45,855 nt of DNA from a virus. Made by a program: the position numbers and the translations under genes. The notes below the pieces were generated by a model, which did no database searches, was not told the origin of the DNA, and saw only the letters and a list, made by a program, of their open reading frames with translations. The stretch is from IMG/VR virus record IMGVR_UViG_3300036945_000943, positions 1-45,855 of that record; one strand, written 5' to 3'. Below, in pieces: positions 1 through 45,855 of this stretch. The stretch's first letter is position 1. The number at the start of each line of letters is the position of its first letter.

Positions 1-127
1 ACGGTCGGCTAGTGTGGCCGAACATACCCGTTGATGGCTCAGCGACACATAGAGGGCTTCCGTTGTCGTCCACGGTTCGATTCCTGGCCGGGTGCTGATT
101 TACAATTTTACGTGCGGACAAAGGGAC
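1..127. repeat. 127-bp direct repeat, left copy
   Basis: This stretch is identical to 45599-45725. The match ends at the GGGAC at 123-127; afterwards the left side reads ggaacac and the right side cgcaatc. The first 98 bases look tRNA-like. A T-loop TTCGATT (76-82) is flanked by a T-stem that pairs only with a bulged C, and TACCCGT (25-31) pairs imperfectly with CCGGGTG (88-94). No convincing anticodon stem is present, so it is not called as a tRNA. A 5-bp hairpin TCGGC/GCCGA sits near the start. The simplest explanation is an overlap from assembling a circular genome; 127 is also a common largest k-mer in short-read assemblers. Confidence 0.9.
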
Positions 128-135
128 GGAACACA

Positions 136-342
136 ATGAAAGAAGCGAAAACCCTGGCTGGTATTTCGGCTGAGTTATTTTCGGATGTGGCTGGCTACCA
201 CAACATTAAGCCAGGATCGACAATAACGGCAGTAGTCGGATTCGAGCACCTAAAGCACCTTTGCGTCGATCGACCACTCCAACAATTTAGAAAAAAAGCG
301 TCGGCTGTGCAGTCCTCCACCAACACGAAAGAATCAGAATGA
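136..342 (+). CDS. hypothetical protein, 68 aa
   Basis: Not recognised. The frame is open from base 31, but that part runs through the direct repeat, so the ATG at 136, just after the repeat, is the better start. The protein is small and soluble, with a Lys/Ser-rich tail and no membrane segment. Its stop overlaps the start of the HD hydrolase gene (ATGA, 339-342), so the two are probably translated together. If the genome is circular, this gene continues the early operon that ends with the gene at 45216. Confidence 0.6.
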   Translation: MKEAKTLAGISAELFSDVAGYHNIKPGSTITAVVGFEHLKHLCVDRPLQQFRKKASAVQSSTNTKESE

Positions 343-944
343 ACCAAGCAGTAGACAAATTTGGATGCCTCAACAATACGATCAAAGTATTCGCAGGGCA
401 TTACGTGGACCTAGCCAATCCTGATCCAACGACGATTGAGATCAAAAGCATCGCATCGGCACTTAGTAAAATTTGTCGGTTCGGTGGGCATTGCCCACGA
501 TTTTACAGCGTTGCAGAACATTGCATCCACGCGACATCGTTAGCCATAGACGGCGGCGTCCCAATTACTGGCTTAAGGGCTGTGCTGTTGCACGATGCTG
601 CGGAGGCGTACATAGGCGACATGGTGAAACCTCTCAAGGTTATGATGCCTGATTACGCCATCGCGGAACTGCGAATGGAGCAAGCAATCGAATCAGCGTT
701 TTCGGTTGATTTTGAAGCCTATCACAAAACGATCAAAAAGTACGATAGGGCGATGCTCAAGGCAGAGAAGACCAAACTTTGGCCAAAGGACTCGGAACAA
801 TGGGCCGGGTTCAGCGAGATTCCTGACGTTAGTGTTCCGTTCAAATTTTGGGAACCGAGAGTTGCCGAGGTTGAGTTTATTGCGATGGCGCGGGCGGTTG
901 GATTGAGTGCGGCTGCGACGACGGACACCAGGAACGACAAATGA
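339..944 (+). CDS. HD-domain phosphohydrolase (YfbR-like)
   Basis: This 201-aa protein carries the metal-binding pattern of HD-domain hydrolases: HC at 61-62 after a YSVAEH segment, the HD pair LLHDAAEAY (His85-Asp86), and a later Asp in IGDM. Phage proteins of this type resemble YfbR 5'-deoxynucleotidases, which remove phosphate from dNMPs. A role in adjusting the nucleotide pool during replication fits its place just upstream of the primase-helicase. It overlaps both neighbours by 4 bp. The family call is firm; the exact substrate is inferred. Confidence 0.8.
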   Translation: MNQAVDKFGCLNNTIKVFAGHYVDLANPDPTTIEIKSIASALSKICRFGGHCPRFYSVAEHCIHATSLAIDGGVPITGLRAVLLHDAAEAYIGDMVKPLKVMMPDYAIAELRMEQAIESAFSVDFEAYHKTIKKYDRAMLKAEKTKLWPKDSEQWAGFSEIPDVSVPFKFWEPRVAEVEFIAMARAVGLSAAATTDTRNDK

Positions 945-1153
945 CCGAGCAAGAATGGCCAGCGTTCAACGTTCGGCGAGGGGAACTGATAGACCGGAAG
1001 ATAACGGGCACGATTACCGAATCGGAGTCGATCGAATTAGCCATCGCGCAAAAGACTTGCGAAGACTTTTTGGATGAGCAGTACCCAACCGACACAACTT
1101 TATTGGAGTCGATCGAATCAAAAATGCGTGCGGATGTCGGACGACAATCCTAA
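941..1153 (+). CDS. hypothetical protein, 70 aa
   Basis: Not recognised. This small, charged, probably helical protein starts in the stop codon of the HD hydrolase gene (ATGA overlap). It is the last gene before a strong terminator, so it closes an operon. It has no membrane segment or cysteine cluster. Confidence 0.6.
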   Translation: MTEQEWPAFNVRRGELIDRKITGTITESESIELAIAQKTCEDFLDEQYPTDTTLLESIESKMRADVGRQS

Positions 1154-1189
1154 AAGCTAACTCACTTCACAAATCAAAACTAAATTCAA

Positions 1190-1217
1190 AGCCGTGATTC
1201 GTCGCGGCTATTTTTTT
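1190..1217 (+). terminator. rho-independent terminator with UUCG loop
   Basis: AGCCGTGA and TCGCGGCT form an 8-bp stem (one G-U) closed by a TTCG tetraloop and followed by ATTTTTTT. It ends the operon 136-1153. A possible GTG start at 1194 for the next gene falls inside this hairpin, which argues for the ATG at 1260 instead. Confidence 0.85.
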
Positions 1218-1259
1218 CTACATACCGTTCTAATCCTGCAACTCGAAAATGGAATTTCT

Positions 1260-3824
1260 ATGACGATTGATATTCAAATCGCGAAAGATGCTGCGCGAGG
1301 ACATTGGCCGACGATTGCCAATCGAGTCTTCGGAATACCTGACGACTTTCTGACACCGAAACAAGGTCCATGCCCTAAATGCAAATGCGGTACGGATCGC
1401 TGGAAGGTTTACAAAGACTTCGACGAGACCGGTGGGGCCATGTGCAACCAATGCGGGAAATCAGCCGATGGATTCGCGCTCGGTCAATGGTGGCTCGGTT
1501 GTTCGCTGAATGAAGCTATTGAAAAGGTTTGCCAATTTCTTGGCGTTGCTGATTCAAAACCGAAGAAAGGAAAACGCAGTCCAGCCAAGGTTGTATCTCA
1601 ATCGTCGACTGTTGAACCAGAGCCAACGAAGCCAGCAAAAGATTTACCGATCACGCTTAGACCATGGAACGATAAGCATTTCCAAATGTGCTTTGATTCC
1701 AAAAAGCCGATCACCATGGAAGCGGTGAAACTCGCTGGCGGAACGGTCGCGAAGCACTACGGCGATACTGTTATGGCGTTTCCGTGTATCGGTCTAGACG
1801 GAAAACCCTCTGGTTGGGTAATGTACAACATCACCGGCGGACCGATCAAATACCGGCCATCGGAAAACGAACCGTTCCAAGATCTCAAGATCAAGTTGAT
1901 CGGATGCCAGGGCGGTGGCTGGATCGGTCGGATCAATCCGAATCGTCCCGATGATCCAATTTTCAAAGTCGAGGGAGTCTCGGACGTTCTAACTGTTCTC
2001 TCGGCCAATCCAGAAGCCTCGGTGATCACGAACGCGAACGGAGCTGGTCAAGATCCGCTCCACAAGGATCGGCAATGGATGCTAGAGATATTTCGCGGTC
2101 GGATCGTTTACACAATCCACGATCGAGACGACGCAGGCCAAGACGGTGCACTTTGGACCGGTACCGATGTTCGCAAGCGTCCAGGCTGGGCAACGGCCAT
2201 TTCTCTTGTCGCCAAGGAATCGCGAAACGTTGAACTGCCGTTTCCGATGAACTCAAAGAATAAAAATCAAAAGGACGTTCGCGACTTCTTTATTGATCGA
2301 CTCGACGAACTCGCGACGTTTGGGGATGCATATCGCGAGCTAGTCGGGATCTGTGAAAAGTCGCCAGTGATTGTCCAGCCAGAGGGTTATCAACTTGCCG
2401 ATCCGGACGAACTCAAAAAAGCGGCAGAAATAAAATCAGAATCAATCGATGATCCTCACCGTCTCGCGAAAATCAATTTGGATCGCTATTTCGAGGACCA
2501 CGGCGGGCGTCTCGTGTTCTGGCGAAATCAGTGGGTTAAATACTCGGAAGGTCATTGGCGATTCATTGACGAAGGCGAGCTTCGCGCGAAAGTAAATGGA
2601 GCGATCCACCGGGAATTCATCCGATGCTACAAATTGGAGCTCGAAGAATATCAACTTTCGAAGGACGAAAAGAAACGGGCTCCAGTCACGACGAAAGTAA
2701 CGCGAAATATCGTTTCCAATGTGATTGCCGCTCTCGAAGAAAAGTGCATTATCTCGTCGACCATCGAAATGCCTTGCTGGTTGCCGACGGAGAAACGGCC
2801 AAACTACCTAGCGTTTGAAAATGGATTGTTGGATCTGGATCGAATTGAACACGAGGATTGTTTGCAACCACTTTCCTCGGATTGGTTCGCAATGTCCATG
2901 ATAGATTATCAAATTGATCCTGATGCTACTTGTCCGCGTTGGTGCCAGTACATCGATTTTGTTTCGACAGAAGACCCGACAATAGGATTGATCCTGCAGG
3001 AATGGGCCGGGTATCTGTTGATGCCCCACACTAGGCTGCAACGCTGGCTGATTCTCGAAGGTGAGGGCCACAACGGGAAAACGGTATACCTCGCCGGAAT
3101 ACGGGCCATGCTCGGCGATCGGAACGTTTCCGATGTCACGATCGACCAATTTGGGGAACGTTTCGCGCTCGCCTCGACAATCGGGAAAATGGTCAACATC
3201 AGTGCCGATCTCGGGGAAATCGATTCGGTCGCAGAGGGAGCAATCAAGCAATTCGTGGGAGGCGATACGATCATGATTGACCGGAAAAACCGCGATCCAA
3301 TTTCCGTTCGGCCGACCGCCAAGCTGATTGCGGCCTGGAATAATCGTCCGCGGATTAAGGATCGATCACGCGGCATGTGGCGACGAATGCTGATTTTGAC
3401 ATTCAATCGAATTGTCCAGCCGTCGGAACGCGTCCGGGGAATGGACGAGCCAGACCACTGGAAAGACGAAGCAGCCGGAATTTTGAACTGGTCGATCGCT
3501 GGAATGCATCGACTGAAAGAACAGGGAGAATTTACTAGCAGTCCAACCAGTGACGAATCAATGGCCGAATATCGAAATGAAAGCAACCCAGCTTTGCAAT
3601 TTCTTTGCGATCACGTCGGCGAAAGCAATCACGGAATAATTGCAGCCGCTGAACTGTATGAGGAATATAAAAAATGGTGTCTGAAAAATGGAAATCAATC
3701 TCTGTCGGCGGCAAATTTCGGTCGAGAAGTAAAAAGAAAATTCCCATCAGTCGAAAAAGAACGATCAGGGACAGGAAATCGTTCTTGGACCTATCGCGGA
3801 ATTTGTGTCGAAAATGAATTTTAA
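1260..3824 (+). CDS. DNA primase-helicase (zinc finger, Toprim, D5/SF3-type ATPase)
   Basis: From the ATG at 1260 the protein has 854 aa. The N-terminus has a primase zinc finger (CPKC at 38-41, CNQC at 62-65). A Toprim-like region follows, with Glu238 in KVEGVSD and the acidic cluster IHDRDDAG around 287-291. The C-terminal half is a D5/P4-type superfamily 3 helicase: Walker A GEGHNGKT (601-608), a sensor AWNNRP and an arginine-finger-like segment RSRGMWRR. It should prime and unwind phage DNA at the origin, and the 11-bp repeat array lies directly downstream. A frame extension to 1194 runs into a terminator hairpin and is rejected. Confidence 0.93.
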   Translation: MTIDIQIAKDAARGHWPTIANRVFGIPDDFLTPKQGPCPKCKCGTDRWKVYKDFDETGGAMCNQCGKSADGFALGQWWLGCSLNEAIEKVCQFLGVADSKPKKGKRSPAKVVSQSSTVEPEPTKPAKDLPITLRPWNDKHFQMCFDSKKPITMEAVKLAGGTVAKHYGDTVMAFPCIGLDGKPSGWVMYNITGGPIKYRPSENEPFQDLKIKLIGCQGGGWIGRINPNRPDDPIFKVEGVSDVLTVLSANPEASVITNANGAGQDPLHKDRQWMLEIFRGRIVYTIHDRDDAGQDGALWTGTDVRKRPGWATAISLVAKESRNVELPFPMNSKNKNQKDVRDFFIDRLDELATFGDAYRELVGICEKSPVIVQPEGYQLADPDELKKAAEIKSESIDDPHRLAKINLDRYFEDHGGRLVFWRNQWVKYSEGHWRFIDEGELRAKVNGAIHREFIRCYKLELEEYQLSKDEKKRAPVTTKVTRNIVSNVIAALEEKCIISSTIEMPCWLPTEKRPNYLAFENGLLDLDRIEHEDCLQPLSSDWFAMSMIDYQIDPDATCPRWCQYIDFVSTEDPTIGLILQEWAGYLLMPHTRLQRWLILEGEGHNGKTVYLAGIRAMLGDRNVSDVTIDQFGERFALASTIGKMVNISADLGEIDSVAEGAIKQFVGGDTIMIDRKNRDPISVRPTAKLIAAWNNRPRIKDRSRGMWRRMLILTFNRIVQPSERVRGMDEPDHWKDEAAGILNWSIAGMHRLKEQGEFTSSPTSDESMAEYRNESNPALQFLCDHVGESNHGIIAAAELYEEYKKWCLKNGNQSLSAANFGREVKRKFPSVEKERSGTGNRSWTYRGICVENEF

Positions 3825-3894
3825 TTTTTTTGATTCGAAGAAAAAACGAAAAATCCATTTTTCTATTTTTATTTTTTCGGCTCCGATTCGGTCG

Positions 3895-4137
3895 ACGGCC
3901 GCGATACGGCCTCGATACGGCCGCGATACGGCCGCGATAACGGCCGCGATACTTCCAATGAAAACATTGGTACGGCTTCGATAACCTCTTTTTTTACTAT
4001 TTTTTTACCCGTATAGAAAAAAAAGAAGAGAAGCAACAAGCATCGAGGCCAAAAGCCAGTAGGAGTTGATACGAAAATCGAAATTATCGCGGCCATCGCG
4101 GCCGTACCAACGAATTCATTGAGATCATCGAGGCCGT
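3895..4137. repeat. 11-bp iteron-like array, candidate replication origin
   Basis: The 320-bp gap 3825-4144 holds repeats of ACGGCCKCGAT. Five lie nearly head to tail at 3895, 3906, 3917, 3928 and 3940; a sixth variant is at 3972. Inverted copies follow at 4042 (partial), 4086 (partial), 4095 and 4127, the last two being exact reverse complements of the forward units. A/T-rich tracts lie before the array (3838-3880) and between the two halves (3988-4030). Tandem units one helical turn apart, an A/T-rich block and a primase-helicase gene next door are typical of phage origins. It could also be the operator of the HTH protein at 4603. Confidence 0.8.
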
Positions 4138-4144
4138 CACTAAC

Positions 4145-4573
4145 ATGCTGAAAACAATTTTAAATTCTGTTTCCAATTCAAAAAATGAAAATGAAAAAAA
4201 ATCTATTTCTACGGTCGCGACTCTCGAAAAGGAAAATTTTTCCGTTTGCGAACAATGCGGATCGGAAAATTTTTATTTGCCGATCAAATCGAATCGATGG
4301 GAGTGTCGCGAGTGCAATCCTCCCAAGTCTGATCGTTTCGTGGCGCAATCAAAACAGGGTCGCCAAATCGACGAGACGACACAAAACGACATGTACCACC
4401 CTGGATGGGCCATCGTTGATCCTGCGCAATGCTGGGGGCCTTACGTGCTTCGGTCGAAAAATCCGGTTTGCAAATGTGGATCGGAATATTTCGAAGAGAC
4501 CGGAATCGTCTGTAATGTGAAAAAATTTTGCGTTTGTTGTCGCGAAGAAATTTTTTGCGTAGACTTTGTCTAA
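4145..4573 (+). CDS. zinc-ribbon protein, 142 aa
   Basis: The family is not recognised. After a Lys/Asn/Ser-rich N-terminus come two cysteine groups: CEQC...CREC (a zinc-ribbon pattern) and CKCG...CVCC near the C-terminus. These suggest two metal sites. It is the first gene after the repeat array and overlaps the region upstream of the HTH gene, so a role in origin binding or regulation is possible but only positional. Confidence 0.65.
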   Translation: MLKTILNSVSNSKNENEKKSISTVATLEKENFSVCEQCGSENFYLPIKSNRWECRECNPPKSDRFVAQSKQGRQIDETTQNDMYHPGWAIVDPAQCWGPYVLRSKNPVCKCGSEYFEETGIVCNVKKFCVCCREEIFCVDFV

Positions 4574-4602
4574 CTCGTCCGTGGCTGGATTGGAGTTGTG
4601 GT

Positions 4603-5115
4603 GTGGTCGAAATCTTCGAAAACGAACACGATACTCGTGTCATCGTCGCGCGGCTAATTTCGGGCGGGCTCACAGTTGGAGCGGTCGCCGAATTTCTGAG
4701 AACGGATTATTTTTCCGTCTACAAAATTGTGAACGATCTCAAAGCTGATCCGAATCCTCGGGCCAAGCGTCGCGGGCGGTGGCGGAAAATCAAATTGGTG
4801 ATGGTTCCAAAATCTGGTCGACGAATCGCACCAGAAAAAAAGGCAGAGGCTGAACGGCTCCTCACTGAGACGAATTTGCCGATCTTCGAAATCGCCAAGC
4901 AGCTCGGGCTCAGATCCAGGCACAGCATCTACCTGATTCGCGAGCGATTGCAGCGAGAACAGGAAAACGAATCAGTTCGCGAAGAGCAAGACAGCGGGGC
5001 TGTCGGGACCACTTTCAAGACGCTCACGAAAACAAAACGTTGCGAGATCCATGGAGCGGTTTCGGTTTGGCCGTGTGTGATCTGCGAAGCCGAGAAATTT
5101 CGCAAGAGACGGTAG
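4603..5115 (+). CDS. helix-turn-helix DNA-binding protein
   Basis: From a GTG start at 4603 the protein has 170 aa. A GGAG (4592-4595) lies 7 bp upstream, which favours this start over an in-frame ATG at 4528 inside the previous gene. Two HTH-like segments are visible: LTVGAVAEFLRTDYFSVYKI near the N-terminus and IFEIAKQLGLRSRHSIYLI in the middle. They are linked by a basic stretch (RAKRRGRWRK). The C-terminus has a CEIH...CVIC metal-binding-like motif. It probably binds DNA and is the natural candidate to recognise the nearby iteron array. That link is inference. Confidence 0.7.
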   Translation: MVEIFENEHDTRVIVARLISGGLTVGAVAEFLRTDYFSVYKIVNDLKADPNPRAKRRGRWRKIKLVMVPKSGRRIAPEKKAEAERLLTETNLPIFEIAKQLGLRSRHSIYLIRERLQREQENESVREEQDSGAVGTTFKTLTKTKRCEIHGAVSVWPCVICEAEKFRKRR

Positions 5116-5156
5116 GAAAGTTCGGACGTGTTTTGTTGGTAGATGATTCTTTGTTC

Positions 5157-5182
5157 AACCGGGGTGGCTGGCCTCGGTTTTT
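5157..5182 (+). terminator. rho-independent terminator
   Basis: AACCGGGG and CCTCGGTT form an 8-bp stem with one G-U pair, a 7-base loop and a run of Ts. It separates the replication operon from the membrane and protease gene block that starts at 5205. Confidence 0.75.
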
Positions 5183-5204
5183 ACAAATCAAAGGAATCTC
5201 TCTT

Positions 5205-5651
5205 ATGGCTCAAACTGTAATCGTCACAACCGAAGAACATCGTGCACGAAACATCGCGATAGGTTTTGTGGTGATCGTGGTTCTCACCTGGTGGCAGATT
5301 ACCGGCTCGCTCCCGTTGCTCGCTTCGTCGATCATTCCGGAGAGTTCAGACGGTAAAGTTTCTTCGGTTCAATCTTTCTTCTTCGAATTGTTGGCCGATG
5401 GTTTGTATATGGTCGGAGCATTTGCGACGGCAATCGTGAGCGGTGTCTGGTCACTGGGTGTCTCTCTCTTGAAAATGCTTGTTGCAAAAACACAAACTCC
5501 AAAAAAAACATCTACCGATGTGATTGATGATCGGACGGAGCAGATTTTCAAGACGATTGAGGATCATCTAAATCAGTTTGATGAGCGAATTGAAAAACTA
5601 GAGTCTGGTCCTGTTATTCCGAAGCGTCGAGCAAGTGCGGTGAAATCATGA
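5205..5651 (+). CDS. membrane protein with two hydrophobic segments and a coiled-coil tail
   Basis: From the ATG at 5205 (AAAGGA upstream) the protein has 148 aa. An open frame back to 5040 crosses a terminator and is rejected. One hydrophobic stretch lies near residues 16-40 and a second near 65-95. The C-terminus (about 105-140) is charged and likely a coiled coil. Two membrane segments and a charged tail would suit a holin-like protein. It is the first gene of the 5.2-9.0 kb envelope block. The function is not established. Confidence 0.65.
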   Translation: MAQTVIVTTEEHRARNIAIGFVVIVVLTWWQITGSLPLLASSIIPESSDGKVSSVQSFFFELLADGLYMVGAFATAIVSGVWSLGVSLLKMLVAKTQTPKKTSTDVIDDRTEQIFKTIEDHLNQFDERIEKLESGPVIPKRRASAVKS

Positions 5652-6184
5652 TCAAGCTATCGATAAAAACAGAACAGCAAATTGACACACCGAATCCAAT
5701 TAAGTCGCCTGAGCGTATCGATGTGAGCTCGGGTTTATCACGAAACGTGGCTGTCTCCGCAGTGATCGGGCTTCTGATTGGATTCTTGATTGGTTCGTAT
5801 TTTCCTTTTTTTGATGATCAACATGATCAGGATGATCAGAAAAAAGACAGCGAACAAATCGTTGAGCCAGAAAAGAAAGAGGAGAAGAAATCCGACGTTC
5901 CGAAAATTCAAGCCGCTGGGTCGTGGTTCGTTTTCATCTACGAATTTCAAACCAAAACGGCTGATCAAGAACTATTGGTTCGTGACTTGCGAGCTTGGTC
6001 GATGATCAACAAATGTGATTTTCGGCAGTTTGACCAAGATTCAAAGGATGCCGAACCGTACAAAATCGCTGCTGAAAAAGCTGGTTTGAAATCTCCATTC
6101 ATGGCCGTTATTCGTGACAAGAAGATTGTTCGTGTTTTCGATTGGCCGCGTGATCGTCTTGCCTTGGAAGGATTGGTGAAGTAA
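5648..6184 (+). CDS. membrane-anchored protein, possible thioredoxin-like fold
   Basis: This 178-aa protein has a short cytoplasmic N-terminus, one membrane segment near residues 33-52 and a Lys/Glu-rich linker. The C-terminal domain runs from about residue 92 and starts SWFVFIYEF. Its pattern (strand, helix, a segment like SPFMAVIRDKKIVRVF) loosely resembles thioredoxin-like domains, but no CxxC is present. It overlaps the gene before by 4 bp and the peptidase gene by 1 bp, so the three are likely one functional unit. Confidence 0.55.
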   Translation: MIKLSIKTEQQIDTPNPIKSPERIDVSSGLSRNVAVSAVIGLLIGFLIGSYFPFFDDQHDQDDQKKDSEQIVEPEKKEEKKSDVPKIQAAGSWFVFIYEFQTKTADQELLVRDLRAWSMINKCDFRQFDQDSKDAEPYKIAAEKAGLKSPFMAVIRDKKIVRVFDWPRDRLALEGLVK

Positions 6185-7089
6185 TGAACGAGCAATTTAC
6201 GTTACCGGACGGAACCACAGTTGGCACTGGCAATATCGAGCCAACTGCCGATCAAATGGCCATGTGCAAAGCTGACTATCGGGTTTTCGGAGAGGATTAT
6301 TATCTCGACAAAACCGATATTGAAAAACTTCTAAAGGGTGATCAGTACAAAGAGCAACGCAAAAAACGTGCTCCATACATGATCAATCAGTCGCAGCTCG
6401 GCAAGTGCAACGCATCGGCCACGATCGGCGGATTGCACCAGGTGCGCGATAACGTTGGATTGCCGAACACGGTCCTGTCGGATTGTCATTTGTACATGAG
6501 AATCAACGGCGGTGGCGACAATGGTTCTCTGTTGATCGACGGGTTTAAAGAGCTTGGGAAGAACGGTGTTTCCCCTCGCAAAATCGAATCTCAGGGCAAG
6601 ACGTTTACGATTCCTGGCGATGTGTATTTGAAAAAGCAAGTGCCAAGTGGCTGGCTTGATGTCGCGAACAAGATCGGAACTCAATACAAGTCATTCGAGG
6701 CGTTCACCCTGCCAGATGATTATCCGACGTTTAAGATCGCTGTTGCGTCGGCATTGGCTCGCAATTATCCAATCGTGTTCGCATGGCATGTTGTAAATGC
6801 AGGTATGCGATTGTCGAATGGATATGTCAACAATGGAAAAGGTGTTGGGAATCATGCGAATCTAGCTCACTCCGGAAGGTGGGTTGGGGGCAATGATCTT
6901 GTTCACCCTGACGATCAGAATTCATGGGGCCCGACTGCTGACGAAGCTTATGGGCCGAAGGGATCGGCGTGGGGCGATGGCGGATTTGGCTTGTTCACAA
7001 TGGAATCGTTTTTCCATTGTCGAAAAAACCATATGTACTGGGTGTTGGTTGGCGCTACTCAGGAGTCGTCAGCTAATCCACTTTCTTGA
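6184..7089 (+). CDS. papain-like cysteine peptidase (C1-type)
   Basis: The 301-aa protein shows the active-site pattern of papain peptidases: NQSQLGKCNASA with the candidate nucleophile Cys75 and an oxyanion Gln at 69 or 71; His224 in VGNHANLAHS; and Asn246 in QNSWG, followed by AWGDGGFGLFTME as in the usual NSWG...WG.GY motif. It has no signal peptide. In phages such enzymes are rare. It could process virion proteins, cut peptide cross-links or surface proteins at lysis, or be delivered into the cell. Being between two membrane proteins and a set of secreted proteins, a lysis or envelope role seems most likely. Confidence 0.8.
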   Translation: MNEQFTLPDGTTVGTGNIEPTADQMAMCKADYRVFGEDYYLDKTDIEKLLKGDQYKEQRKKRAPYMINQSQLGKCNASATIGGLHQVRDNVGLPNTVLSDCHLYMRINGGGDNGSLLIDGFKELGKNGVSPRKIESQGKTFTIPGDVYLKKQVPSGWLDVANKIGTQYKSFEAFTLPDDYPTFKIAVASALARNYPIVFAWHVVNAGMRLSNGYVNNGKGVGNHANLAHSGRWVGGNDLVHPDDQNSWGPTADEAYGPKGSAWGDGGFGLFTMESFFHCRKNHMYWVLVGATQESSANPLS

Positions 7090-7112
7090 AACTCGATTGA
7101 GGAGTTGGTTCG

Positions 7113-7406
7113 ATGCGTTTTATTTCTATTGTGCTGGCGACGGTGTTCGCGTTGTCGGTTTCGGTTGATGCGTTCGCTTGTGATAACTGCATTGCGAAAG
7201 CCAAATCGGAACAACAAGCCAGAGAGGGCCGGATGCGACACGTTGGCGGTTCGATGGGTTCGGGACGTTATGAGGGGGTCGGGTTCTCGACCGTTTCGGC
7301 AGAGGATGCAAAGCGTCGTTGTTGCTATTGGGGGCAACGCACTCCAGTAGGAATCGGAGTTGTTCGAGGCGTTCGAGGATGGTACGCGACTGTTCTTTAT
7401 CGATAG
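7113..7406 (+). CDS. small secreted Cys-containing protein
   Basis: The 97-aa protein starts with a signal peptide (MRFISIVLATVFALSVSVDA, cleavage likely before FAC). The mature part has a CDNC motif and a block GRYEGVGFSTVSAEDAKRRC followed by CYWGQRTPVGIGVVRG and GWYATVLYR. I recall similar small secreted proteins in planctomycetes, which supports the host assignment, but their function is unknown to me. It follows the peptidase gene and could be its substrate or partner. Confidence 0.7.
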   Translation: MRFISIVLATVFALSVSVDAFACDNCIAKAKSEQQAREGRMRHVGGSMGSGRYEGVGFSTVSAEDAKRRCCYWGQRTPVGIGVVRGVRGWYATVLYR

Positions 7407-7416
7407 GAGTTTCATT

Positions 7417-7581
7417 GTGCATGTGCATATACCTGAATCCAACGAGCCAAAAGGCTCGGACAGCATTAATAAGATGGTTGATTTGGTCCAGACGTTGGTT
7501 TTTACCTTCGTCATCGTCATAGTTGTTTTTCGAATCGTCGGTTGTTGCGAAATTTACAACATCATTGAAAGCCGTCGATAG
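7417..7581 (+). CDS. small single-pass membrane protein, 54 aa
   Basis: The start is a GTG at 7417 with AGGAG (7405-7409) 7 bp upstream, overlapping the stop of the previous gene. The frame is open further upstream but without such a site. One strongly hydrophobic segment (LVFTFVIVIVVFRIVG) follows a polar N-terminus of about 25 residues. Its stop overlaps the next start (taGTG). A holin or small lysis-accessory role is possible. Confidence 0.6.
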   Translation: MHVHIPESNEPKGSDSINKMVDLVQTLVFTFVIVIVVFRIVGCCEIYNIIESRR

Positions 7582-7856
7582 TGTTCAAGTATCTGCTTGC
7601 GATCGCCGTTTGTCTCATCTGCTTGGTCCTGCTTCAGCATGGTTGCCATGGGATTGGCGAGCGGTTTCGCAAGCGGATGGATGAACGACGAGAGAAACGG
7701 CAACAACACTGGCAGGATTTCCGTGAACATCGATTTGAAAAGATCGATCCAGAAAAGAACGACAAAGAAAACAAGCGTCATATCTTTAGGCATCGATGGC
7801 GAAACCGTTCGCGAGATAGCGAGCAAAACGATGAACCTATTTTGATTGAGGAGTAG
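7581..7856 (+). CDS. small membrane protein with basic tail, 91 aa
   Basis: A GTG start overlaps the previous stop (taGTG). An N-terminal hydrophobic segment (about residues 2-20, LLAIAVCLICLVLL) is followed by a very basic, Arg/Lys/His-rich helix. A Cys at residue 22 (HGC) follows the hydrophobic part, but no clear lipobox is present. The form resembles an inner-membrane spanin or a small toxin-like peptide. No family is recognised. Confidence 0.55.
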   Translation: MFKYLLAIAVCLICLVLLQHGCHGIGERFRKRMDERREKRQQHWQDFREHRFEKIDPEKNDKENKRHIFRHRWRNRSRDSEQNDEPILIEE

Positions 7857-7859
7857 ATA

Positions 7860-8552
7860 ATGAAGAGTCTTTTTTTATCTTGCGTGATTCTGGTTCTAGG
7901 AACGATCGTCGTTCAGAATCTCACGAAAGCGAACTCGGATGATCCGCTTATGAAGGTTAGTTCTGACCTTGAACTTGGTTTCGATTTGAGTGATTCCGAT
8001 CTCGATAAAATCAATGGAATTGTCGACGAAAAGCTTGATCCAATTCGCGAGGATTTGCGAACAGTTGAAAAAGGATTGAGCGATCGAATCGACGATCTGC
8101 AAGCCAAGCTAGCTGATTGCAACACGCGATGCGACACTTTGAAGGCGATGGCTGCTGCCCCGGTTGTGAAGTCGGGAGGTAGTACCGGGAACGTAGTTGC
8201 GAACAAGTACGAATCCAAGCCAGTGGTCAAGTCGGCTAGCGGTGGAAGCACAGGAACAGTTGTTCAGAACGTTTATTCTAGGCCGGTTGTTCGTTCGAGT
8301 CACTGGACTTATCCAGGAGACATCACGACACACATGCAAACGACACACGGACAAAACGTTTCAGGCATGTCCGTCGAGCAGCAATTGAGTATGCACGATG
8401 CGATACATGAGTCGCAATCAAAACCGGCCAGCGTTGCTAGATCTGTAACGCGATCCAATGTGCAAACAAGTAATTGCCCTGGTGGAGTTTGCCCAACGAA
8501 TGCCAGTAGTGTAACGCGATCTTATTCGCGCCCTCGGTTGTTTGGCCGGTAG
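7860..8552 (+). CDS. exported coiled-coil, Ser/Gly-rich protein, 230 aa
   Basis: An N-terminal hydrophobic segment (residues 4-20) acts as signal peptide or anchor. A charged coiled coil follows (about 50-95), then a Ser/Gly/Val-rich region with two related repeats (VVKSGGSTGNVV and VVKSASGGSTGTVV). The next block is HWTYPGDITTHMQTTHG...LSMHDAIHE with regularly spaced His residues. The Arg/Ser-rich tail repeats SVTRS. The His-rich block may bind metal. I do not recognise the family. It could span the periplasm as part of a lysis or envelope complex. Confidence 0.6.
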   Translation: MKSLFLSCVILVLGTIVVQNLTKANSDDPLMKVSSDLELGFDLSDSDLDKINGIVDEKLDPIREDLRTVEKGLSDRIDDLQAKLADCNTRCDTLKAMAAAPVVKSGGSTGNVVANKYESKPVVKSASGGSTGTVVQNVYSRPVVRSSHWTYPGDITTHMQTTHGQNVSGMSVEQQLSMHDAIHESQSKPASVARSVTRSNVQTSNCPGGVCPTNASSVTRSYSRPRLFGR

Positions 8553-8587
8553 TCTGTTTGTTTCTGTACTCTTGCAAAGCGAATTCA

Positions 8588-8983
8588 ATGGACACAGCAA
8601 CAGCGGTAAGCACTGGTTCAAGCATCCTGGCCGACCGTTCCGATGCGATGGTTATCCTCGTGTTGGTTATTGTCGCGGTCATTTTGTGGATCTGGAAGAT
8701 AGTCATTCCACAAAAGCAAAGCGATCAAAAAATGCGTGACGCGGACAAAGAAATTCATTTACAGAACGCGAATACTCTAGCCGAGTTGTCCAAAGTGACC
8801 ACAAAGATCAACGATACGACCACTCATAGCGGAAATACAATTCGAGCTATTGCAGAGGTTAAGTCGATTGAATTGGATTGCATCGAAATGATTGCGACTC
8901 AAGTCAGTTGCGATGTGAAGTCAATGACATCAGAGGCGAGGGGCGTTTTGCGAGCAGTTCGCGTCGGGGCCACAACGGACTAG
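8588..8983 (+). CDS. single-pass membrane protein with helical domain, 131 aa
   Basis: The ATG at 8588 is preferred; the frame opens at a TTG at 8558 without better support. A membrane segment (MVILVLVIVAVILWIWKIVI) follows about 23 polar residues. The remainder is polar and probably a long helix. It is the last gene before the terminase, which is a common place for lysis or membrane genes. No family is recognised. Confidence 0.6.
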   Translation: MDTATAVSTGSSILADRSDAMVILVLVIVAVILWIWKIVIPQKQSDQKMRDADKEIHLQNANTLAELSKVTTKINDTTTHSGNTIRAIAEVKSIELDCIEMIATQVSCDVKSMTSEARGVLRAVRVGATTD

Positions 8984-8987
8984 GCCA

Positions 8988-9566
8988 ATGGCCAAAACGA
9001 AAACGGTTGACACAGTAGCAGCTCTAACCGCGAAGCTAAAGCAAGCGAAGGGGGGTGATCTTACTAAATCTGAAATCTCGCTCGTGAAAAAATACGACGA
9101 GATCGTTGCCGAATCAAACCGTGAAGACGCCCTTTTGAATCTTCCAAAAGGGATATATTGCAAACTTTCCGGTCGGCAACAAAAAGTAGTTGACGAACAA
9201 GCGGTTCGGTACGGGCTCGCAATCGACGGTTCGAAAATCGATCTATATCAAGTGCTCAAAAAGTTCCACGATATTTTGGCCGAATGGGGGCCAACGATCA
9301 ACGAGCTTCAGGGTGCCGAAGGATCGCTTCGAACCGAGAAACTGCGACGCGAAATCGAACTGCTTGAGCGGCGGTCGAAGTCGATTGAAATCGACATCAA
9401 GAACAAGCAAGACGAATTCATCGACCGCAACACGCTGCGGGTCCGAATGGAATGGCTCGCGAACAAGCTTCGAACGGTCTCGGAGCGATTGGGAAAGCGG
9501 TTCGGCGCTGATGCTCAAGTTTTGCTCAATCATGCGTTGTCTCAGATCGAAGAGGAATTGGCTTAG
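8988..9566 (+). CDS. terminase small subunit (putative)
   Basis: The 192-aa, mostly helical and highly charged protein lies directly before the GpA-type large terminase, with the next start abutting its stop. The second half is a long coiled coil (residues about 95-190), as in small terminase subunits that form oligomeric rings and bind the packaging site. The N-terminus is Lys-rich. The assignment rests on position and general form rather than a clear motif. Confidence 0.7.
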   Translation: MAKTKTVDTVAALTAKLKQAKGGDLTKSEISLVKKYDEIVAESNREDALLNLPKGIYCKLSGRQQKVVDEQAVRYGLAIDGSKIDLYQVLKKFHDILAEWGPTINELQGAEGSLRTEKLRREIELLERRSKSIEIDIKNKQDEFIDRNTLRVRMEWLANKLRTVSERLGKRFGADAQVLLNHALSQIEEELA

Positions 9567-11495
9567 ATGGTTGCTGATTCTCTTGTCTTCGAACTCAAAC
9601 GCTGTTTGCAACGTGCTAGGCTCAATCCAGTGCGCGGGATGGTCGACTGGGTTTGCGATTTCGTTATTGCGGACGGTCCTAACGTTGGCGAGCCATTCCG
9701 ATTTGATACGCAACCGATTACTAAACTACTGATCGAAGAAATCGATTCGCGTCGGTGGAACGAGGTCTTTATCACCGGCCCGTCGCAATCAGGCAAAACT
9801 CTCATTGGATTCGTTGCCCCGGCGCTCTATCACACGTTGGAGCTGGGCGAAACGTACATTCTCGGTATTCCAGATATGAGGATGGCCAACAACAAATGGC
9901 AAATGGATTTACTACCGGCGATCAAAGCCAACACGCGATGGGAACGGTTACTACCCCTGGCTGGGCCAGGTTCCCAAGGTGGCATCGTTCGCGACACGAT
10001 CACATTTCGAAATGGTGGCGTGCTCAAATTCATGTCGGCAAACGGTTCCGACCAGGCTCGCGCGGGTTTTACGTCTCGCGTTGTCGGGATCACCGAGGCG
10101 GCTCGATTCTCGCGAGTCTCCGAAACGTCCCGAGAAGCTGATCCGCTTCGACAGATGCGAGCTCGGCAAGCCGCATACGACGAGCCCCAACGAATGCTCT
10201 ACGTCGAGGGTACCGTTACCGTCGAGGAAGATTTACCATGGTCCGCCAAGTCGGATTCAAGCGATTCGAAAATCATGTCACAATGTCCACATTGCGGGGA
10301 TTGGATCGCACCGGAACGCGAACACCTCCTTGGCTGGCAAGACGCGATCAACGTTTTTGAGGCTGGCGAGTTGGCGAAATGGTTTTGTTATTTGTGTGGC
10401 GAGGCGATCAATGAGGCCGAACGTCGAGAGAGTGTAAGCGGTTCCAAATTGGTCCACGTCGGCCAGACAGTCAATCGGCGTGGCGAGATCATTGGACCGA
10501 TGCCAAAAACGAATCGACTGTTTTTTCGCTATTCCGGGTGGCACAACCTTTTCGTCACAACATCGACGCTCGCAAAAGAGGAGTGGCGAGCGGATCAGGT
10601 CGACAAAGAGACTACCGAGTATGAAAATTCACAAAAAGAATTGACTCAATTCAAATGGGCCATTCCGTACAAATCGGGCAATCTGGAATCGCAACCCCTC
10701 GACAAAAAAGACGTTTTGAAACGACGGGCTGAGGCATACCCTCGCGGATTGTTACCACCCAAGACTACACATTTAACGCTTGGTTGCGACGTTGGGAAAT
10801 ACTCGCTGCATTATTTTGCGTTGGCTGGCCTTTCAAATGGCCAATTGCACTGCCCAGCTTACGGAATGATTGATGTGCCATCGGCGTTCATGGACTGGGA
10901 ACAAGCGATTGCTCACGCGCTCAACGAGTTGTTCGATTTGTGCGAAGTGGGCTGGACATTGCAAGGATCGTCCCAGCCAAGGTTGATCGATCAAGCTTGG
11001 ATCGATACCGGCTACGAACCAGACGCGATTTTTAAAGCGGTGATTTCTCACGCCGGTAGGCCTGGCCGACGGTCACGGTATCAAATGGCACTTGGCCGCG
11101 GATCGGGACAGATGCAGCGGATGTACCAAGCTCCACCGAAGCGAGGCGGTGGGATCGTCGAGATCGGACACCATTGGCACGTTGTACGAAACAAGCGTTG
11201 GAAAACGTTTCAAATCTTTGCTGATTCGGATCACTGGAAAGATCGGCTACAAGACTCGTTCAAGCAACCGAAGGAAAAGCCAGGGGCGATCACGCTCTAC
11301 CATGCTCCCGAACGTGAACATGATCGACTATCGAAGCATATCACGAACGAACACCGGAAAGTTGAGTTCGTGCCAGGCGAAGGGGAGAAGGTTAAGTTCG
11401 AAAAGAAGGGTGCAAACCACTGGCTGGATGCCGCTTACAACGCACGAGCCGCATTAGATCGGATCGGCTGGCGTCCTGAGATTGAGAAAGTCTAA
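9567..11495 (+). CDS. terminase large subunit, GpA family
   Basis: The 642-aa motor protein cuts and pumps DNA into the prohead. Walker A is GPSQSGKT (71-78). A four-cysteine zinc finger (CPHC 240-243, CYLC 274-277) separates ATPase and nuclease, as in lambda GpA relatives. The RNase H-like nuclease shows LGCDVG (Asp408), LIDQAWID (Asp474/480) and HWLDAAYN (Asp621). The Walker B position reads VVGITEAAR, with Thr176-Glu177 instead of the usual Asp-Glu. GpA-type enzymes usually belong to cos-packaging phages. Confidence 0.93.
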   Translation: MVADSLVFELKRCLQRARLNPVRGMVDWVCDFVIADGPNVGEPFRFDTQPITKLLIEEIDSRRWNEVFITGPSQSGKTLIGFVAPALYHTLELGETYILGIPDMRMANNKWQMDLLPAIKANTRWERLLPLAGPGSQGGIVRDTITFRNGGVLKFMSANGSDQARAGFTSRVVGITEAARFSRVSETSREADPLRQMRARQAAYDEPQRMLYVEGTVTVEEDLPWSAKSDSSDSKIMSQCPHCGDWIAPEREHLLGWQDAINVFEAGELAKWFCYLCGEAINEAERRESVSGSKLVHVGQTVNRRGEIIGPMPKTNRLFFRYSGWHNLFVTTSTLAKEEWRADQVDKETTEYENSQKELTQFKWAIPYKSGNLESQPLDKKDVLKRRAEAYPRGLLPPKTTHLTLGCDVGKYSLHYFALAGLSNGQLHCPAYGMIDVPSAFMDWEQAIAHALNELFDLCEVGWTLQGSSQPRLIDQAWIDTGYEPDAIFKAVISHAGRPGRRSRYQMALGRGSGQMQRMYQAPPKRGGGIVEIGHHWHVVRNKRWKTFQIFADSDHWKDRLQDSFKQPKEKPGAITLYHAPEREHDRLSKHITNEHRKVEFVPGEGEKVKFEKKGANHWLDAAYNARAALDRIGWRPEIEKV

Positions 11496-11504
11496 TTCGG
11501 ACAC
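11491..11504 (+). promoter_or_regulatory. stop-linked TCGGACA motif
   Basis: TCTAATTCGGACAC overlaps the stop of the large terminase gene, 29 bp before the next start. Closely similar words recur at 13886, 19590 and 21448, each before a late gene. It is a possible promoter, processing or regulatory element; its role is unknown. Confidence 0.35.
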
Positions 11505-11532
11505 GGTTGATCTTAGGTTCATCTTGTTGTTT

Positions 11533-11814
11533 ATGTCACTCGCACAAGATATCGATACAGCAGTCAAAGCAGCAGCAGCGGCCAATGAGGTCGATGATTT
11601 TGCTTTGGCTGCAAAGAAAATGCGTTCTGCCGTCACTCTCATGATGGGGCATCCTCGAATCAAGATCGAGGAGGACGAGACGGAGTACGTTCATGACGAG
11701 CTTGTCGCGATGCTCAATATGTACGAACGTCTCGAAAAACAGCAGCGTAAAACCAACGGATCAAAAGCCGGTGGCGGTTTCGCTTGTATCCCTATTCGAA
11801 CTCGAACCACGTAG
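11533..11814 (+). CDS. small helical protein in the head-tail joining position
   Basis: From the ATG at 11533 the protein has 93 aa; the frame also opens at 11482 inside the terminase gene, which is less likely. It is helical and Ala-rich, with an acidic middle (KIEEDETEYVHDEL). It lies between terminase and portal, where lambda-like phages keep gpW-type joining proteins, but the sequence does not look like gpW. The role is inferred from position only. Confidence 0.55.
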   Translation: MSLAQDIDTAVKAAAAANEVDDFALAAKKMRSAVTLMMGHPRIKIEEDETEYVHDELVAMLNMYERLEKQQRKTNGSKAGGGFACIPIRTRTT

Positions 11815-11823
11815 GGAATCGTT

Positions 11824-13353
11824 ATGTTCGAATGGCTTTTCGGCAATTCAAAACCAAAATCGCTCGTCAACCGACCGCAACTAAAACGAGTCGATCGCAA
11901 CTCTATACCGTCGCGAGGTAACTCCCAACGGGACTGGAAAGCGAGTACAGACAGCGATTCCTCTTTGACCCATTGGGGCAAGGCAACCGGGCAATCGATC
12001 AATACCGTCCTGGCGATGAATCTTAACAAGATCATTGCTCGGGCAGTTTACGAATCGCGAGCCAATCCAATCGTTGATGGGACGATCAATTCCCATGCCA
12101 ACGATGTCATCGGATCGGATGGTCCGAAGATTCAATTTAAAACAGATTCTGACCGTTGGAACGAAAAAGCGGAGCAGCTTTTGAAGCATGTCTTCAAGTC
12201 GATCGATGGTTCGGGAGAATTGTCGCTTGCCGACTATCTCAAGCAGGGTGTTCGTTCTCTTTGGACCACTGGCGCTATTCTCAATCAGTATGTGGTTGAT
12301 TCCGAGTGCGAGACCGTTGTGAAGCAACGATTGCATCCGATACCGGTGCAAAGTTTGTATTCGCATCTTCGTAATAACAATGACACATTGCTAGGTATTT
12401 CGCGGAATAAGCTTGGTCGAGCAACCAGGTATTGGATCGTAGAATCCGGAATTGAAGTTTCGGCCATGAATTACAAGATCACGCCGAAGGAAATTCGCGC
12501 TCGCGATATCCAACACGTTTTCTACAAGCACGAAACGCAACAGTGGCGCGGGTATCCATGGCTTGCCAGCTCGCTCCAGGCACTTGCCGAACTCGACGAA
12601 TATGATACGGCCGTACTCGATGCGGCGAAGATCGCGGCCATGATGTCGGTATTGTTTTACAACACTCGCGATGATCTCGACAGCGAGGAAAGCCCCAGTA
12701 ATTTCGAGATCGCTAGGCAATCAGGGGTTAAGGTTCCAACCGGTTGGCAGCCGTACGCGCTCAATAGCAATCAGCCGATGGGAACTCACAACGAATTCAA
12801 GGCCGACAAGATCCGCGACATTGGTCGACCGATTGGAATGCCTCTTATGGCGATCCAGCGGGATGCGTCGAAGCATACGTATAGTGCGGCTCACTATGAC
12901 GGTCAGGGATACGCTAGGGCTAACGAATCCATTCAAGTGTTCTTGGCAACTGGTTCTATCGATCCGTTTGTTCACTTGGTTTTGACCGAGGCCATGTTGC
13001 GGGGGGCATTGCCCTATCGAGACCCGCAGCGACTTGAATCCGCTTGGTCATGGATTTGGATTCAACCTCCAAGCGTCGATCCAGTCAAAAAAGCCATGGC
13101 TCAGCGACTGGAGCTCGAAAACAAAACGATCTCGCCCCAGCGGGCTTGCGCTCAAAGCAACGTTGATTTCGAAACGTTGTGCAAGGAGTGGAAGCTAGCC
13201 AACGAGATCCTGGAAGCCAACGGATTGCCTCCGATGCTTGGGCCGATTCCGACTGATCCGATCGCACTTGCGAATGCTTTGAAGCAATTAAAAAACGAGG
13301 AAAAGAATAATGACAAGTCAAGCAGTGGAAAGCCAGAAGACGACGCGGATTGA
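11824..13353 (+). CDS. portal protein, lambda family
   Basis: The 509-aa protein matches the lambda-type portal layout. Early on it has ANPIVDGTINSHANDVIGSDGPK, like the lambda-family 'N..a......n.ivG.G' region. A central part follows with RARDIQHVFY and RGYPWLASSLQALAELDEY. The late block KHTYSAAHYDGQGYARANES resembles the conserved 'nySs.R' segment. It forms the dodecameric ring at the head vertex through which DNA is packaged. The last 44 bp overlap the start of the protease-capsid gene. Confidence 0.9.
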   Translation: MFEWLFGNSKPKSLVNRPQLKRVDRNSIPSRGNSQRDWKASTDSDSSLTHWGKATGQSINTVLAMNLNKIIARAVYESRANPIVDGTINSHANDVIGSDGPKIQFKTDSDRWNEKAEQLLKHVFKSIDGSGELSLADYLKQGVRSLWTTGAILNQYVVDSECETVVKQRLHPIPVQSLYSHLRNNNDTLLGISRNKLGRATRYWIVESGIEVSAMNYKITPKEIRARDIQHVFYKHETQQWRGYPWLASSLQALAELDEYDTAVLDAAKIAAMMSVLFYNTRDDLDSEESPSNFEIARQSGVKVPTGWQPYALNSNQPMGTHNEFKADKIRDIGRPIGMPLMAIQRDASKHTYSAAHYDGQGYARANESIQVFLATGSIDPFVHLVLTEAMLRGALPYRDPQRLESAWSWIWIQPPSVDPVKKAMAQRLELENKTISPQRACAQSNVDFETLCKEWKLANEILEANGLPPMLGPIPTDPIALANALKQLKNEEKNNDKSSSGKPEDDAD

Positions 13354-15544
13354 GAGCGATTTCGTTGTTCGATCGGTACCGATGGAGTTCGGTTCGATTG
13401 ATGAAGCGTCGCGGTCGATCGAGTGCGTTATGTGCACAGAGAACCCAGTCCGTATGGTCGATTGGGCTCGCGAAGAATATTTCGACGAGGTTTTGTTGGC
13501 TGATGGGGCTCGGATGCCAAGTCAGCTTCCGTTGCTCGACAATCATCAGCGTTACAGTTCCGATTCTGTGATTGGCTCGGTTCGCAATATCAAGCGCGAT
13601 GGCGAGCGATGGATTGGTCGAGCTTACTTTATGGAGGGCGATTCTAATGTCGAGAAGATTTGGCAACGTGTTCGACAAGGCCATTTGAAAGATGTCTCGA
13701 TTGGCTATTCTTACGAACGCAGTTTCGTCGAGATCCGCAAGGGTGAAAAAGCTGTTGTTGGTAATCGTACTTTCGAGGCTTCTGACTCTCGGAGGAAACG
13801 AGTTGTTACGGAATGGAATGGCAAGGAACTGTCAACGACTCCGATTGGCGCAGACCAATTAGCGAAGATGCGATCTCTGTCAGATTCTAAATTCGGACAC
13901 GAAGTAAGTAATCGTGAAATTATTGCTCAATCGCAAACACGCGAAAACGATTTAAGCAATAACGATCGACAGGAATCAAAGATGTCCGCAGTTGCCACAG
14001 AAGTAAAGACCGCTCCGACTGTCGAACAGGTTCGCAGCGAACAACTCATTGCACAGGTGGCGACTCCTTTGCTACCTATTAAAGATGAAGCAACGATTCG
14101 TTCCGAAGCTCAACGCGAGGAACGCGAACGATCGGAGTACGCACGAAGCTTTGCAGGTCGCGGAGTTCGTTCCGAGTTGATCGACGAGGCTGTTAAAGAG
14201 GGATGGAACAAAGACACGATGAACGAACGATTCTTAACTTCGCTCACCAGCGAACGTACCGAGGCAGTTCGAGCAAACGGAGTTCCTGCGATCCATGTTC
14301 ACGACAACGAAGTTCGCAAGGAAGACTTGCAAGCGTTGTTCTTGATGCGTGCTGGCGTCAAGATCGAGGGTGGCAACTTCGCACGAAGCGAGTGCCACCA
14401 AGCGACGTTTGAACGACACGATGGGCACGAGCAAGATATGTCTTTTGCGATCCGAACGGCTCGCACGTTGGAGCGTGGCGGAAAGCTGGATGAGACTGGC
14501 GAACGGGCTCTTGAGTTTGCCAACAAGCATCGAAACATTCATCTGGTTCAAGCTTGTGCGATGGCTCTCGATTTTGTTGGTGTCGCTTACAATCGATACG
14601 ATTCGAAAGAAATCGTTACTCGTGCTGTGACAACTCAAAGTATTGCGCCGTTTTTGACGAATGCGTTGGGTGCTCAGATTCTTGATGGGTTCATCGGCTC
14701 GCCTGACACTACTGGTTGGTGCCGTTCGGTTGATCTACCAAATGACAATCCACAACCTGTCGCCAAGGGTGGAATGATCTCGCGATTACGCAAGCGATTG
14801 TCTGGCCAGGTACCAGTTCCGGCGACTCGTGACGCAACCGAAGAGTTTATTTCGGTTGCGACGTACTCGGAGCAGTATTTTGTCGACCGCAAGGATTTGT
14901 TGGCCGACCGATTTGGAAAGATCAACGATGCACCTGCCGACATCGGCATGGCGGCAATGGAGATTATTCAGGATTTGGTTTACTCGACGCTGATGATCAA
15001 TGCGAACATGGTCGACGGAAACGCGTTGTTCTCGACGGCTCACGCGAATTCTGCTGTTAGTGCTGCGTTTGGGGCAGCCAATTTGTATGCCCGTCGCGTT
15101 GCGATGATGGTCCAGGTCAATAACGGTCGACCGATTTCGGCTGATCCATCGACTTTGATTATTCCTCCATCTCTCGAATACGCAGCTCGTCAGATGATGC
15201 AATCGACCGAGATTCGAGGTGGCAACACTGGCGAACTCGGAACGGCTAACCCGTTGCAGAATTCGTTCAGCTTGGTTGTCGAGCGAAGACTTGAAACTGG
15301 AACGATCAACCCAGACACCGATTTGGCTGTTGCGGCTCGTGCTCTCGACTACTACATCGCAGATCGTCAAGGTCGCTGGGGCTTGCTGAAAGCTTTCCTT
15401 CGTTCGAATGGTGGCGGTCCTATCGTTGAACAGTGGATGCCTGGCGATGGTCGGATTGGTATCGGCACTACGATTGAACTTGAGGCTGGAACGAAGGCTG
15501 TCGGCTGGGAAGGTCTGCAACGCGGTACCGGTGCGGGTAGCTAG
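13310..15544 (+). CDS. fused prohead protease and major capsid protein
   Basis: One 744-aa frame holds two head functions. Residues 1-190 resemble HK97-type prohead proteases: LLDNHQ with His79, KDVSIGYSY with Ser130 and KELSTTPIGAD with Glu173 as the likely catalytic set. Residues about 225-380 are charged and helical, like a scaffold or delta domain. From about residue 420 (AVTTQSIAPFLTNALG) to the end the sequence fits an HK97-fold capsid protein of the gpT-like type. An SD-like AGGA and ATG at 13981 between the parts could allow separate capsid synthesis. A tRNA gene starts 7 bp after the stop. Confidence 0.85.
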   Translation: MTSQAVESQKTTRIESDFVVRSVPMEFGSIDEASRSIECVMCTENPVRMVDWAREEYFDEVLLADGARMPSQLPLLDNHQRYSSDSVIGSVRNIKRDGERWIGRAYFMEGDSNVEKIWQRVRQGHLKDVSIGYSYERSFVEIRKGEKAVVGNRTFEASDSRRKRVVTEWNGKELSTTPIGADQLAKMRSLSDSKFGHEVSNREIIAQSQTRENDLSNNDRQESKMSAVATEVKTAPTVEQVRSEQLIAQVATPLLPIKDEATIRSEAQREERERSEYARSFAGRGVRSELIDEAVKEGWNKDTMNERFLTSLTSERTEAVRANGVPAIHVHDNEVRKEDLQALFLMRAGVKIEGGNFARSECHQATFERHDGHEQDMSFAIRTARTLERGGKLDETGERALEFANKHRNIHLVQACAMALDFVGVAYNRYDSKEIVTRAVTTQSIAPFLTNALGAQILDGFIGSPDTTGWCRSVDLPNDNPQPVAKGGMISRLRKRLSGQVPVPATRDATEEFISVATYSEQYFVDRKDLLADRFGKINDAPADIGMAAMEIIQDLVYSTLMINANMVDGNALFSTAHANSAVSAAFGAANLYARRVAMMVQVNNGRPISADPSTLIIPPSLEYAARQMMQSTEIRGGNTGELGTANPLQNSFSLVVERRLETGTINPDTDLAVAARALDYYIADRQGRWGLLKAFLRSNGGGPIVEQWMPGDGRIGIGTTIELEAGTKAVGWEGLQRGTGAGS
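13886..13900 (+). promoter_or_regulatory. TCGGACA motif inside the protease-capsid gene
   Basis: TCTAAATTCGGACAC differs from the 11491 copy by one added A. Here it lies in frame between protease and capsid parts, 80 bp before the internal ATG at 13981. It may be a remnant of an intergenic region from before the two genes fused. Confidence 0.3.
13971..13984 (+). promoter_or_regulatory. possible internal ribosome binding site and start for the capsid protein
   Basis: Within the fused gene, an AGGA stands 7 bp before an in-frame ATG at 13981-13983. Initiation here would give a protein of 520 aa that starts MSAVATEV and holds the scaffold-like and capsid parts without the protease. Since capsid protein is needed in large excess over protease, internal initiation would make sense. 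This is inference. Confidence 0.5.
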
Positions 15545-15550
15545 TTTTTT

Positions 15551-15622
15551 TGTGGGGTAGAGCAGTGGTAGCTCGTCAGGCTCATAACCTGGAGTACGGT
15601 GGTTCGAATCCATCCCCCGCAA
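15551..15622 (+). tRNA. tRNA with CAT anticodon (Met elongator, or Ile2)
   Basis: A full cloverleaf is present. The acceptor stem is TGTGGGG/CCCCGCA (one G-U), and the anticodon stem-loop is TCAGG-CTCATAA-CCTGG with CAT at 15583-15585. The T-arm is GGTGG-TTCGAAT-CCATC, and the discriminator A is at 15622. No CCA is encoded. The anticodon stem lacks the three G-C pairs of initiators, so this is an elongator Met tRNA, or an Ile tRNA whose C34 is changed to lysidine. It is transcribed with the head genes, directly behind the capsid gene. Confidence 0.95.
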
Positions 15623-15656
15623 TTTTGTTTTTTGGTTCTTTCGATTGGGTGTCATC

Positions 15657-16118
15657 ATGAAGAAATTTGAAGTAAGGTTAACTAGCGACTCTCAGTTCAG
15701 CCATGGAATTGTGTTTGCTGGTTCTCTCGTCGCGACAATTTCGATGTCGGAGCCAATCGAGCCAACTTCGCTATTGTCAATGATCCAGTTCAGTCAAGCT
15801 TCAATTGTGGCTGTCGAACAAGAAGAATTGGAACCAGAGTTGGAACCTGAATCAGAATCTTCCGCGAACGAAGATCAGTCGGAAGAAGACTTAGGAGAAA
15901 ACGAAGTTGTCGAAGACCCAAAAGTGGTAAGTGATCTTGCTGATTTCTTGGATGAGTCGCTTATTGAGTCGTTGGCGGCAAACAAAATAACCACGAAGGA
16001 CGGACTTTTTGGGTTCATTTCTTCTGGAAAGAATTTAGTTGATCTCGAAAAGATTGGTCCGACTCGGGCAAAGCGAATTCTTGCGGCTATTGTGGCTATG
16101 CAAGAAACGCAAAATTAA
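15657..16118 (+). CDS. acidic protein with C-terminal HhH-like motif
   Basis: From the ATG at 15657 the protein has 153 aa. The N-terminus is a small beta-rich part, and the middle (about 60-90) is strongly acidic (Glu/Ser/Asp). The end has a helix-hairpin-helix-like segment (LVDLEKIGPTRAKRILAAI). HhH motifs usually bind DNA backbones and are unexpected between capsid and cement genes. A head accessory or head-tail connector role is possible. No family is recognised. Confidence 0.6.
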   Translation: MKKFEVRLTSDSQFSHGIVFAGSLVATISMSEPIEPTSLLSMIQFSQASIVAVEQEELEPELEPESESSANEDQSEEDLGENEVVEDPKVVSDLADFLDESLIESLAANKITTKDGLFGFISSGKNLVDLEKIGPTRAKRILAAIVAMQETQN

Positions 16119-16166
16119 AATTGTGTGCACCGAATTGTTTTGAACACTGAGATAGGAAATGGATAA

Positions 16167-16532
16167 ATGGCGCTACCTTTAGTTTTGCAGAGGCAAGAGT
16201 TTGGTCGGAGAGTCGTAACAACCCCGGCTCTGGTTTCTAGCCGGAACTGGACGCCGGGCGATGTTTGGTTAGATGGCTCTAAAGCAGTCCATTATTCGGA
16301 TGGCTTGCGAGACGTTGGAGCTGGTGTGCGAGTCAATGCTGTTTACGTTGGAGCGTTTGAGTTTCCGTGTGCAACGGGCGTAACGATGGCCAAAGATGCG
16401 GACGCTTATTACGACACAGTGAACAGAACTATCGTTGCAGCATCAGGAACAGACATCATCCTGGTCGGAAAGCTCGTCAATGCAAAGACATCTGGCCAGC
16501 TAACTGCATTGGTGCAATTGAATAATTTGTAG
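16167..16532 (+). CDS. DUF2190-like capsid cement protein
   Basis: The 121-aa beta-rich protein ends in a segment typical of DUF2190 family proteins: ATGVTMAKDADAYYDTVNRT, then a change to VGKLVNAKTSGQLTALVQLN. Members decorate and stabilise HK97-fold capsids. The place just downstream of the capsid gene agrees. A terminator follows, so it closes the head operon. Confidence 0.75.
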   Translation: MALPLVLQRQEFGRRVVTTPALVSSRNWTPGDVWLDGSKAVHYSDGLRDVGAGVRVNAVYVGAFEFPCATGVTMAKDADAYYDTVNRTIVAASGTDIILVGKLVNAKTSGQLTALVQLNNL

Positions 16533-16579
16533 GAAACAACTTTAGGGTTGTGTGTAGGTAGGATCGACGAGGAACGGGG

Positions 16580-16619
16580 CCTTCGGTTCAATCGGAAACG
16601 ATAGGGCCGAAGGTTTTTT
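16580..16619 (+). terminator. rho-independent terminator after the head genes
   Basis: CCTTCGG and CCGAAGG form a 7-bp stem around a 20-base loop, followed by six Ts. It separates head genes from fibre and tail genes and may set their expression ratio. Confidence 0.7.
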
Positions 16620-16638
16620 ATTGGTTGCGGGGTGATGT

Positions 16639-16893
16639 GTGTTAGCTGACAAAAAACCATTGCAAGCGTCGGACATGCAAGCCGCAATCACATGGGCTGG
16701 TATTTTCGCACAGACAACTGACCCCGGCATTCCCGGCACTCCCTGGAACGACGGAAGTTACCTTAGATTTTCGATGGGTTCGAGTCTCGGTATTGGTGGT
16801 ATGGCTATAGGTTCTACATTTATTATTGGATCGGCAAGCAGTGGCAGCGGTATCGGTTCTTTTTCAATTGGCTCAACTTTCGTTGTAGGGTAA
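16639..16893 (+). CDS. small Gly/Ser-rich protein with internal repeat, 84 aa
   Basis: A GTG start is preceded by GGGGTG. The second half contains two similar Gly-rich units (GIGGMAIGSTFIIGS and GIGSFSIGSTFVVG), which look like beta-structured repeats. No family is recognised. It lies directly before the fibre-like gene and could be a small structural or fibre-associated protein. Confidence 0.5.
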   Translation: MLADKKPLQASDMQAAITWAGIFAQTTDPGIPGTPWNDGSYLRFSMGSSLGIGGMAIGSTFIIGSASSGSGIGSFSIGSTFVVG

Positions 16894-16895
16894 AA

Positions 16896-17843
16896 ATGTC
16901 AACACGAGCACAACTAAAAGCGTTTTTCCAGACAGGCGACGTACCAACTGAGGTTCAGTTTGCGGACCTGATTGATTCAATGGCTATCGTTAACAGCGAT
17001 ACTCTTGTCTCCCCAAACTTGGGGACTCCATCGTCTGGGGTCGCTACGAACCTGACGGGTAATGCTGCGGGGCTGACAGCAGGCGAAGCTACCGCAGCAC
17101 TAGGCATTAAAACAGCAACGACAACCGTGGTTTTATCGGCAGCAACTGCACCCACAGCGGGGCAGGTTCTTACAGCGTCTTCGACTACGTTAGCCGCATG
17201 GGCAACACCTTCCGGTGGTGGAGGCATTCCGACAGCGATTACGGTTGCAAACGAAGCATCAGACACTACATGCTTTCTCGCTTTTGTGACAGCAGCGACG
17301 GGCGACCTTGGACCAAAAACAAACGCTGCATTAACTTTTAACGCATCGACCGCTTCGCTTGCTTGCACCACTTTTGTTGGTGCTTTGACGGGCACGGCGA
17401 GCAACGTAACGACGAATGCTAACCTTACCGGCCACGTAACAAGTGTTGGAAACGCTGCGGTACTTGGATCGTTTACTAAAGCCCAACTCGACGCTGCGGT
17501 AAGCGATGGAAATGTTCTCTACGTTGGAGACGTTGGTCCTTTCGCACTCGTCACCGAAGCCACGACTGCCAGAACCCTATTGCTCACCGATGCACAAAAA
17601 TACATTCGTTGCACTTCGGCCTCAGCAACTTCCGTCACGGTCCCCCCCCAAGCATCTGTTGCTTGGGTAGCCGATACGGAAATCGTGGTTGAACGTGCTG
17701 GAACTGGATCACTAACGATTGTTGCTGGTGCTAGTGTCACTCTCCAGTCACCTCGTACACTGGTTGCTGATGTTCGGTATAGTGCCGTTACTCTGAAACG
17801 TGTTGCGTTGAATGAATGGGTTGTTGCGGGAGGAACTGTCTAA
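16896..17843 (+). CDS. tail-fibre-like protein
   Basis: The 315-aa protein is rich in Ala, Thr, Ser, Gly and Val and poor in charged residues. It has fibre-like repeats such as NLTGNAAGLTAG and NLTGHVTSVGNAAVLGSFTK. The N-terminus (RAQLKAFFQTGDVPTEVQFADLIDSM) resembles the short helical start of many phage fibre or baseplate-bound proteins. The C-terminal 100 residues look like a separate beta domain. Together with the next gene it probably builds the host-binding apparatus. Confidence 0.65.
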   Translation: MSTRAQLKAFFQTGDVPTEVQFADLIDSMAIVNSDTLVSPNLGTPSSGVATNLTGNAAGLTAGEATAALGIKTATTTVVLSAATAPTAGQVLTASSTTLAAWATPSGGGGIPTAITVANEASDTTCFLAFVTAATGDLGPKTNAALTFNASTASLACTTFVGALTGTASNVTTNANLTGHVTSVGNAAVLGSFTKAQLDAAVSDGNVLYVGDVGPFALVTEATTARTLLLTDAQKYIRCTSASATSVTVPPQASVAWVADTEIVVERAGTGSLTIVAGASVTLQSPRTLVADVRYSAVTLKRVALNEWVVAGGTV

Positions 17844-17844
17844 T

Positions 17845-19485
17845 ATGTTTTTTCAAACAACAGCCGGGAAATCGCGAGACACTACGCTACTGCTAAGCGA
17901 CTCAATGGACGCTCAAGGTAATTGGGTTGCTGTAGTTTCCGATACGCAAGTGTGGAACGGATCGTACAGCCAAGCTACGTTCGATTGGGAAAAGACGATC
18001 AAGATCCCGATCACGAATCTGACTGCAACGAGTGTTGTTCGAACCGTGGTTAAGCTCGCAACAACAGCAGCAGATTTCCGCATCCTGAATGCGTATAACT
18101 CGACGGTATCTGCAGCTTCAAGAGCAGCGGGCCACACGTACCGACGCAATAATGGGAGTAGCACGTTCCTTGGATTAGATATGGGTTTTGCTTACGATTC
18201 AAACACGTTCTATAACGCTGCAAAAGATTGCAACTTTCAGGCCGATTCGGTACTCGAAATTGAACTTGAGTCACTTAATACGAGTGCTTCCGACGATTCG
18301 ACTGTCCGAGTTTTCGATACAAAGTTGGGATTCCGTCAGAAGATATTGGAATACAATCGGGGTCCGTCATTCTTGGGACGATCATTTGCTGACTTTATCG
18401 GTTTGCAGTCGACGGGTGGCATAGACTCGGTAAAAGTTTTCAACGCATCAAGTCCGGCTTGGTCCTCGCAAACGATTGCGTACTCAAATGCGGCAATCTA
18501 CTGGAGTCCGAACAATTGGTATGACTCCGGTTCTGCAAAGATCACTCACAATTCGGGTGCTTATTTTAAGTTCAAGACAACTAGCAACAAAATCGTTGTT
18601 GTATGCCCAAGCACGACAGTGTACCAAAGACCACTTGAACTTAACTGGTCGGTGGATGGTGTTGAGCAAGCAAGCTACCCAGTTCCCTACGGTACTTCTG
18701 GTGTAACCGAACTGATCTTGAGTGAGTCGCTTGGGCGATCATTAAAGGAAATCAAAGTCCAATACTCAACACTAAGCCGAATCGACACGGGGACAGCATA
18801 CGCCGAAGATCGTTGGACGACTTCTAGTGCGCATCGGCTAGTCGTCACCGGCATTAAGATTGACGCATCGGCTTCGATCTCAGCGACAACGCCGCGTCCT
18901 TTGTCGTTAACTATTTTCGGAGATTCGATTACAGAGCAAGCCGTACCAGGATTGGCTCATCAAGGCTATGCAGCGAAACTAGCTGACGCGATTAACGCAG
19001 AATATTCACAGATTGCTTTTGGCTACTTGGGTATCGAATACGAGTACGGTGCCGATACACCGGCCCCAAGATTGGTCGATAGCTGGAACTTGCATTTTCA
19101 AGGTCAATCAAGGCTAACGACTGGATCACTAACACCGCAACCAGACATCATTGCAATAAATATCGGGACGAACGATCATGCTCTCGGTGGACCGGTAGCG
19201 ACTGCGACTTTCGAATCGAATCTGAATACGATTCTGACCGCGATGCGAACCGCAGCTCCGACTGCAAAAGTAGTGGTGATTGTGCCGTTTGCTTTGCGGT
19301 ACGCGACTCAAATTGCAGCGGCTGTTTCGGGTAGATCGAATATGTTTGTGACTAATTTAGGGGCAACAGGTCAGACGTTTGTAGCCTCACCAAACTCAGA
19401 CGACAACCTACATCCGAACGTAACAGGCTCGGCATTGGCAGCAACAGCGATTGCAGCGGACTGGACTACGCAGGGGATTATTTAG
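17845..19485 (+). CDS. SGNH/GDSL esterase-domain tail protein
   Basis: From the ATG at 17845 (GGGAGGA upstream) the protein has 546 aa. The first 340 residues look like beta-rich tail or adhesion modules. The C-terminal domain shows the SGNH hydrolase blocks: GDSIT with nucleophile Ser361, IGTND (440-444) and DDNLH with Asp520 and His523. Such enzymes remove acyl or acetyl groups from sugars or lipids. On a virion it would trim a surface glycan at adsorption. It lies between head and connector genes, whereas receptor-binding genes usually lie behind the tape measure gene. Confidence 0.85.
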   Translation: MFFQTTAGKSRDTTLLLSDSMDAQGNWVAVVSDTQVWNGSYSQATFDWEKTIKIPITNLTATSVVRTVVKLATTAADFRILNAYNSTVSAASRAAGHTYRRNNGSSTFLGLDMGFAYDSNTFYNAAKDCNFQADSVLEIELESLNTSASDDSTVRVFDTKLGFRQKILEYNRGPSFLGRSFADFIGLQSTGGIDSVKVFNASSPAWSSQTIAYSNAAIYWSPNNWYDSGSAKITHNSGAYFKFKTTSNKIVVVCPSTTVYQRPLELNWSVDGVEQASYPVPYGTSGVTELILSESLGRSLKEIKVQYSTLSRIDTGTAYAEDRWTTSSAHRLVVTGIKIDASASISATTPRPLSLTIFGDSITEQAVPGLAHQGYAAKLADAINAEYSQIAFGYLGIEYEYGADTPAPRLVDSWNLHFQGQSRLTTGSLTPQPDIIAINIGTNDHALGGPVATATFESNLNTILTAMRTAAPTAKVVVIVPFALRYATQIAAAVSGRSNMFVTNLGATGQTFVASPNSDDNLHPNVTGSALAATAIAADWTTQGII

Positions 19486-19589
19486 TGTTTGACGCAATCG
19501 GTAAAGACATTCGCAACTTCCTCGTCGGAGCCGCTCTAGTCCTAGTCGGGCTAGTTGCGGTCATCTGGTGTTTGGTTTCGGCTTATTAG
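19485..19589 (+). CDS. 34-aa single-pass membrane peptide
   Basis: A GTG start overlaps the stop of the esterase gene (taGTG) and has GGGGA 7 bp upstream. The product has a short polar N-terminus (FDAIGKDIRNF) and one membrane segment (LVGAALVLVGLVAVIWCLVS). It is shorter than most gene finders accept. A lysis-accessory or membrane-docking role is possible; no family is recognised. Confidence 0.5.
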   Translation: MFDAIGKDIRNFLVGAALVLVGLVAVIWCLVSAY

Positions 19590-19597
19590 TCGGACAC
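19590..19597 (+). promoter_or_regulatory. stop-linked TCGGACA motif
   Basis: TCGGACAC follows directly after the TAG stop of the membrane peptide, 51 bp before the ATG at 19649. It is one of four similar motifs before late genes. Its function is unknown. Confidence 0.3.
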
Positions 19598-19648
19598 CTT
19601 TTGGCAAAATCGGACCGCTAACGATTCATTCCAATCATTGAGCAAATC

Positions 19649-19957
19649 ATGAAGCTAGTCGAAATCACATCAAGCCAATCCGGTCCCTTCTACGCGTTTC
19701 CACTGTCGCAAGCGCCATCGCTCGCGAACTGGCTGACGAAGCGCGTAGCTCTCACCGGATCAAGCGGGTATTTCAGCGGATCGGTCAACACAACCCTGGA
19801 TGGAGAAACTTGGCTCGTTTTCTCGGGTGCATCGCAACCAGCAAGCTTTGACGATTGGCTATTTAAGGCTGACTTCTCTGTTCCAAAGTTTGGAGACGCT
19901 CAAAGATGGGCGAGCCCAACGAATACGCTCGATGTGACCGTCACGAGGGTTCCGTAG
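19649..19957 (+). CDS. hypothetical structural protein, 102 aa
   Basis: Not recognised. The protein is beta-rich, with many aromatic and Ser residues, no membrane segment and low Lys content. It is the first of a run of four small genes between the esterase gene and the tail tube gene, where connector and tail completion genes are expected. Confidence 0.55.
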   Translation: MKLVEITSSQSGPFYAFPLSQAPSLANWLTKRVALTGSSGYFSGSVNTTLDGETWLVFSGASQPASFDDWLFKADFSVPKFGDAQRWASPTNTLDVTVTRVP

Positions 19958-19958
19958 C

Positions 19959-20381
19959 ATGGCCGTCGTCTTAACGTTTTGCGAGTTCTTTGGATGCTCG
20001 GGCGGCGGCGGTCCAAGTGACTACGATTCGGAAGACTCAATCGATTATTCGTTTCATTTGCAGTTGGATCAGGCTGGAAAATCGTTCGTCTATGTCAACG
20101 ACAACGGATCGACTTCGACATTCTTCGCGATCATCCATAAAGAGCGAAAAACAAAAGTCGAGACCGAACACGGGTTCGAAGAAATGACTTTGCGCGAAGT
20201 GAAATTCCCAGCGAACAATACCACTGGCAGGGCAACCGTTCTGATGCACGCAGAATGCCGCGTTGGATCGGTCAAATATCAGATCCGAAGCTTCGAACGG
20301 AAAGCGGATTTTTGGGTTTGCGAATTGAAGCGAGTCAACACCGGCGAAGTATCTCGTTCGAATCGTCGGGGGAAAATGTAA
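19959..20381 (+). CDS. hypothetical protein in the connector position, 140 aa
   Basis: Not recognised. A Gly/Ser/Asp-rich N-terminus (CSGGGGPSDYDSEDS) is followed by beta-rich sequence with alternating charge. It starts 2 bp after the gene before. A head closure or stopper role would fit the order, but nothing in the sequence proves it. Confidence 0.55.
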   Translation: MAVVLTFCEFFGCSGGGGPSDYDSEDSIDYSFHLQLDQAGKSFVYVNDNGSTSTFFAIIHKERKTKVETEHGFEEMTLREVKFPANNTTGRATVLMHAECRVGSVKYQIRSFERKADFWVCELKRVNTGEVSRSNRRGKM

Positions 20382-20383
20382 CT

Positions 20384-20917
20384 ATGGGTCTGATTCTCGA
20401 TACCCAAGATTGCTTGCGACGCATGATCTCGCGATGTACCGCGTTGCAATTGTGGTCCGGAAATTCATTCAGCGAGGCTCAGTTGTTGGCCCGCGTTTAT
20501 CTCGATGCGATTCCCGGCCCGGCAGTTGGAACGCTCCACACGCTCGAAGAGCTTGAAGCGTTGAGGCCTTTCGTGTTGGTCGGTGTGAACAGTCAATCAC
20601 CGATCCGAATTCAGCGCGACGCAATGGGTGGTGGATCTTCGTTTAGCCCGAGCGGATCGATTATGGTGATGATCGAACAAAACACGGTAGGGGCAACCGA
20701 AGCGGAGATTGACCGCAATTTTGCGACGAAGCTTGAATCGTTTTTGTATTCGGGGAATCCGTCCCATCCAGGGTTGATCGATCAGCTCGACGCAGCGGAT
20801 TCGATTGCGATCCAAGAGATCAACGGTGAAGGAATCTACCGAGTGCAGCCAGAAGAAGAGGTTTCGAAGGGCTCGGCACAGCGGGCTTATTTCCGAATCG
20901 ACTGGGGCACGAAATGA
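20384..20917 (+). CDS. putative tail completion or connector protein, 177 aa
   Basis: The ATG at 20384 has GGGGGA upstream and follows the previous stop by 2 bp; an open frame back to 20255 lies inside the gene before. The protein combines helical parts with beta segments (FVLVGVNSQSPIRIQRD, GSIMVMIEQN, AYFRIDWGTK). Place and size fit a tail terminator-type protein. It overlaps the following gene by 4 bp. Confidence 0.5.
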   Translation: MGLILDTQDCLRRMISRCTALQLWSGNSFSEAQLLARVYLDAIPGPAVGTLHTLEELEALRPFVLVGVNSQSPIRIQRDAMGGGSSFSPSGSIMVMIEQNTVGATEAEIDRNFATKLESFLYSGNPSHPGLIDQLDAADSIAIQEINGEGIYRVQPEEEVSKGSAQRAYFRIDWGTK

Positions 20918-21441
20918 TTGGCGTGATCCGGATCACTCAGTTCGTTGCACTCACTCGAACTGGCGACAAGAAAGAGATTCGGGCCTCGTTGAAAACGTCT
21001 TGGTATAACGCTGGAAAATTCTTCCATCTGAATTTGCGAGACAAGCGATTCACCAAAGAGCACGCGATGAAAGCTGGGTACACACTTCGAAAGGGCGAGG
21101 CATCTGGCGCAGGAACAAAAAATTTCTTCCGGTCTTACACTGGCAGGAAACTCAAGAAGTTTGGCCATACTCGACCGCTTGAATTTACAGGAGAGACGCG
21201 GGCCGCGGTGCGAACAGCGAGCATATCGAGCACATCGAACGGTGGTAAAGTTTCTTACCCCGGCGCAAAGAAGTTCAATTATAAAAATCCGTTTTCGAAT
21301 CCGACAATGAATCTCAATTTAGAGTTCCGAAAGGTGCTACCTGATGAAGCCGACTTGATTGCAAAACAGATCAATTCGGAGATCAATTCTAATTGGGTTT
21401 TCAACAACAACGCACGCTCTTACGTGAACTTCAATTCCTAA
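20914..21441 (+). CDS. putative head-tail connector/tail protein, 175 aa
   Basis: The basic protein has a beta-rich centre (RPLEFTGETRAAVRTASISS, VSYPGAKKFNYKNP). A helical end (EFRKVLPDEADLIAKQINSE) recalls HK97 gp10-like or virion morphogenesis proteins placed before the tail tube gene. The resemblance is weak; position carries most of the weight. Confidence 0.5.
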   Translation: MIGVIRITQFVALTRTGDKKEIRASLKTSWYNAGKFFHLNLRDKRFTKEHAMKAGYTLRKGEASGAGTKNFFRSYTGRKLKKFGHTRPLEFTGETRAAVRTASISSTSNGGKVSYPGAKKFNYKNPFSNPTMNLNLEFRKVLPDEADLIAKQINSEINSNWVFNNNARSYVNFNS

Positions 21442-21447
21442 CTCGGT

Positions 21448-21461
21448 TCTAACTCGGACAT
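21448..21461 (+). promoter_or_regulatory. TCGGACA motif before the tail tube gene
   Basis: TCTAACTCGGACAT lies 70 bp before the tail tube ATG. A partial copy (TAACTCGG) starts in the stop codon just upstream. The interval 21442-21530 shows no other clear element. Confidence 0.35.
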
Positions 21462-21530
21462 GATTCTCTGATGAATTCCAATTCATTCTTGCACTGATCA
21501 TTTCGTGTCAAGAAATTTAGGATTCTGTCG

Positions 21531-22466
21531 ATGACGATTTATACCGGTCACAGCGTTAAGATTCATCCAGACGGGGCAACGGCAGTTCTCGTCGGTGGCA
21601 TCACTCAGATGGACGCGGATGTTGGCACCGAGATCAATTCGGAAGAGGTAGCCGGTAGCCCATACGCTCTCAACACGACGATCAAAAGCGTCAAGCCGAA
21701 GCTGATGTTTTCGTCTCGCGATCTCAAGAAGCTCATTGACGCTTGCGGTCTGATCGGATTGACGATCAAGGGGGCCACAAACCCGGGTGTTGAAATGTGG
21801 CAAGCGTTGATCGAAAACGGTGTTGTCAAATCAGGATCGTTTCACAAGAAAATTATGATGCCAGAAGGTCGCTTGATGATTCGCAAGATTTCTTGCAGTC
21901 ATCAGGAAGATGCACAGATCGACATGGAGGCAGCGGCGATATTCGACGGCACAAACTTGCCATTCATTCCGTCGGCCTCGAATCTGGCTTTGCCTGGCAC
22001 TCCAGCCGATCCGCAGCGGCATACATTGCACTCGGTGACGTTTGGAGGTGTTTCGATTCCGTGTGTTCAGTCACTTGATATTGATTTTGGTCTAACTCTG
22101 GACTCGTTCGGTTGTGATTCGGATATCTACGATACGCATTTACTGCTTTCCAAGATTCAGCCGATGATTTCGCTAAAGACGCTTCGGCCTGGTCAATTCC
22201 TGGCAAGCGGTGGCGTTCCGCTGGCTGGCCTGGTTGGTACTCACGCAAACACGACGATCAAGCTTCGTAAGCGAGCTACCGGGGCTACTCCGTTCGTTGC
22301 TGACGCGACTGCGGAACATATCGTTATCACAACAAATGGACTGCTGACGATTGATAAAGCGTTCTCGGCGAGTGGCAACAAACGCGGTGAGATTGCGTAC
22401 AAGATCACTACGCGATTCGACGGTACAAACGTTCCTTTGATCTTTAGCACGGCATCGGCTTTGTAA
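21531..22466 (+). CDS. major tail (tube) protein
   Basis: The 311-aa protein starts with a tube-like beta domain (YTGHSVKIHPDGATAVLVGGIT, INSEEVAGSPYALNTTIK). It ends in further beta-rich sequence. It has its own leader of nearly 90 bp, as expected for an abundant protein. It sits before the small chaperone genes and the tape measure gene, the usual place of the tube gene in siphoviruses. The assignment is by order and general form. Confidence 0.65.
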   Translation: MTIYTGHSVKIHPDGATAVLVGGITQMDADVGTEINSEEVAGSPYALNTTIKSVKPKLMFSSRDLKKLIDACGLIGLTIKGATNPGVEMWQALIENGVVKSGSFHKKIMMPEGRLMIRKISCSHQEDAQIDMEAAAIFDGTNLPFIPSASNLALPGTPADPQRHTLHSVTFGGVSIPCVQSLDIDFGLTLDSFGCDSDIYDTHLLLSKIQPMISLKTLRPGQFLASGGVPLAGLVGTHANTTIKLRKRATGATPFVADATAEHIVITTNGLLTIDKAFSASGNKRGEIAYKITTRFDGTNVPLIFSTASAL

Positions 22467-22467
22467 T

Positions 22468-22707
22468 ATGACAGCAGCATTTGACGACGGATTGACGGCA
22501 TCGGACGTTCTTTCGCGTGTGTACGGGCATGGCCTATTGCACTGCGACAAGATGCTTGAGGATGTGAGCGCTCAGGATCGGGCAAAGATTGTCGAGGCTT
22601 ACGACGCTGGCGATATTGAAGCAATTGCCTCGATTCTGGACGGATCAAAAGAAAAACCGGTTGAGACGAAGAAAAAGCCAGCCAAGGGAAAGTCTCAGGC
22701 TGAATAG
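22468..22707 (+). CDS. small protein upstream of the chaperone gene, 79 aa
   Basis: The acidic N-terminal helical part (SAQDRAKIVEAYDAGDIEAI) is followed by a Lys/Glu/Pro-rich tail. It starts 1 bp after the tube gene, and its stop overlaps the next start (taGTG). It may be part of the tail assembly chaperone system. No family is recognised. Confidence 0.55.
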   Translation: MTAAFDDGLTASDVLSRVYGHGLLHCDKMLEDVSAQDRAKIVEAYDAGDIEAIASILDGSKEKPVETKKKPAKGKSQAE

Positions 22708-23405
22708 TGCTCTCCTACTTTGTCCAAAAAGATGTTTCGTTCGGTGATCTCGCGTCGATTGGGTTGGCTCACATTTGCGAAAAGCCAAGTGCTTTGGTAT
22801 GTCGGCAGGTCATCGGCGGGCCGTTTGGTTTCGGCTACGCGCTCGGATCAACCGAAACGATTGGCGAGCCACGAATCGGATACTATCCGGACCGTCAACA
22901 GATTCAAAACTTTGGCAATTTCGCGATCGCTCGCGATACGGAATCGGTGTTCAATCCAGAGTGCTTGCGTCGATCGAGCAGCATTCAGTCACACCCCTGG
23001 CAGGACTGGTCCGGCAATACCTGGCAGATTCCGATTGCTCGCCGTTGGGTTGATGGCTCGGGGAATCCAGTTGTTCAGTGTGCATTGCCTCGATTCTTGT
23101 CGGTGAATGAAACCGGTGATTGGGTCTATGGTGGCGTTCTGCCGAAGCATGAGAAGCTTTGGAGTCTTGCGAATAAGTTTGTTGATGATTCGTTAGAAGC
23201 AATGGAGTCGGCAACAGGAGAAACGTTTCTGATTCCTATGCCTAATCTTGATGACGTTTGTGACGTTGTTTTTGGTGCTAACTATCGGGTGAGCAAATTC
23301 GAAATTGCATTTCTAAAAACGCTGATAGATTCAAGTTGTTTCGAGATCATGAAACTGGTGAAAGACGATCCAGGGTTCGAACAAATTCAAAAAAAAACGG
23401 ATTGA
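22707..23405 (+). CDS. putative tail assembly chaperone (0-frame product)
   Basis: A GTG start overlaps the previous stop. The 0-frame product has 232 aa with a helical C-terminus (LDDVCDVVFGANYRVSKFEI...). It ends in a run of nine As (23389-23397) just before the TGA at 23403. A -1 shift there would add 36 residues and end at 23506, directly before the tape measure gene. Position and frameshift match the gpG/gpGT chaperone logic of siphoviruses. The sequence itself is not recognised. Confidence 0.65.
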   Translation: MLSYFVQKDVSFGDLASIGLAHICEKPSALVCRQVIGGPFGFGYALGSTETIGEPRIGYYPDRQQIQNFGNFAIARDTESVFNPECLRRSSSIQSHPWQDWSGNTWQIPIARRWVDGSGNPVVQCALPRFLSVNETGDWVYGGVLPKHEKLWSLANKFVDDSLEAMESATGETFLIPMPNLDDVCDVVFGANYRVSKFEIAFLKTLIDSSCFEIMKLVKDDPGFEQIQKKTD

Positions 23406-23506
23406 GGTACTGGGAATACATTATTTGGAGTCGAAAGGCTCTCAACGGGATCGAGTCTAACTATCTTCCAACCATTGCTGATCTACGATTCTTTGCGGGT
23501 GACTAA
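23390..23506 (+). other. putative -1 ribosomal frameshift site and extension frame
   Basis: In the 0 frame the run reads caA AAA AAA, an ideal slippery heptamer at 23390-23396. After a -1 slip the frame stays open for 36 codons, reading among others RYWEYIIWSRKALNGIESN, and stops with the TAA at 23504-23506, directly before the tape measure ATG. The extension looks like real coding sequence, and this interval would otherwise be an unused 101-bp gap. A sequencing error in the A run would be the other explanation. Confidence 0.7.
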
Positions 23507-25300
23507 ATGGCTGGAGTTGTTGTTGAGCTGACCGGTGACGAAGCGAAATTGCTTCGGTCAATGCAAAAAGTTATTGACCAAAATGCAAAGGTCGTTGACT
23601 CGTTTAAAAAGAGCAAGAAGGACGCGAATGATTCGTTCGATTCTGTGGTTAGTAAGATCTCTGGTGTAGTCGCTGGTTATGCTTCCGTGAGTACGGCCAT
23701 CAATCTTGCAACTGTTGCTCAACAGGGATTGGCTGACAAACAGAAAGAAACATTGCAGCTTGCAAAAGATTTGGCGGCGGCTCAACAAGAGGCAGCGAAG
23801 AACCTTGCGGGCAATAAAGAGCAGGCAATTTCTGATGCTCTTCTCAAGACGGTTCCAGAAATCGCAAAGGCTACTTCCTTTAGCGATCTCTCAAAGATTA
23901 CAACCGCGTTAGGTTCGAGTGCATCGATTGTTGGTGAGGATAAAGCACGTAGCGCCGTCGAAGTATCAGCACAGTTGACTCGATTCAAAAAAGACGATTT
24001 GCAGAGTACAGCAACATCGACGGCCGACATCATGAAGGCGGCACAGATTGGTGGTAAAGAAGCGATGTCGTTGCTTTTGACTGCTGGCGCTGTTGCTCGA
24101 CCAGAAGAGCTACCCAAACTGGCTGGGGGTGCTAGCCGTGCGATCTATGCTGGTGTCGATGCGAGCCCCAATCAAGCACCAGTTGAGGCCGCAAAAGATA
24201 CAGCCGCATTGTTTGCAGTATTTTCGAAGGTCGATAAGAAAGGAGAATCGGCAGCAACGGCAACGATTCAGATGATCGAGTTGCTTCGCGAGACGTTTAA
24301 TCCAACCAGGGATGATCGAGCAAAAAGGGATGATCGAGTTGCTGAGTTGCTGAAAGAGCAATCGATCACAGCCGAAGAGCAAGTTGCAATTGATCGTGCG
24401 ATGCTGAACATTCAACAGAAAGAAGTTTTGGTAAAACGGCTTAATCCAAACGATATGGGGCTAACGGCTCAGGATGTTCGTCTGGATTTGGCCGAGGCAA
24501 AAGCGTCATTGGTTCGAGCTCAGAAATCATCGGGGATCGGAGACAAGGAAACCGAAGAACTGAGACGATTGCAATTGCAGCAAAATCTATCCGCAAACGA
24601 TCCTGGAACGCTTCGCGGTCGAATGGCTGCGATTCAACAGAGTCCAGAGCTATTGAGAACAGCCGAAGCGAATTTGAAAGGTGAGGCGGCTTTTAAGTCG
24701 ATCGCTCAAGGGTTCTTTGACCCCAATTCGATCCATATGAAAGGACTGAACGAAGCACTTCAAAACGTTACGACAGACACGAAGAAATTCGATGAATCAT
24801 TAAAGACGATGGAGATCACTCCGCAGCAAAAACTTGCTCTGGGTGGTGAGAAAGTAGATACACAAGTCGAGATCAACAAAATGAAAAATGTTGGGCTCGC
24901 GGCCAAAGAACAGATTGTTGACATCGAAAGAAAAGCATTGAAGGGAACCAACGTTGACTTGGTTACATCGGCAAGCAATCAGGAAGTTCCATTAATAGAT
25001 AGTTTCTCTCGATCGATGCGAGACGTTGGCGGAAACGCTGAATATTCAATGCGTTCACTGGATGCGAGATCTCAATATCTTCAGCAACAAGGTGGAGGTA
25101 TGGCAGATGAATTCCGTCTCCTGGTCACGGCAATGCAAGAACTGGTTGCGATCAGTAAAGCCAACGGAGTCAGCAAAGATTCTATTGATCGGCAGACTGC
25201 CGTACTGACTGAAACCAAAGAGATTTTGAACTCTCGATTGACTGACGGACCGAATCCAAACGCAATTCGCGCCCAGGCTCAGCAAGGAGCCAATCAATAA
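23507..25300 (+). CDS. tape measure protein
   Basis: The 597-aa protein is almost entirely helical, with long Ala/Gln/Lys/Glu-rich stretches (LAKDLAAAQQEAAKNLAGNK), a hydrophobic patch near residues 50-70 and Gln-rich C-terminal parts. It follows the frameshift chaperone gene directly. It sets tail length; at the usual ratio of roughly 0.15 nm per residue the tail would be near 90 nm, an inference. Its stop overlaps the next start. Confidence 0.8.
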   Translation: MAGVVVELTGDEAKLLRSMQKVIDQNAKVVDSFKKSKKDANDSFDSVVSKISGVVAGYASVSTAINLATVAQQGLADKQKETLQLAKDLAAAQQEAAKNLAGNKEQAISDALLKTVPEIAKATSFSDLSKITTALGSSASIVGEDKARSAVEVSAQLTRFKKDDLQSTATSTADIMKAAQIGGKEAMSLLLTAGAVARPEELPKLAGGASRAIYAGVDASPNQAPVEAAKDTAALFAVFSKVDKKGESAATATIQMIELLRETFNPTRDDRAKRDDRVAELLKEQSITAEEQVAIDRAMLNIQQKEVLVKRLNPNDMGLTAQDVRLDLAEAKASLVRAQKSSGIGDKETEELRRLQLQQNLSANDPGTLRGRMAAIQQSPELLRTAEANLKGEAAFKSIAQGFFDPNSIHMKGLNEALQNVTTDTKKFDESLKTMEITPQQKLALGGEKVDTQVEINKMKNVGLAAKEQIVDIERKALKGTNVDLVTSASNQEVPLIDSFSRSMRDVGGNAEYSMRSLDARSQYLQQQGGGMADEFRLLVTAMQELVAISKANGVSKDSIDRQTAVLTETKEILNSRLTDGPNPNAIRAQAQQGANQ

Positions 25301-25698
25301 TGGCCTACCAGATTGGATCTCGATCGTTCGACGATCTCAAAGGAAACATAGTCGTACCTTCGCCTATGTTCGACTCTGAATCACGCATTGGCCAGGATGG
25401 CTCAGTTGTGTTCGCAACTGGGAATCGAGGCAAACCGTTTTCGTTGGAATCGATGTACGTCGAAACGAGTTACGCAAACGCTCAAGCTCTCGCGATCACT
25501 TACGCTTCGGAACCATCGCTCACGCCTCGCAACATCATTCGCGGGACGGTCGACTTTACAGCGACAACAATTCGTTTCGTCGTTCTTGGAGTTAGAACCG
25601 AGATTCAACCAGTACCATCCTGGCAGGGTGCTCGCGGTGTCGCTTCACCTGGTTTCGTCCTTCGTGCCGAATGGCAATTATTAGCAGTCAACGTGTAA
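25300..25698 (+). CDS. tail protein behind the tape measure, 132 aa
   Basis: The small beta-rich protein (VVFATGNRGKPFSLESMYVE, FTATTIRFVVLGVRTEIQPV) starts in the stop codon of the tape measure gene. Its place suits a distal tail or minor tail protein. No family is recognised. Confidence 0.55.
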   Translation: MAYQIGSRSFDDLKGNIVVPSPMFDSESRIGQDGSVVFATGNRGKPFSLESMYVETSYANAQALAITYASEPSLTPRNIIRGTVDFTATTIRFVVLGVRTEIQPVPSWQGARGVASPGFVLRAEWQLLAVNV

Positions 25699-25701
25699 AT
25701 C

Positions 25702-28074
25702 ATGCCTTCACTTGGTGTAACAGATGACAATCCACAACCAGTTTCAAATACGTTTGTATTTGGTAACTCGATTGGTTTTGATGCCAGCGATGTCGTCCAT
25801 GTTCGGCAACGCTGGGGCGATAATTGGACACAAAACGATCAGCTTGTTTGCACATCGATCACTTGGGCAGCGGCTCCAACTCTGCCAACGGCAACGTTGA
25901 TATATCGCTACGGCCAAACACTTGAACGCGATGGCTCAACAATCAACGTCCGCAGTAAGGTCGCATTGGGTGGCTGGTATGTTAGAATCACAGTCACTTG
26001 CGCAGACGGTGTACGTAAATGGCATGGATTCGTGGACGATACAGCCGACGAACCAGCGGGATTTGTTTCGAGATCAACAGGCGGCGGGCCCGTACTCGAT
26101 GTGGTTGGTACTCTAACGTTTTCGTGTGTCGGGATGATCGCCGCTCTCGATCGTTCGCAGATATTCAATTGTTTTTACGAATCGCAGCCGGCGGATCAAT
26201 TGACTGGATTCGTTGAGCGTCGTGTTGGCATGTCTGCCCCGGCATTTAATCCAAAAAGCAATCTAGCTGACGAGCCAGGCCACCAGCGGCAGATCAAAAA
26301 CAGATCTACAGCACTCTATGATGTGTCGTCGTTCGCGCCAGGAACTGCCCCGGTCTATCCGTCAACACCTCCGGACATCGCCCGGCAAACATACCTTTTG
26401 TTTTGGCCGGATTTGCTAACCATGGACGTTCGCACCGGGGAGTTCTGGACTCCGCGGGACATCGTTAAGTATTTGATCGCTTACCATGGACCACGCGACG
26501 AGCTCAATAAAGAGCGAATCCCCATTTGGCTCTACGAAGACACTTCGATTGCATCAGACTCGCGAGCGTTGCCGAATTGGGGACAACCTGAACTAGATTG
26601 TGAGGGCAAAACGCTTAAGGGCGCACTAGACGATCTCATGTCTCAGCGGCAATCCCTCGGCTATTGGACTTGGGTGGATGATGCGACCAATCGACTGGTG
26701 ATAGAGCCATACACTTTGCTCGAATCGAATCTAACGGTTGCGACCGGAAAGACGATTACAGCCAATCCTAAGTATCTCGACGTGCATGTTGCCGGAGATC
26801 CTGCGACGAGTTACACAGTCCAACGCAATGAATCATCACTCGCGAACCAGGTAGTGGTTCGAGGTGCAAAACGGATCGTAGTATGTACGCTGAGAATCGA
26901 TAACGGCGGCGGGGTAACAAACACGAATCTGATTTTGGATGGAACCGGTGAAGCCGAATTCAACGCTGAATTCTCCGGTGGTGTCGGTGCAACGCTTCGC
27001 GATCAATACCGAATAAACGATGCTCTGAACCAGGGCCGTTACAAAAATCTATATCGAAATTTCATAGTCGGAAAGCGATGGAATTTTAAGGTGCAGATCG
27101 GAGACGTTTTCGCGTCCGCTACTTTTCAGGACATTTTCCGGAACGACGATCCAGACATCAACGCAGTTTACCCCGGTGACAATTCGAGGTATCTGCCGTA
27201 CTTTTATCGCGTCAAAGTCCTGCCAAATCTTCCACTCAAAGAGGGCATAGATTACTCGACCGGTACCGATGCCACAGCTTCAGAGCATCGCAATTCGTCA
27301 AAAGCTTTTCGAGATCTTGAGGTATGGGGCAAAGCACACGGACCAAATTGGTCTGGCGGTGCTATGACCGGGGCACCCAAGGAATGGACGAACCCAGCCA
27401 AGAGGGATGTACTTTACGATATAAATGACCCTGATTACTCACTAGACGCCAACCCGCTTAAAAGTGATTCTGGTTTAGGAGTGGCTCTCAATGTTGTCGG
27501 TGCAACGCAATTGATTTTCGGCCTAACTAATATTGGAATCACGCCGTTTCTTCCGCAAAGCTCGTTGTTGGTCACGCTCGCACTAGAGGATGATCGCCAG
27601 GTGTCACAGCATTGGCCAGAGACGGCCCCATCTGTCGATGGTGTTTTGCGCCGGGTTTTCGATTACGGTGATGCCAACCAATTGATTGAAATTTTGGAAG
27701 GAACAGTTCTGGGGGTCGCTGGAGATGCGAGTTTCAAACGTCGCGGTGAAAGATTTTTCGTCCGAGATGACAGGCCGCGTATGCTTGAGCTCGCGAAACA
27801 ATTGCACAAGTGGTATTCGACGGCTCGAAACATCGCGAGAGTTACATCGCGACGTTCTACGGCGAGACTCTGGCCTGGTCAGTTGATAAGAAAGCTGAAT
27901 CCGAGTGGAGAAGATACAAACCCGCACGAGGCGATTTGCAATTGCGTGATCACCGAGGTCGGAATGCAATTTCCGATTGGTACGCCAGCAAGCCCAGGCA
28001 AACCGTCCATGGCGATCGTCACTAGCCGAGGCGAGATCGATCCTATGATTTTCACTCCGAGACTGAATTCATGA
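25702..28074 (+). CDS. large tail tip/hub protein, 790 aa
   Basis: The second-longest protein of the tail cluster is beta-rich. The N-terminal part has the look of domains used in hub proteins (LERDGSTINVRSKVALGGWYV, FVDDTADEPAG). The middle includes WTWVDDATNRLVIEPYTLLE, as found where hub domains bind. The C-terminus includes RNIARVTSRRSTARLWPGQL. By position it is the tail hub or tip attachment protein. No enzymatic motif was seen. Confidence 0.6.
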   Translation: MPSLGVTDDNPQPVSNTFVFGNSIGFDASDVVHVRQRWGDNWTQNDQLVCTSITWAAAPTLPTATLIYRYGQTLERDGSTINVRSKVALGGWYVRITVTCADGVRKWHGFVDDTADEPAGFVSRSTGGGPVLDVVGTLTFSCVGMIAALDRSQIFNCFYESQPADQLTGFVERRVGMSAPAFNPKSNLADEPGHQRQIKNRSTALYDVSSFAPGTAPVYPSTPPDIARQTYLLFWPDLLTMDVRTGEFWTPRDIVKYLIAYHGPRDELNKERIPIWLYEDTSIASDSRALPNWGQPELDCEGKTLKGALDDLMSQRQSLGYWTWVDDATNRLVIEPYTLLESNLTVATGKTITANPKYLDVHVAGDPATSYTVQRNESSLANQVVVRGAKRIVVCTLRIDNGGGVTNTNLILDGTGEAEFNAEFSGGVGATLRDQYRINDALNQGRYKNLYRNFIVGKRWNFKVQIGDVFASATFQDIFRNDDPDINAVYPGDNSRYLPYFYRVKVLPNLPLKEGIDYSTGTDATASEHRNSSKAFRDLEVWGKAHGPNWSGGAMTGAPKEWTNPAKRDVLYDINDPDYSLDANPLKSDSGLGVALNVVGATQLIFGLTNIGITPFLPQSSLLVTLALEDDRQVSQHWPETAPSVDGVLRRVFDYGDANQLIEILEGTVLGVAGDASFKRRGERFFVRDDRPRMLELAKQLHKWYSTARNIARVTSRRSTARLWPGQLIRKLNPSGEDTNPHEAICNCVITEVGMQFPIGTPASPGKPSMAIVTSRGEIDPMIFTPRLNS

Positions 28075-28970
28075 TCGGTTCACCACTTCCAATCGCAATT
28101 CTCAATCGGTCATACGATGCCGGTGAGATACGAGTCATTAGTGGCCGTCCTGACCTGGCTGAGATCGAATTCACGGACGGGATTGGATTCACTGCCATAA
28201 CACCGGGCCGTTTCATTGGGATATTCTCGACGGACACACGTCGTCAACCGCTATCTGTCGCCGTCACAACTCCAACCGCAGCTGCAATCGCTCGCAACTC
28301 AAACGAGTGGAAAGCACTTAGGTATGATCAACTCATGTATGTCGATTACGCTCCGAACGGTGCCGGAAACTATTGGAACGTGAATTCGTCCAGCGTACAG
28401 ACTCGAAACTACATGCCATTCCAACACGTATCCCAATCGTGGATGTGTGAATTGGATGCCGACGAGGACAGTAGTCTCGCTCTGACGATTGCCGATGCAA
28501 CGCAACTACGATGGATGCTTGCCGTGATCCGATTGCCATCGATGAACGAAGAAAATCGCGATTCAAATATTTTTAAATCTGCATCGGTAACGTCTAGTTC
28601 TGGAGTAACGCGGAGTCTGATGTCTGGTCCTCAACGCAATTTCCCTCGTTGGCAGGTTTCGAGTACAGTTGCTGCAGGGGAAGCCACGTTTACATTCCAG
28701 GCCCCACCCGCTGGCGTTGATTACATTTCGCGAGTTAGGTTAGTTGCTTCGCTGCCCACGATCGCTGGCACGGTCACGGCAACACTTAGAAAGAACAGTA
28801 CCGACATTGGCTCGTCAGTGATGACGATCCCGTTTGAGGGTGAGCAGCTCTGGGAATTTTCTGTTGCATCAGGAGTATTCAACGGGACGGATATTGCGAG
28901 TCTAGTCATTACAGGTATCGACTCCGGCAAGCGGTTCATTCTGGAGACAAGTTTCGATGCAATCATCTAA
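28071..28970 (+). CDS. tail tip-associated protein, 299 aa
   Basis: Not recognised. The protein is beta-rich, with few charges in its second half (ATFTFQAPPAGVDYISRVRL, IAGTVTATLRKNSTDIGSSV), which looks like a carbohydrate-binding or jelly-roll-type domain. It overlaps the hub gene by 4 bp and the next gene by 14 bp. Confidence 0.5.
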   Translation: MIGSPLPIAILNRSYDAGEIRVISGRPDLAEIEFTDGIGFTAITPGRFIGIFSTDTRRQPLSVAVTTPTAAAIARNSNEWKALRYDQLMYVDYAPNGAGNYWNVNSSSVQTRNYMPFQHVSQSWMCELDADEDSSLALTIADATQLRWMLAVIRLPSMNEENRDSNIFKSASVTSSSGVTRSLMSGPQRNFPRWQVSSTVAAGEATFTFQAPPAGVDYISRVRLVASLPTIAGTVTATLRKNSTDIGSSVMTIPFEGEQLWEFSVASGVFNGTDIASLVITGIDSGKRFILETSFDAII

Positions 28971-29388
28971 ACGTGGTCTAACTCATTACCGGCGACGGGT
29001 GACACCGAGCGCTTGGGGTTGGTCGGTTTTCGAATTCTCTGCAACAGTACCGACATTCATTATCGGCCACATGGCGGCAACAGGTCTACAGTTCAATCCT
29101 TTTCGAACAGCGGTGGGACTCTCACCGTGGAATTCCGCTGCACGTCCCTACGTAAGCTTCAACAGTCGATTAACTGCACCAACAGATACGGCCATAAGTT
29201 CCGAGGTCACGTCCGTCGGTACCGCTGGAACTTTCGGCTCAGGGACCACACAGACTCGCACTACTACGACCGTGACCGTAAAGCGAACGACGAATCGTTT
29301 TACAGCTTCATCTGGATTCAATTTCGCTAACTCAGTAAATTCAATCCTTGACTCCGGAAGCATTGAAAGTGCAATAGGGAGGCTCTGA
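28957..29388 (+). CDS. tail-associated protein, 143 aa
   Basis: Not recognised. It is rich in Thr, Ser and aromatic residues, with a Thr/Val run (TTTTVTVKRTTNRFTASSG) in the second half. No membrane segment is convincing. It overlaps the genes on both sides and belongs to the tail tip operon. Confidence 0.5.
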   Translation: MQSSKRGLTHYRRRVTPSAWGWSVFEFSATVPTFIIGHMAATGLQFNPFRTAVGLSPWNSAARPYVSFNSRLTAPTDTAISSEVTSVGTAGTFGSGTTQTRTTTTVTVKRTTNRFTASSGFNFANSVNSILDSGSIESAIGRL

Positions 29389-30092
29389 TGCTTGGTCACT
29401 TAAGCTTTTTTTCCCAACAAAGCAGATCCGGTGCGGATGTGCTAGTCGCTCCGTTCGATCTCTATCCAGCTTCCGAATCCGTTGGAGAATTCCTAGTCTG
29501 CCTCACGATTACGCCACCAACCAACGCATCTCCGACCGTCATGGTAGACGTGACGAAACGCGGTACCGGAATCACCGATCCGATAGACGTGTTTCGCACT
29601 CGACACGTACAGAGGTGTATATGGCCAGATGTTTACAACTGGTACTATGCCACATCGTACAACTTGTCTACGAACGAAACCACGTTCACATGGACAACAA
29701 CGATTCCTACTCTTGTGATGCCTTTTGGCCGTTGGGGTAATCCATTCACCCAGCCAAAGGATTACGCAACAGCAAGTTATGTTGAATCAGGTTTTGCCAG
29801 CGGATTTGCTCAACGTCTGGACCATTCGCTTAGCACTAATCCAGCGGATCGCGTTATACGTTCTATTGGTGAGAAGATCATACCTGACCCAATATACTTT
29901 TCAGTGAGTCTGCTTGCCGGCCAGTACCTAAGATTCGAAACCAAGATGTTCGAAGATGATCCATTTCGCATTGACTCGACAACGCCAACGCTCGTCGATT
30001 CTATTCCGATAACAACCTCCCCAAGTGCTTCCGAGGTGTCGGTATCCTCAGCATTCGGAGCGATCACAGCGGCATGGATGCTCAGGATCTAG
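29388..30092 (+). CDS. last tail operon protein, 234 aa
   Basis: Not recognised. The protein is beta-rich, with many Pro, Thr and aromatic residues (PDVYNWYYATSYNLSTNETT), as often seen in minor tail or receptor-binding proteins. It starts in the stop codon before it and ends the structural region; non-coding DNA follows. Confidence 0.5.
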   Translation: MLGHLSFFSQQSRSGADVLVAPFDLYPASESVGEFLVCLTITPPTNASPTVMVDVTKRGTGITDPIDVFRTRHVQRCIWPDVYNWYYATSYNLSTNETTFTWTTTIPTLVMPFGRWGNPFTQPKDYATASYVESGFASGFAQRLDHSLSTNPADRVIRSIGEKIIPDPIYFSVSLLAGQYLRFETKMFEDDPFRIDSTTPTLVDSIPITTSPSASEVSVSSAFGAITAAWMLRI

Positions 30093-30236
30093 CGTACCCC
30101 TCTCCATGGGGTGATATCCGACTGACTACACCCCCCCCCAAGAGGTAGGTTCTCCCGGCGGGGGTACACTCGGGCGTAGCCAGTTTCATCGCCGCCTTTT
30201 TTTGTGCACGGTTTGCTAAAAGGGGGGGTAAGTATC
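30093..30236. other. non-coding GC-rich stretch after the tail operon
   Basis: No gene is visible in 30093-30550. This first part has a C9 run (30131-30139), a G/C-rich block (CCCGGCGGGGG), a T7 run near 30198 and a G7 run near 30222. ACCCC/GGGGT and GGCG/CGCC can pair weakly, so a modest terminator near the T7 run is possible. A packaging (cos) site could also be here, since GpA-type terminases normally use one. Neither is proven. Confidence 0.4.
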
Positions 30237-30275
30237 TGTCTCAGAATGAGACAACATCCGTCTCAGAGTGAGACA
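30237..30275. promoter_or_regulatory. two palindromic operator-like sites
   Basis: TGTCTCA-GAA-TGAGACA (30237-30253) and GTCTCA-GAG-TGAGAC (30260-30274) are perfect palindromes apart from a 3-base spacer. Their centres are 22 bp apart, about two helical turns, so a dimeric regulator could bind both on the same DNA face. They lie between the tail operon and attP. They might be operators for a repressor or activator, or sites for recombination accessory proteins. Confidence 0.6.
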
Positions 30276-30316
30276 GCGATAGATTTTTCTTTTTCCGTAG
30301 AAATTGTTTCCCAACG

Positions 30317-30346
30317 GGCGTTACTCCTGGGAGTATTACGCCTTTT
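30317..30346 (+). terminator. hairpin with T tail, possible terminator or integrase arm site
   Basis: GGCGT/ACGCC and TACTC/GAGTA form a stem of 10 bp with a two-base bulge and a CTGG loop, followed by TTTT. It could end late transcription. The inner part also contains the sequence family ATACTCCT (as GGAGTAT on this strand) found twice on the other side of the attP core, so it may instead be an integrase arm site. Confidence 0.5.
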
Positions 30347-30404
30347 CTTGCTGTTGTCTAGCAGTAAAGTAGCCGTATTGGCTTTCACTGCTATTGTTTT
30401 TCAG

Positions 30405-30447
30405 CTCCCCCGGGTGGGCTCGAACCACCGACACACGGATTAACAGT
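30405..30447 (-). other. attP: attP core: 3' half of a tRNA-Asn gene
   Basis: Read on the - strand, this 43-bp stretch matches the 3' half of a bacterial tRNA-Asn: anticodon loop CTGTTAA (GTT), the 3' side of the anticodon stem TCCGT, a T-arm GGTGG-TTCGAGC-CCACC, acceptor CGGGGGA and discriminator G. The 5' half is absent; the bases before the loop do not pair with the stem. Phages that integrate in tRNA genes carry exactly this kind of fragment to restore the tRNA. It lies about 100 bp before the integrase gene. Confidence 0.88.
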
Positions 30448-30496
30448 ATGCAGGGTAAACGCTTGTCTTTAGGGGTTTAGATGCTATTTTGGTGCG

Positions 30497-30514
30497 ATAC
30501 TCCTGAATACTCCT
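30497..30514 (+). repeat. ATACTCCT direct repeats, candidate integrase arm sites
   Basis: Two copies of ATACTCCT start 10 bp apart (30497 and 30507), between the attP core and the integrase gene. A reverse copy (GGAGTAT, 30330) and a near copy (TTACTCCT, 30321) lie on the other side of the core. This layout on both flanks is typical of arm-type sites bound by the N-terminal domain of tyrosine integrases. Confidence 0.55.
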
Positions 30515-30550
30515 ATTGATCCTAAGAGCAACGGATACCGAAATACACCT

Positions 30551-31693
30551 ATGTTACGCCAAAAACCCGAGAAACCATGTGCCGATTTTCCGCTCTATCC
30601 TCACATCGCTGGCAAGTGGGCAAAGAAGATCGCGGGTAAGACTCGTTACTTTGGACCGTGGGACGATCCAGACGGCTCGCTGGTGACGTATCTGCGAGAA
30701 AAGGCAGATTGGGAAGCAGGTCGGAACCCACGCGAGAAAATAGAAATTGAAGCGGTTTCCGAGGTTGTTGGCTTACGGCTCGCCGATGGCTTGAATCTGT
30801 TTCTCGATTCGTGTTTGCAAAAGATCAAGCGCGGAGAGCTGGGGCAACGGTCCTACGACGACTACAAGGCATCTGCAGAACGCGTTTTGAAATGTCTCGG
30901 CCGGCATCATCCGATAAACGATCTCAAACCAGATCACTGGCGAAAACTGTACCTGGCGATCTCGAAGGGCAACGGCCAGGTGAGCATTGGCAATCAGATC
31001 ACTCGAATCAAAGTTATGTTGAATTGGCTTTTGAAGAATCGATACTTGGATCGGGAGCCACACTACGGATCGGAGTTCTCGAAACCGGCGAAAGTTGCGA
31101 TCCGCCGAGCCCGAGCGAACAGCGGGAAAAAATGGTTCGGCGCCGATGAACTTCAAAAGTTGCTTACCACTGATCACTTGGTTTTGCGTTCGATGATTTT
31201 GCTTGGGATCAATTGCGCATACGGCAATGGCGATTGTGCACAGCTCCAGTTTGATTGGATCGATCTTGAGAAAGGATGGATTCAGTACGCGAGGCCCAAA
31301 ACCGGTGTTGATCGTCGCGCGAAGCTCTGGCCCGAGACGATAGCGGCGATACAAACCTGGCAGGGCAAGCGGCCAGCGATCAACAACAATCTGGTATTCG
31401 TGACTCGGCAAGGCAACCCATGGAGTGATCCAAATTCGTGCGATTGTGCGATCGCGAAAGCATTTCAGCGGATCAGCCGGGAGAAAGAAGTCTGGATTGC
31501 GGGCCGCGGATTCTACGGTTTGAGGAGAACGTTTGAGACGATCGCGGGCCGGAGCAAGGATCAAGTGGCTGTTGATCACATCATGGGCCACGTCGATCAA
31601 TCCATGGCTGGGGTATACCGGCAAGAGATCGACGATTCTCGATTGATCGCGGTGTCGGAATTGGTTAGAGCTTGGGTGTTTGCAAAAGCCTGA
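30551..31693 (+). CDS. int: tyrosine-type integrase
   Basis: The 380-aa protein has an N-terminal arm-binding region, a SAM-like core-binding domain (about 75-165) and a catalytic domain. Visible residues: Lys250 in RPKTG, Arg325 in FYGLRRTFE (where a His or Tyr precedes), His347 in VDHIMGH and Tyr356 in AGVYRQE as nucleophile. The place of the first catalytic Arg reads NCAYGNGDCAQL, without the usual Arg; this reading is typical of a planctomycete integrase group as I remember it. It integrates the phage at tRNA-Asn using the neighbouring attP. Confidence 0.93.
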   Translation: MLRQKPEKPCADFPLYPHIAGKWAKKIAGKTRYFGPWDDPDGSLVTYLREKADWEAGRNPREKIEIEAVSEVVGLRLADGLNLFLDSCLQKIKRGELGQRSYDDYKASAERVLKCLGRHHPINDLKPDHWRKLYLAISKGNGQVSIGNQITRIKVMLNWLLKNRYLDREPHYGSEFSKPAKVAIRRARANSGKKWFGADELQKLLTTDHLVLRSMILLGINCAYGNGDCAQLQFDWIDLEKGWIQYARPKTGVDRRAKLWPETIAAIQTWQGKRPAINNNLVFVTRQGNPWSDPNSCDCAIAKAFQRISREKEVWIAGRGFYGLRRTFETIAGRSKDQVAVDHIMGHVDQSMAGVYRQEIDDSRLIAVSELVRAWVFAKA

Positions 31694-32192
31694 ATCGAAA
31701 CTCTATGGTTTTTGTTTGTTCTGTATCCGAATGCAAACATTCCCATTCCAAAAATTCCGTAGTTCCTTTTCCTGTTTCGGACAAATAATTCGTTTTGATG
31801 TCTCGCAATGGTCCCCAAGGAACATCAAACAAAAACGACCATACTTCAATCGGAAAAGTCGATTTGACATTTTTGGGGTCAACATCCCTTTCGCCTTTAG
31901 CAATCGACCATTCATATGGATTTTTAGCTGTTTTCCAAGTCAATACAATTGGCGAACCGTCATTGTGGGTGACTGTTTTGTCTTTGCTATTTTCAAGGAC
32001 TATCGGCCAGAACGAAGCAACTTTTTCCGTTTTCGTTTTAGCTTTACCTGAATCCTCAATCGATTGAACTGCAGCCTTGTATTTCTTTTCTTCTTGATCT
32101 TCTTTGGGGTGGGAGGGGATTGTCGTTTGTGTGTTGCATCCGACTAAAAACAGAACCACCAGGAGCCAGAAAACTCTCAACATCTTTTCCAC
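31665..32192 (-). CDS. lipoprotein, likely lysogenic accessory gene
   Basis: The 175-aa protein has a signal peptide and the lipobox LVGC with Cys19. The mature part is hydrophilic, with aromatic residues and no domain I know. It is convergent with the integrase gene and overlaps its 3' end by 29 bp. Single lipoprotein genes beside an integrase, transcribed against the phage operons, are often expressed in the lysogen and may block superinfection or alter the host surface. That role is inferred. Confidence 0.7.
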   Translation of the reverse strand: MEKMLRVFWLLVVLFLVGCNTQTTIPSHPKEDQEEKKYKAAVQSIEDSGKAKTKTEKVASFWPIVLENSKDKTVTHNDGSPIVLTWKTAKNPYEWSIAKGERDVDPKNVKSTFPIEVWSFLFDVPWGPLRDIKTNYLSETGKGTTEFLEWECLHSDTEQTKTIEFRFRLLQTPKL

Positions 32193-32381
32193 CTATCTTG
32201 TTTTGAAAAATCTACAAAATCCTGTTGAGCAATTCGCCTGAAAATGCAGGGATTGCGACGGTTTGGCAAGTGGTATGGGGGTTGCTTGACCTGACGTGTC
32301 ATCGAGCGTTTCAAACTGCTCAAAAGGAAATTTTGCAAGAGCGGGGGAAAGCTCATTTCATTAACACGCCGAGGTGCCACT

Positions 32382-32705
32382 GTGTATCAAGTCAGATTTG
32401 TGAATTCAGAAGGTCATGTTCAGGAACAGTTTTTGGAGGATTTCAACGCGGCCAACATACTTGCGAAATCGATTCGTGAGTTTTCGCCCAAGGTTTCGGT
32501 TCGTAAGATTGGTCAAGTCTCACCCAGATGGGACGTTTATTTGTTTGCGCCGGAGCTGCCAGGGCCCCAGTTGATTCAAAAAAATCTTCGTACCTATGTT
32601 GCTCGCCTTACTTGGGTTCGTTGGGATCATCGCGAGCATCATTCCGTGTTGGTTTGTTGGCCAAGTGATCGACCAGTGCCAGTTAGCTGGATTTCTTCTT
32701 TCTAA
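32382..32705 (+). CDS. hypothetical protein, 107 aa
   Basis: A GTG start has GAGG 7 bp upstream. The first 60 residues (YQVRFVNSEGHVQEQFLEDF...) look like coding sequence. The last 45 are unusual (many Trp, Arg, His) and share DNA with a hydrophobic +1 frame at 32596. The real C-terminus is therefore uncertain. The 189-bp gap before it, between divergent genes, should hold promoters for both; TTGACC at 32286 is a possible -35 box without a clear -10 partner. Confidence 0.5.
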   Translation: MYQVRFVNSEGHVQEQFLEDFNAANILAKSIREFSPKVSVRKIGQVSPRWDVYLFAPELPGPQLIQKNLRTYVARLTWVRWDHREHHSVLVCWPSDRPVPVSWISSF

Positions 32706-32715
32706 CGGCTTTTAG
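32596..32715 (+). CDS. possible 39-aa membrane peptide
   Basis: An ATG at 32596, in the +1 frame relative to the gene around it, opens a hydrophobic reading: MLALLGFVGIIASIIPCWFV, then a short polar part and GFLLSNGF. This looks more like coding sequence than the overlapping tail of the 32382 gene. It could be a separate peptide or, if a base is wrong, the true end of that gene. Confidence 0.35.
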   Translation: MLLALLGFVGIIASIIPCWFVGQVIDQCQLAGFLLSNGF

Positions 32716-33042
32716 CACCGTTTCTGCCTTTTCGTGAACTTTATCAGCGGTTTTTGAGGCTTTTTGGTAATTTGCCTTAGCCTCGTGAACCGCCTGGAAA
32801 GCAGGTTCTCGCCTCGTTAACTGAATGCCAAACGCGGTATTCAGCCCATTCACGAAACTCATCAGCTTTGTCAATCCTTCGTCGCCAGACGGATAAAAAT
32901 ACACGGTTTTCAGTTCACTAATTCCGTGTTTTTCCATCGTTTCGGCAATATCTCGAAACAACCGGGCGTGCGATTCCAACGCGGTAGCGAAATCGCGAAT
33001 TCCGTTGACTGAAATATCGATTGGGTGTTTTGGATTGGACAT
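32683..33042 (-). CDS. hypothetical helical protein, 119 aa
   Basis: Not recognised. The protein is mostly helical, with a long Ala/Lys-rich C-terminal helix (KANYQKASKTADKVHEKAET) and a basic end. No HTH is visible, so it is not an obvious repressor even though its place, divergent from the early operon, is where one would look. It is convergent with the 32382 gene and overlaps it by 23 bp. Confidence 0.55.
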   Translation of the reverse strand: MSNPKHPIDISVNGIRDFATALESHARLFRDIAETMEKHGISELKTVYFYPSGDEGLTKLMSFVNGLNTAFGIQLTRREPAFQAVHEAKANYQKASKTADKVHEKAETVLKAVRKKKSS

Positions 33043-33117
33043 AAAAACATCCTAACAAAAATATTTTTTTCAATCAACAAGTCTTTTGCTAGTAAGCAGT
33101 TGCGTTACTGTTTTGTT

Positions 33118-33141
33118 GCAATAAAGTAGCAGCAAAGTAGC
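33118..33141. promoter_or_regulatory. tandem GCARYAAAGTAGC motif in the divergent control region
   Basis: GCAATAAAGTAGC (33118-33130) and GCAGCAAAGTAGC (33129-33141) overlap by two bases at an 11-bp period, in the gap between the - strand gene (start 33042) and the early operon (33261). A third copy, GCAGTAAAGTAGC, lies at 30361-30373 beside attP. A shared regulator of early genes and of integration/excision could bind here. The gap 33043-33260 has no clear sigma-70 promoter that I can defend. Confidence 0.5.
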
Positions 33142-33260
33142 TGTTTACTTGCAATGCTCCTGCTTAGGCGTTATCATCCTGCCGTCCTGGTTACGGACAC
33201 GGAAGGAACGCACGACGCAGTTTTTAGGATGCCAATCCAAACACTCGCGAGGCTCCAGAA

Positions 33261-33593
33261 ATGTCACAGCAACAAACCGTTTTTGTATTCACACGAAAGG
33301 ATCGCAAGCCAAGAGATCAGACCAGAGTTGAACAGCGATTTGCTAAAGGGCTTTGCCTGAACAAATTCCTGATCGCTCCCGGCTCCACCGAGACAGTCGA
33401 TTGCAACCGACCAGCAACGAGAAATGGAAATTGCATCGCGTGCGCTACGGCACTGGATCGCAAATGCAAATCTCTCGACATGCAGTCAGCGATTGAACAC
33501 AAGGAGGAACTGATTCGGCTCGGGCTTACGCTTCGAAATCAAGAATGCAGACAGTTGAAGCAAACCAACGTAATGAAAATCCAAACGGCATGA
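33261..33593 (+). CDS. hypothetical Cys-containing protein, first early gene
   Basis: The 110-aa basic protein has four Cys in the middle (CNRPATRNGNCIACATALDRKC), suggesting a small metal site. It is the first gene of the long rightward early operon. It may be a regulator, but no HTH is seen and I do not recognise the family. Confidence 0.55.
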   Translation: MSQQQTVFVFTRKDRKPRDQTRVEQRFAKGLCLNKFLIAPGSTETVDCNRPATRNGNCIACATALDRKCKSLDMQSAIEHKEELIRLGLTLRNQECRQLKQTNVMKIQTA

Positions 33594-33612
33594 AGCGAGG
33601 AACGAAACCGAC

Positions 33613-33840
33613 ATGAAGCCCCCCAATACCAGCAGCGTCCTAGAGGCTGCGGTGAGACTCAAGACCAGCGAGCGAGCAATCCTCGAAATGATCGCAGAAG
33701 GGAAATTCAAACCAGAACCGATCAATACCAGCAAAGGCAAACAACGTCCACGCTGGTCCATTCCAAACGAAGCGATCGAGTCAATCGGTCGACCAGTTCC
33801 AACCCTTCCCCCTCAAATCAACATCCCCCAGCATGTTTAA
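33613..33840 (+). CDS. excisionase-like helix-turn-helix protein
   Basis: The 75-aa protein starts with a MerR/excisionase-type winged HTH: VLEAAVRLKTSERAILEMIA, then a basic wing (NTSKGKQRPRWSIPNEAI). Size and form match excisionases and small phage regulators. It lies near the start of the early operon. It may direct excision with the integrase, perhaps through the motif shared by the early control region and attP, which is inference. Confidence 0.7.
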   Translation: MKPPNTSSVLEAAVRLKTSERAILEMIAEGKFKPEPINTSKGKQRPRWSIPNEAIESIGRPVPTLPPQINIPQHV

Positions 33841-34099
33841 CAGAATCGATAAATCCAAACTCGCACCGGTCGCACATAGCCAACTAGTCAATGGTCAACG
33901 GTATTTGATGGTCGACACCGAACATGCGGTTGTCGTGACTGCCGGTATCGTTCATGCGACCGAAAGCAGACAAGCGTTGACAGTACAGATAGCGAAATCG
34001 TTCTTGGTCGGTTTCTTCGCAGTCTTGCACACTCCTATTCTGGTCGACCAAATTGGCGGCAGCGTTCAGTTCTTTTCGATCTCGGAGGATGTAGCGTAA
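33833..34099 (+). CDS. hypothetical protein, 88 aa
   Basis: Not recognised. Mixed alpha/beta sequence with a hydrophobic part (SFLVGFFAVLHTPILV) that is probably a buried strand or helix rather than a membrane segment. It overlaps the HTH gene by 8 bp and touches the exonuclease gene. Confidence 0.5.
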   Translation: MFNRIDKSKLAPVAHSQLVNGQRYLMVDTEHAVVVTAGIVHATESRQALTVQIAKSFLVGFFAVLHTPILVDQIGGSVQFFSISEDVA

Positions 34100-34878
34100 T
34101 GTCCTTCGTAGTCTTTGATATTGAAACTGGACCGCTGCCGATGGATCAGCTTAAGGCGATCCTGCCAGGGTTTGATCGGTCGACGGTGAAACATCCCGGC
34201 GAATTCGATCCGGCATCCGTCAAGTGTGGAAACATCGGCGGGCCGACATCGGAAAAGGGGATCGCGAAGATTGCCGAGGCTCGCGCCGAACATTCGAAAG
34301 CGGTTGCGAATTTCGAATCAACTTTAACTCAGGCAGAGGCAAACCACTGGCAGGAAATCCAATCGCGAGCTGCACTATCGGCCACAACCGGTCAAGTCCT
34401 AGCGATCGGGTACAAGACCGATGAAAAGACAGTCATCGATTGCGTTGGCGGGATCGAAGGCAATTTGGAAATCACGGAAGAGCAGATACTCAGGGCTTTT
34501 TGGGCTCGGTACGAAAAGATTCGGAAATCAGATCGTCAGATGGTCGGATTCAATTCGCGTGAATTTGATATTCAATTCATCGCTCAGCGTTCCGTGATCC
34601 TTGGTATCCCGATTCCAAAAACGCTGATCCAGAACGAACGGTACTTAGATAAAACGTTTTTGGATTTGCGAGATCGTTGGGGATTCGGCGGACGTTCCAG
34701 CGGGTCACTGGATTTGATTTGCAAATCGTGTGGTCTCGGTGGTAAACCTGATGGTGTTAGCGGTGCGCATTTCGCAGAATTGTTTTTCGGGCTCGCTGAC
34801 GACAGGCAAGAAGCGATTGAGTATCTACTGAACGATTTGGAAATCACTTTTGAATTTGCGGAAAGGTTACTGCTATGA
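34099..34878 (+). CDS. 3'-5' exonuclease, DEDDy type
   Basis: The 259-aa protein has the DnaQ-like exonuclease signature: FDIET with Asp7 and Glu9, Asp157 in GFNSREFDIQF, and a YLLND motif with Tyr242 and Asp246, giving the DEDDy form. It probably degrades DNA ends from the 3' side or proofreads. With RecT-like, SSB-like and RecD2-like genes close by it could supply the nuclease of a recombination system. An insertion of about 70 residues after the first motif is helical. Confidence 0.82.
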   Translation: MSFVVFDIETGPLPMDQLKAILPGFDRSTVKHPGEFDPASVKCGNIGGPTSEKGIAKIAEARAEHSKAVANFESTLTQAEANHWQEIQSRAALSATTGQVLAIGYKTDEKTVIDCVGGIEGNLEITEEQILRAFWARYEKIRKSDRQMVGFNSREFDIQFIAQRSVILGIPIPKTLIQNERYLDKTFLDLRDRWGFGGRSSGSLDLICKSCGLGGKPDGVSGAHFAELFFGLADDRQEAIEYLLNDLEITFEFAERLLL

Positions 34879-35000
34879 ACGACCGTCCCGAGGATGTTTT
34901 CGCGAAGGCGACTGCCGTTAGTTTGATTTTCCTGTCCATCGCGATTTCAATCGCATTAGTTTTCAAGTTGATTCAACTTGCCGTGTCTCTTTGTTGTTGA
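34875..35000 (+). CDS. 41-aa membrane peptide
   Basis: The start overlaps the exonuclease stop (ATGA). The product has a polar N-terminus (NDRPEDVFAKAT) and a hydrophobic segment (VSLIFLSIAISIALVFKLIQ), and ends in Cys-Cys. It lies directly before csrA. No family is recognised. Confidence 0.5.
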   Translation: MNDRPEDVFAKATAVSLIFLSIAISIALVFKLIQLAVSLCC

Positions 35001-35030
35001 GTGGAATCTGTTCTCGAAAGGATTTTCAGG

Positions 35031-35225
35031 ATGCTTGTATTGAGTAGGAAAAGAGACGAATGGATTGATATTGGTCCAGACGTTTCAGTGTGTGTCGTCG
35101 AGATTCGCGGCGATAAGGTTCGACTCGGGATCAATGCCCCGAACGATCTCAGCGTTCATCGTCGCGAGATCACATTGGCTATTGCGAAGTCCATCAGCGA
35201 CGCTCTCGAAGCTGAGAAAAAGTAG
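35031..35225 (+). CDS. csrA: CsrA-family translational regulator
   Basis: The 64-aa protein matches CsrA along its length: MLVLSRKRDEW with Leu4, the strand pattern DKVRLGINAP, and SVHRREI with the conserved Arg44. The ATG at 35031 gives the standard N-terminus; a GTG at 35001 would add ten residues that CsrA proteins lack. CsrA dimers bind GGA motifs in mRNA leaders and change translation. A phage copy could switch host metabolism or time phage genes, many of which here have GGA-containing leaders. Confidence 0.93.
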   Translation: MLVLSRKRDEWIDIGPDVSVCVVEIRGDKVRLGINAPNDLSVHRREITLAIAKSISDALEAEKK

Positions 35226-35273
35226 TTTCTAAATCTTAAATCCCCCCCCGTTTATCAAGAAAGTTTTCATTTT

Positions 35274-36242
35274 ATGAATACTGTCGTCGAGGAAGGTCCG
35301 CGCACATTTCACGTCAGCACGCGGCCAAGACCCTCTTACTCTGATCTCGCTGACCGAATTGACCAGATTGAGAAGCTCGGCAAATGGGTCGCAATGTCGA
35401 AGATGTTCGGATGCGATTCCGTTGATCAAGCTTGCGTCATCGTTGCCGATTGTTTCCTCACCGGTATGACTTTGCTTGAGTATCAGCGTCGAAACAAGAT
35501 CGTTCAAGGCAAGCCGTTTAAGCAATACGATGCGATGCTCGCCGAGTTTCACGAGCGCGGCGGCAAGTCGAAGATTATCGAATCGACTCCCGAGGTTGCT
35601 TGTGTTGAATTCACGTTCAATGACAACGTAAATCGAATGTCACTCACCTGGCAGGAATTGCAACGCGAGCCAATCCCGTATCTCGGCAAGGAATCTGAGG
35701 TGATCAAGGCTCTCGAAGAGGGAAAGCCAGTTCCTCTCAAACCGAAATACGCAACTCCACGATCTCGGCAAACGATGCTGATCGCTCGGTTGGTCAGCGC
35801 TTCGATCCGTGTTATTTGTCCAGAGGTCAATTACGGCACGTACACCGAAGAGGAATTCGATTACGTCGATGCTGATAGTGTCGTGACGGTTTCGAACCCT
35901 GCCAAGGATGATGCCAAACGACGGATCGCGGAATCAAAGGTTGCGCCGGAGACTGTTACAACAAGCGAATTGCAATCGGATATTGCTGGCGAATTGTCAT
36001 CACCGACAAATTACCCATGTCTGCCGACTCAAGTCGACGAAATCAAATCTCTCATGGCTGAGATCAAGAACGCTGGCGATACGCAGATTGCTGCGAAGAT
36101 CAAGGCGAAGCTAGTCGCGTCTGAAATGGAGCGACTTTCGCAACTCTCGATTTCCGAGGCTGAATTGCTGATCAAAGCACTCGGCGCGAAGAACGTTTCC
36201 ATGTGGCTCGATGCTTCGTTGTCCGGCTACACCCCATTTTAG
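35274..36242 (+). CDS. RecT/Bet-like single-strand annealing protein
   Basis: The 322-aa protein has the layout of the RecT/Bet family. A helical N-terminus (QACVIVADCFLTGMTLLEYQ) is followed by PFKQYDAMLAEFHERGG, a beta part and the late block ATPRSRQTMLIARLVSASIR, then CPEVNYGTYTEEEFD. The last two match the family's 'P..Ml..Ra...a.R...P....G.Yt.eE' region. It would anneal complementary single strands during recombination-dependent replication. The C-terminal 100 residues are helical and probably bind partners. A strong terminator follows. Confidence 0.75.
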   Translation: MNTVVEEGPRTFHVSTRPRPSYSDLADRIDQIEKLGKWVAMSKMFGCDSVDQACVIVADCFLTGMTLLEYQRRNKIVQGKPFKQYDAMLAEFHERGGKSKIIESTPEVACVEFTFNDNVNRMSLTWQELQREPIPYLGKESEVIKALEEGKPVPLKPKYATPRSRQTMLIARLVSASIRVICPEVNYGTYTEEEFDYVDADSVVTVSNPAKDDAKRRIAESKVAPETVTTSELQSDIAGELSSPTNYPCLPTQVDEIKSLMAEIKNAGDTQIAAKIKAKLVASEMERLSQLSISEAELLIKALGAKNVSMWLDASLSGYTPF

Positions 36243-36272
36243 TTGATCCAACGTTAGTTGGGCTGTTTGTTT

Positions 36273-36302
36273 CCTCCCCAGCGACGTAGCTGGGGAGGTT
36301 TT
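36273..36302 (+). terminator. rho-independent terminator after the RecT-like gene
   Basis: CCTCCCCAGC and GCTGGGGAGG form a perfect 10-bp stem with a GACGTA loop, followed by TTTT. It may end or lower transcription before the SSB-like gene. Confidence 0.85.
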
Positions 36303-36337
36303 AGAATCACCAATTTCGAAGAATAGGAAATTTACAC

Positions 36338-36949
36338 ATGGCACGAATGACGGCACCGGAATCGATTGGCAGCGAATCGACTTACTTAGAACACACAGCG
36401 GCGAACGCTGGCAAGCACGTAATGTTGGTTGTCGACGCTCACGACGGCGGGAGACCAACGAAGGAGGGAGTTTCTCCAATCGACGGATTTTCTGCTGAAT
36501 GCGAAGTGATCGGTGGCGGGTCCAACAATGGCAAGAAGTTCACGTTGACTCTCTACGGTCCCAAGTTAACGGCAAAGGATGGCGGCAAGTTCGCGATCCA
36601 AAAGCAATTCGCTTTCCTCGTTGCAACCGACGTTGCTACACCGATGCAACTCGGCACATCGTTTGACTTCGATCCGTTGTCGTCGCTCGGCTCAGTGTTG
36701 GTGATTGACTTGGCACTTGGCGAAAAGAGCGACAGCGGCAAACAATATCTCGATTTGGCTTGGTCGAATGTTTACCACGTTGACGATCCCCGCGCCAAGA
36801 TGAAATTCGACGATGTTCAGCGAGCCAAGATCGCGACGATCGCAGCGGCAAACCGGCATACGTCCGATTACTTCGAAAAGCTAGTCGCACCGAAACAACC
36901 GGCAGCCAAGAAGGAACCGGCGAAAGCTCTCGATCTAGACGATCTGTAA
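36338..36949 (+). CDS. single-stranded DNA-binding-like protein
   Basis: The 203-aa protein has a beta-rich core (FSAECEVIGGG, KKFTLTLYGPKL, QYLDLAWSNVYHV), a Lys/Pro/Ala linker and an acidic end (LDLDDL). An OB-fold-like core plus an acidic C-terminal tip is characteristic of SSB proteins, where the tip recruits partner enzymes. It lies between RecT-like and RecD2-like genes and is flanked by terminators, so it may be separately controlled. The fold is inferred. Confidence 0.6.
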   Translation: MARMTAPESIGSESTYLEHTAANAGKHVMLVVDAHDGGRPTKEGVSPIDGFSAECEVIGGGSNNGKKFTLTLYGPKLTAKDGGKFAIQKQFAFLVATDVATPMQLGTSFDFDPLSSLGSVLVIDLALGEKSDSGKQYLDLAWSNVYHVDDPRAKMKFDDVQRAKIATIAAANRHTSDYFEKLVAPKQPAAKKEPAKALDLDDL

Positions 36950-36995
36950 GCGTTTCGGAGTTTTTTGAATCCACACGCGATCAGTTTCGCGGTGG

Positions 36996-37041
36996 CTCTC
37001 GCCGTCGATGCCAGCCACGCGGCGGCGGGAGTTTTCTTTTG
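36996..37041 (+). terminator. rho-independent terminator after the SSB-like gene
   Basis: CTCTCGCCG and CGGCGGGAG can form a 9-bp stem (one G-U) around an 18-base loop, followed by TTTTCTTTT. An alternative GTGGCT/AGCCAC pairing overlaps it. Confidence 0.65.
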
Positions 37042-37055
37042 GCTTGGATCATATC

Positions 37056-37259
37056 ATGCCGTTCCAAGAAACGATTAAATGGATTGACACTCTTGAGCAA
37101 TTGCCTGACGACGATTTGACGGTTTTGATTTGGTCCGCATCGTCTGACCAAGGTGTTTGGATTGGATACATGGACGCGGACGAATGGCGATTTGTTGATG
37201 GTTCGAAGTGTCTTGAACTGGTTACGCACTGGGCCGAACTTCCAAAGGGTCCAAACTGA
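37056..37259 (+). CDS. DUF551-like small protein, 67 aa
   Basis: The sequence from KWIDTLEQLPDDDLTVLIW to the end VTHWAELPKG follows the DUF551 pattern of short phage and prophage proteins (W..LP....Vl.w...VtHW..LP). The function of the family is unknown to me. The ATG at 37056 is chosen because the upstream part of the frame runs through a terminator. Its stop overlaps the next start. Confidence 0.7.
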   Translation: MPFQETIKWIDTLEQLPDDDLTVLIWSASSDQGVWIGYMDADEWRFVDGSKCLELVTHWAELPKGPN

Positions 37260-38308
37260 TGTCAAGAACAATCGAACTAATTGGACGTTACGAAGGTGAG
37301 CGATTCCGATTCCAAAACCCTGGCGGGGATGCAGTTACCATCGGTTCAATCCGTCTTGTTGGTGATTCGAAAGAATTGGCCAAGCGTCATGGCGTAGACG
37401 ATCCAGACGTTTGGTTAACGGTCAAGGGCGAGGGCTCGGACCTAACACCATCAAGCACATACCGTTTCCTCGGTACGTTTAGTTCTTATTTCAACAAGTA
37501 CCAAGGCAAGCAAGAGAAGCAATTTCACTATCGAACCTACGTTGAGCACGTACCGCAAGACCCTGACGGGCTCGTTAAGTATCTGATCGAGAACGGACGC
37601 GGGAACGGTATCGGACCGGCGAAGGCGAAAAAGCTAGTTTCACACTTTGGACCAGAGAACGTTTTAACAATATGTCGAACCGAACCACATCAAGTATCCG
37701 TTGTCGCCAATATCCACATCGTACAGGCCGAATCGTTCTCAGTGTTGCTCAAGAACAAGCAATCAACCGAAAACGCTCGTATCGAAATAGACTCAATCTT
37801 AAACGGCCACAAATTCCCGAGAACGCTCGGCGTGAAACTCGTCAAAGAATTCGGCAACGAAGCGGCGAACATCGTCCGTGCCGATCCGTATGTCTTGATG
37901 CAGTTTCCCCGAGTTGGATTCAAGCTAGCGGACTCGTTGTATATCGCACTCGGAAAAGATCCTGCATCGATCGATCGACAGGCATTGTATTTGTGGTACT
38001 CGATGGCGAGCGACATATCCGGGCATTCGTGGTTTCTCGCTTCCGACATCGTGGGCAAGTTGCGTGAATGTGTCGGGCCGGATGCTGATTATCGCGAGGC
38101 GATCAAACGCGGACGCGAGCTGGGCCAATCCGATCCTGATCATTACGGGGCGATTGCCTCGGTCAGGTCGGACGGGTCGGATGGATCGATTGCGGCCAAC
38201 GGGTCAACCCTCTGGCTGGCAGAAGGAAAAGTAGCATCGCAAGAACAGTGGCTTGCGGAACTGATTGCAACAACGTTTAAGGAGGATAAATCATGTTTGT
38301 CGGCGTAA
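37259..38308 (+). CDS. RecD2-like helicase, N-terminal half as separate protein
   Basis: The 349-aa protein corresponds to the N-terminal part of RecD2 helicases: a beta domain (1-100), then helix-hairpin-helix motifs (GNGIGPAKAKKLVSHFG, 115-131, and a second around FPRVGFKLADSLYIALG). It ends with a segment like the 'E..iA' helix just before the motor. It has no Walker motif. The motor lies in a separate gene at 38556. The two proteins together (814 aa) have the length of one RecD2. They probably work as a complex. Confidence 0.78.
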   Translation: MSRTIELIGRYEGERFRFQNPGGDAVTIGSIRLVGDSKELAKRHGVDDPDVWLTVKGEGSDLTPSSTYRFLGTFSSYFNKYQGKQEKQFHYRTYVEHVPQDPDGLVKYLIENGRGNGIGPAKAKKLVSHFGPENVLTICRTEPHQVSVVANIHIVQAESFSVLLKNKQSTENARIEIDSILNGHKFPRTLGVKLVKEFGNEAANIVRADPYVLMQFPRVGFKLADSLYIALGKDPASIDRQALYLWYSMASDISGHSWFLASDIVGKLRECVGPDADYREAIKRGRELGQSDPDHYGAIASVRSDGSDGSIAANGSTLWLAEGKVASQEQWLAELIATTFKEDKSCLSA

Positions 38309-38559
38309 CGATCAAGCGAAGAAATACCGGTACTGTTGTCCACGAATACCATACAGTTTGCACAAAGTACGGTGGGCCAAATCGCGGTATTGTCGAGGTC
38401 GCAAAATCTGTCTCGATTCGATATTCAAGCGATTGGGAAATCAACTGCATCCGGTTGACGGAATGGCAATTCGATTCATGTATGAGCATTATTCAATCTG
38501 AAAAATCCACAATTGAAAAGAAGACTGGCGTTAAGTTCGACGAGGTTTCCACCAAATGA
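38293..38559 (+). CDS. small protein inserted between the two RecD2 halves, 88 aa
   Basis: Not recognised. The start has an AAGGAGGA Shine-Dalgarno site (38279-38286), one of the strongest in the window, placed inside the end of the N-half gene. The product is a compact alpha/beta protein (GTVVHEYHTVCTKYGGPNRG, EINCIRLTEWQFDSCMSII). It overlaps the N-half by 16 bp and the motor gene by 4 bp. It could join the halves or be an unrelated inserted gene. Confidence 0.65.
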   Translation: MFVGVTIKRRNTGTVVHEYHTVCTKYGGPNRGIVEVAKSVSIRYSSDWEINCIRLTEWQFDSCMSIIQSEKSTIEKKTGVKFDEVSTK

Positions 38560-39953
38560 AATCCTGGCCAAACCCAAACGACATCGCGGGCATCGACTCG
38601 CATCAACGCGAGCAGCTTGCGATTGCCACGACTAGCAGGCTCGGAATCCTCGGCGGTTCTCCAGGTACCGGCAAGACTTATACCGTTGCCAAGCTTGTTC
38701 GGCACTTGCTCGACCATGGCTTGATCGCATTGCACGATATCGGAATCGGAGCCCCGACCGGTAAAGCAGCGGTTCGGCTTACCGAAATGTTACAAGCGAA
38801 CGGAATCGACGTTCGAGCGAGAACCGAACATTCGATGCTAGAGATCGGCGAGCACTCCGAAACCGGTCAATGGACGTTCCTGCGAAACGAGAAAAACCCG
38901 TTGCCATATCGGTTGCTGGTGATTGACGAAACATCCATGAACGATCTCTCAATCATGCTGTCGATCTTCCGCGCCCGTGCACCTGGTTGTTTCGTCTTGC
39001 TGGTTGGCGACGTGAATCAATTGCCACCAGTTGGAAACGGAGCACCACTTCGCGACATGATTCAAGCCGGATTGCCTTATGGTGAACTGCGCGAGATCAA
39101 AAGGAACTCAGGCGGCATCGTTGAAGCTTGCGGGCTGATCCGCGATTGTATTCCGTGGACCGATCTAACCGAAGAACCGGGTTCCAATCTACGAATCACG
39201 CACGATACAACACCGACCGAAAAGTTATCGCGAATCGTCAAGCTGATCGACGAATCAAGACAAGCTGGACACGATCCAGTCTGGGATTGCCAAGTGTTGG
39301 TTGCGGTCAATGAGTCGTCGCCATTGTCCCGGCAAGCGCTGAACAAACTGTTGCAAGACGAATTGAATCCGAACCCAAAGAATCCCGGTACCGACTTTCG
39401 AGTTGCTGACAAAATCGTTTGCTTGAAAAACGGATTTTACAAATCGGAAGATCCAGACGGCATCGACCACGAAGCCAAGAAGAACGAACGGGACGAAGTG
39501 TACGTTGCCAACGGTGAGCTGGCCGAAGTGATCGATGTAACGGAAAAGGCTGTGATTGCTAAGTTGGCGAATCCAGCCAGGGTTGTGTCGATTCTGATCA
39601 AGAAACAGAACGCTGAACCGGTCGATGAATCGGGCGACGACGAACCAGAGAAAAAACAATCCGGCACGAAATCGAACTGGGATCTCGGATACGCGTTGAG
39701 CGTCCACAAATCCCAGGGTTCAGAATGGCCGGTTGTGATCGTGGCTCTCGACGGATACCCCGGCGCGAAAATGATCTGTGATCGTGCTTGGTTGTATACC
39801 GCGATCTCGCGCGGCAAGCAGACTGTTCACTTGGTTGGGCAGGCCGAACTAGCAGAGCGATTTTGCGTTACCCAGAAGATCGCAGAACGCAAAACGTTTC
39901 TGGCCGATCGGATCAAAACGGAAATTTTCAAGAATGAAATCGATTACTTGTAG
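38556..39953 (+). CDS. RecD2-like SF1B helicase, motor half
   Basis: The 465-aa protein contains the whole motor: Q motif (SHQREQ, Gln17), Walker A GGSPGTGKT (33-41), motif Ia APTGKAA (66-72), Walker B VIDETSM (Asp124-Glu125), motif III GDVNQLPPVG (151-160) and motif V/VI SVHKSQGSEWPVVIV near 380. It starts just before the Q motif, exactly at the domain border of RecD2. It should unwind DNA 5' to 3'. The missing N-terminal domains are in the gene at 37259. Confidence 0.88.
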   Translation: MKSWPNPNDIAGIDSHQREQLAIATTSRLGILGGSPGTGKTYTVAKLVRHLLDHGLIALHDIGIGAPTGKAAVRLTEMLQANGIDVRARTEHSMLEIGEHSETGQWTFLRNEKNPLPYRLLVIDETSMNDLSIMLSIFRARAPGCFVLLVGDVNQLPPVGNGAPLRDMIQAGLPYGELREIKRNSGGIVEACGLIRDCIPWTDLTEEPGSNLRITHDTTPTEKLSRIVKLIDESRQAGHDPVWDCQVLVAVNESSPLSRQALNKLLQDELNPNPKNPGTDFRVADKIVCLKNGFYKSEDPDGIDHEAKKNERDEVYVANGELAEVIDVTEKAVIAKLANPARVVSILIKKQNAEPVDESGDDEPEKKQSGTKSNWDLGYALSVHKSQGSEWPVVIVALDGYPGAKMICDRAWLYTAISRGKQTVHLVGQAELAERFCVTQKIAERKTFLADRIKTEIFKNEIDYL

Positions 39954-39962
39954 GACGGAACC

Positions 39963-40163
39963 ATGTCGGAACCTTTTGTATTCACTCAATCCGAGGCTAA
40001 CGAAATCGAATGTTACTTGGATCGCTTTTTGGAATGCGTCGAGTCAATGCCGTTTGCTATGCGTCAGTTTGATTCAGAGCGACTGACCGAACAAATAACC
40101 GATGTTGACCAGCAAGCCAGAATCAAAGTGTTGATCGATTCGATCAAGGAGATAGTTTCGTAA
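39963..40163 (+). CDS. small acidic helical protein, 66 aa
   Basis: Not recognised. A helical, acidic protein (EANEIECYLDRFLECVESM) that overlaps the nuclease gene start by 1 bp. It may be an accessory of the helicase or nuclease. Confidence 0.5.
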   Translation: MSEPFVFTQSEANEIECYLDRFLECVESMPFAMRQFDSERLTEQITDVDQQARIKVLIDSIKEIVS

Positions 40164-40948
40164 TGGTCCTAGATTCGAAAGTCATGTTGCTCAGAAACAA
40201 GTTCTCGATCCAGTCCGTTCGCGACTGGTCGAGAGTGTCACCGGCTCAAGTGCTCGCGACTCCGGACGTGGGCGAGGCGACTCTAAACCATTTGCGTTTG
40301 CACCTGGCCACGCATGGCATCACGCTGGCCAACGATCAGACACCAGCGTTTTGGCAATCGCATTTGTACGAAACAAAATTGGGAACGTTGCAGGTCTCAA
40401 ACCAAGATCGTAGCGTTGTATGCCCGTTTACCGTGATCGTCGACGCTCAGGAAAAATACCCATTCGAATTCAACGGAATCACAACCGACCGAGACAAGCG
40501 GCCAATCATTGTTGGCTCTCGCGTGCAATCGCTCGGTCCAACCCACGGAGACTATTCAATGGTTGGTTTCGAGGGTGAATGCCATATCGAAAGGAAGTCA
40601 AAGGAGGACGCACGCGGAACAATCCTTGGCTGGGGAGAGCGACGCGAACGGTTCGAAGCCACGCTTGAGTTTCTTTCTCAGGTTTGGCGAGCTGCGGTGA
40701 TCGTTGAATGCAGCTTCGGAGAGTTAATTGATTCTGCCGAATCACGCGGCAAGAAATCGATAGCCGAGAACAAAAGGATTTTGCATCGGCAAGTATTGGC
40801 ATGGATGACAGATTTTACAGTCCCTTGGATTTTCTGCGACAACCGTCGGTTCGCGGAGATCAGTGCGTTTCGCATTATGCAACGTTGCTTTGCGAGCCAA
40901 GTCCAACTTAAAAAACAAGCCGACGAAACAAGAAAGATTGAAAAGTAA
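40163..40948 (+). CDS. ERCC4-type nuclease
   Basis: The 261-aa protein has an ERCC4 (XPF/Mus81-like) nuclease domain: VIVDAQEKYPFEF with Asp94 and Glu97, GDYSMVGFE (129-137) and HIERKSKED with the ERK triad 143-145. A short helical N-terminus (VSPAQVLATPDVGEATLNHL) looks like a helix-hairpin-helix. These enzymes cut branched or forked DNA. The next protein has a C-terminal HhH region and overlaps by 1 bp, so the two may pair as XPF-family subunits do. Confidence 0.82.
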   Translation: MVLDSKVMLLRNKFSIQSVRDWSRVSPAQVLATPDVGEATLNHLRLHLATHGITLANDQTPAFWQSHLYETKLGTLQVSNQDRSVVCPFTVIVDAQEKYPFEFNGITTDRDKRPIIVGSRVQSLGPTHGDYSMVGFEGECHIERKSKEDARGTILGWGERRERFEATLEFLSQVWRAAVIVECSFGELIDSAESRGKKSIAENKRILHRQVLAWMTDFTVPWIFCDNRRFAEISAFRIMQRCFASQVQLKKQADETRKIEK

Positions 40949-41835
40949 TGGCGACTCTTAACACCTCAGTTCTACCAACTAAAAGTGGTCTCGATTCGAT
41001 GCAGTACGTTGACGAGGATTCCCCAGCCAGTGGGTCGCACGTGCCGAGTGCGACTGAAATCGAATCAACTGAATCCGAAACCATCAACGAAGAATTCTTG
41101 GATGATGATATTTTCGGCGATGACGACGATGAAAAAGCAGTTGAGCAAGTCGAGACTGTCGAGACAGTCGAGCCCGTCGCAACTGTAGACGAGATTCCAC
41201 AACCCGAAACTGACGCGACTCCAGAACAGTTACCTGCACCGGTAATTGAGGTCTCGCCACAAACTCAAGTTGTTGAAATTGTATGGGACGAGGAAGCGGA
41301 AAAACGAAAGGACGAATCCGCGTTTTTCGATCGACTCCGAGAACTCAACATTGCGATCGATACGGCAGAAGAAAACCTAGACGAAGCCAAAGAGGAAGCG
41401 AAGCTCGCGAAAGCGACTCTCAATCTAGCAATTGCAAACCAAAAGCATTTCACATCCAAGGGTGTCCAGTATCGCAAGAAGCCACTGCCTCAACCGATCG
41501 TGGAGCCATCCAAACCATCTGTTGGATCGAATGTTGAAGGATCACCCCAGGAACCTAAGACAGAAGAAACGAAAGCGACTCCTATCGCGATTCCAGATTC
41601 TGAATGGCGATCATGGGAAACGGAAACAATCCTGGATGGGATCGAAGGCCTCGGAGCAAAGAAACGCGAATCGTTAATCGAACACTTTCCAACTTTCGGC
41701 AAATTGATGGACGCTAGAACCGAGGCGGGCAAAGAGCATGTTTCGTTTCATTCGTTGTTACCGAAAGGAATCGGGGAAGCGATTGGAACTGAGCTGATCA
41801 ATCGCATGGACAAGAAGATTGTTCCTGGCATGTAG
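40948..41835 (+). CDS. acidic coiled-coil protein with C-terminal HhH region
   Basis: The first 115 of 295 residues are very acidic and low in complexity, with Val/Glu/Thr repeats (AVEQVETVETVEPVATV). A coiled coil follows (about 120-170), then a Pro-rich linker. The end has two HhH-like segments (ILDGIEGLGAKKRESLIEHF and LLPKGIGEAIGTELI). HhH pairs bind branched DNA in partners of ERCC4 nucleases. Its overlap with the nuclease gene suggests a complex; the acidic part could mimic DNA or bind basic proteins. Confidence 0.65.
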   Translation: MATLNTSVLPTKSGLDSMQYVDEDSPASGSHVPSATEIESTESETINEEFLDDDIFGDDDDEKAVEQVETVETVEPVATVDEIPQPETDATPEQLPAPVIEVSPQTQVVEIVWDEEAEKRKDESAFFDRLRELNIAIDTAEENLDEAKEEAKLAKATLNLAIANQKHFTSKGVQYRKKPLPQPIVEPSKPSVGSNVEGSPQEPKTEETKATPIAIPDSEWRSWETETILDGIEGLGAKKRESLIEHFPTFGKLMDARTEAGKEHVSFHSLLPKGIGEAIGTELINRMDKKIVPGM

Positions 41836-41872
41836 CGTAGGCTCTGCGAGCCGCAACTAGGAGAAGGAAAAA

Positions 41873-41980
41873 ATGGGCGAAGTGATAGAAGCGATTGTAA
41901 AAGGCGTTATTCGCCTAGCAATTCTTGGTGTTGTTGTTGCGTTGTGTGTTGGTTTTGCAATCGGATTTTGGTGGAAATGA
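41873..41980 (+). CDS. 35-aa membrane peptide
   Basis: A strong site GGAGAAGGA lies just upstream of the ATG. The product is a short amphipathic start (GEVIEAIVKGVIR) and a membrane segment (LAILGVVVALCVGFAIGFWW). It overlaps the following start (ATGA). No family is recognised. Confidence 0.55.
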   Translation: MGEVIEAIVKGVIRLAILGVVVALCVGFAIGFWWK

Positions 41981-42798
41981 TGTCCGCACCTAGCAACCTG
42001 GAAAACTTGAAAATACAAGCGGCTTGCGAAGTCTTGCGCAGTCGAATTGCCACGACCGAACCGATACGGCCGCGTTTGGCAATTTCGGTTTCTGGCGGCA
42101 GATCGTCGGTGGTGATGATGCGTCGTTGTTTGGAATTGTACGGCGAGACTCACGATATTCTTTCCACGTTCGTCAACACCGGCTGCGAAGACGAACGGAC
42201 ATTGCGGTTCATGCGAGACGCGGACAAGCACTTTGCGAACAATTCGGTAGTTTGGATTGAGGCCGTGATAAACGGTCCAGGCGTGGGCGTTGGTTTCAAG
42301 GTGGTGAACTATGAGACGGCAGACCGAAACGGCGGCCCAATGCGCGAGGCGACGGCTAAGCATGGCGTTTTCGGTCCTACCCATCCGCAATGCACTTCGC
42401 GACTAAAAGAAGAACCAATGTTGGCTTTTCGGCGTGCGTGTGGCTGGGAGGATGGTTCTTACGATACTGCTATTGGGATTCGAGCAGATGAGGCAGACCG
42501 CATCAGTCCCAAGCGAAAGGAAAAGCGATTTATTTATCCGTTGGTGACCGAGAATTGGCGCAAGCGAGACGTGAACGAATTCATGGCTCAATTCGACTGG
42601 GATTTGGATTTGCCGTCTGATGCTTGGGGGAACTGCGTCCACTGCTTCAAAAAGACACTTCGCAAACTGATGACCGTGGCGAAAGCTGATCCAAGCAAAT
42701 TTGATTTGCCTGGGGAGCTAGAACGCAAGTATGGCATGCTCAACAAAGGCGACGGAGCGCAGCCGGAACCGAGAGTTCACTATCGCGGCAGGCTATAG
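41977..42798 (+). CDS. PAPS reductase-family PP-loop protein
   Basis: From the ATG at 41977 the protein has 273 aa. The PP-loop is SVSGGRSS (37-44), followed by STFVNTGCEDERTLRFM, HPQCTSRLKEEP and a NCVHCFKK cysteine pair, as in phage proteins of the phosphoadenosine phosphosulfate reductase family. Members activate substrates by adenylation; some phage copies are thought to act in sulfur metabolism, and the relative DndC in DNA phosphorothioation. No other Dnd gene is visible. The substrate is unknown. Confidence 0.8.
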   Translation: MMSAPSNLENLKIQAACEVLRSRIATTEPIRPRLAISVSGGRSSVVMMRRCLELYGETHDILSTFVNTGCEDERTLRFMRDADKHFANNSVVWIEAVINGPGVGVGFKVVNYETADRNGGPMREATAKHGVFGPTHPQCTSRLKEEPMLAFRRACGWEDGSYDTAIGIRADEADRISPKRKEKRFIYPLVTENWRKRDVNEFMAQFDWDLDLPSDAWGNCVHCFKKTLRKLMTVAKADPSKFDLPGELERKYGMLNKGDGAQPEPRVHYRGRL

Positions 42799-42816
42799 GC
42801 TCAAGACATTGTAAAG

Positions 42817-42945
42817 ATGGCTTTTACCGAAGACTTTGAACCGCACACCGACAAGTACGAACCGCAGCTATCGCTTTTCCACCAATTGCCAGCGTTGGAC
42901 ATTGGGAGCGGTTGCGGAGATTCGTGTGAGGCTGGACATGACTGA
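42817..42945 (+). CDS. hypothetical 42-aa protein
   Basis: A short frame that starts after a weak ribosome site and reads as a polar peptide (FTEDFEPHTDKYEPQLSLFH) with a Gly/Cys-rich end. Its stop lies inside the start of the next gene (ATGACTGA). It fills an otherwise empty 139-bp gap, which supports it, but the evidence is modest. Confidence 0.4.
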   Translation: MAFTEDFEPHTDKYEPQLSLFHQLPALDIGSGCGDSCEAGHD

Positions 42946-43105
42946 ACCAAGTATCAAGAAAATGCGGATTGAATTGCGTGAAGCTGGATGGAGCGAACGA
43001 AATTTAACGACATACATCGATCCGAATGGGACATGGTATCGCGGACCATACGGAGCTTGGAAGGAAATGAAACGGCGTCAATCTATTTTGAAGGAAAAGC
43101 AATGA
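42938..43105 (+). CDS. hypothetical 55-aa protein
   Basis: An ATG at 42938 has GAGG 7 bp upstream. The product is basic and rich in Trp and Tyr (NGTWYRGPYGAWKEMKRRQ). It overlaps the next gene by 4 bp. No family is recognised. Confidence 0.5.
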   Translation: MTEPSIKKMRIELREAGWSERNLTTYIDPNGTWYRGPYGAWKEMKRRQSILKEKQ

Positions 43106-43362
43106 GCAAAACACTAAGCGAAGCAATCGAAACGGCTGAGACTTGGCTTGATACTTGGATCGACAATCTATCCGAGGACGAAGACATTAGCGACGAATGC
43201 GCGACCGAGGAGCGAAACGCCATCGCGTCGTTTCAAATCCTTTTGAAGACCTGCAAAGGAATCGACCGGCTGCAAAGAGAGCCGAAGGAATGCCCACACG
43301 CGGCCCCGCATGTTTACTGCAACGGTTGCAAGGTATCTCCATGTCCAATCGGACTTGATTGA
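43102..43362 (+). CDS. hypothetical protein with C-terminal Cys/His cluster, 86 aa
   Basis: The N-terminal 60 residues are acidic and helical (ETAETWLDTWIDNLSEDEDI). The end carries a cysteine/histidine cluster (CPHAAPHVYCNGCKVSPCPI) that could bind zinc. The start ATG overlaps the previous stop. No family is recognised. Confidence 0.5.
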   Translation: MSKTLSEAIETAETWLDTWIDNLSEDEDISDECATEERNAIASFQILLKTCKGIDRLQREPKECPHAAPHVYCNGCKVSPCPIGLD

Positions 43363-43403
43363 GTGCGGCTATATGATCGGAAAGTAGAGGAAACACAGGG
43401 AAA

Positions 43404-43763
43404 ATGACAATCGTTGCGAAAAGAGTTTACCAGTCGAACGAGTGGGAAAAGGCAGAGCGCGACCACAAGCGACTCAATCCCAGTGCTGGCGATTATTGGT
43501 GGGAGGAAATGTTCTGCCCTGTGCTAGTCGTCTTGGCCGTGTCGGGCGGATTTGTGACCGTGTGTCGCGAAACCAAGGACGCTGGCGATAACAAGTGGAC
43601 ATGGGACTTAACAAAACCAAGCATCATCGACCGCAAGCAATTTGCGGAACGGCTGGAAGACGCCCGCGTCGGTGGAAGCCATTTTTGGGCGGTGAAAGAG
43701 TTTGAAGGTAAGCCAAAAGCGTCGGCTGTATTATCGGAAAGGAATGAGGGGACAGACAAATGA
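43404..43763 (+). CDS. hypothetical protein, 119 aa
   Basis: Not recognised. Alpha/beta protein with a central strand region (VLVVLAVSGGFVTVCRETKD) and many Trp residues. It overlaps the next start by 4 bp. Confidence 0.5.
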   Translation: MTIVAKRVYQSNEWEKAERDHKRLNPSAGDYWWEEMFCPVLVVLAVSGGFVTVCRETKDAGDNKWTWDLTKPSIIDRKQFAERLEDARVGGSHFWAVKEFEGKPKASAVLSERNEGTDK

Positions 43764-44023
43764 ATCAACAAGAAACGCGACTAAATGACGCAAAACTCGG
43801 ATCGGCAATTGACGATGCGTGCTCCAAATTGCCAGATGGATTCGAAATACTCATTTCGCTGGAGCGAGGTTCCGGCGTTGTAATCCTGGTAGACGCCGAA
43901 GGGGACGAGTTAGTTTTAGGTGGAAATGACGGGACGATCGCCGACGAAATCCAAGAAGCTTTGCAATATGCGATCGACATTGAAGCGTCGGCTACGCTGT
44001 CGGAAAGTAAAGGTGACGAATGA
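43760..44023 (+). CDS. hypothetical acidic protein, 87 aa
   Basis: Not recognised. A small acidic alpha/beta protein (FEILISLERGSGVVILVDAE). It is linked by 4-bp overlaps to both neighbours. Confidence 0.5.
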   Translation: MNQQETRLNDAKLGSAIDDACSKLPDGFEILISLERGSGVVILVDAEGDELVLGGNDGTIADEIQEALQYAIDIEASATLSESKGDE

Positions 44024-44466
44024 AATTCCAGGAAGTCAAACCACCTCCCCAAATGGTTCTCGCGATGACTGCGGATGGTAGCCGATCAATCCGAGTGTGG
44101 AAGCGGGAAAGTGGCAATGCGATGGTTTCTGCGATCCTATCGGAAGATCCATCCAAAGAGGACGGCGGGTACGAATGGCATTTGAGCGTATCAGCGTCCG
44201 ACTGGCACGGAAAACGATACCCAAACAAGAAAGAGGTTAGCGCGGCGATGGATGCGGCTGGATGGCTGCGAGGATCGTTTACGACTTCCAACGGACAACA
44301 TCACACGGTGCATGTCTACAAGCATGAACCAAAGAGGAACATCGGCAAAGATGCTGCCGAAGCCGCCAAACTAACCGCCGAAGATTTGGCATTTACTATC
44401 AACTGCACAAGCGTACAAGCTGCGGCTATGCGGTCGGACACTTCAACAACGAAAGAGGGTGAATAG
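44020..44466 (+). CDS. hypothetical protein, 148 aa
   Basis: Not recognised. Two related-looking beta segments surround a helix (GSRSIRVWKRESGNAMVSAI, YEWHLSVSASDWHGKRYP). The C-terminus is Ala-rich and helical. Its stop touches the next start. Confidence 0.5.
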   Translation: MKFQEVKPPPQMVLAMTADGSRSIRVWKRESGNAMVSAILSEDPSKEDGGYEWHLSVSASDWHGKRYPNKKEVSAAMDAAGWLRGSFTTSNGQHHTVHVYKHEPKRNIGKDAAEAAKLTAEDLAFTINCTSVQAAAMRSDTSTTKEGE

Positions 44467-44904
44467 ATGGCAATAAACATACCAACGCTCTACGAGCAAA
44501 AAGCAAACAAATGTACCCACTTCAATGGGATTCAAAACAAGACTTGCAAGGCGGGAGTCGCTTACGACGATCTTAGATCAAAGCGGGTAGACGGCAAGGA
44601 ATGGATGCCATGCCTGCGGGACGTTGGCGAATGCGTCCCATGCGAAAAACGCCAATGGCGAACCGCTGAGGAGATCCAGAAAGAAATAGAACAAATCGAA
44701 AAGCGATCCGCTGAAATGATGCTCGTCGCGGCGGCCATTATTGAGGATCAAACAAAGCTAGGCTTGAAGAAAGGCAATGGCGGTTCGTCGCAAGTCGATT
44801 GCCCCGTTTGCAAGTCTGGCAAGGTTCGGTACGCGGTTTCGAGCTACAACGGTCACAGGCACGTTGCTTGCACAACTGCAAACTGCGTGGCGTGGATGGA
44901 ATAA
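44467..44904 (+). CDS. zinc-ribbon-containing protein, 145 aa
   Basis: An N-terminal Cys/His group (KCTHFNGIQNKTCKAG, CLRDVGECVPC) and a C-terminal zinc ribbon (DCPVCKSGKVRYAVSSYNGH, then CTTANCVAW) are joined by a coiled coil (EEIQKEIEQIEKRSAEM). It may bind nucleic acid. No family is recognised. No gene is visible in the next 144 bp. Confidence 0.6.
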   Translation: MAINIPTLYEQKANKCTHFNGIQNKTCKAGVAYDDLRSKRVDGKEWMPCLRDVGECVPCEKRQWRTAEEIQKEIEQIEKRSAEMMLVAAAIIEDQTKLGLKKGNGGSSQVDCPVCKSGKVRYAVSSYNGHRHVACTTANCVAWME

Positions 44905-45048
44905 CGTGCGGCTGGATGGTCCGCACGTACCCGAAAAGTATTTCGAAAATAATCGATCTAGGCTATTGCATTGTATATACGATGCCGATAAGATACTCAC
45001 ATGCGAACGACACAACGTCGGACGCGAAAACAAAACAGGAATCGAAAA

Positions 45049-45216
45049 ATGTACCGAGTTATCAACAGCAACAGCCGAGAAGTCCTAAGCCTTGACACTA
45101 TCGAAACTTTAGCTGAAGCAAAAACAGTTGCCAACGAAATCGAAAGCCACGAAACAGAACCCGAAGTGACCATTCAGGAATTGATTAAAGGGGAGTGGGT
45201 AAAGGTGGCTGGCTAA
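45049..45216 (+). CDS. hypothetical protein, 55 aa
   Basis: The ATG at 45049 has GGA 8 bp upstream; a start at 45001 would add a very basic leader without such a site. The product is a small acidic protein (IETLAEAKTVANEIESHETE). The stop overlaps the next ATG. Confidence 0.5.
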   Translation: MYRVINSNSREVLSLDTIETLAEAKTVANEIESHETEPEVTIQELIKGEWVKVAG

Positions 45217-45599
45217 TGCGACCACTCAGCGAAAACGGCCCGTCCTCAATCGTACCGATCAGGACACCGGACCAAGAAAAAGCAGCACTCCAAGCAGTGC
45301 TGCAAGACGACGAGACAATCAGCGGACTGACTCGCGAACTGTGGAAAAAAGAAGTCAAGAAACGAACCAAGAAAACCAAGGAACAAACCATGATCGTAGT
45401 AACATACTGGGCCGGAACAACGCAAAAAACCAAGACCGTCAAAAGCTACGCGGCGGCGCAAAAGCTGATCAGCAAAGACCATCGCAACTCGCACGATCCG
45501 ATTTTTTCGACCGAGGACGGGGAAACTTTAATTGATACCGGATCGTATTTTGTGACGCAAAAGGAAGCGGCAAAAAAGAATCCAGTCGTCTACGCATAA
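45216..45599 (+). CDS. hypothetical protein, 127 aa
   Basis: The N-terminal part is polar with a Lys-rich run (KKEVKKRTKKTKEQT). The second half from an internal ATG (45390) is a compact beta/alpha unit (MIVVTYWAGTTQKTKTVKSY). The stop overlaps the first base of the right direct repeat. On a circular map this gene is followed by the repeat and the gene at 136. Confidence 0.55.
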   Translation: MRPLSENGPSSIVPIRTPDQEKAALQAVLQDDETISGLTRELWKKEVKKRTKKTKEQTMIVVTYWAGTTQKTKTVKSYAAAQKLISKDHRNSHDPIFSTEDGETLIDTGSYFVTQKEAAKKNPVVYA

Positions 45600-45725
45600 C
45601 GGTCGGCTAGTGTGGCCGAACATACCCGTTGATGGCTCAGCGACACATAGAGGGCTTCCGTTGTCGTCCACGGTTCGATTCCTGGCCGGGTGCTGATTTA
45701 CAATTTTACGTGCGGACAAAGGGAC
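45599..45725. repeat. 127-bp direct repeat, right copy
   Basis: It is identical to 1-127. It begins in the stop codon of the last early gene and is followed by sequence not found at the left end. If the two copies are one locus, the genome closes at about 45,598 bp. Confidence 0.9.
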
Positions 45726-45745
45726 CGCAATCAGATAGGACAATA

Positions 45746-45823
45746 GGCAATGTTGATTAAACGGAAGATCGGGGGTGACAGAATGCTCGCCTATCGGTGT
45801 GGGTTCGAATCCCACCATTGCCA
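45746..45823 (+). tRNA. tRNA-like sequence with atypical anticodon arm
   Basis: A 7-bp acceptor stem (GGCAATG/CATTGCC) and T-arm (GTGGG-TTCGAAT-CCCAC) pair perfectly. The D-arm (GATT/GATC with a GG-containing loop) pairs with one G-U. The anticodon arm does not fit: the best stem, GGTGA/TCGCC, leaves an 8-base loop CAGAATGC without U33. Reading GAA would give Phe, but this is unsafe. It may be a phage tRNA with an odd anticodon arm, or a decayed one. Confidence 0.6.
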
Positions 45824-45855
45824 TGCGGGTGAGGCACATCCTTTAAACCAAGCCG

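Follow-up and report, generated by a model that had tools for sequence, protein, structure and literature searches.

A mirrored iteron array directly downstream of a D5-type primase-helicase gene as the probable replication origin of a temperate phage

Results and Discussion

The 320-bp non-coding gap at positions 3825–4144 of the window (the whole 45,855-bp virus record under study) is proposed to be a phage replication origin of the type known from SaPI, PICI and P4, at which the primase-helicase encoded immediately upstream would bind the units of a mirrored repeat array through its C-terminal winged helix and start replication bidirectionally; we put the probability of this reading at roughly 0.86. 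Judged from sequence, the array is almost certainly a functional origin, of which the sequence and the host are new and the kind is known.

Phage setting

The window contains terminase, portal and capsid/protease genes, as well as a tyrosine integrase (30551–31693), just upstream of which a sequence similar to the 3' end of a tRNA is noted at 30400–30450 and constitutes a plausible attP. A tRNA-Met gene is located at 15550–15623, between the capsid gene and the genes after it, and the early region comprises a gene resembling phosphoadenosine phosphosulfate reductase (41944–42798). Bases 1–127 recur exactly, as a direct repeat, at 45599–45725, and the second copy is followed on its right by 130 bp of different sequence, in which a tRNA-Ser-like gene is located. 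The end repeat suggests either that the genome is circular, with 45,598 bp, or a branch in the assembly; assemblers commonly use a k-mer of 127, too, and the argument for circularity is therefore no stronger than suggestive. All major genes of the window are on one strand. Cumulative GC skew had been put forward as a check on the position of the origin, and this check did not single out the array, the detrended minimum being found near 41.6 kb with no turning point at the array.

Organization of the array

The array fills the gap that directly follows the stop codon of the primase-helicase gene (3824) and comprises six forward units (3895–3982) facing four inverted ones (4042–4137) across an A/T-rich centre (Table 1). 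A unit search thus bears out what the sequence-only reading had described for the 11-bp unit ACGGCCKCGAT (also written ACGGCCGCGAT), including the tandem run of five forward copies at 11- or 12-bp steps, for which steps of 11, 11, 11 and 12 bp were found, and the presence of both GCGAT and TCGAT variants on each side. A 32-bp gap leads from a tandem unit to the next unit on both sides (3940 to 3972 and 4095 to 4127), and the steps of the window accordingly read 11-11-11-12-32; the inner inverted units follow each other at 9 bp instead of 11 or 12 bp, and a degenerate neighbour, also at a 9-bp step, is present beside the inner left unit.

Table 1. Coordinates of the array, of its elements and of the adjoining genes in the window
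Feature	Position	Strand	Basis or remark
D5-type primase-helicase, proposed initiator	1260..3824	+	Pfam Zn_Ribbon_Prim, D5_N, DUF5906, Pox_D5, RFX winged helix; PHROG DNA primase
C-terminal winged-helix domain, residues 796–876, proposed iteron-binding domain	3579..3821	+	Pfam RFX/Pox_D5, AlphaFold model, alignment
Array-flanking A/T-rich tract, primase stop to array	3825..3880	.	80% A+T, 40-bp windows starting 3800–3840
Forward units ACGGCCKCGAT, outer left, five exact	3895, 3906, 3917, 3928, 3940 (span 3895..3950)	+	Unit search
Dyad CCAATGAAAACATTGG, left 32-bp spacer	3955..3970	.	Sequence search; counterpart in relative's array
Inner left unit ACGGCTTCGAT, one mismatch	3972..3982	+	Unit search
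A/T-rich centre, putative unwinding region	3983..4035	.	72–75% A+T, 40-bp windows starting 3980 and 4000; genome about 50%
Inverted unit with exact 9-bp core GGCCTCGAT; two mismatches in the full 11 bp	4042..4052	-	Unit search
Inner right inverted pair, 9-bp step: 4086–4096 (one mismatch) and 4095–4105 (exact)	4086..4105	-	
Second dyad copy CCAACGAATTCATTGA, right 32-bp spacer	4107..4122	.	Sequence search
Outer right inverted unit, exact	4127..4137	-	Unit search
Small Cys-rich (zinc-ribbon-like) protein, first gene 3' of array	4145..4573	+	58% identical homologue, L004/L005 only
HTH-domain protein, two HTH segments	4603..5115	+	Weak Pfam HTH_28/HTH_29/HTH_23; homologue L004/L005 only

No tandem repeat in the window scores higher than the forward run. 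Phage genomes do have short tandem repeats, five others being listed in the window, and one could thus regard the array as a chance or simple-sequence repeat without function; however, all five are weaker, and the commonest 8-mer of 3825–4144 occurs in 6 copies, a count which was never reached in 5000 dinucleotide shuffles (maximum of 4). Taken together with a relative that keeps the position and layout with another sequence (see below), this makes the probability of a functionless repeat practically negligible. When 450-bp windows were slid along the whole record, 8-mer counts above 3 were observed only in those covering the array, and no second cluster of the array unit was found anywhere in the window. 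A reading of the array as a structured RNA was dropped, as no Rfam family was found in 3600–4600.

Both 32-bp spacers contain a dyad element, CCAAYGAAWWCATTGR, to whose core no other matches with one mismatch or fewer exist in the window, and which is also present in the array of the closest relative (about 4087–4102 of L004). These conserved dyads may be a binding site for a second protein. A sequence similar to the dyad is also noted at contig position 29074 of the relative, close to where its prophage ends on the right.

The last unit of the array ends 8 bp before the start codon of the 4145 gene and repressors often bind inverted repeats, both of which would be compatible with an operator that controls the primase or the downstream early operon, the origin being located elsewhere. 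However, a simple operator does not look like this, with as many as 10 units spread over 240 bp and converging on an AT-rich centre, and in the survey described below the arrays follow the primase whatever the next gene is, which renders an operator very unlikely.

The primase-helicase as proposed initiator

The open reading frame of the primase opens at GTG 1194, and the primase of the closest relative begins at the residue equivalent to the Met of ATG 1260, which suggests the latter as the start. An AlphaFold model of residues 424–876 (mean pLDDT of 95) predicts a winged helix with a helix-helix-hairpin arrangement, in which the predicted recognition helix corresponds to about residues 839–849. 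The best solved structural match to this helicase and winged-helix model is the SaPI5 primase-helicase (7OLA, E 8e-21), with which the structural-alignment identity is only about 18%. From the model and by analogy, the primase-helicase probably binds the array units through the winged helix at its C-terminus.

The sequence-only reading had suggested that origin and initiator form a new pair, the proteins encoded at 4603 and 4145 being candidate binders. Comparison with relatives supports the origin well; the two proteins are unlikely initiators, as their homologues are found in the close relative only, and the layout is not new either, being of a kind known from SaPI/PICI and P4. An origin bound by the 4603 HTH protein or by the 4145 protein, which would then recruit the primase, would fit with both genes adjoining the array and being conserved in the close relative, and the spacer dyads make a second DNA-binding protein plausible. 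However, no homologues of 4145 and 4603 were found near the primases of eleven more distant relatives (L012–L022), most of which carry arrays nonetheless; on this distribution the two proteins would not be general to such arrays. Also, the primase has a winged helix of its own, and its SaPI5 relative is one of the Reps whose C-terminal domain binds the iterons. Binding by the 4603 or 4145 protein is thus unlikely and, since arrays persist beside primases that lack both genes, the primase-helicase itself is most likely the initiator.

Conservation in a close relative

Among the relatives found, the closest is a prophage (L004/L005, the rest of the contig being L007–L011) that is integrated in a Planctomycetaceae MAG, spans about 29 kb and has the primase, terminase and head genes in common with the window, its primase (L004) being 79% identical to that of the window over residues 16–876. 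For the 15-kb helicase/nuclease region of the window (30.5–45.6 kb), no match was found on the relative's contig, which starts just left of the prophage integrase. In this compact 29-kb prophage (L007–L008), the ORF immediately 5' of the primase is integrase-like, and the prophage ends beside a gene for tRNA-Phe, at about 29.3 kb of the contig.

Loss of the array from close relatives that keep the primase had been named as a finding that would refute an origin, and this relative, the only close one, has retained both. In the equivalent gap, L004 presents units CGTCCTAGG at 11, 11 and 13 bp followed by a 32-bp spacer, and its inner part comprises two pairs stepped by 9 bp, the second of them inverted, with an AT-rich centre between them. 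The unit itself, ACGTCCTAGGA, differs from ACGGCCKCGAT, ACG-CC being common to both. As far as these two sequences tell, the layout of the array is conserved and the unit sequence has turned over. Such a combination is predicted for a site that is recognised by an initiator, whereas a simple-sequence accident does not predict it.

Arrays beside primases of wider relatives

A search of 392 genomes of the relative's phylum yielded ten matching genomes, nine of them new (28–43% identity), and most of the loci thus obtained have their own mirrored array right 3' of the primase stop. In a second step, 80 IMG/VR primase loci were added; IMG/VR searches with the primase alone, with two-sequence alignments and with a two-unit DNA pattern gave no matches. 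Arrays were detected by comparing the most frequent 8-mer, on either strand of 450 bp, with 100 dinucleotide shuffles. A significant array was present in the 450 bp 3' of the primase stop in 39 of 90 relatives, against 2–4% in control windows (2/87, 2/85 and 2/73 for the next three downstream, 3/91 inside the gene and 3/73 upstream), these counts including a few near-duplicate loci. Under the test used, 49 of the 91 surveyed primase loci have no array directly downstream, some of them having one elsewhere. Indeed, L094, L095, L098, L084 and L089 have none downstream of the primase and present repeat clusters at other places, such as ten copies of GTGTGGCA upstream in L094 and a TGTTCCAA cluster 2 kb downstream in L098. 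Of 13 named public phages, two (Mycobacterium phage Adonis and Staphylococcus phage vB_SpsX-DS11) have an array immediately 3' of the primase, which was not seen in the other 11 with this test. An array directly after the primase is common, not universal.

In respect to geometry, a symmetry test around any centre proved too weak for most arrays (p < 0.05 for L053, L059, L019, L073 and L076) and was replaced by a pair/gap/pair test, carried out on 37 non-redundant arrays, for which the cut-off was slightly less strict than in the 39/90 count. A pair stepped by 8–10 bp, a gap of 67–127 bp and an inverted pair with the same stepping were found in 23 of the 37, strand shuffling leading one to expect 4.2, and in nearly all of these 23 the A+T content of the gap is higher than that of the contig. 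The strict form of the test narrowly leaves out both the window array, one inner-left unit of which is degenerate, and that of L005, in which there is an extra site inside the gap. Many units of the surveyed arrays contain GTCC or GTCA when read toward the gap. A family-wide recognition rule for the units could not be demonstrated, and across 34 arrays the units did not detectably co-vary with the sequences of the winged helix, the recognition helix or the wing (Mantel r about 0).

Repeat arrays also occur at centromere-like sites, and a parS-like partition site or a packaging site could therefore be envisaged. However, ParA/ParB were not found among the window proteins scanned (part of the ORFs), the terminase, at 9567, is about 5 kb from the array, and the surveyed arrays track the primase, all of which makes either function extremely improbable.

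Comparison with known systems

SaPI Rep proteins use their C-terminal domain to bind iterons directly downstream of their own gene, and the isolated C-terminal domain of SCCmec Cch2 binds in vitro the repeats downstream of its gene (PMC7581432). In PICI origins, an AT-rich region has been reported always to be surrounded by two sets of iterons (PMC6092414). The SaPI Rep-ori (SaPI5 primase-helicase, PDB 7OLA/7OM0) and the PICI pri-rep-ori comprise a D5-type primase-helicase with a C-terminal DNA-binding domain, as predicted in the window, where domain matches and modelling point to a D5/SF3-type helicase whose C-terminal domain would bind dsDNA. As in these systems, the array (3895–4137) is directly 3' of the initiator-helicase gene and its two unit sets flank an AT-rich region. 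Unlike them, the window is a complete temperate phage that encodes terminase, portal and capsid proteins itself, being neither a satellite nor a PICI, and its 11-bp unit has its own sequence, SaPI units being outside this comparison.

The likeness to P4 alpha is that a single protein is primase, helicase and origin-binding winged helix, to which Zn_Ribbon_Prim, D5_N and RFX/Pox_D5 correspond in the window, and that the crr repeats are located just downstream of the alpha gene. The annotated type 1 repeats of P4 ori1 start at 9310, 9320, 9331, 9353 (opposite strand), 9396 and 9406, giving steps of 10, 11, 22, 43 and 10. The same pattern, strand-flipped, is found in the left half of the L059 array (steps of 10, 11, 22, 43 and 9, strands +++-++), and L053, L071 and L050 are within a few bp of this spacing; in L053, L059 and L019 the ori1-like pattern is repeated as a mirror image. 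The window differs from P4 in its unit (TGTTCACC/GGTGAACA being the type 1 unit of P4), in its steps, which do not follow the ori1 spacing, and in having one mirrored array with its own spacing, whereas P4 has two cis sites, ori1 and crr, about 4.7 kb apart.

SCCmec Cch2, with its putative origin, likewise has a D5-type helicase and repeats downstream of its gene, but these are only three 5-nt iterons, a mirrored array is absent and the primase is a separate polymerase. Iteron plasmids of the RepA/Rep_3 type also have repeated initiator sites adjoining an AT-rich region, although their initiator is not itself a helicase; no Rep_3/RepA-type gene was found among the window proteins scanned (part of the ORFs). 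Iterons of such plasmids are typically about 20 bp long.

Proposed mechanism and significance

In the proposed origin, the 11-bp tandem steps and the 9-bp inner pair would place the units on helical faces, and the units face each other from both sides of the A/T-rich centre. The primase-helicase produced from the gene immediately upstream would bind these 11-bp units through its C-terminal winged helix and, because the units are opposed on the two sides, binding would result in the loading of two opposed helicase assemblies, presumably hexamers. These would melt the centre at 3983–4035, after which the same protein would unwind and prime in both directions.

Whether phages and satellites with D5-type primases have in common an ancient origin grammar, with fixed spacings and mirrored strands and a unit sequence that turns over quickly, even between primases that are 79% identical, is a proposal to which we give even odds. 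The grammar itself would consist of tandem units at 10–11 bp, followed after about 21 bp by an inverted unit and, after 43–47 bp, by a 9-bp pair, then an AT-rich gap and the mirror image of the whole. Were this true, origins would be predictable from geometry alone, and the DNA-recognition rules of the initiator could be deduced from natural pairs.

The present analysis predicts precisely the origin and the initiator of a temperate phage that is most closely related to a Planctomycetaceae prophage, and ties dozens of uncharacterised phages to self-loading initiation in the style of SaPI and P4. Since the dozens of related phages keep the position and geometry of the array and each has a repeat sequence of its own, these loci offer natural initiator-origin pairs with which helicase loading at an origin and the evolution of specificity may be studied, and laboratory phages with such arrays, for example Mycobacterium phage Adonis on M. 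smegmatis, would make direct tests easy.
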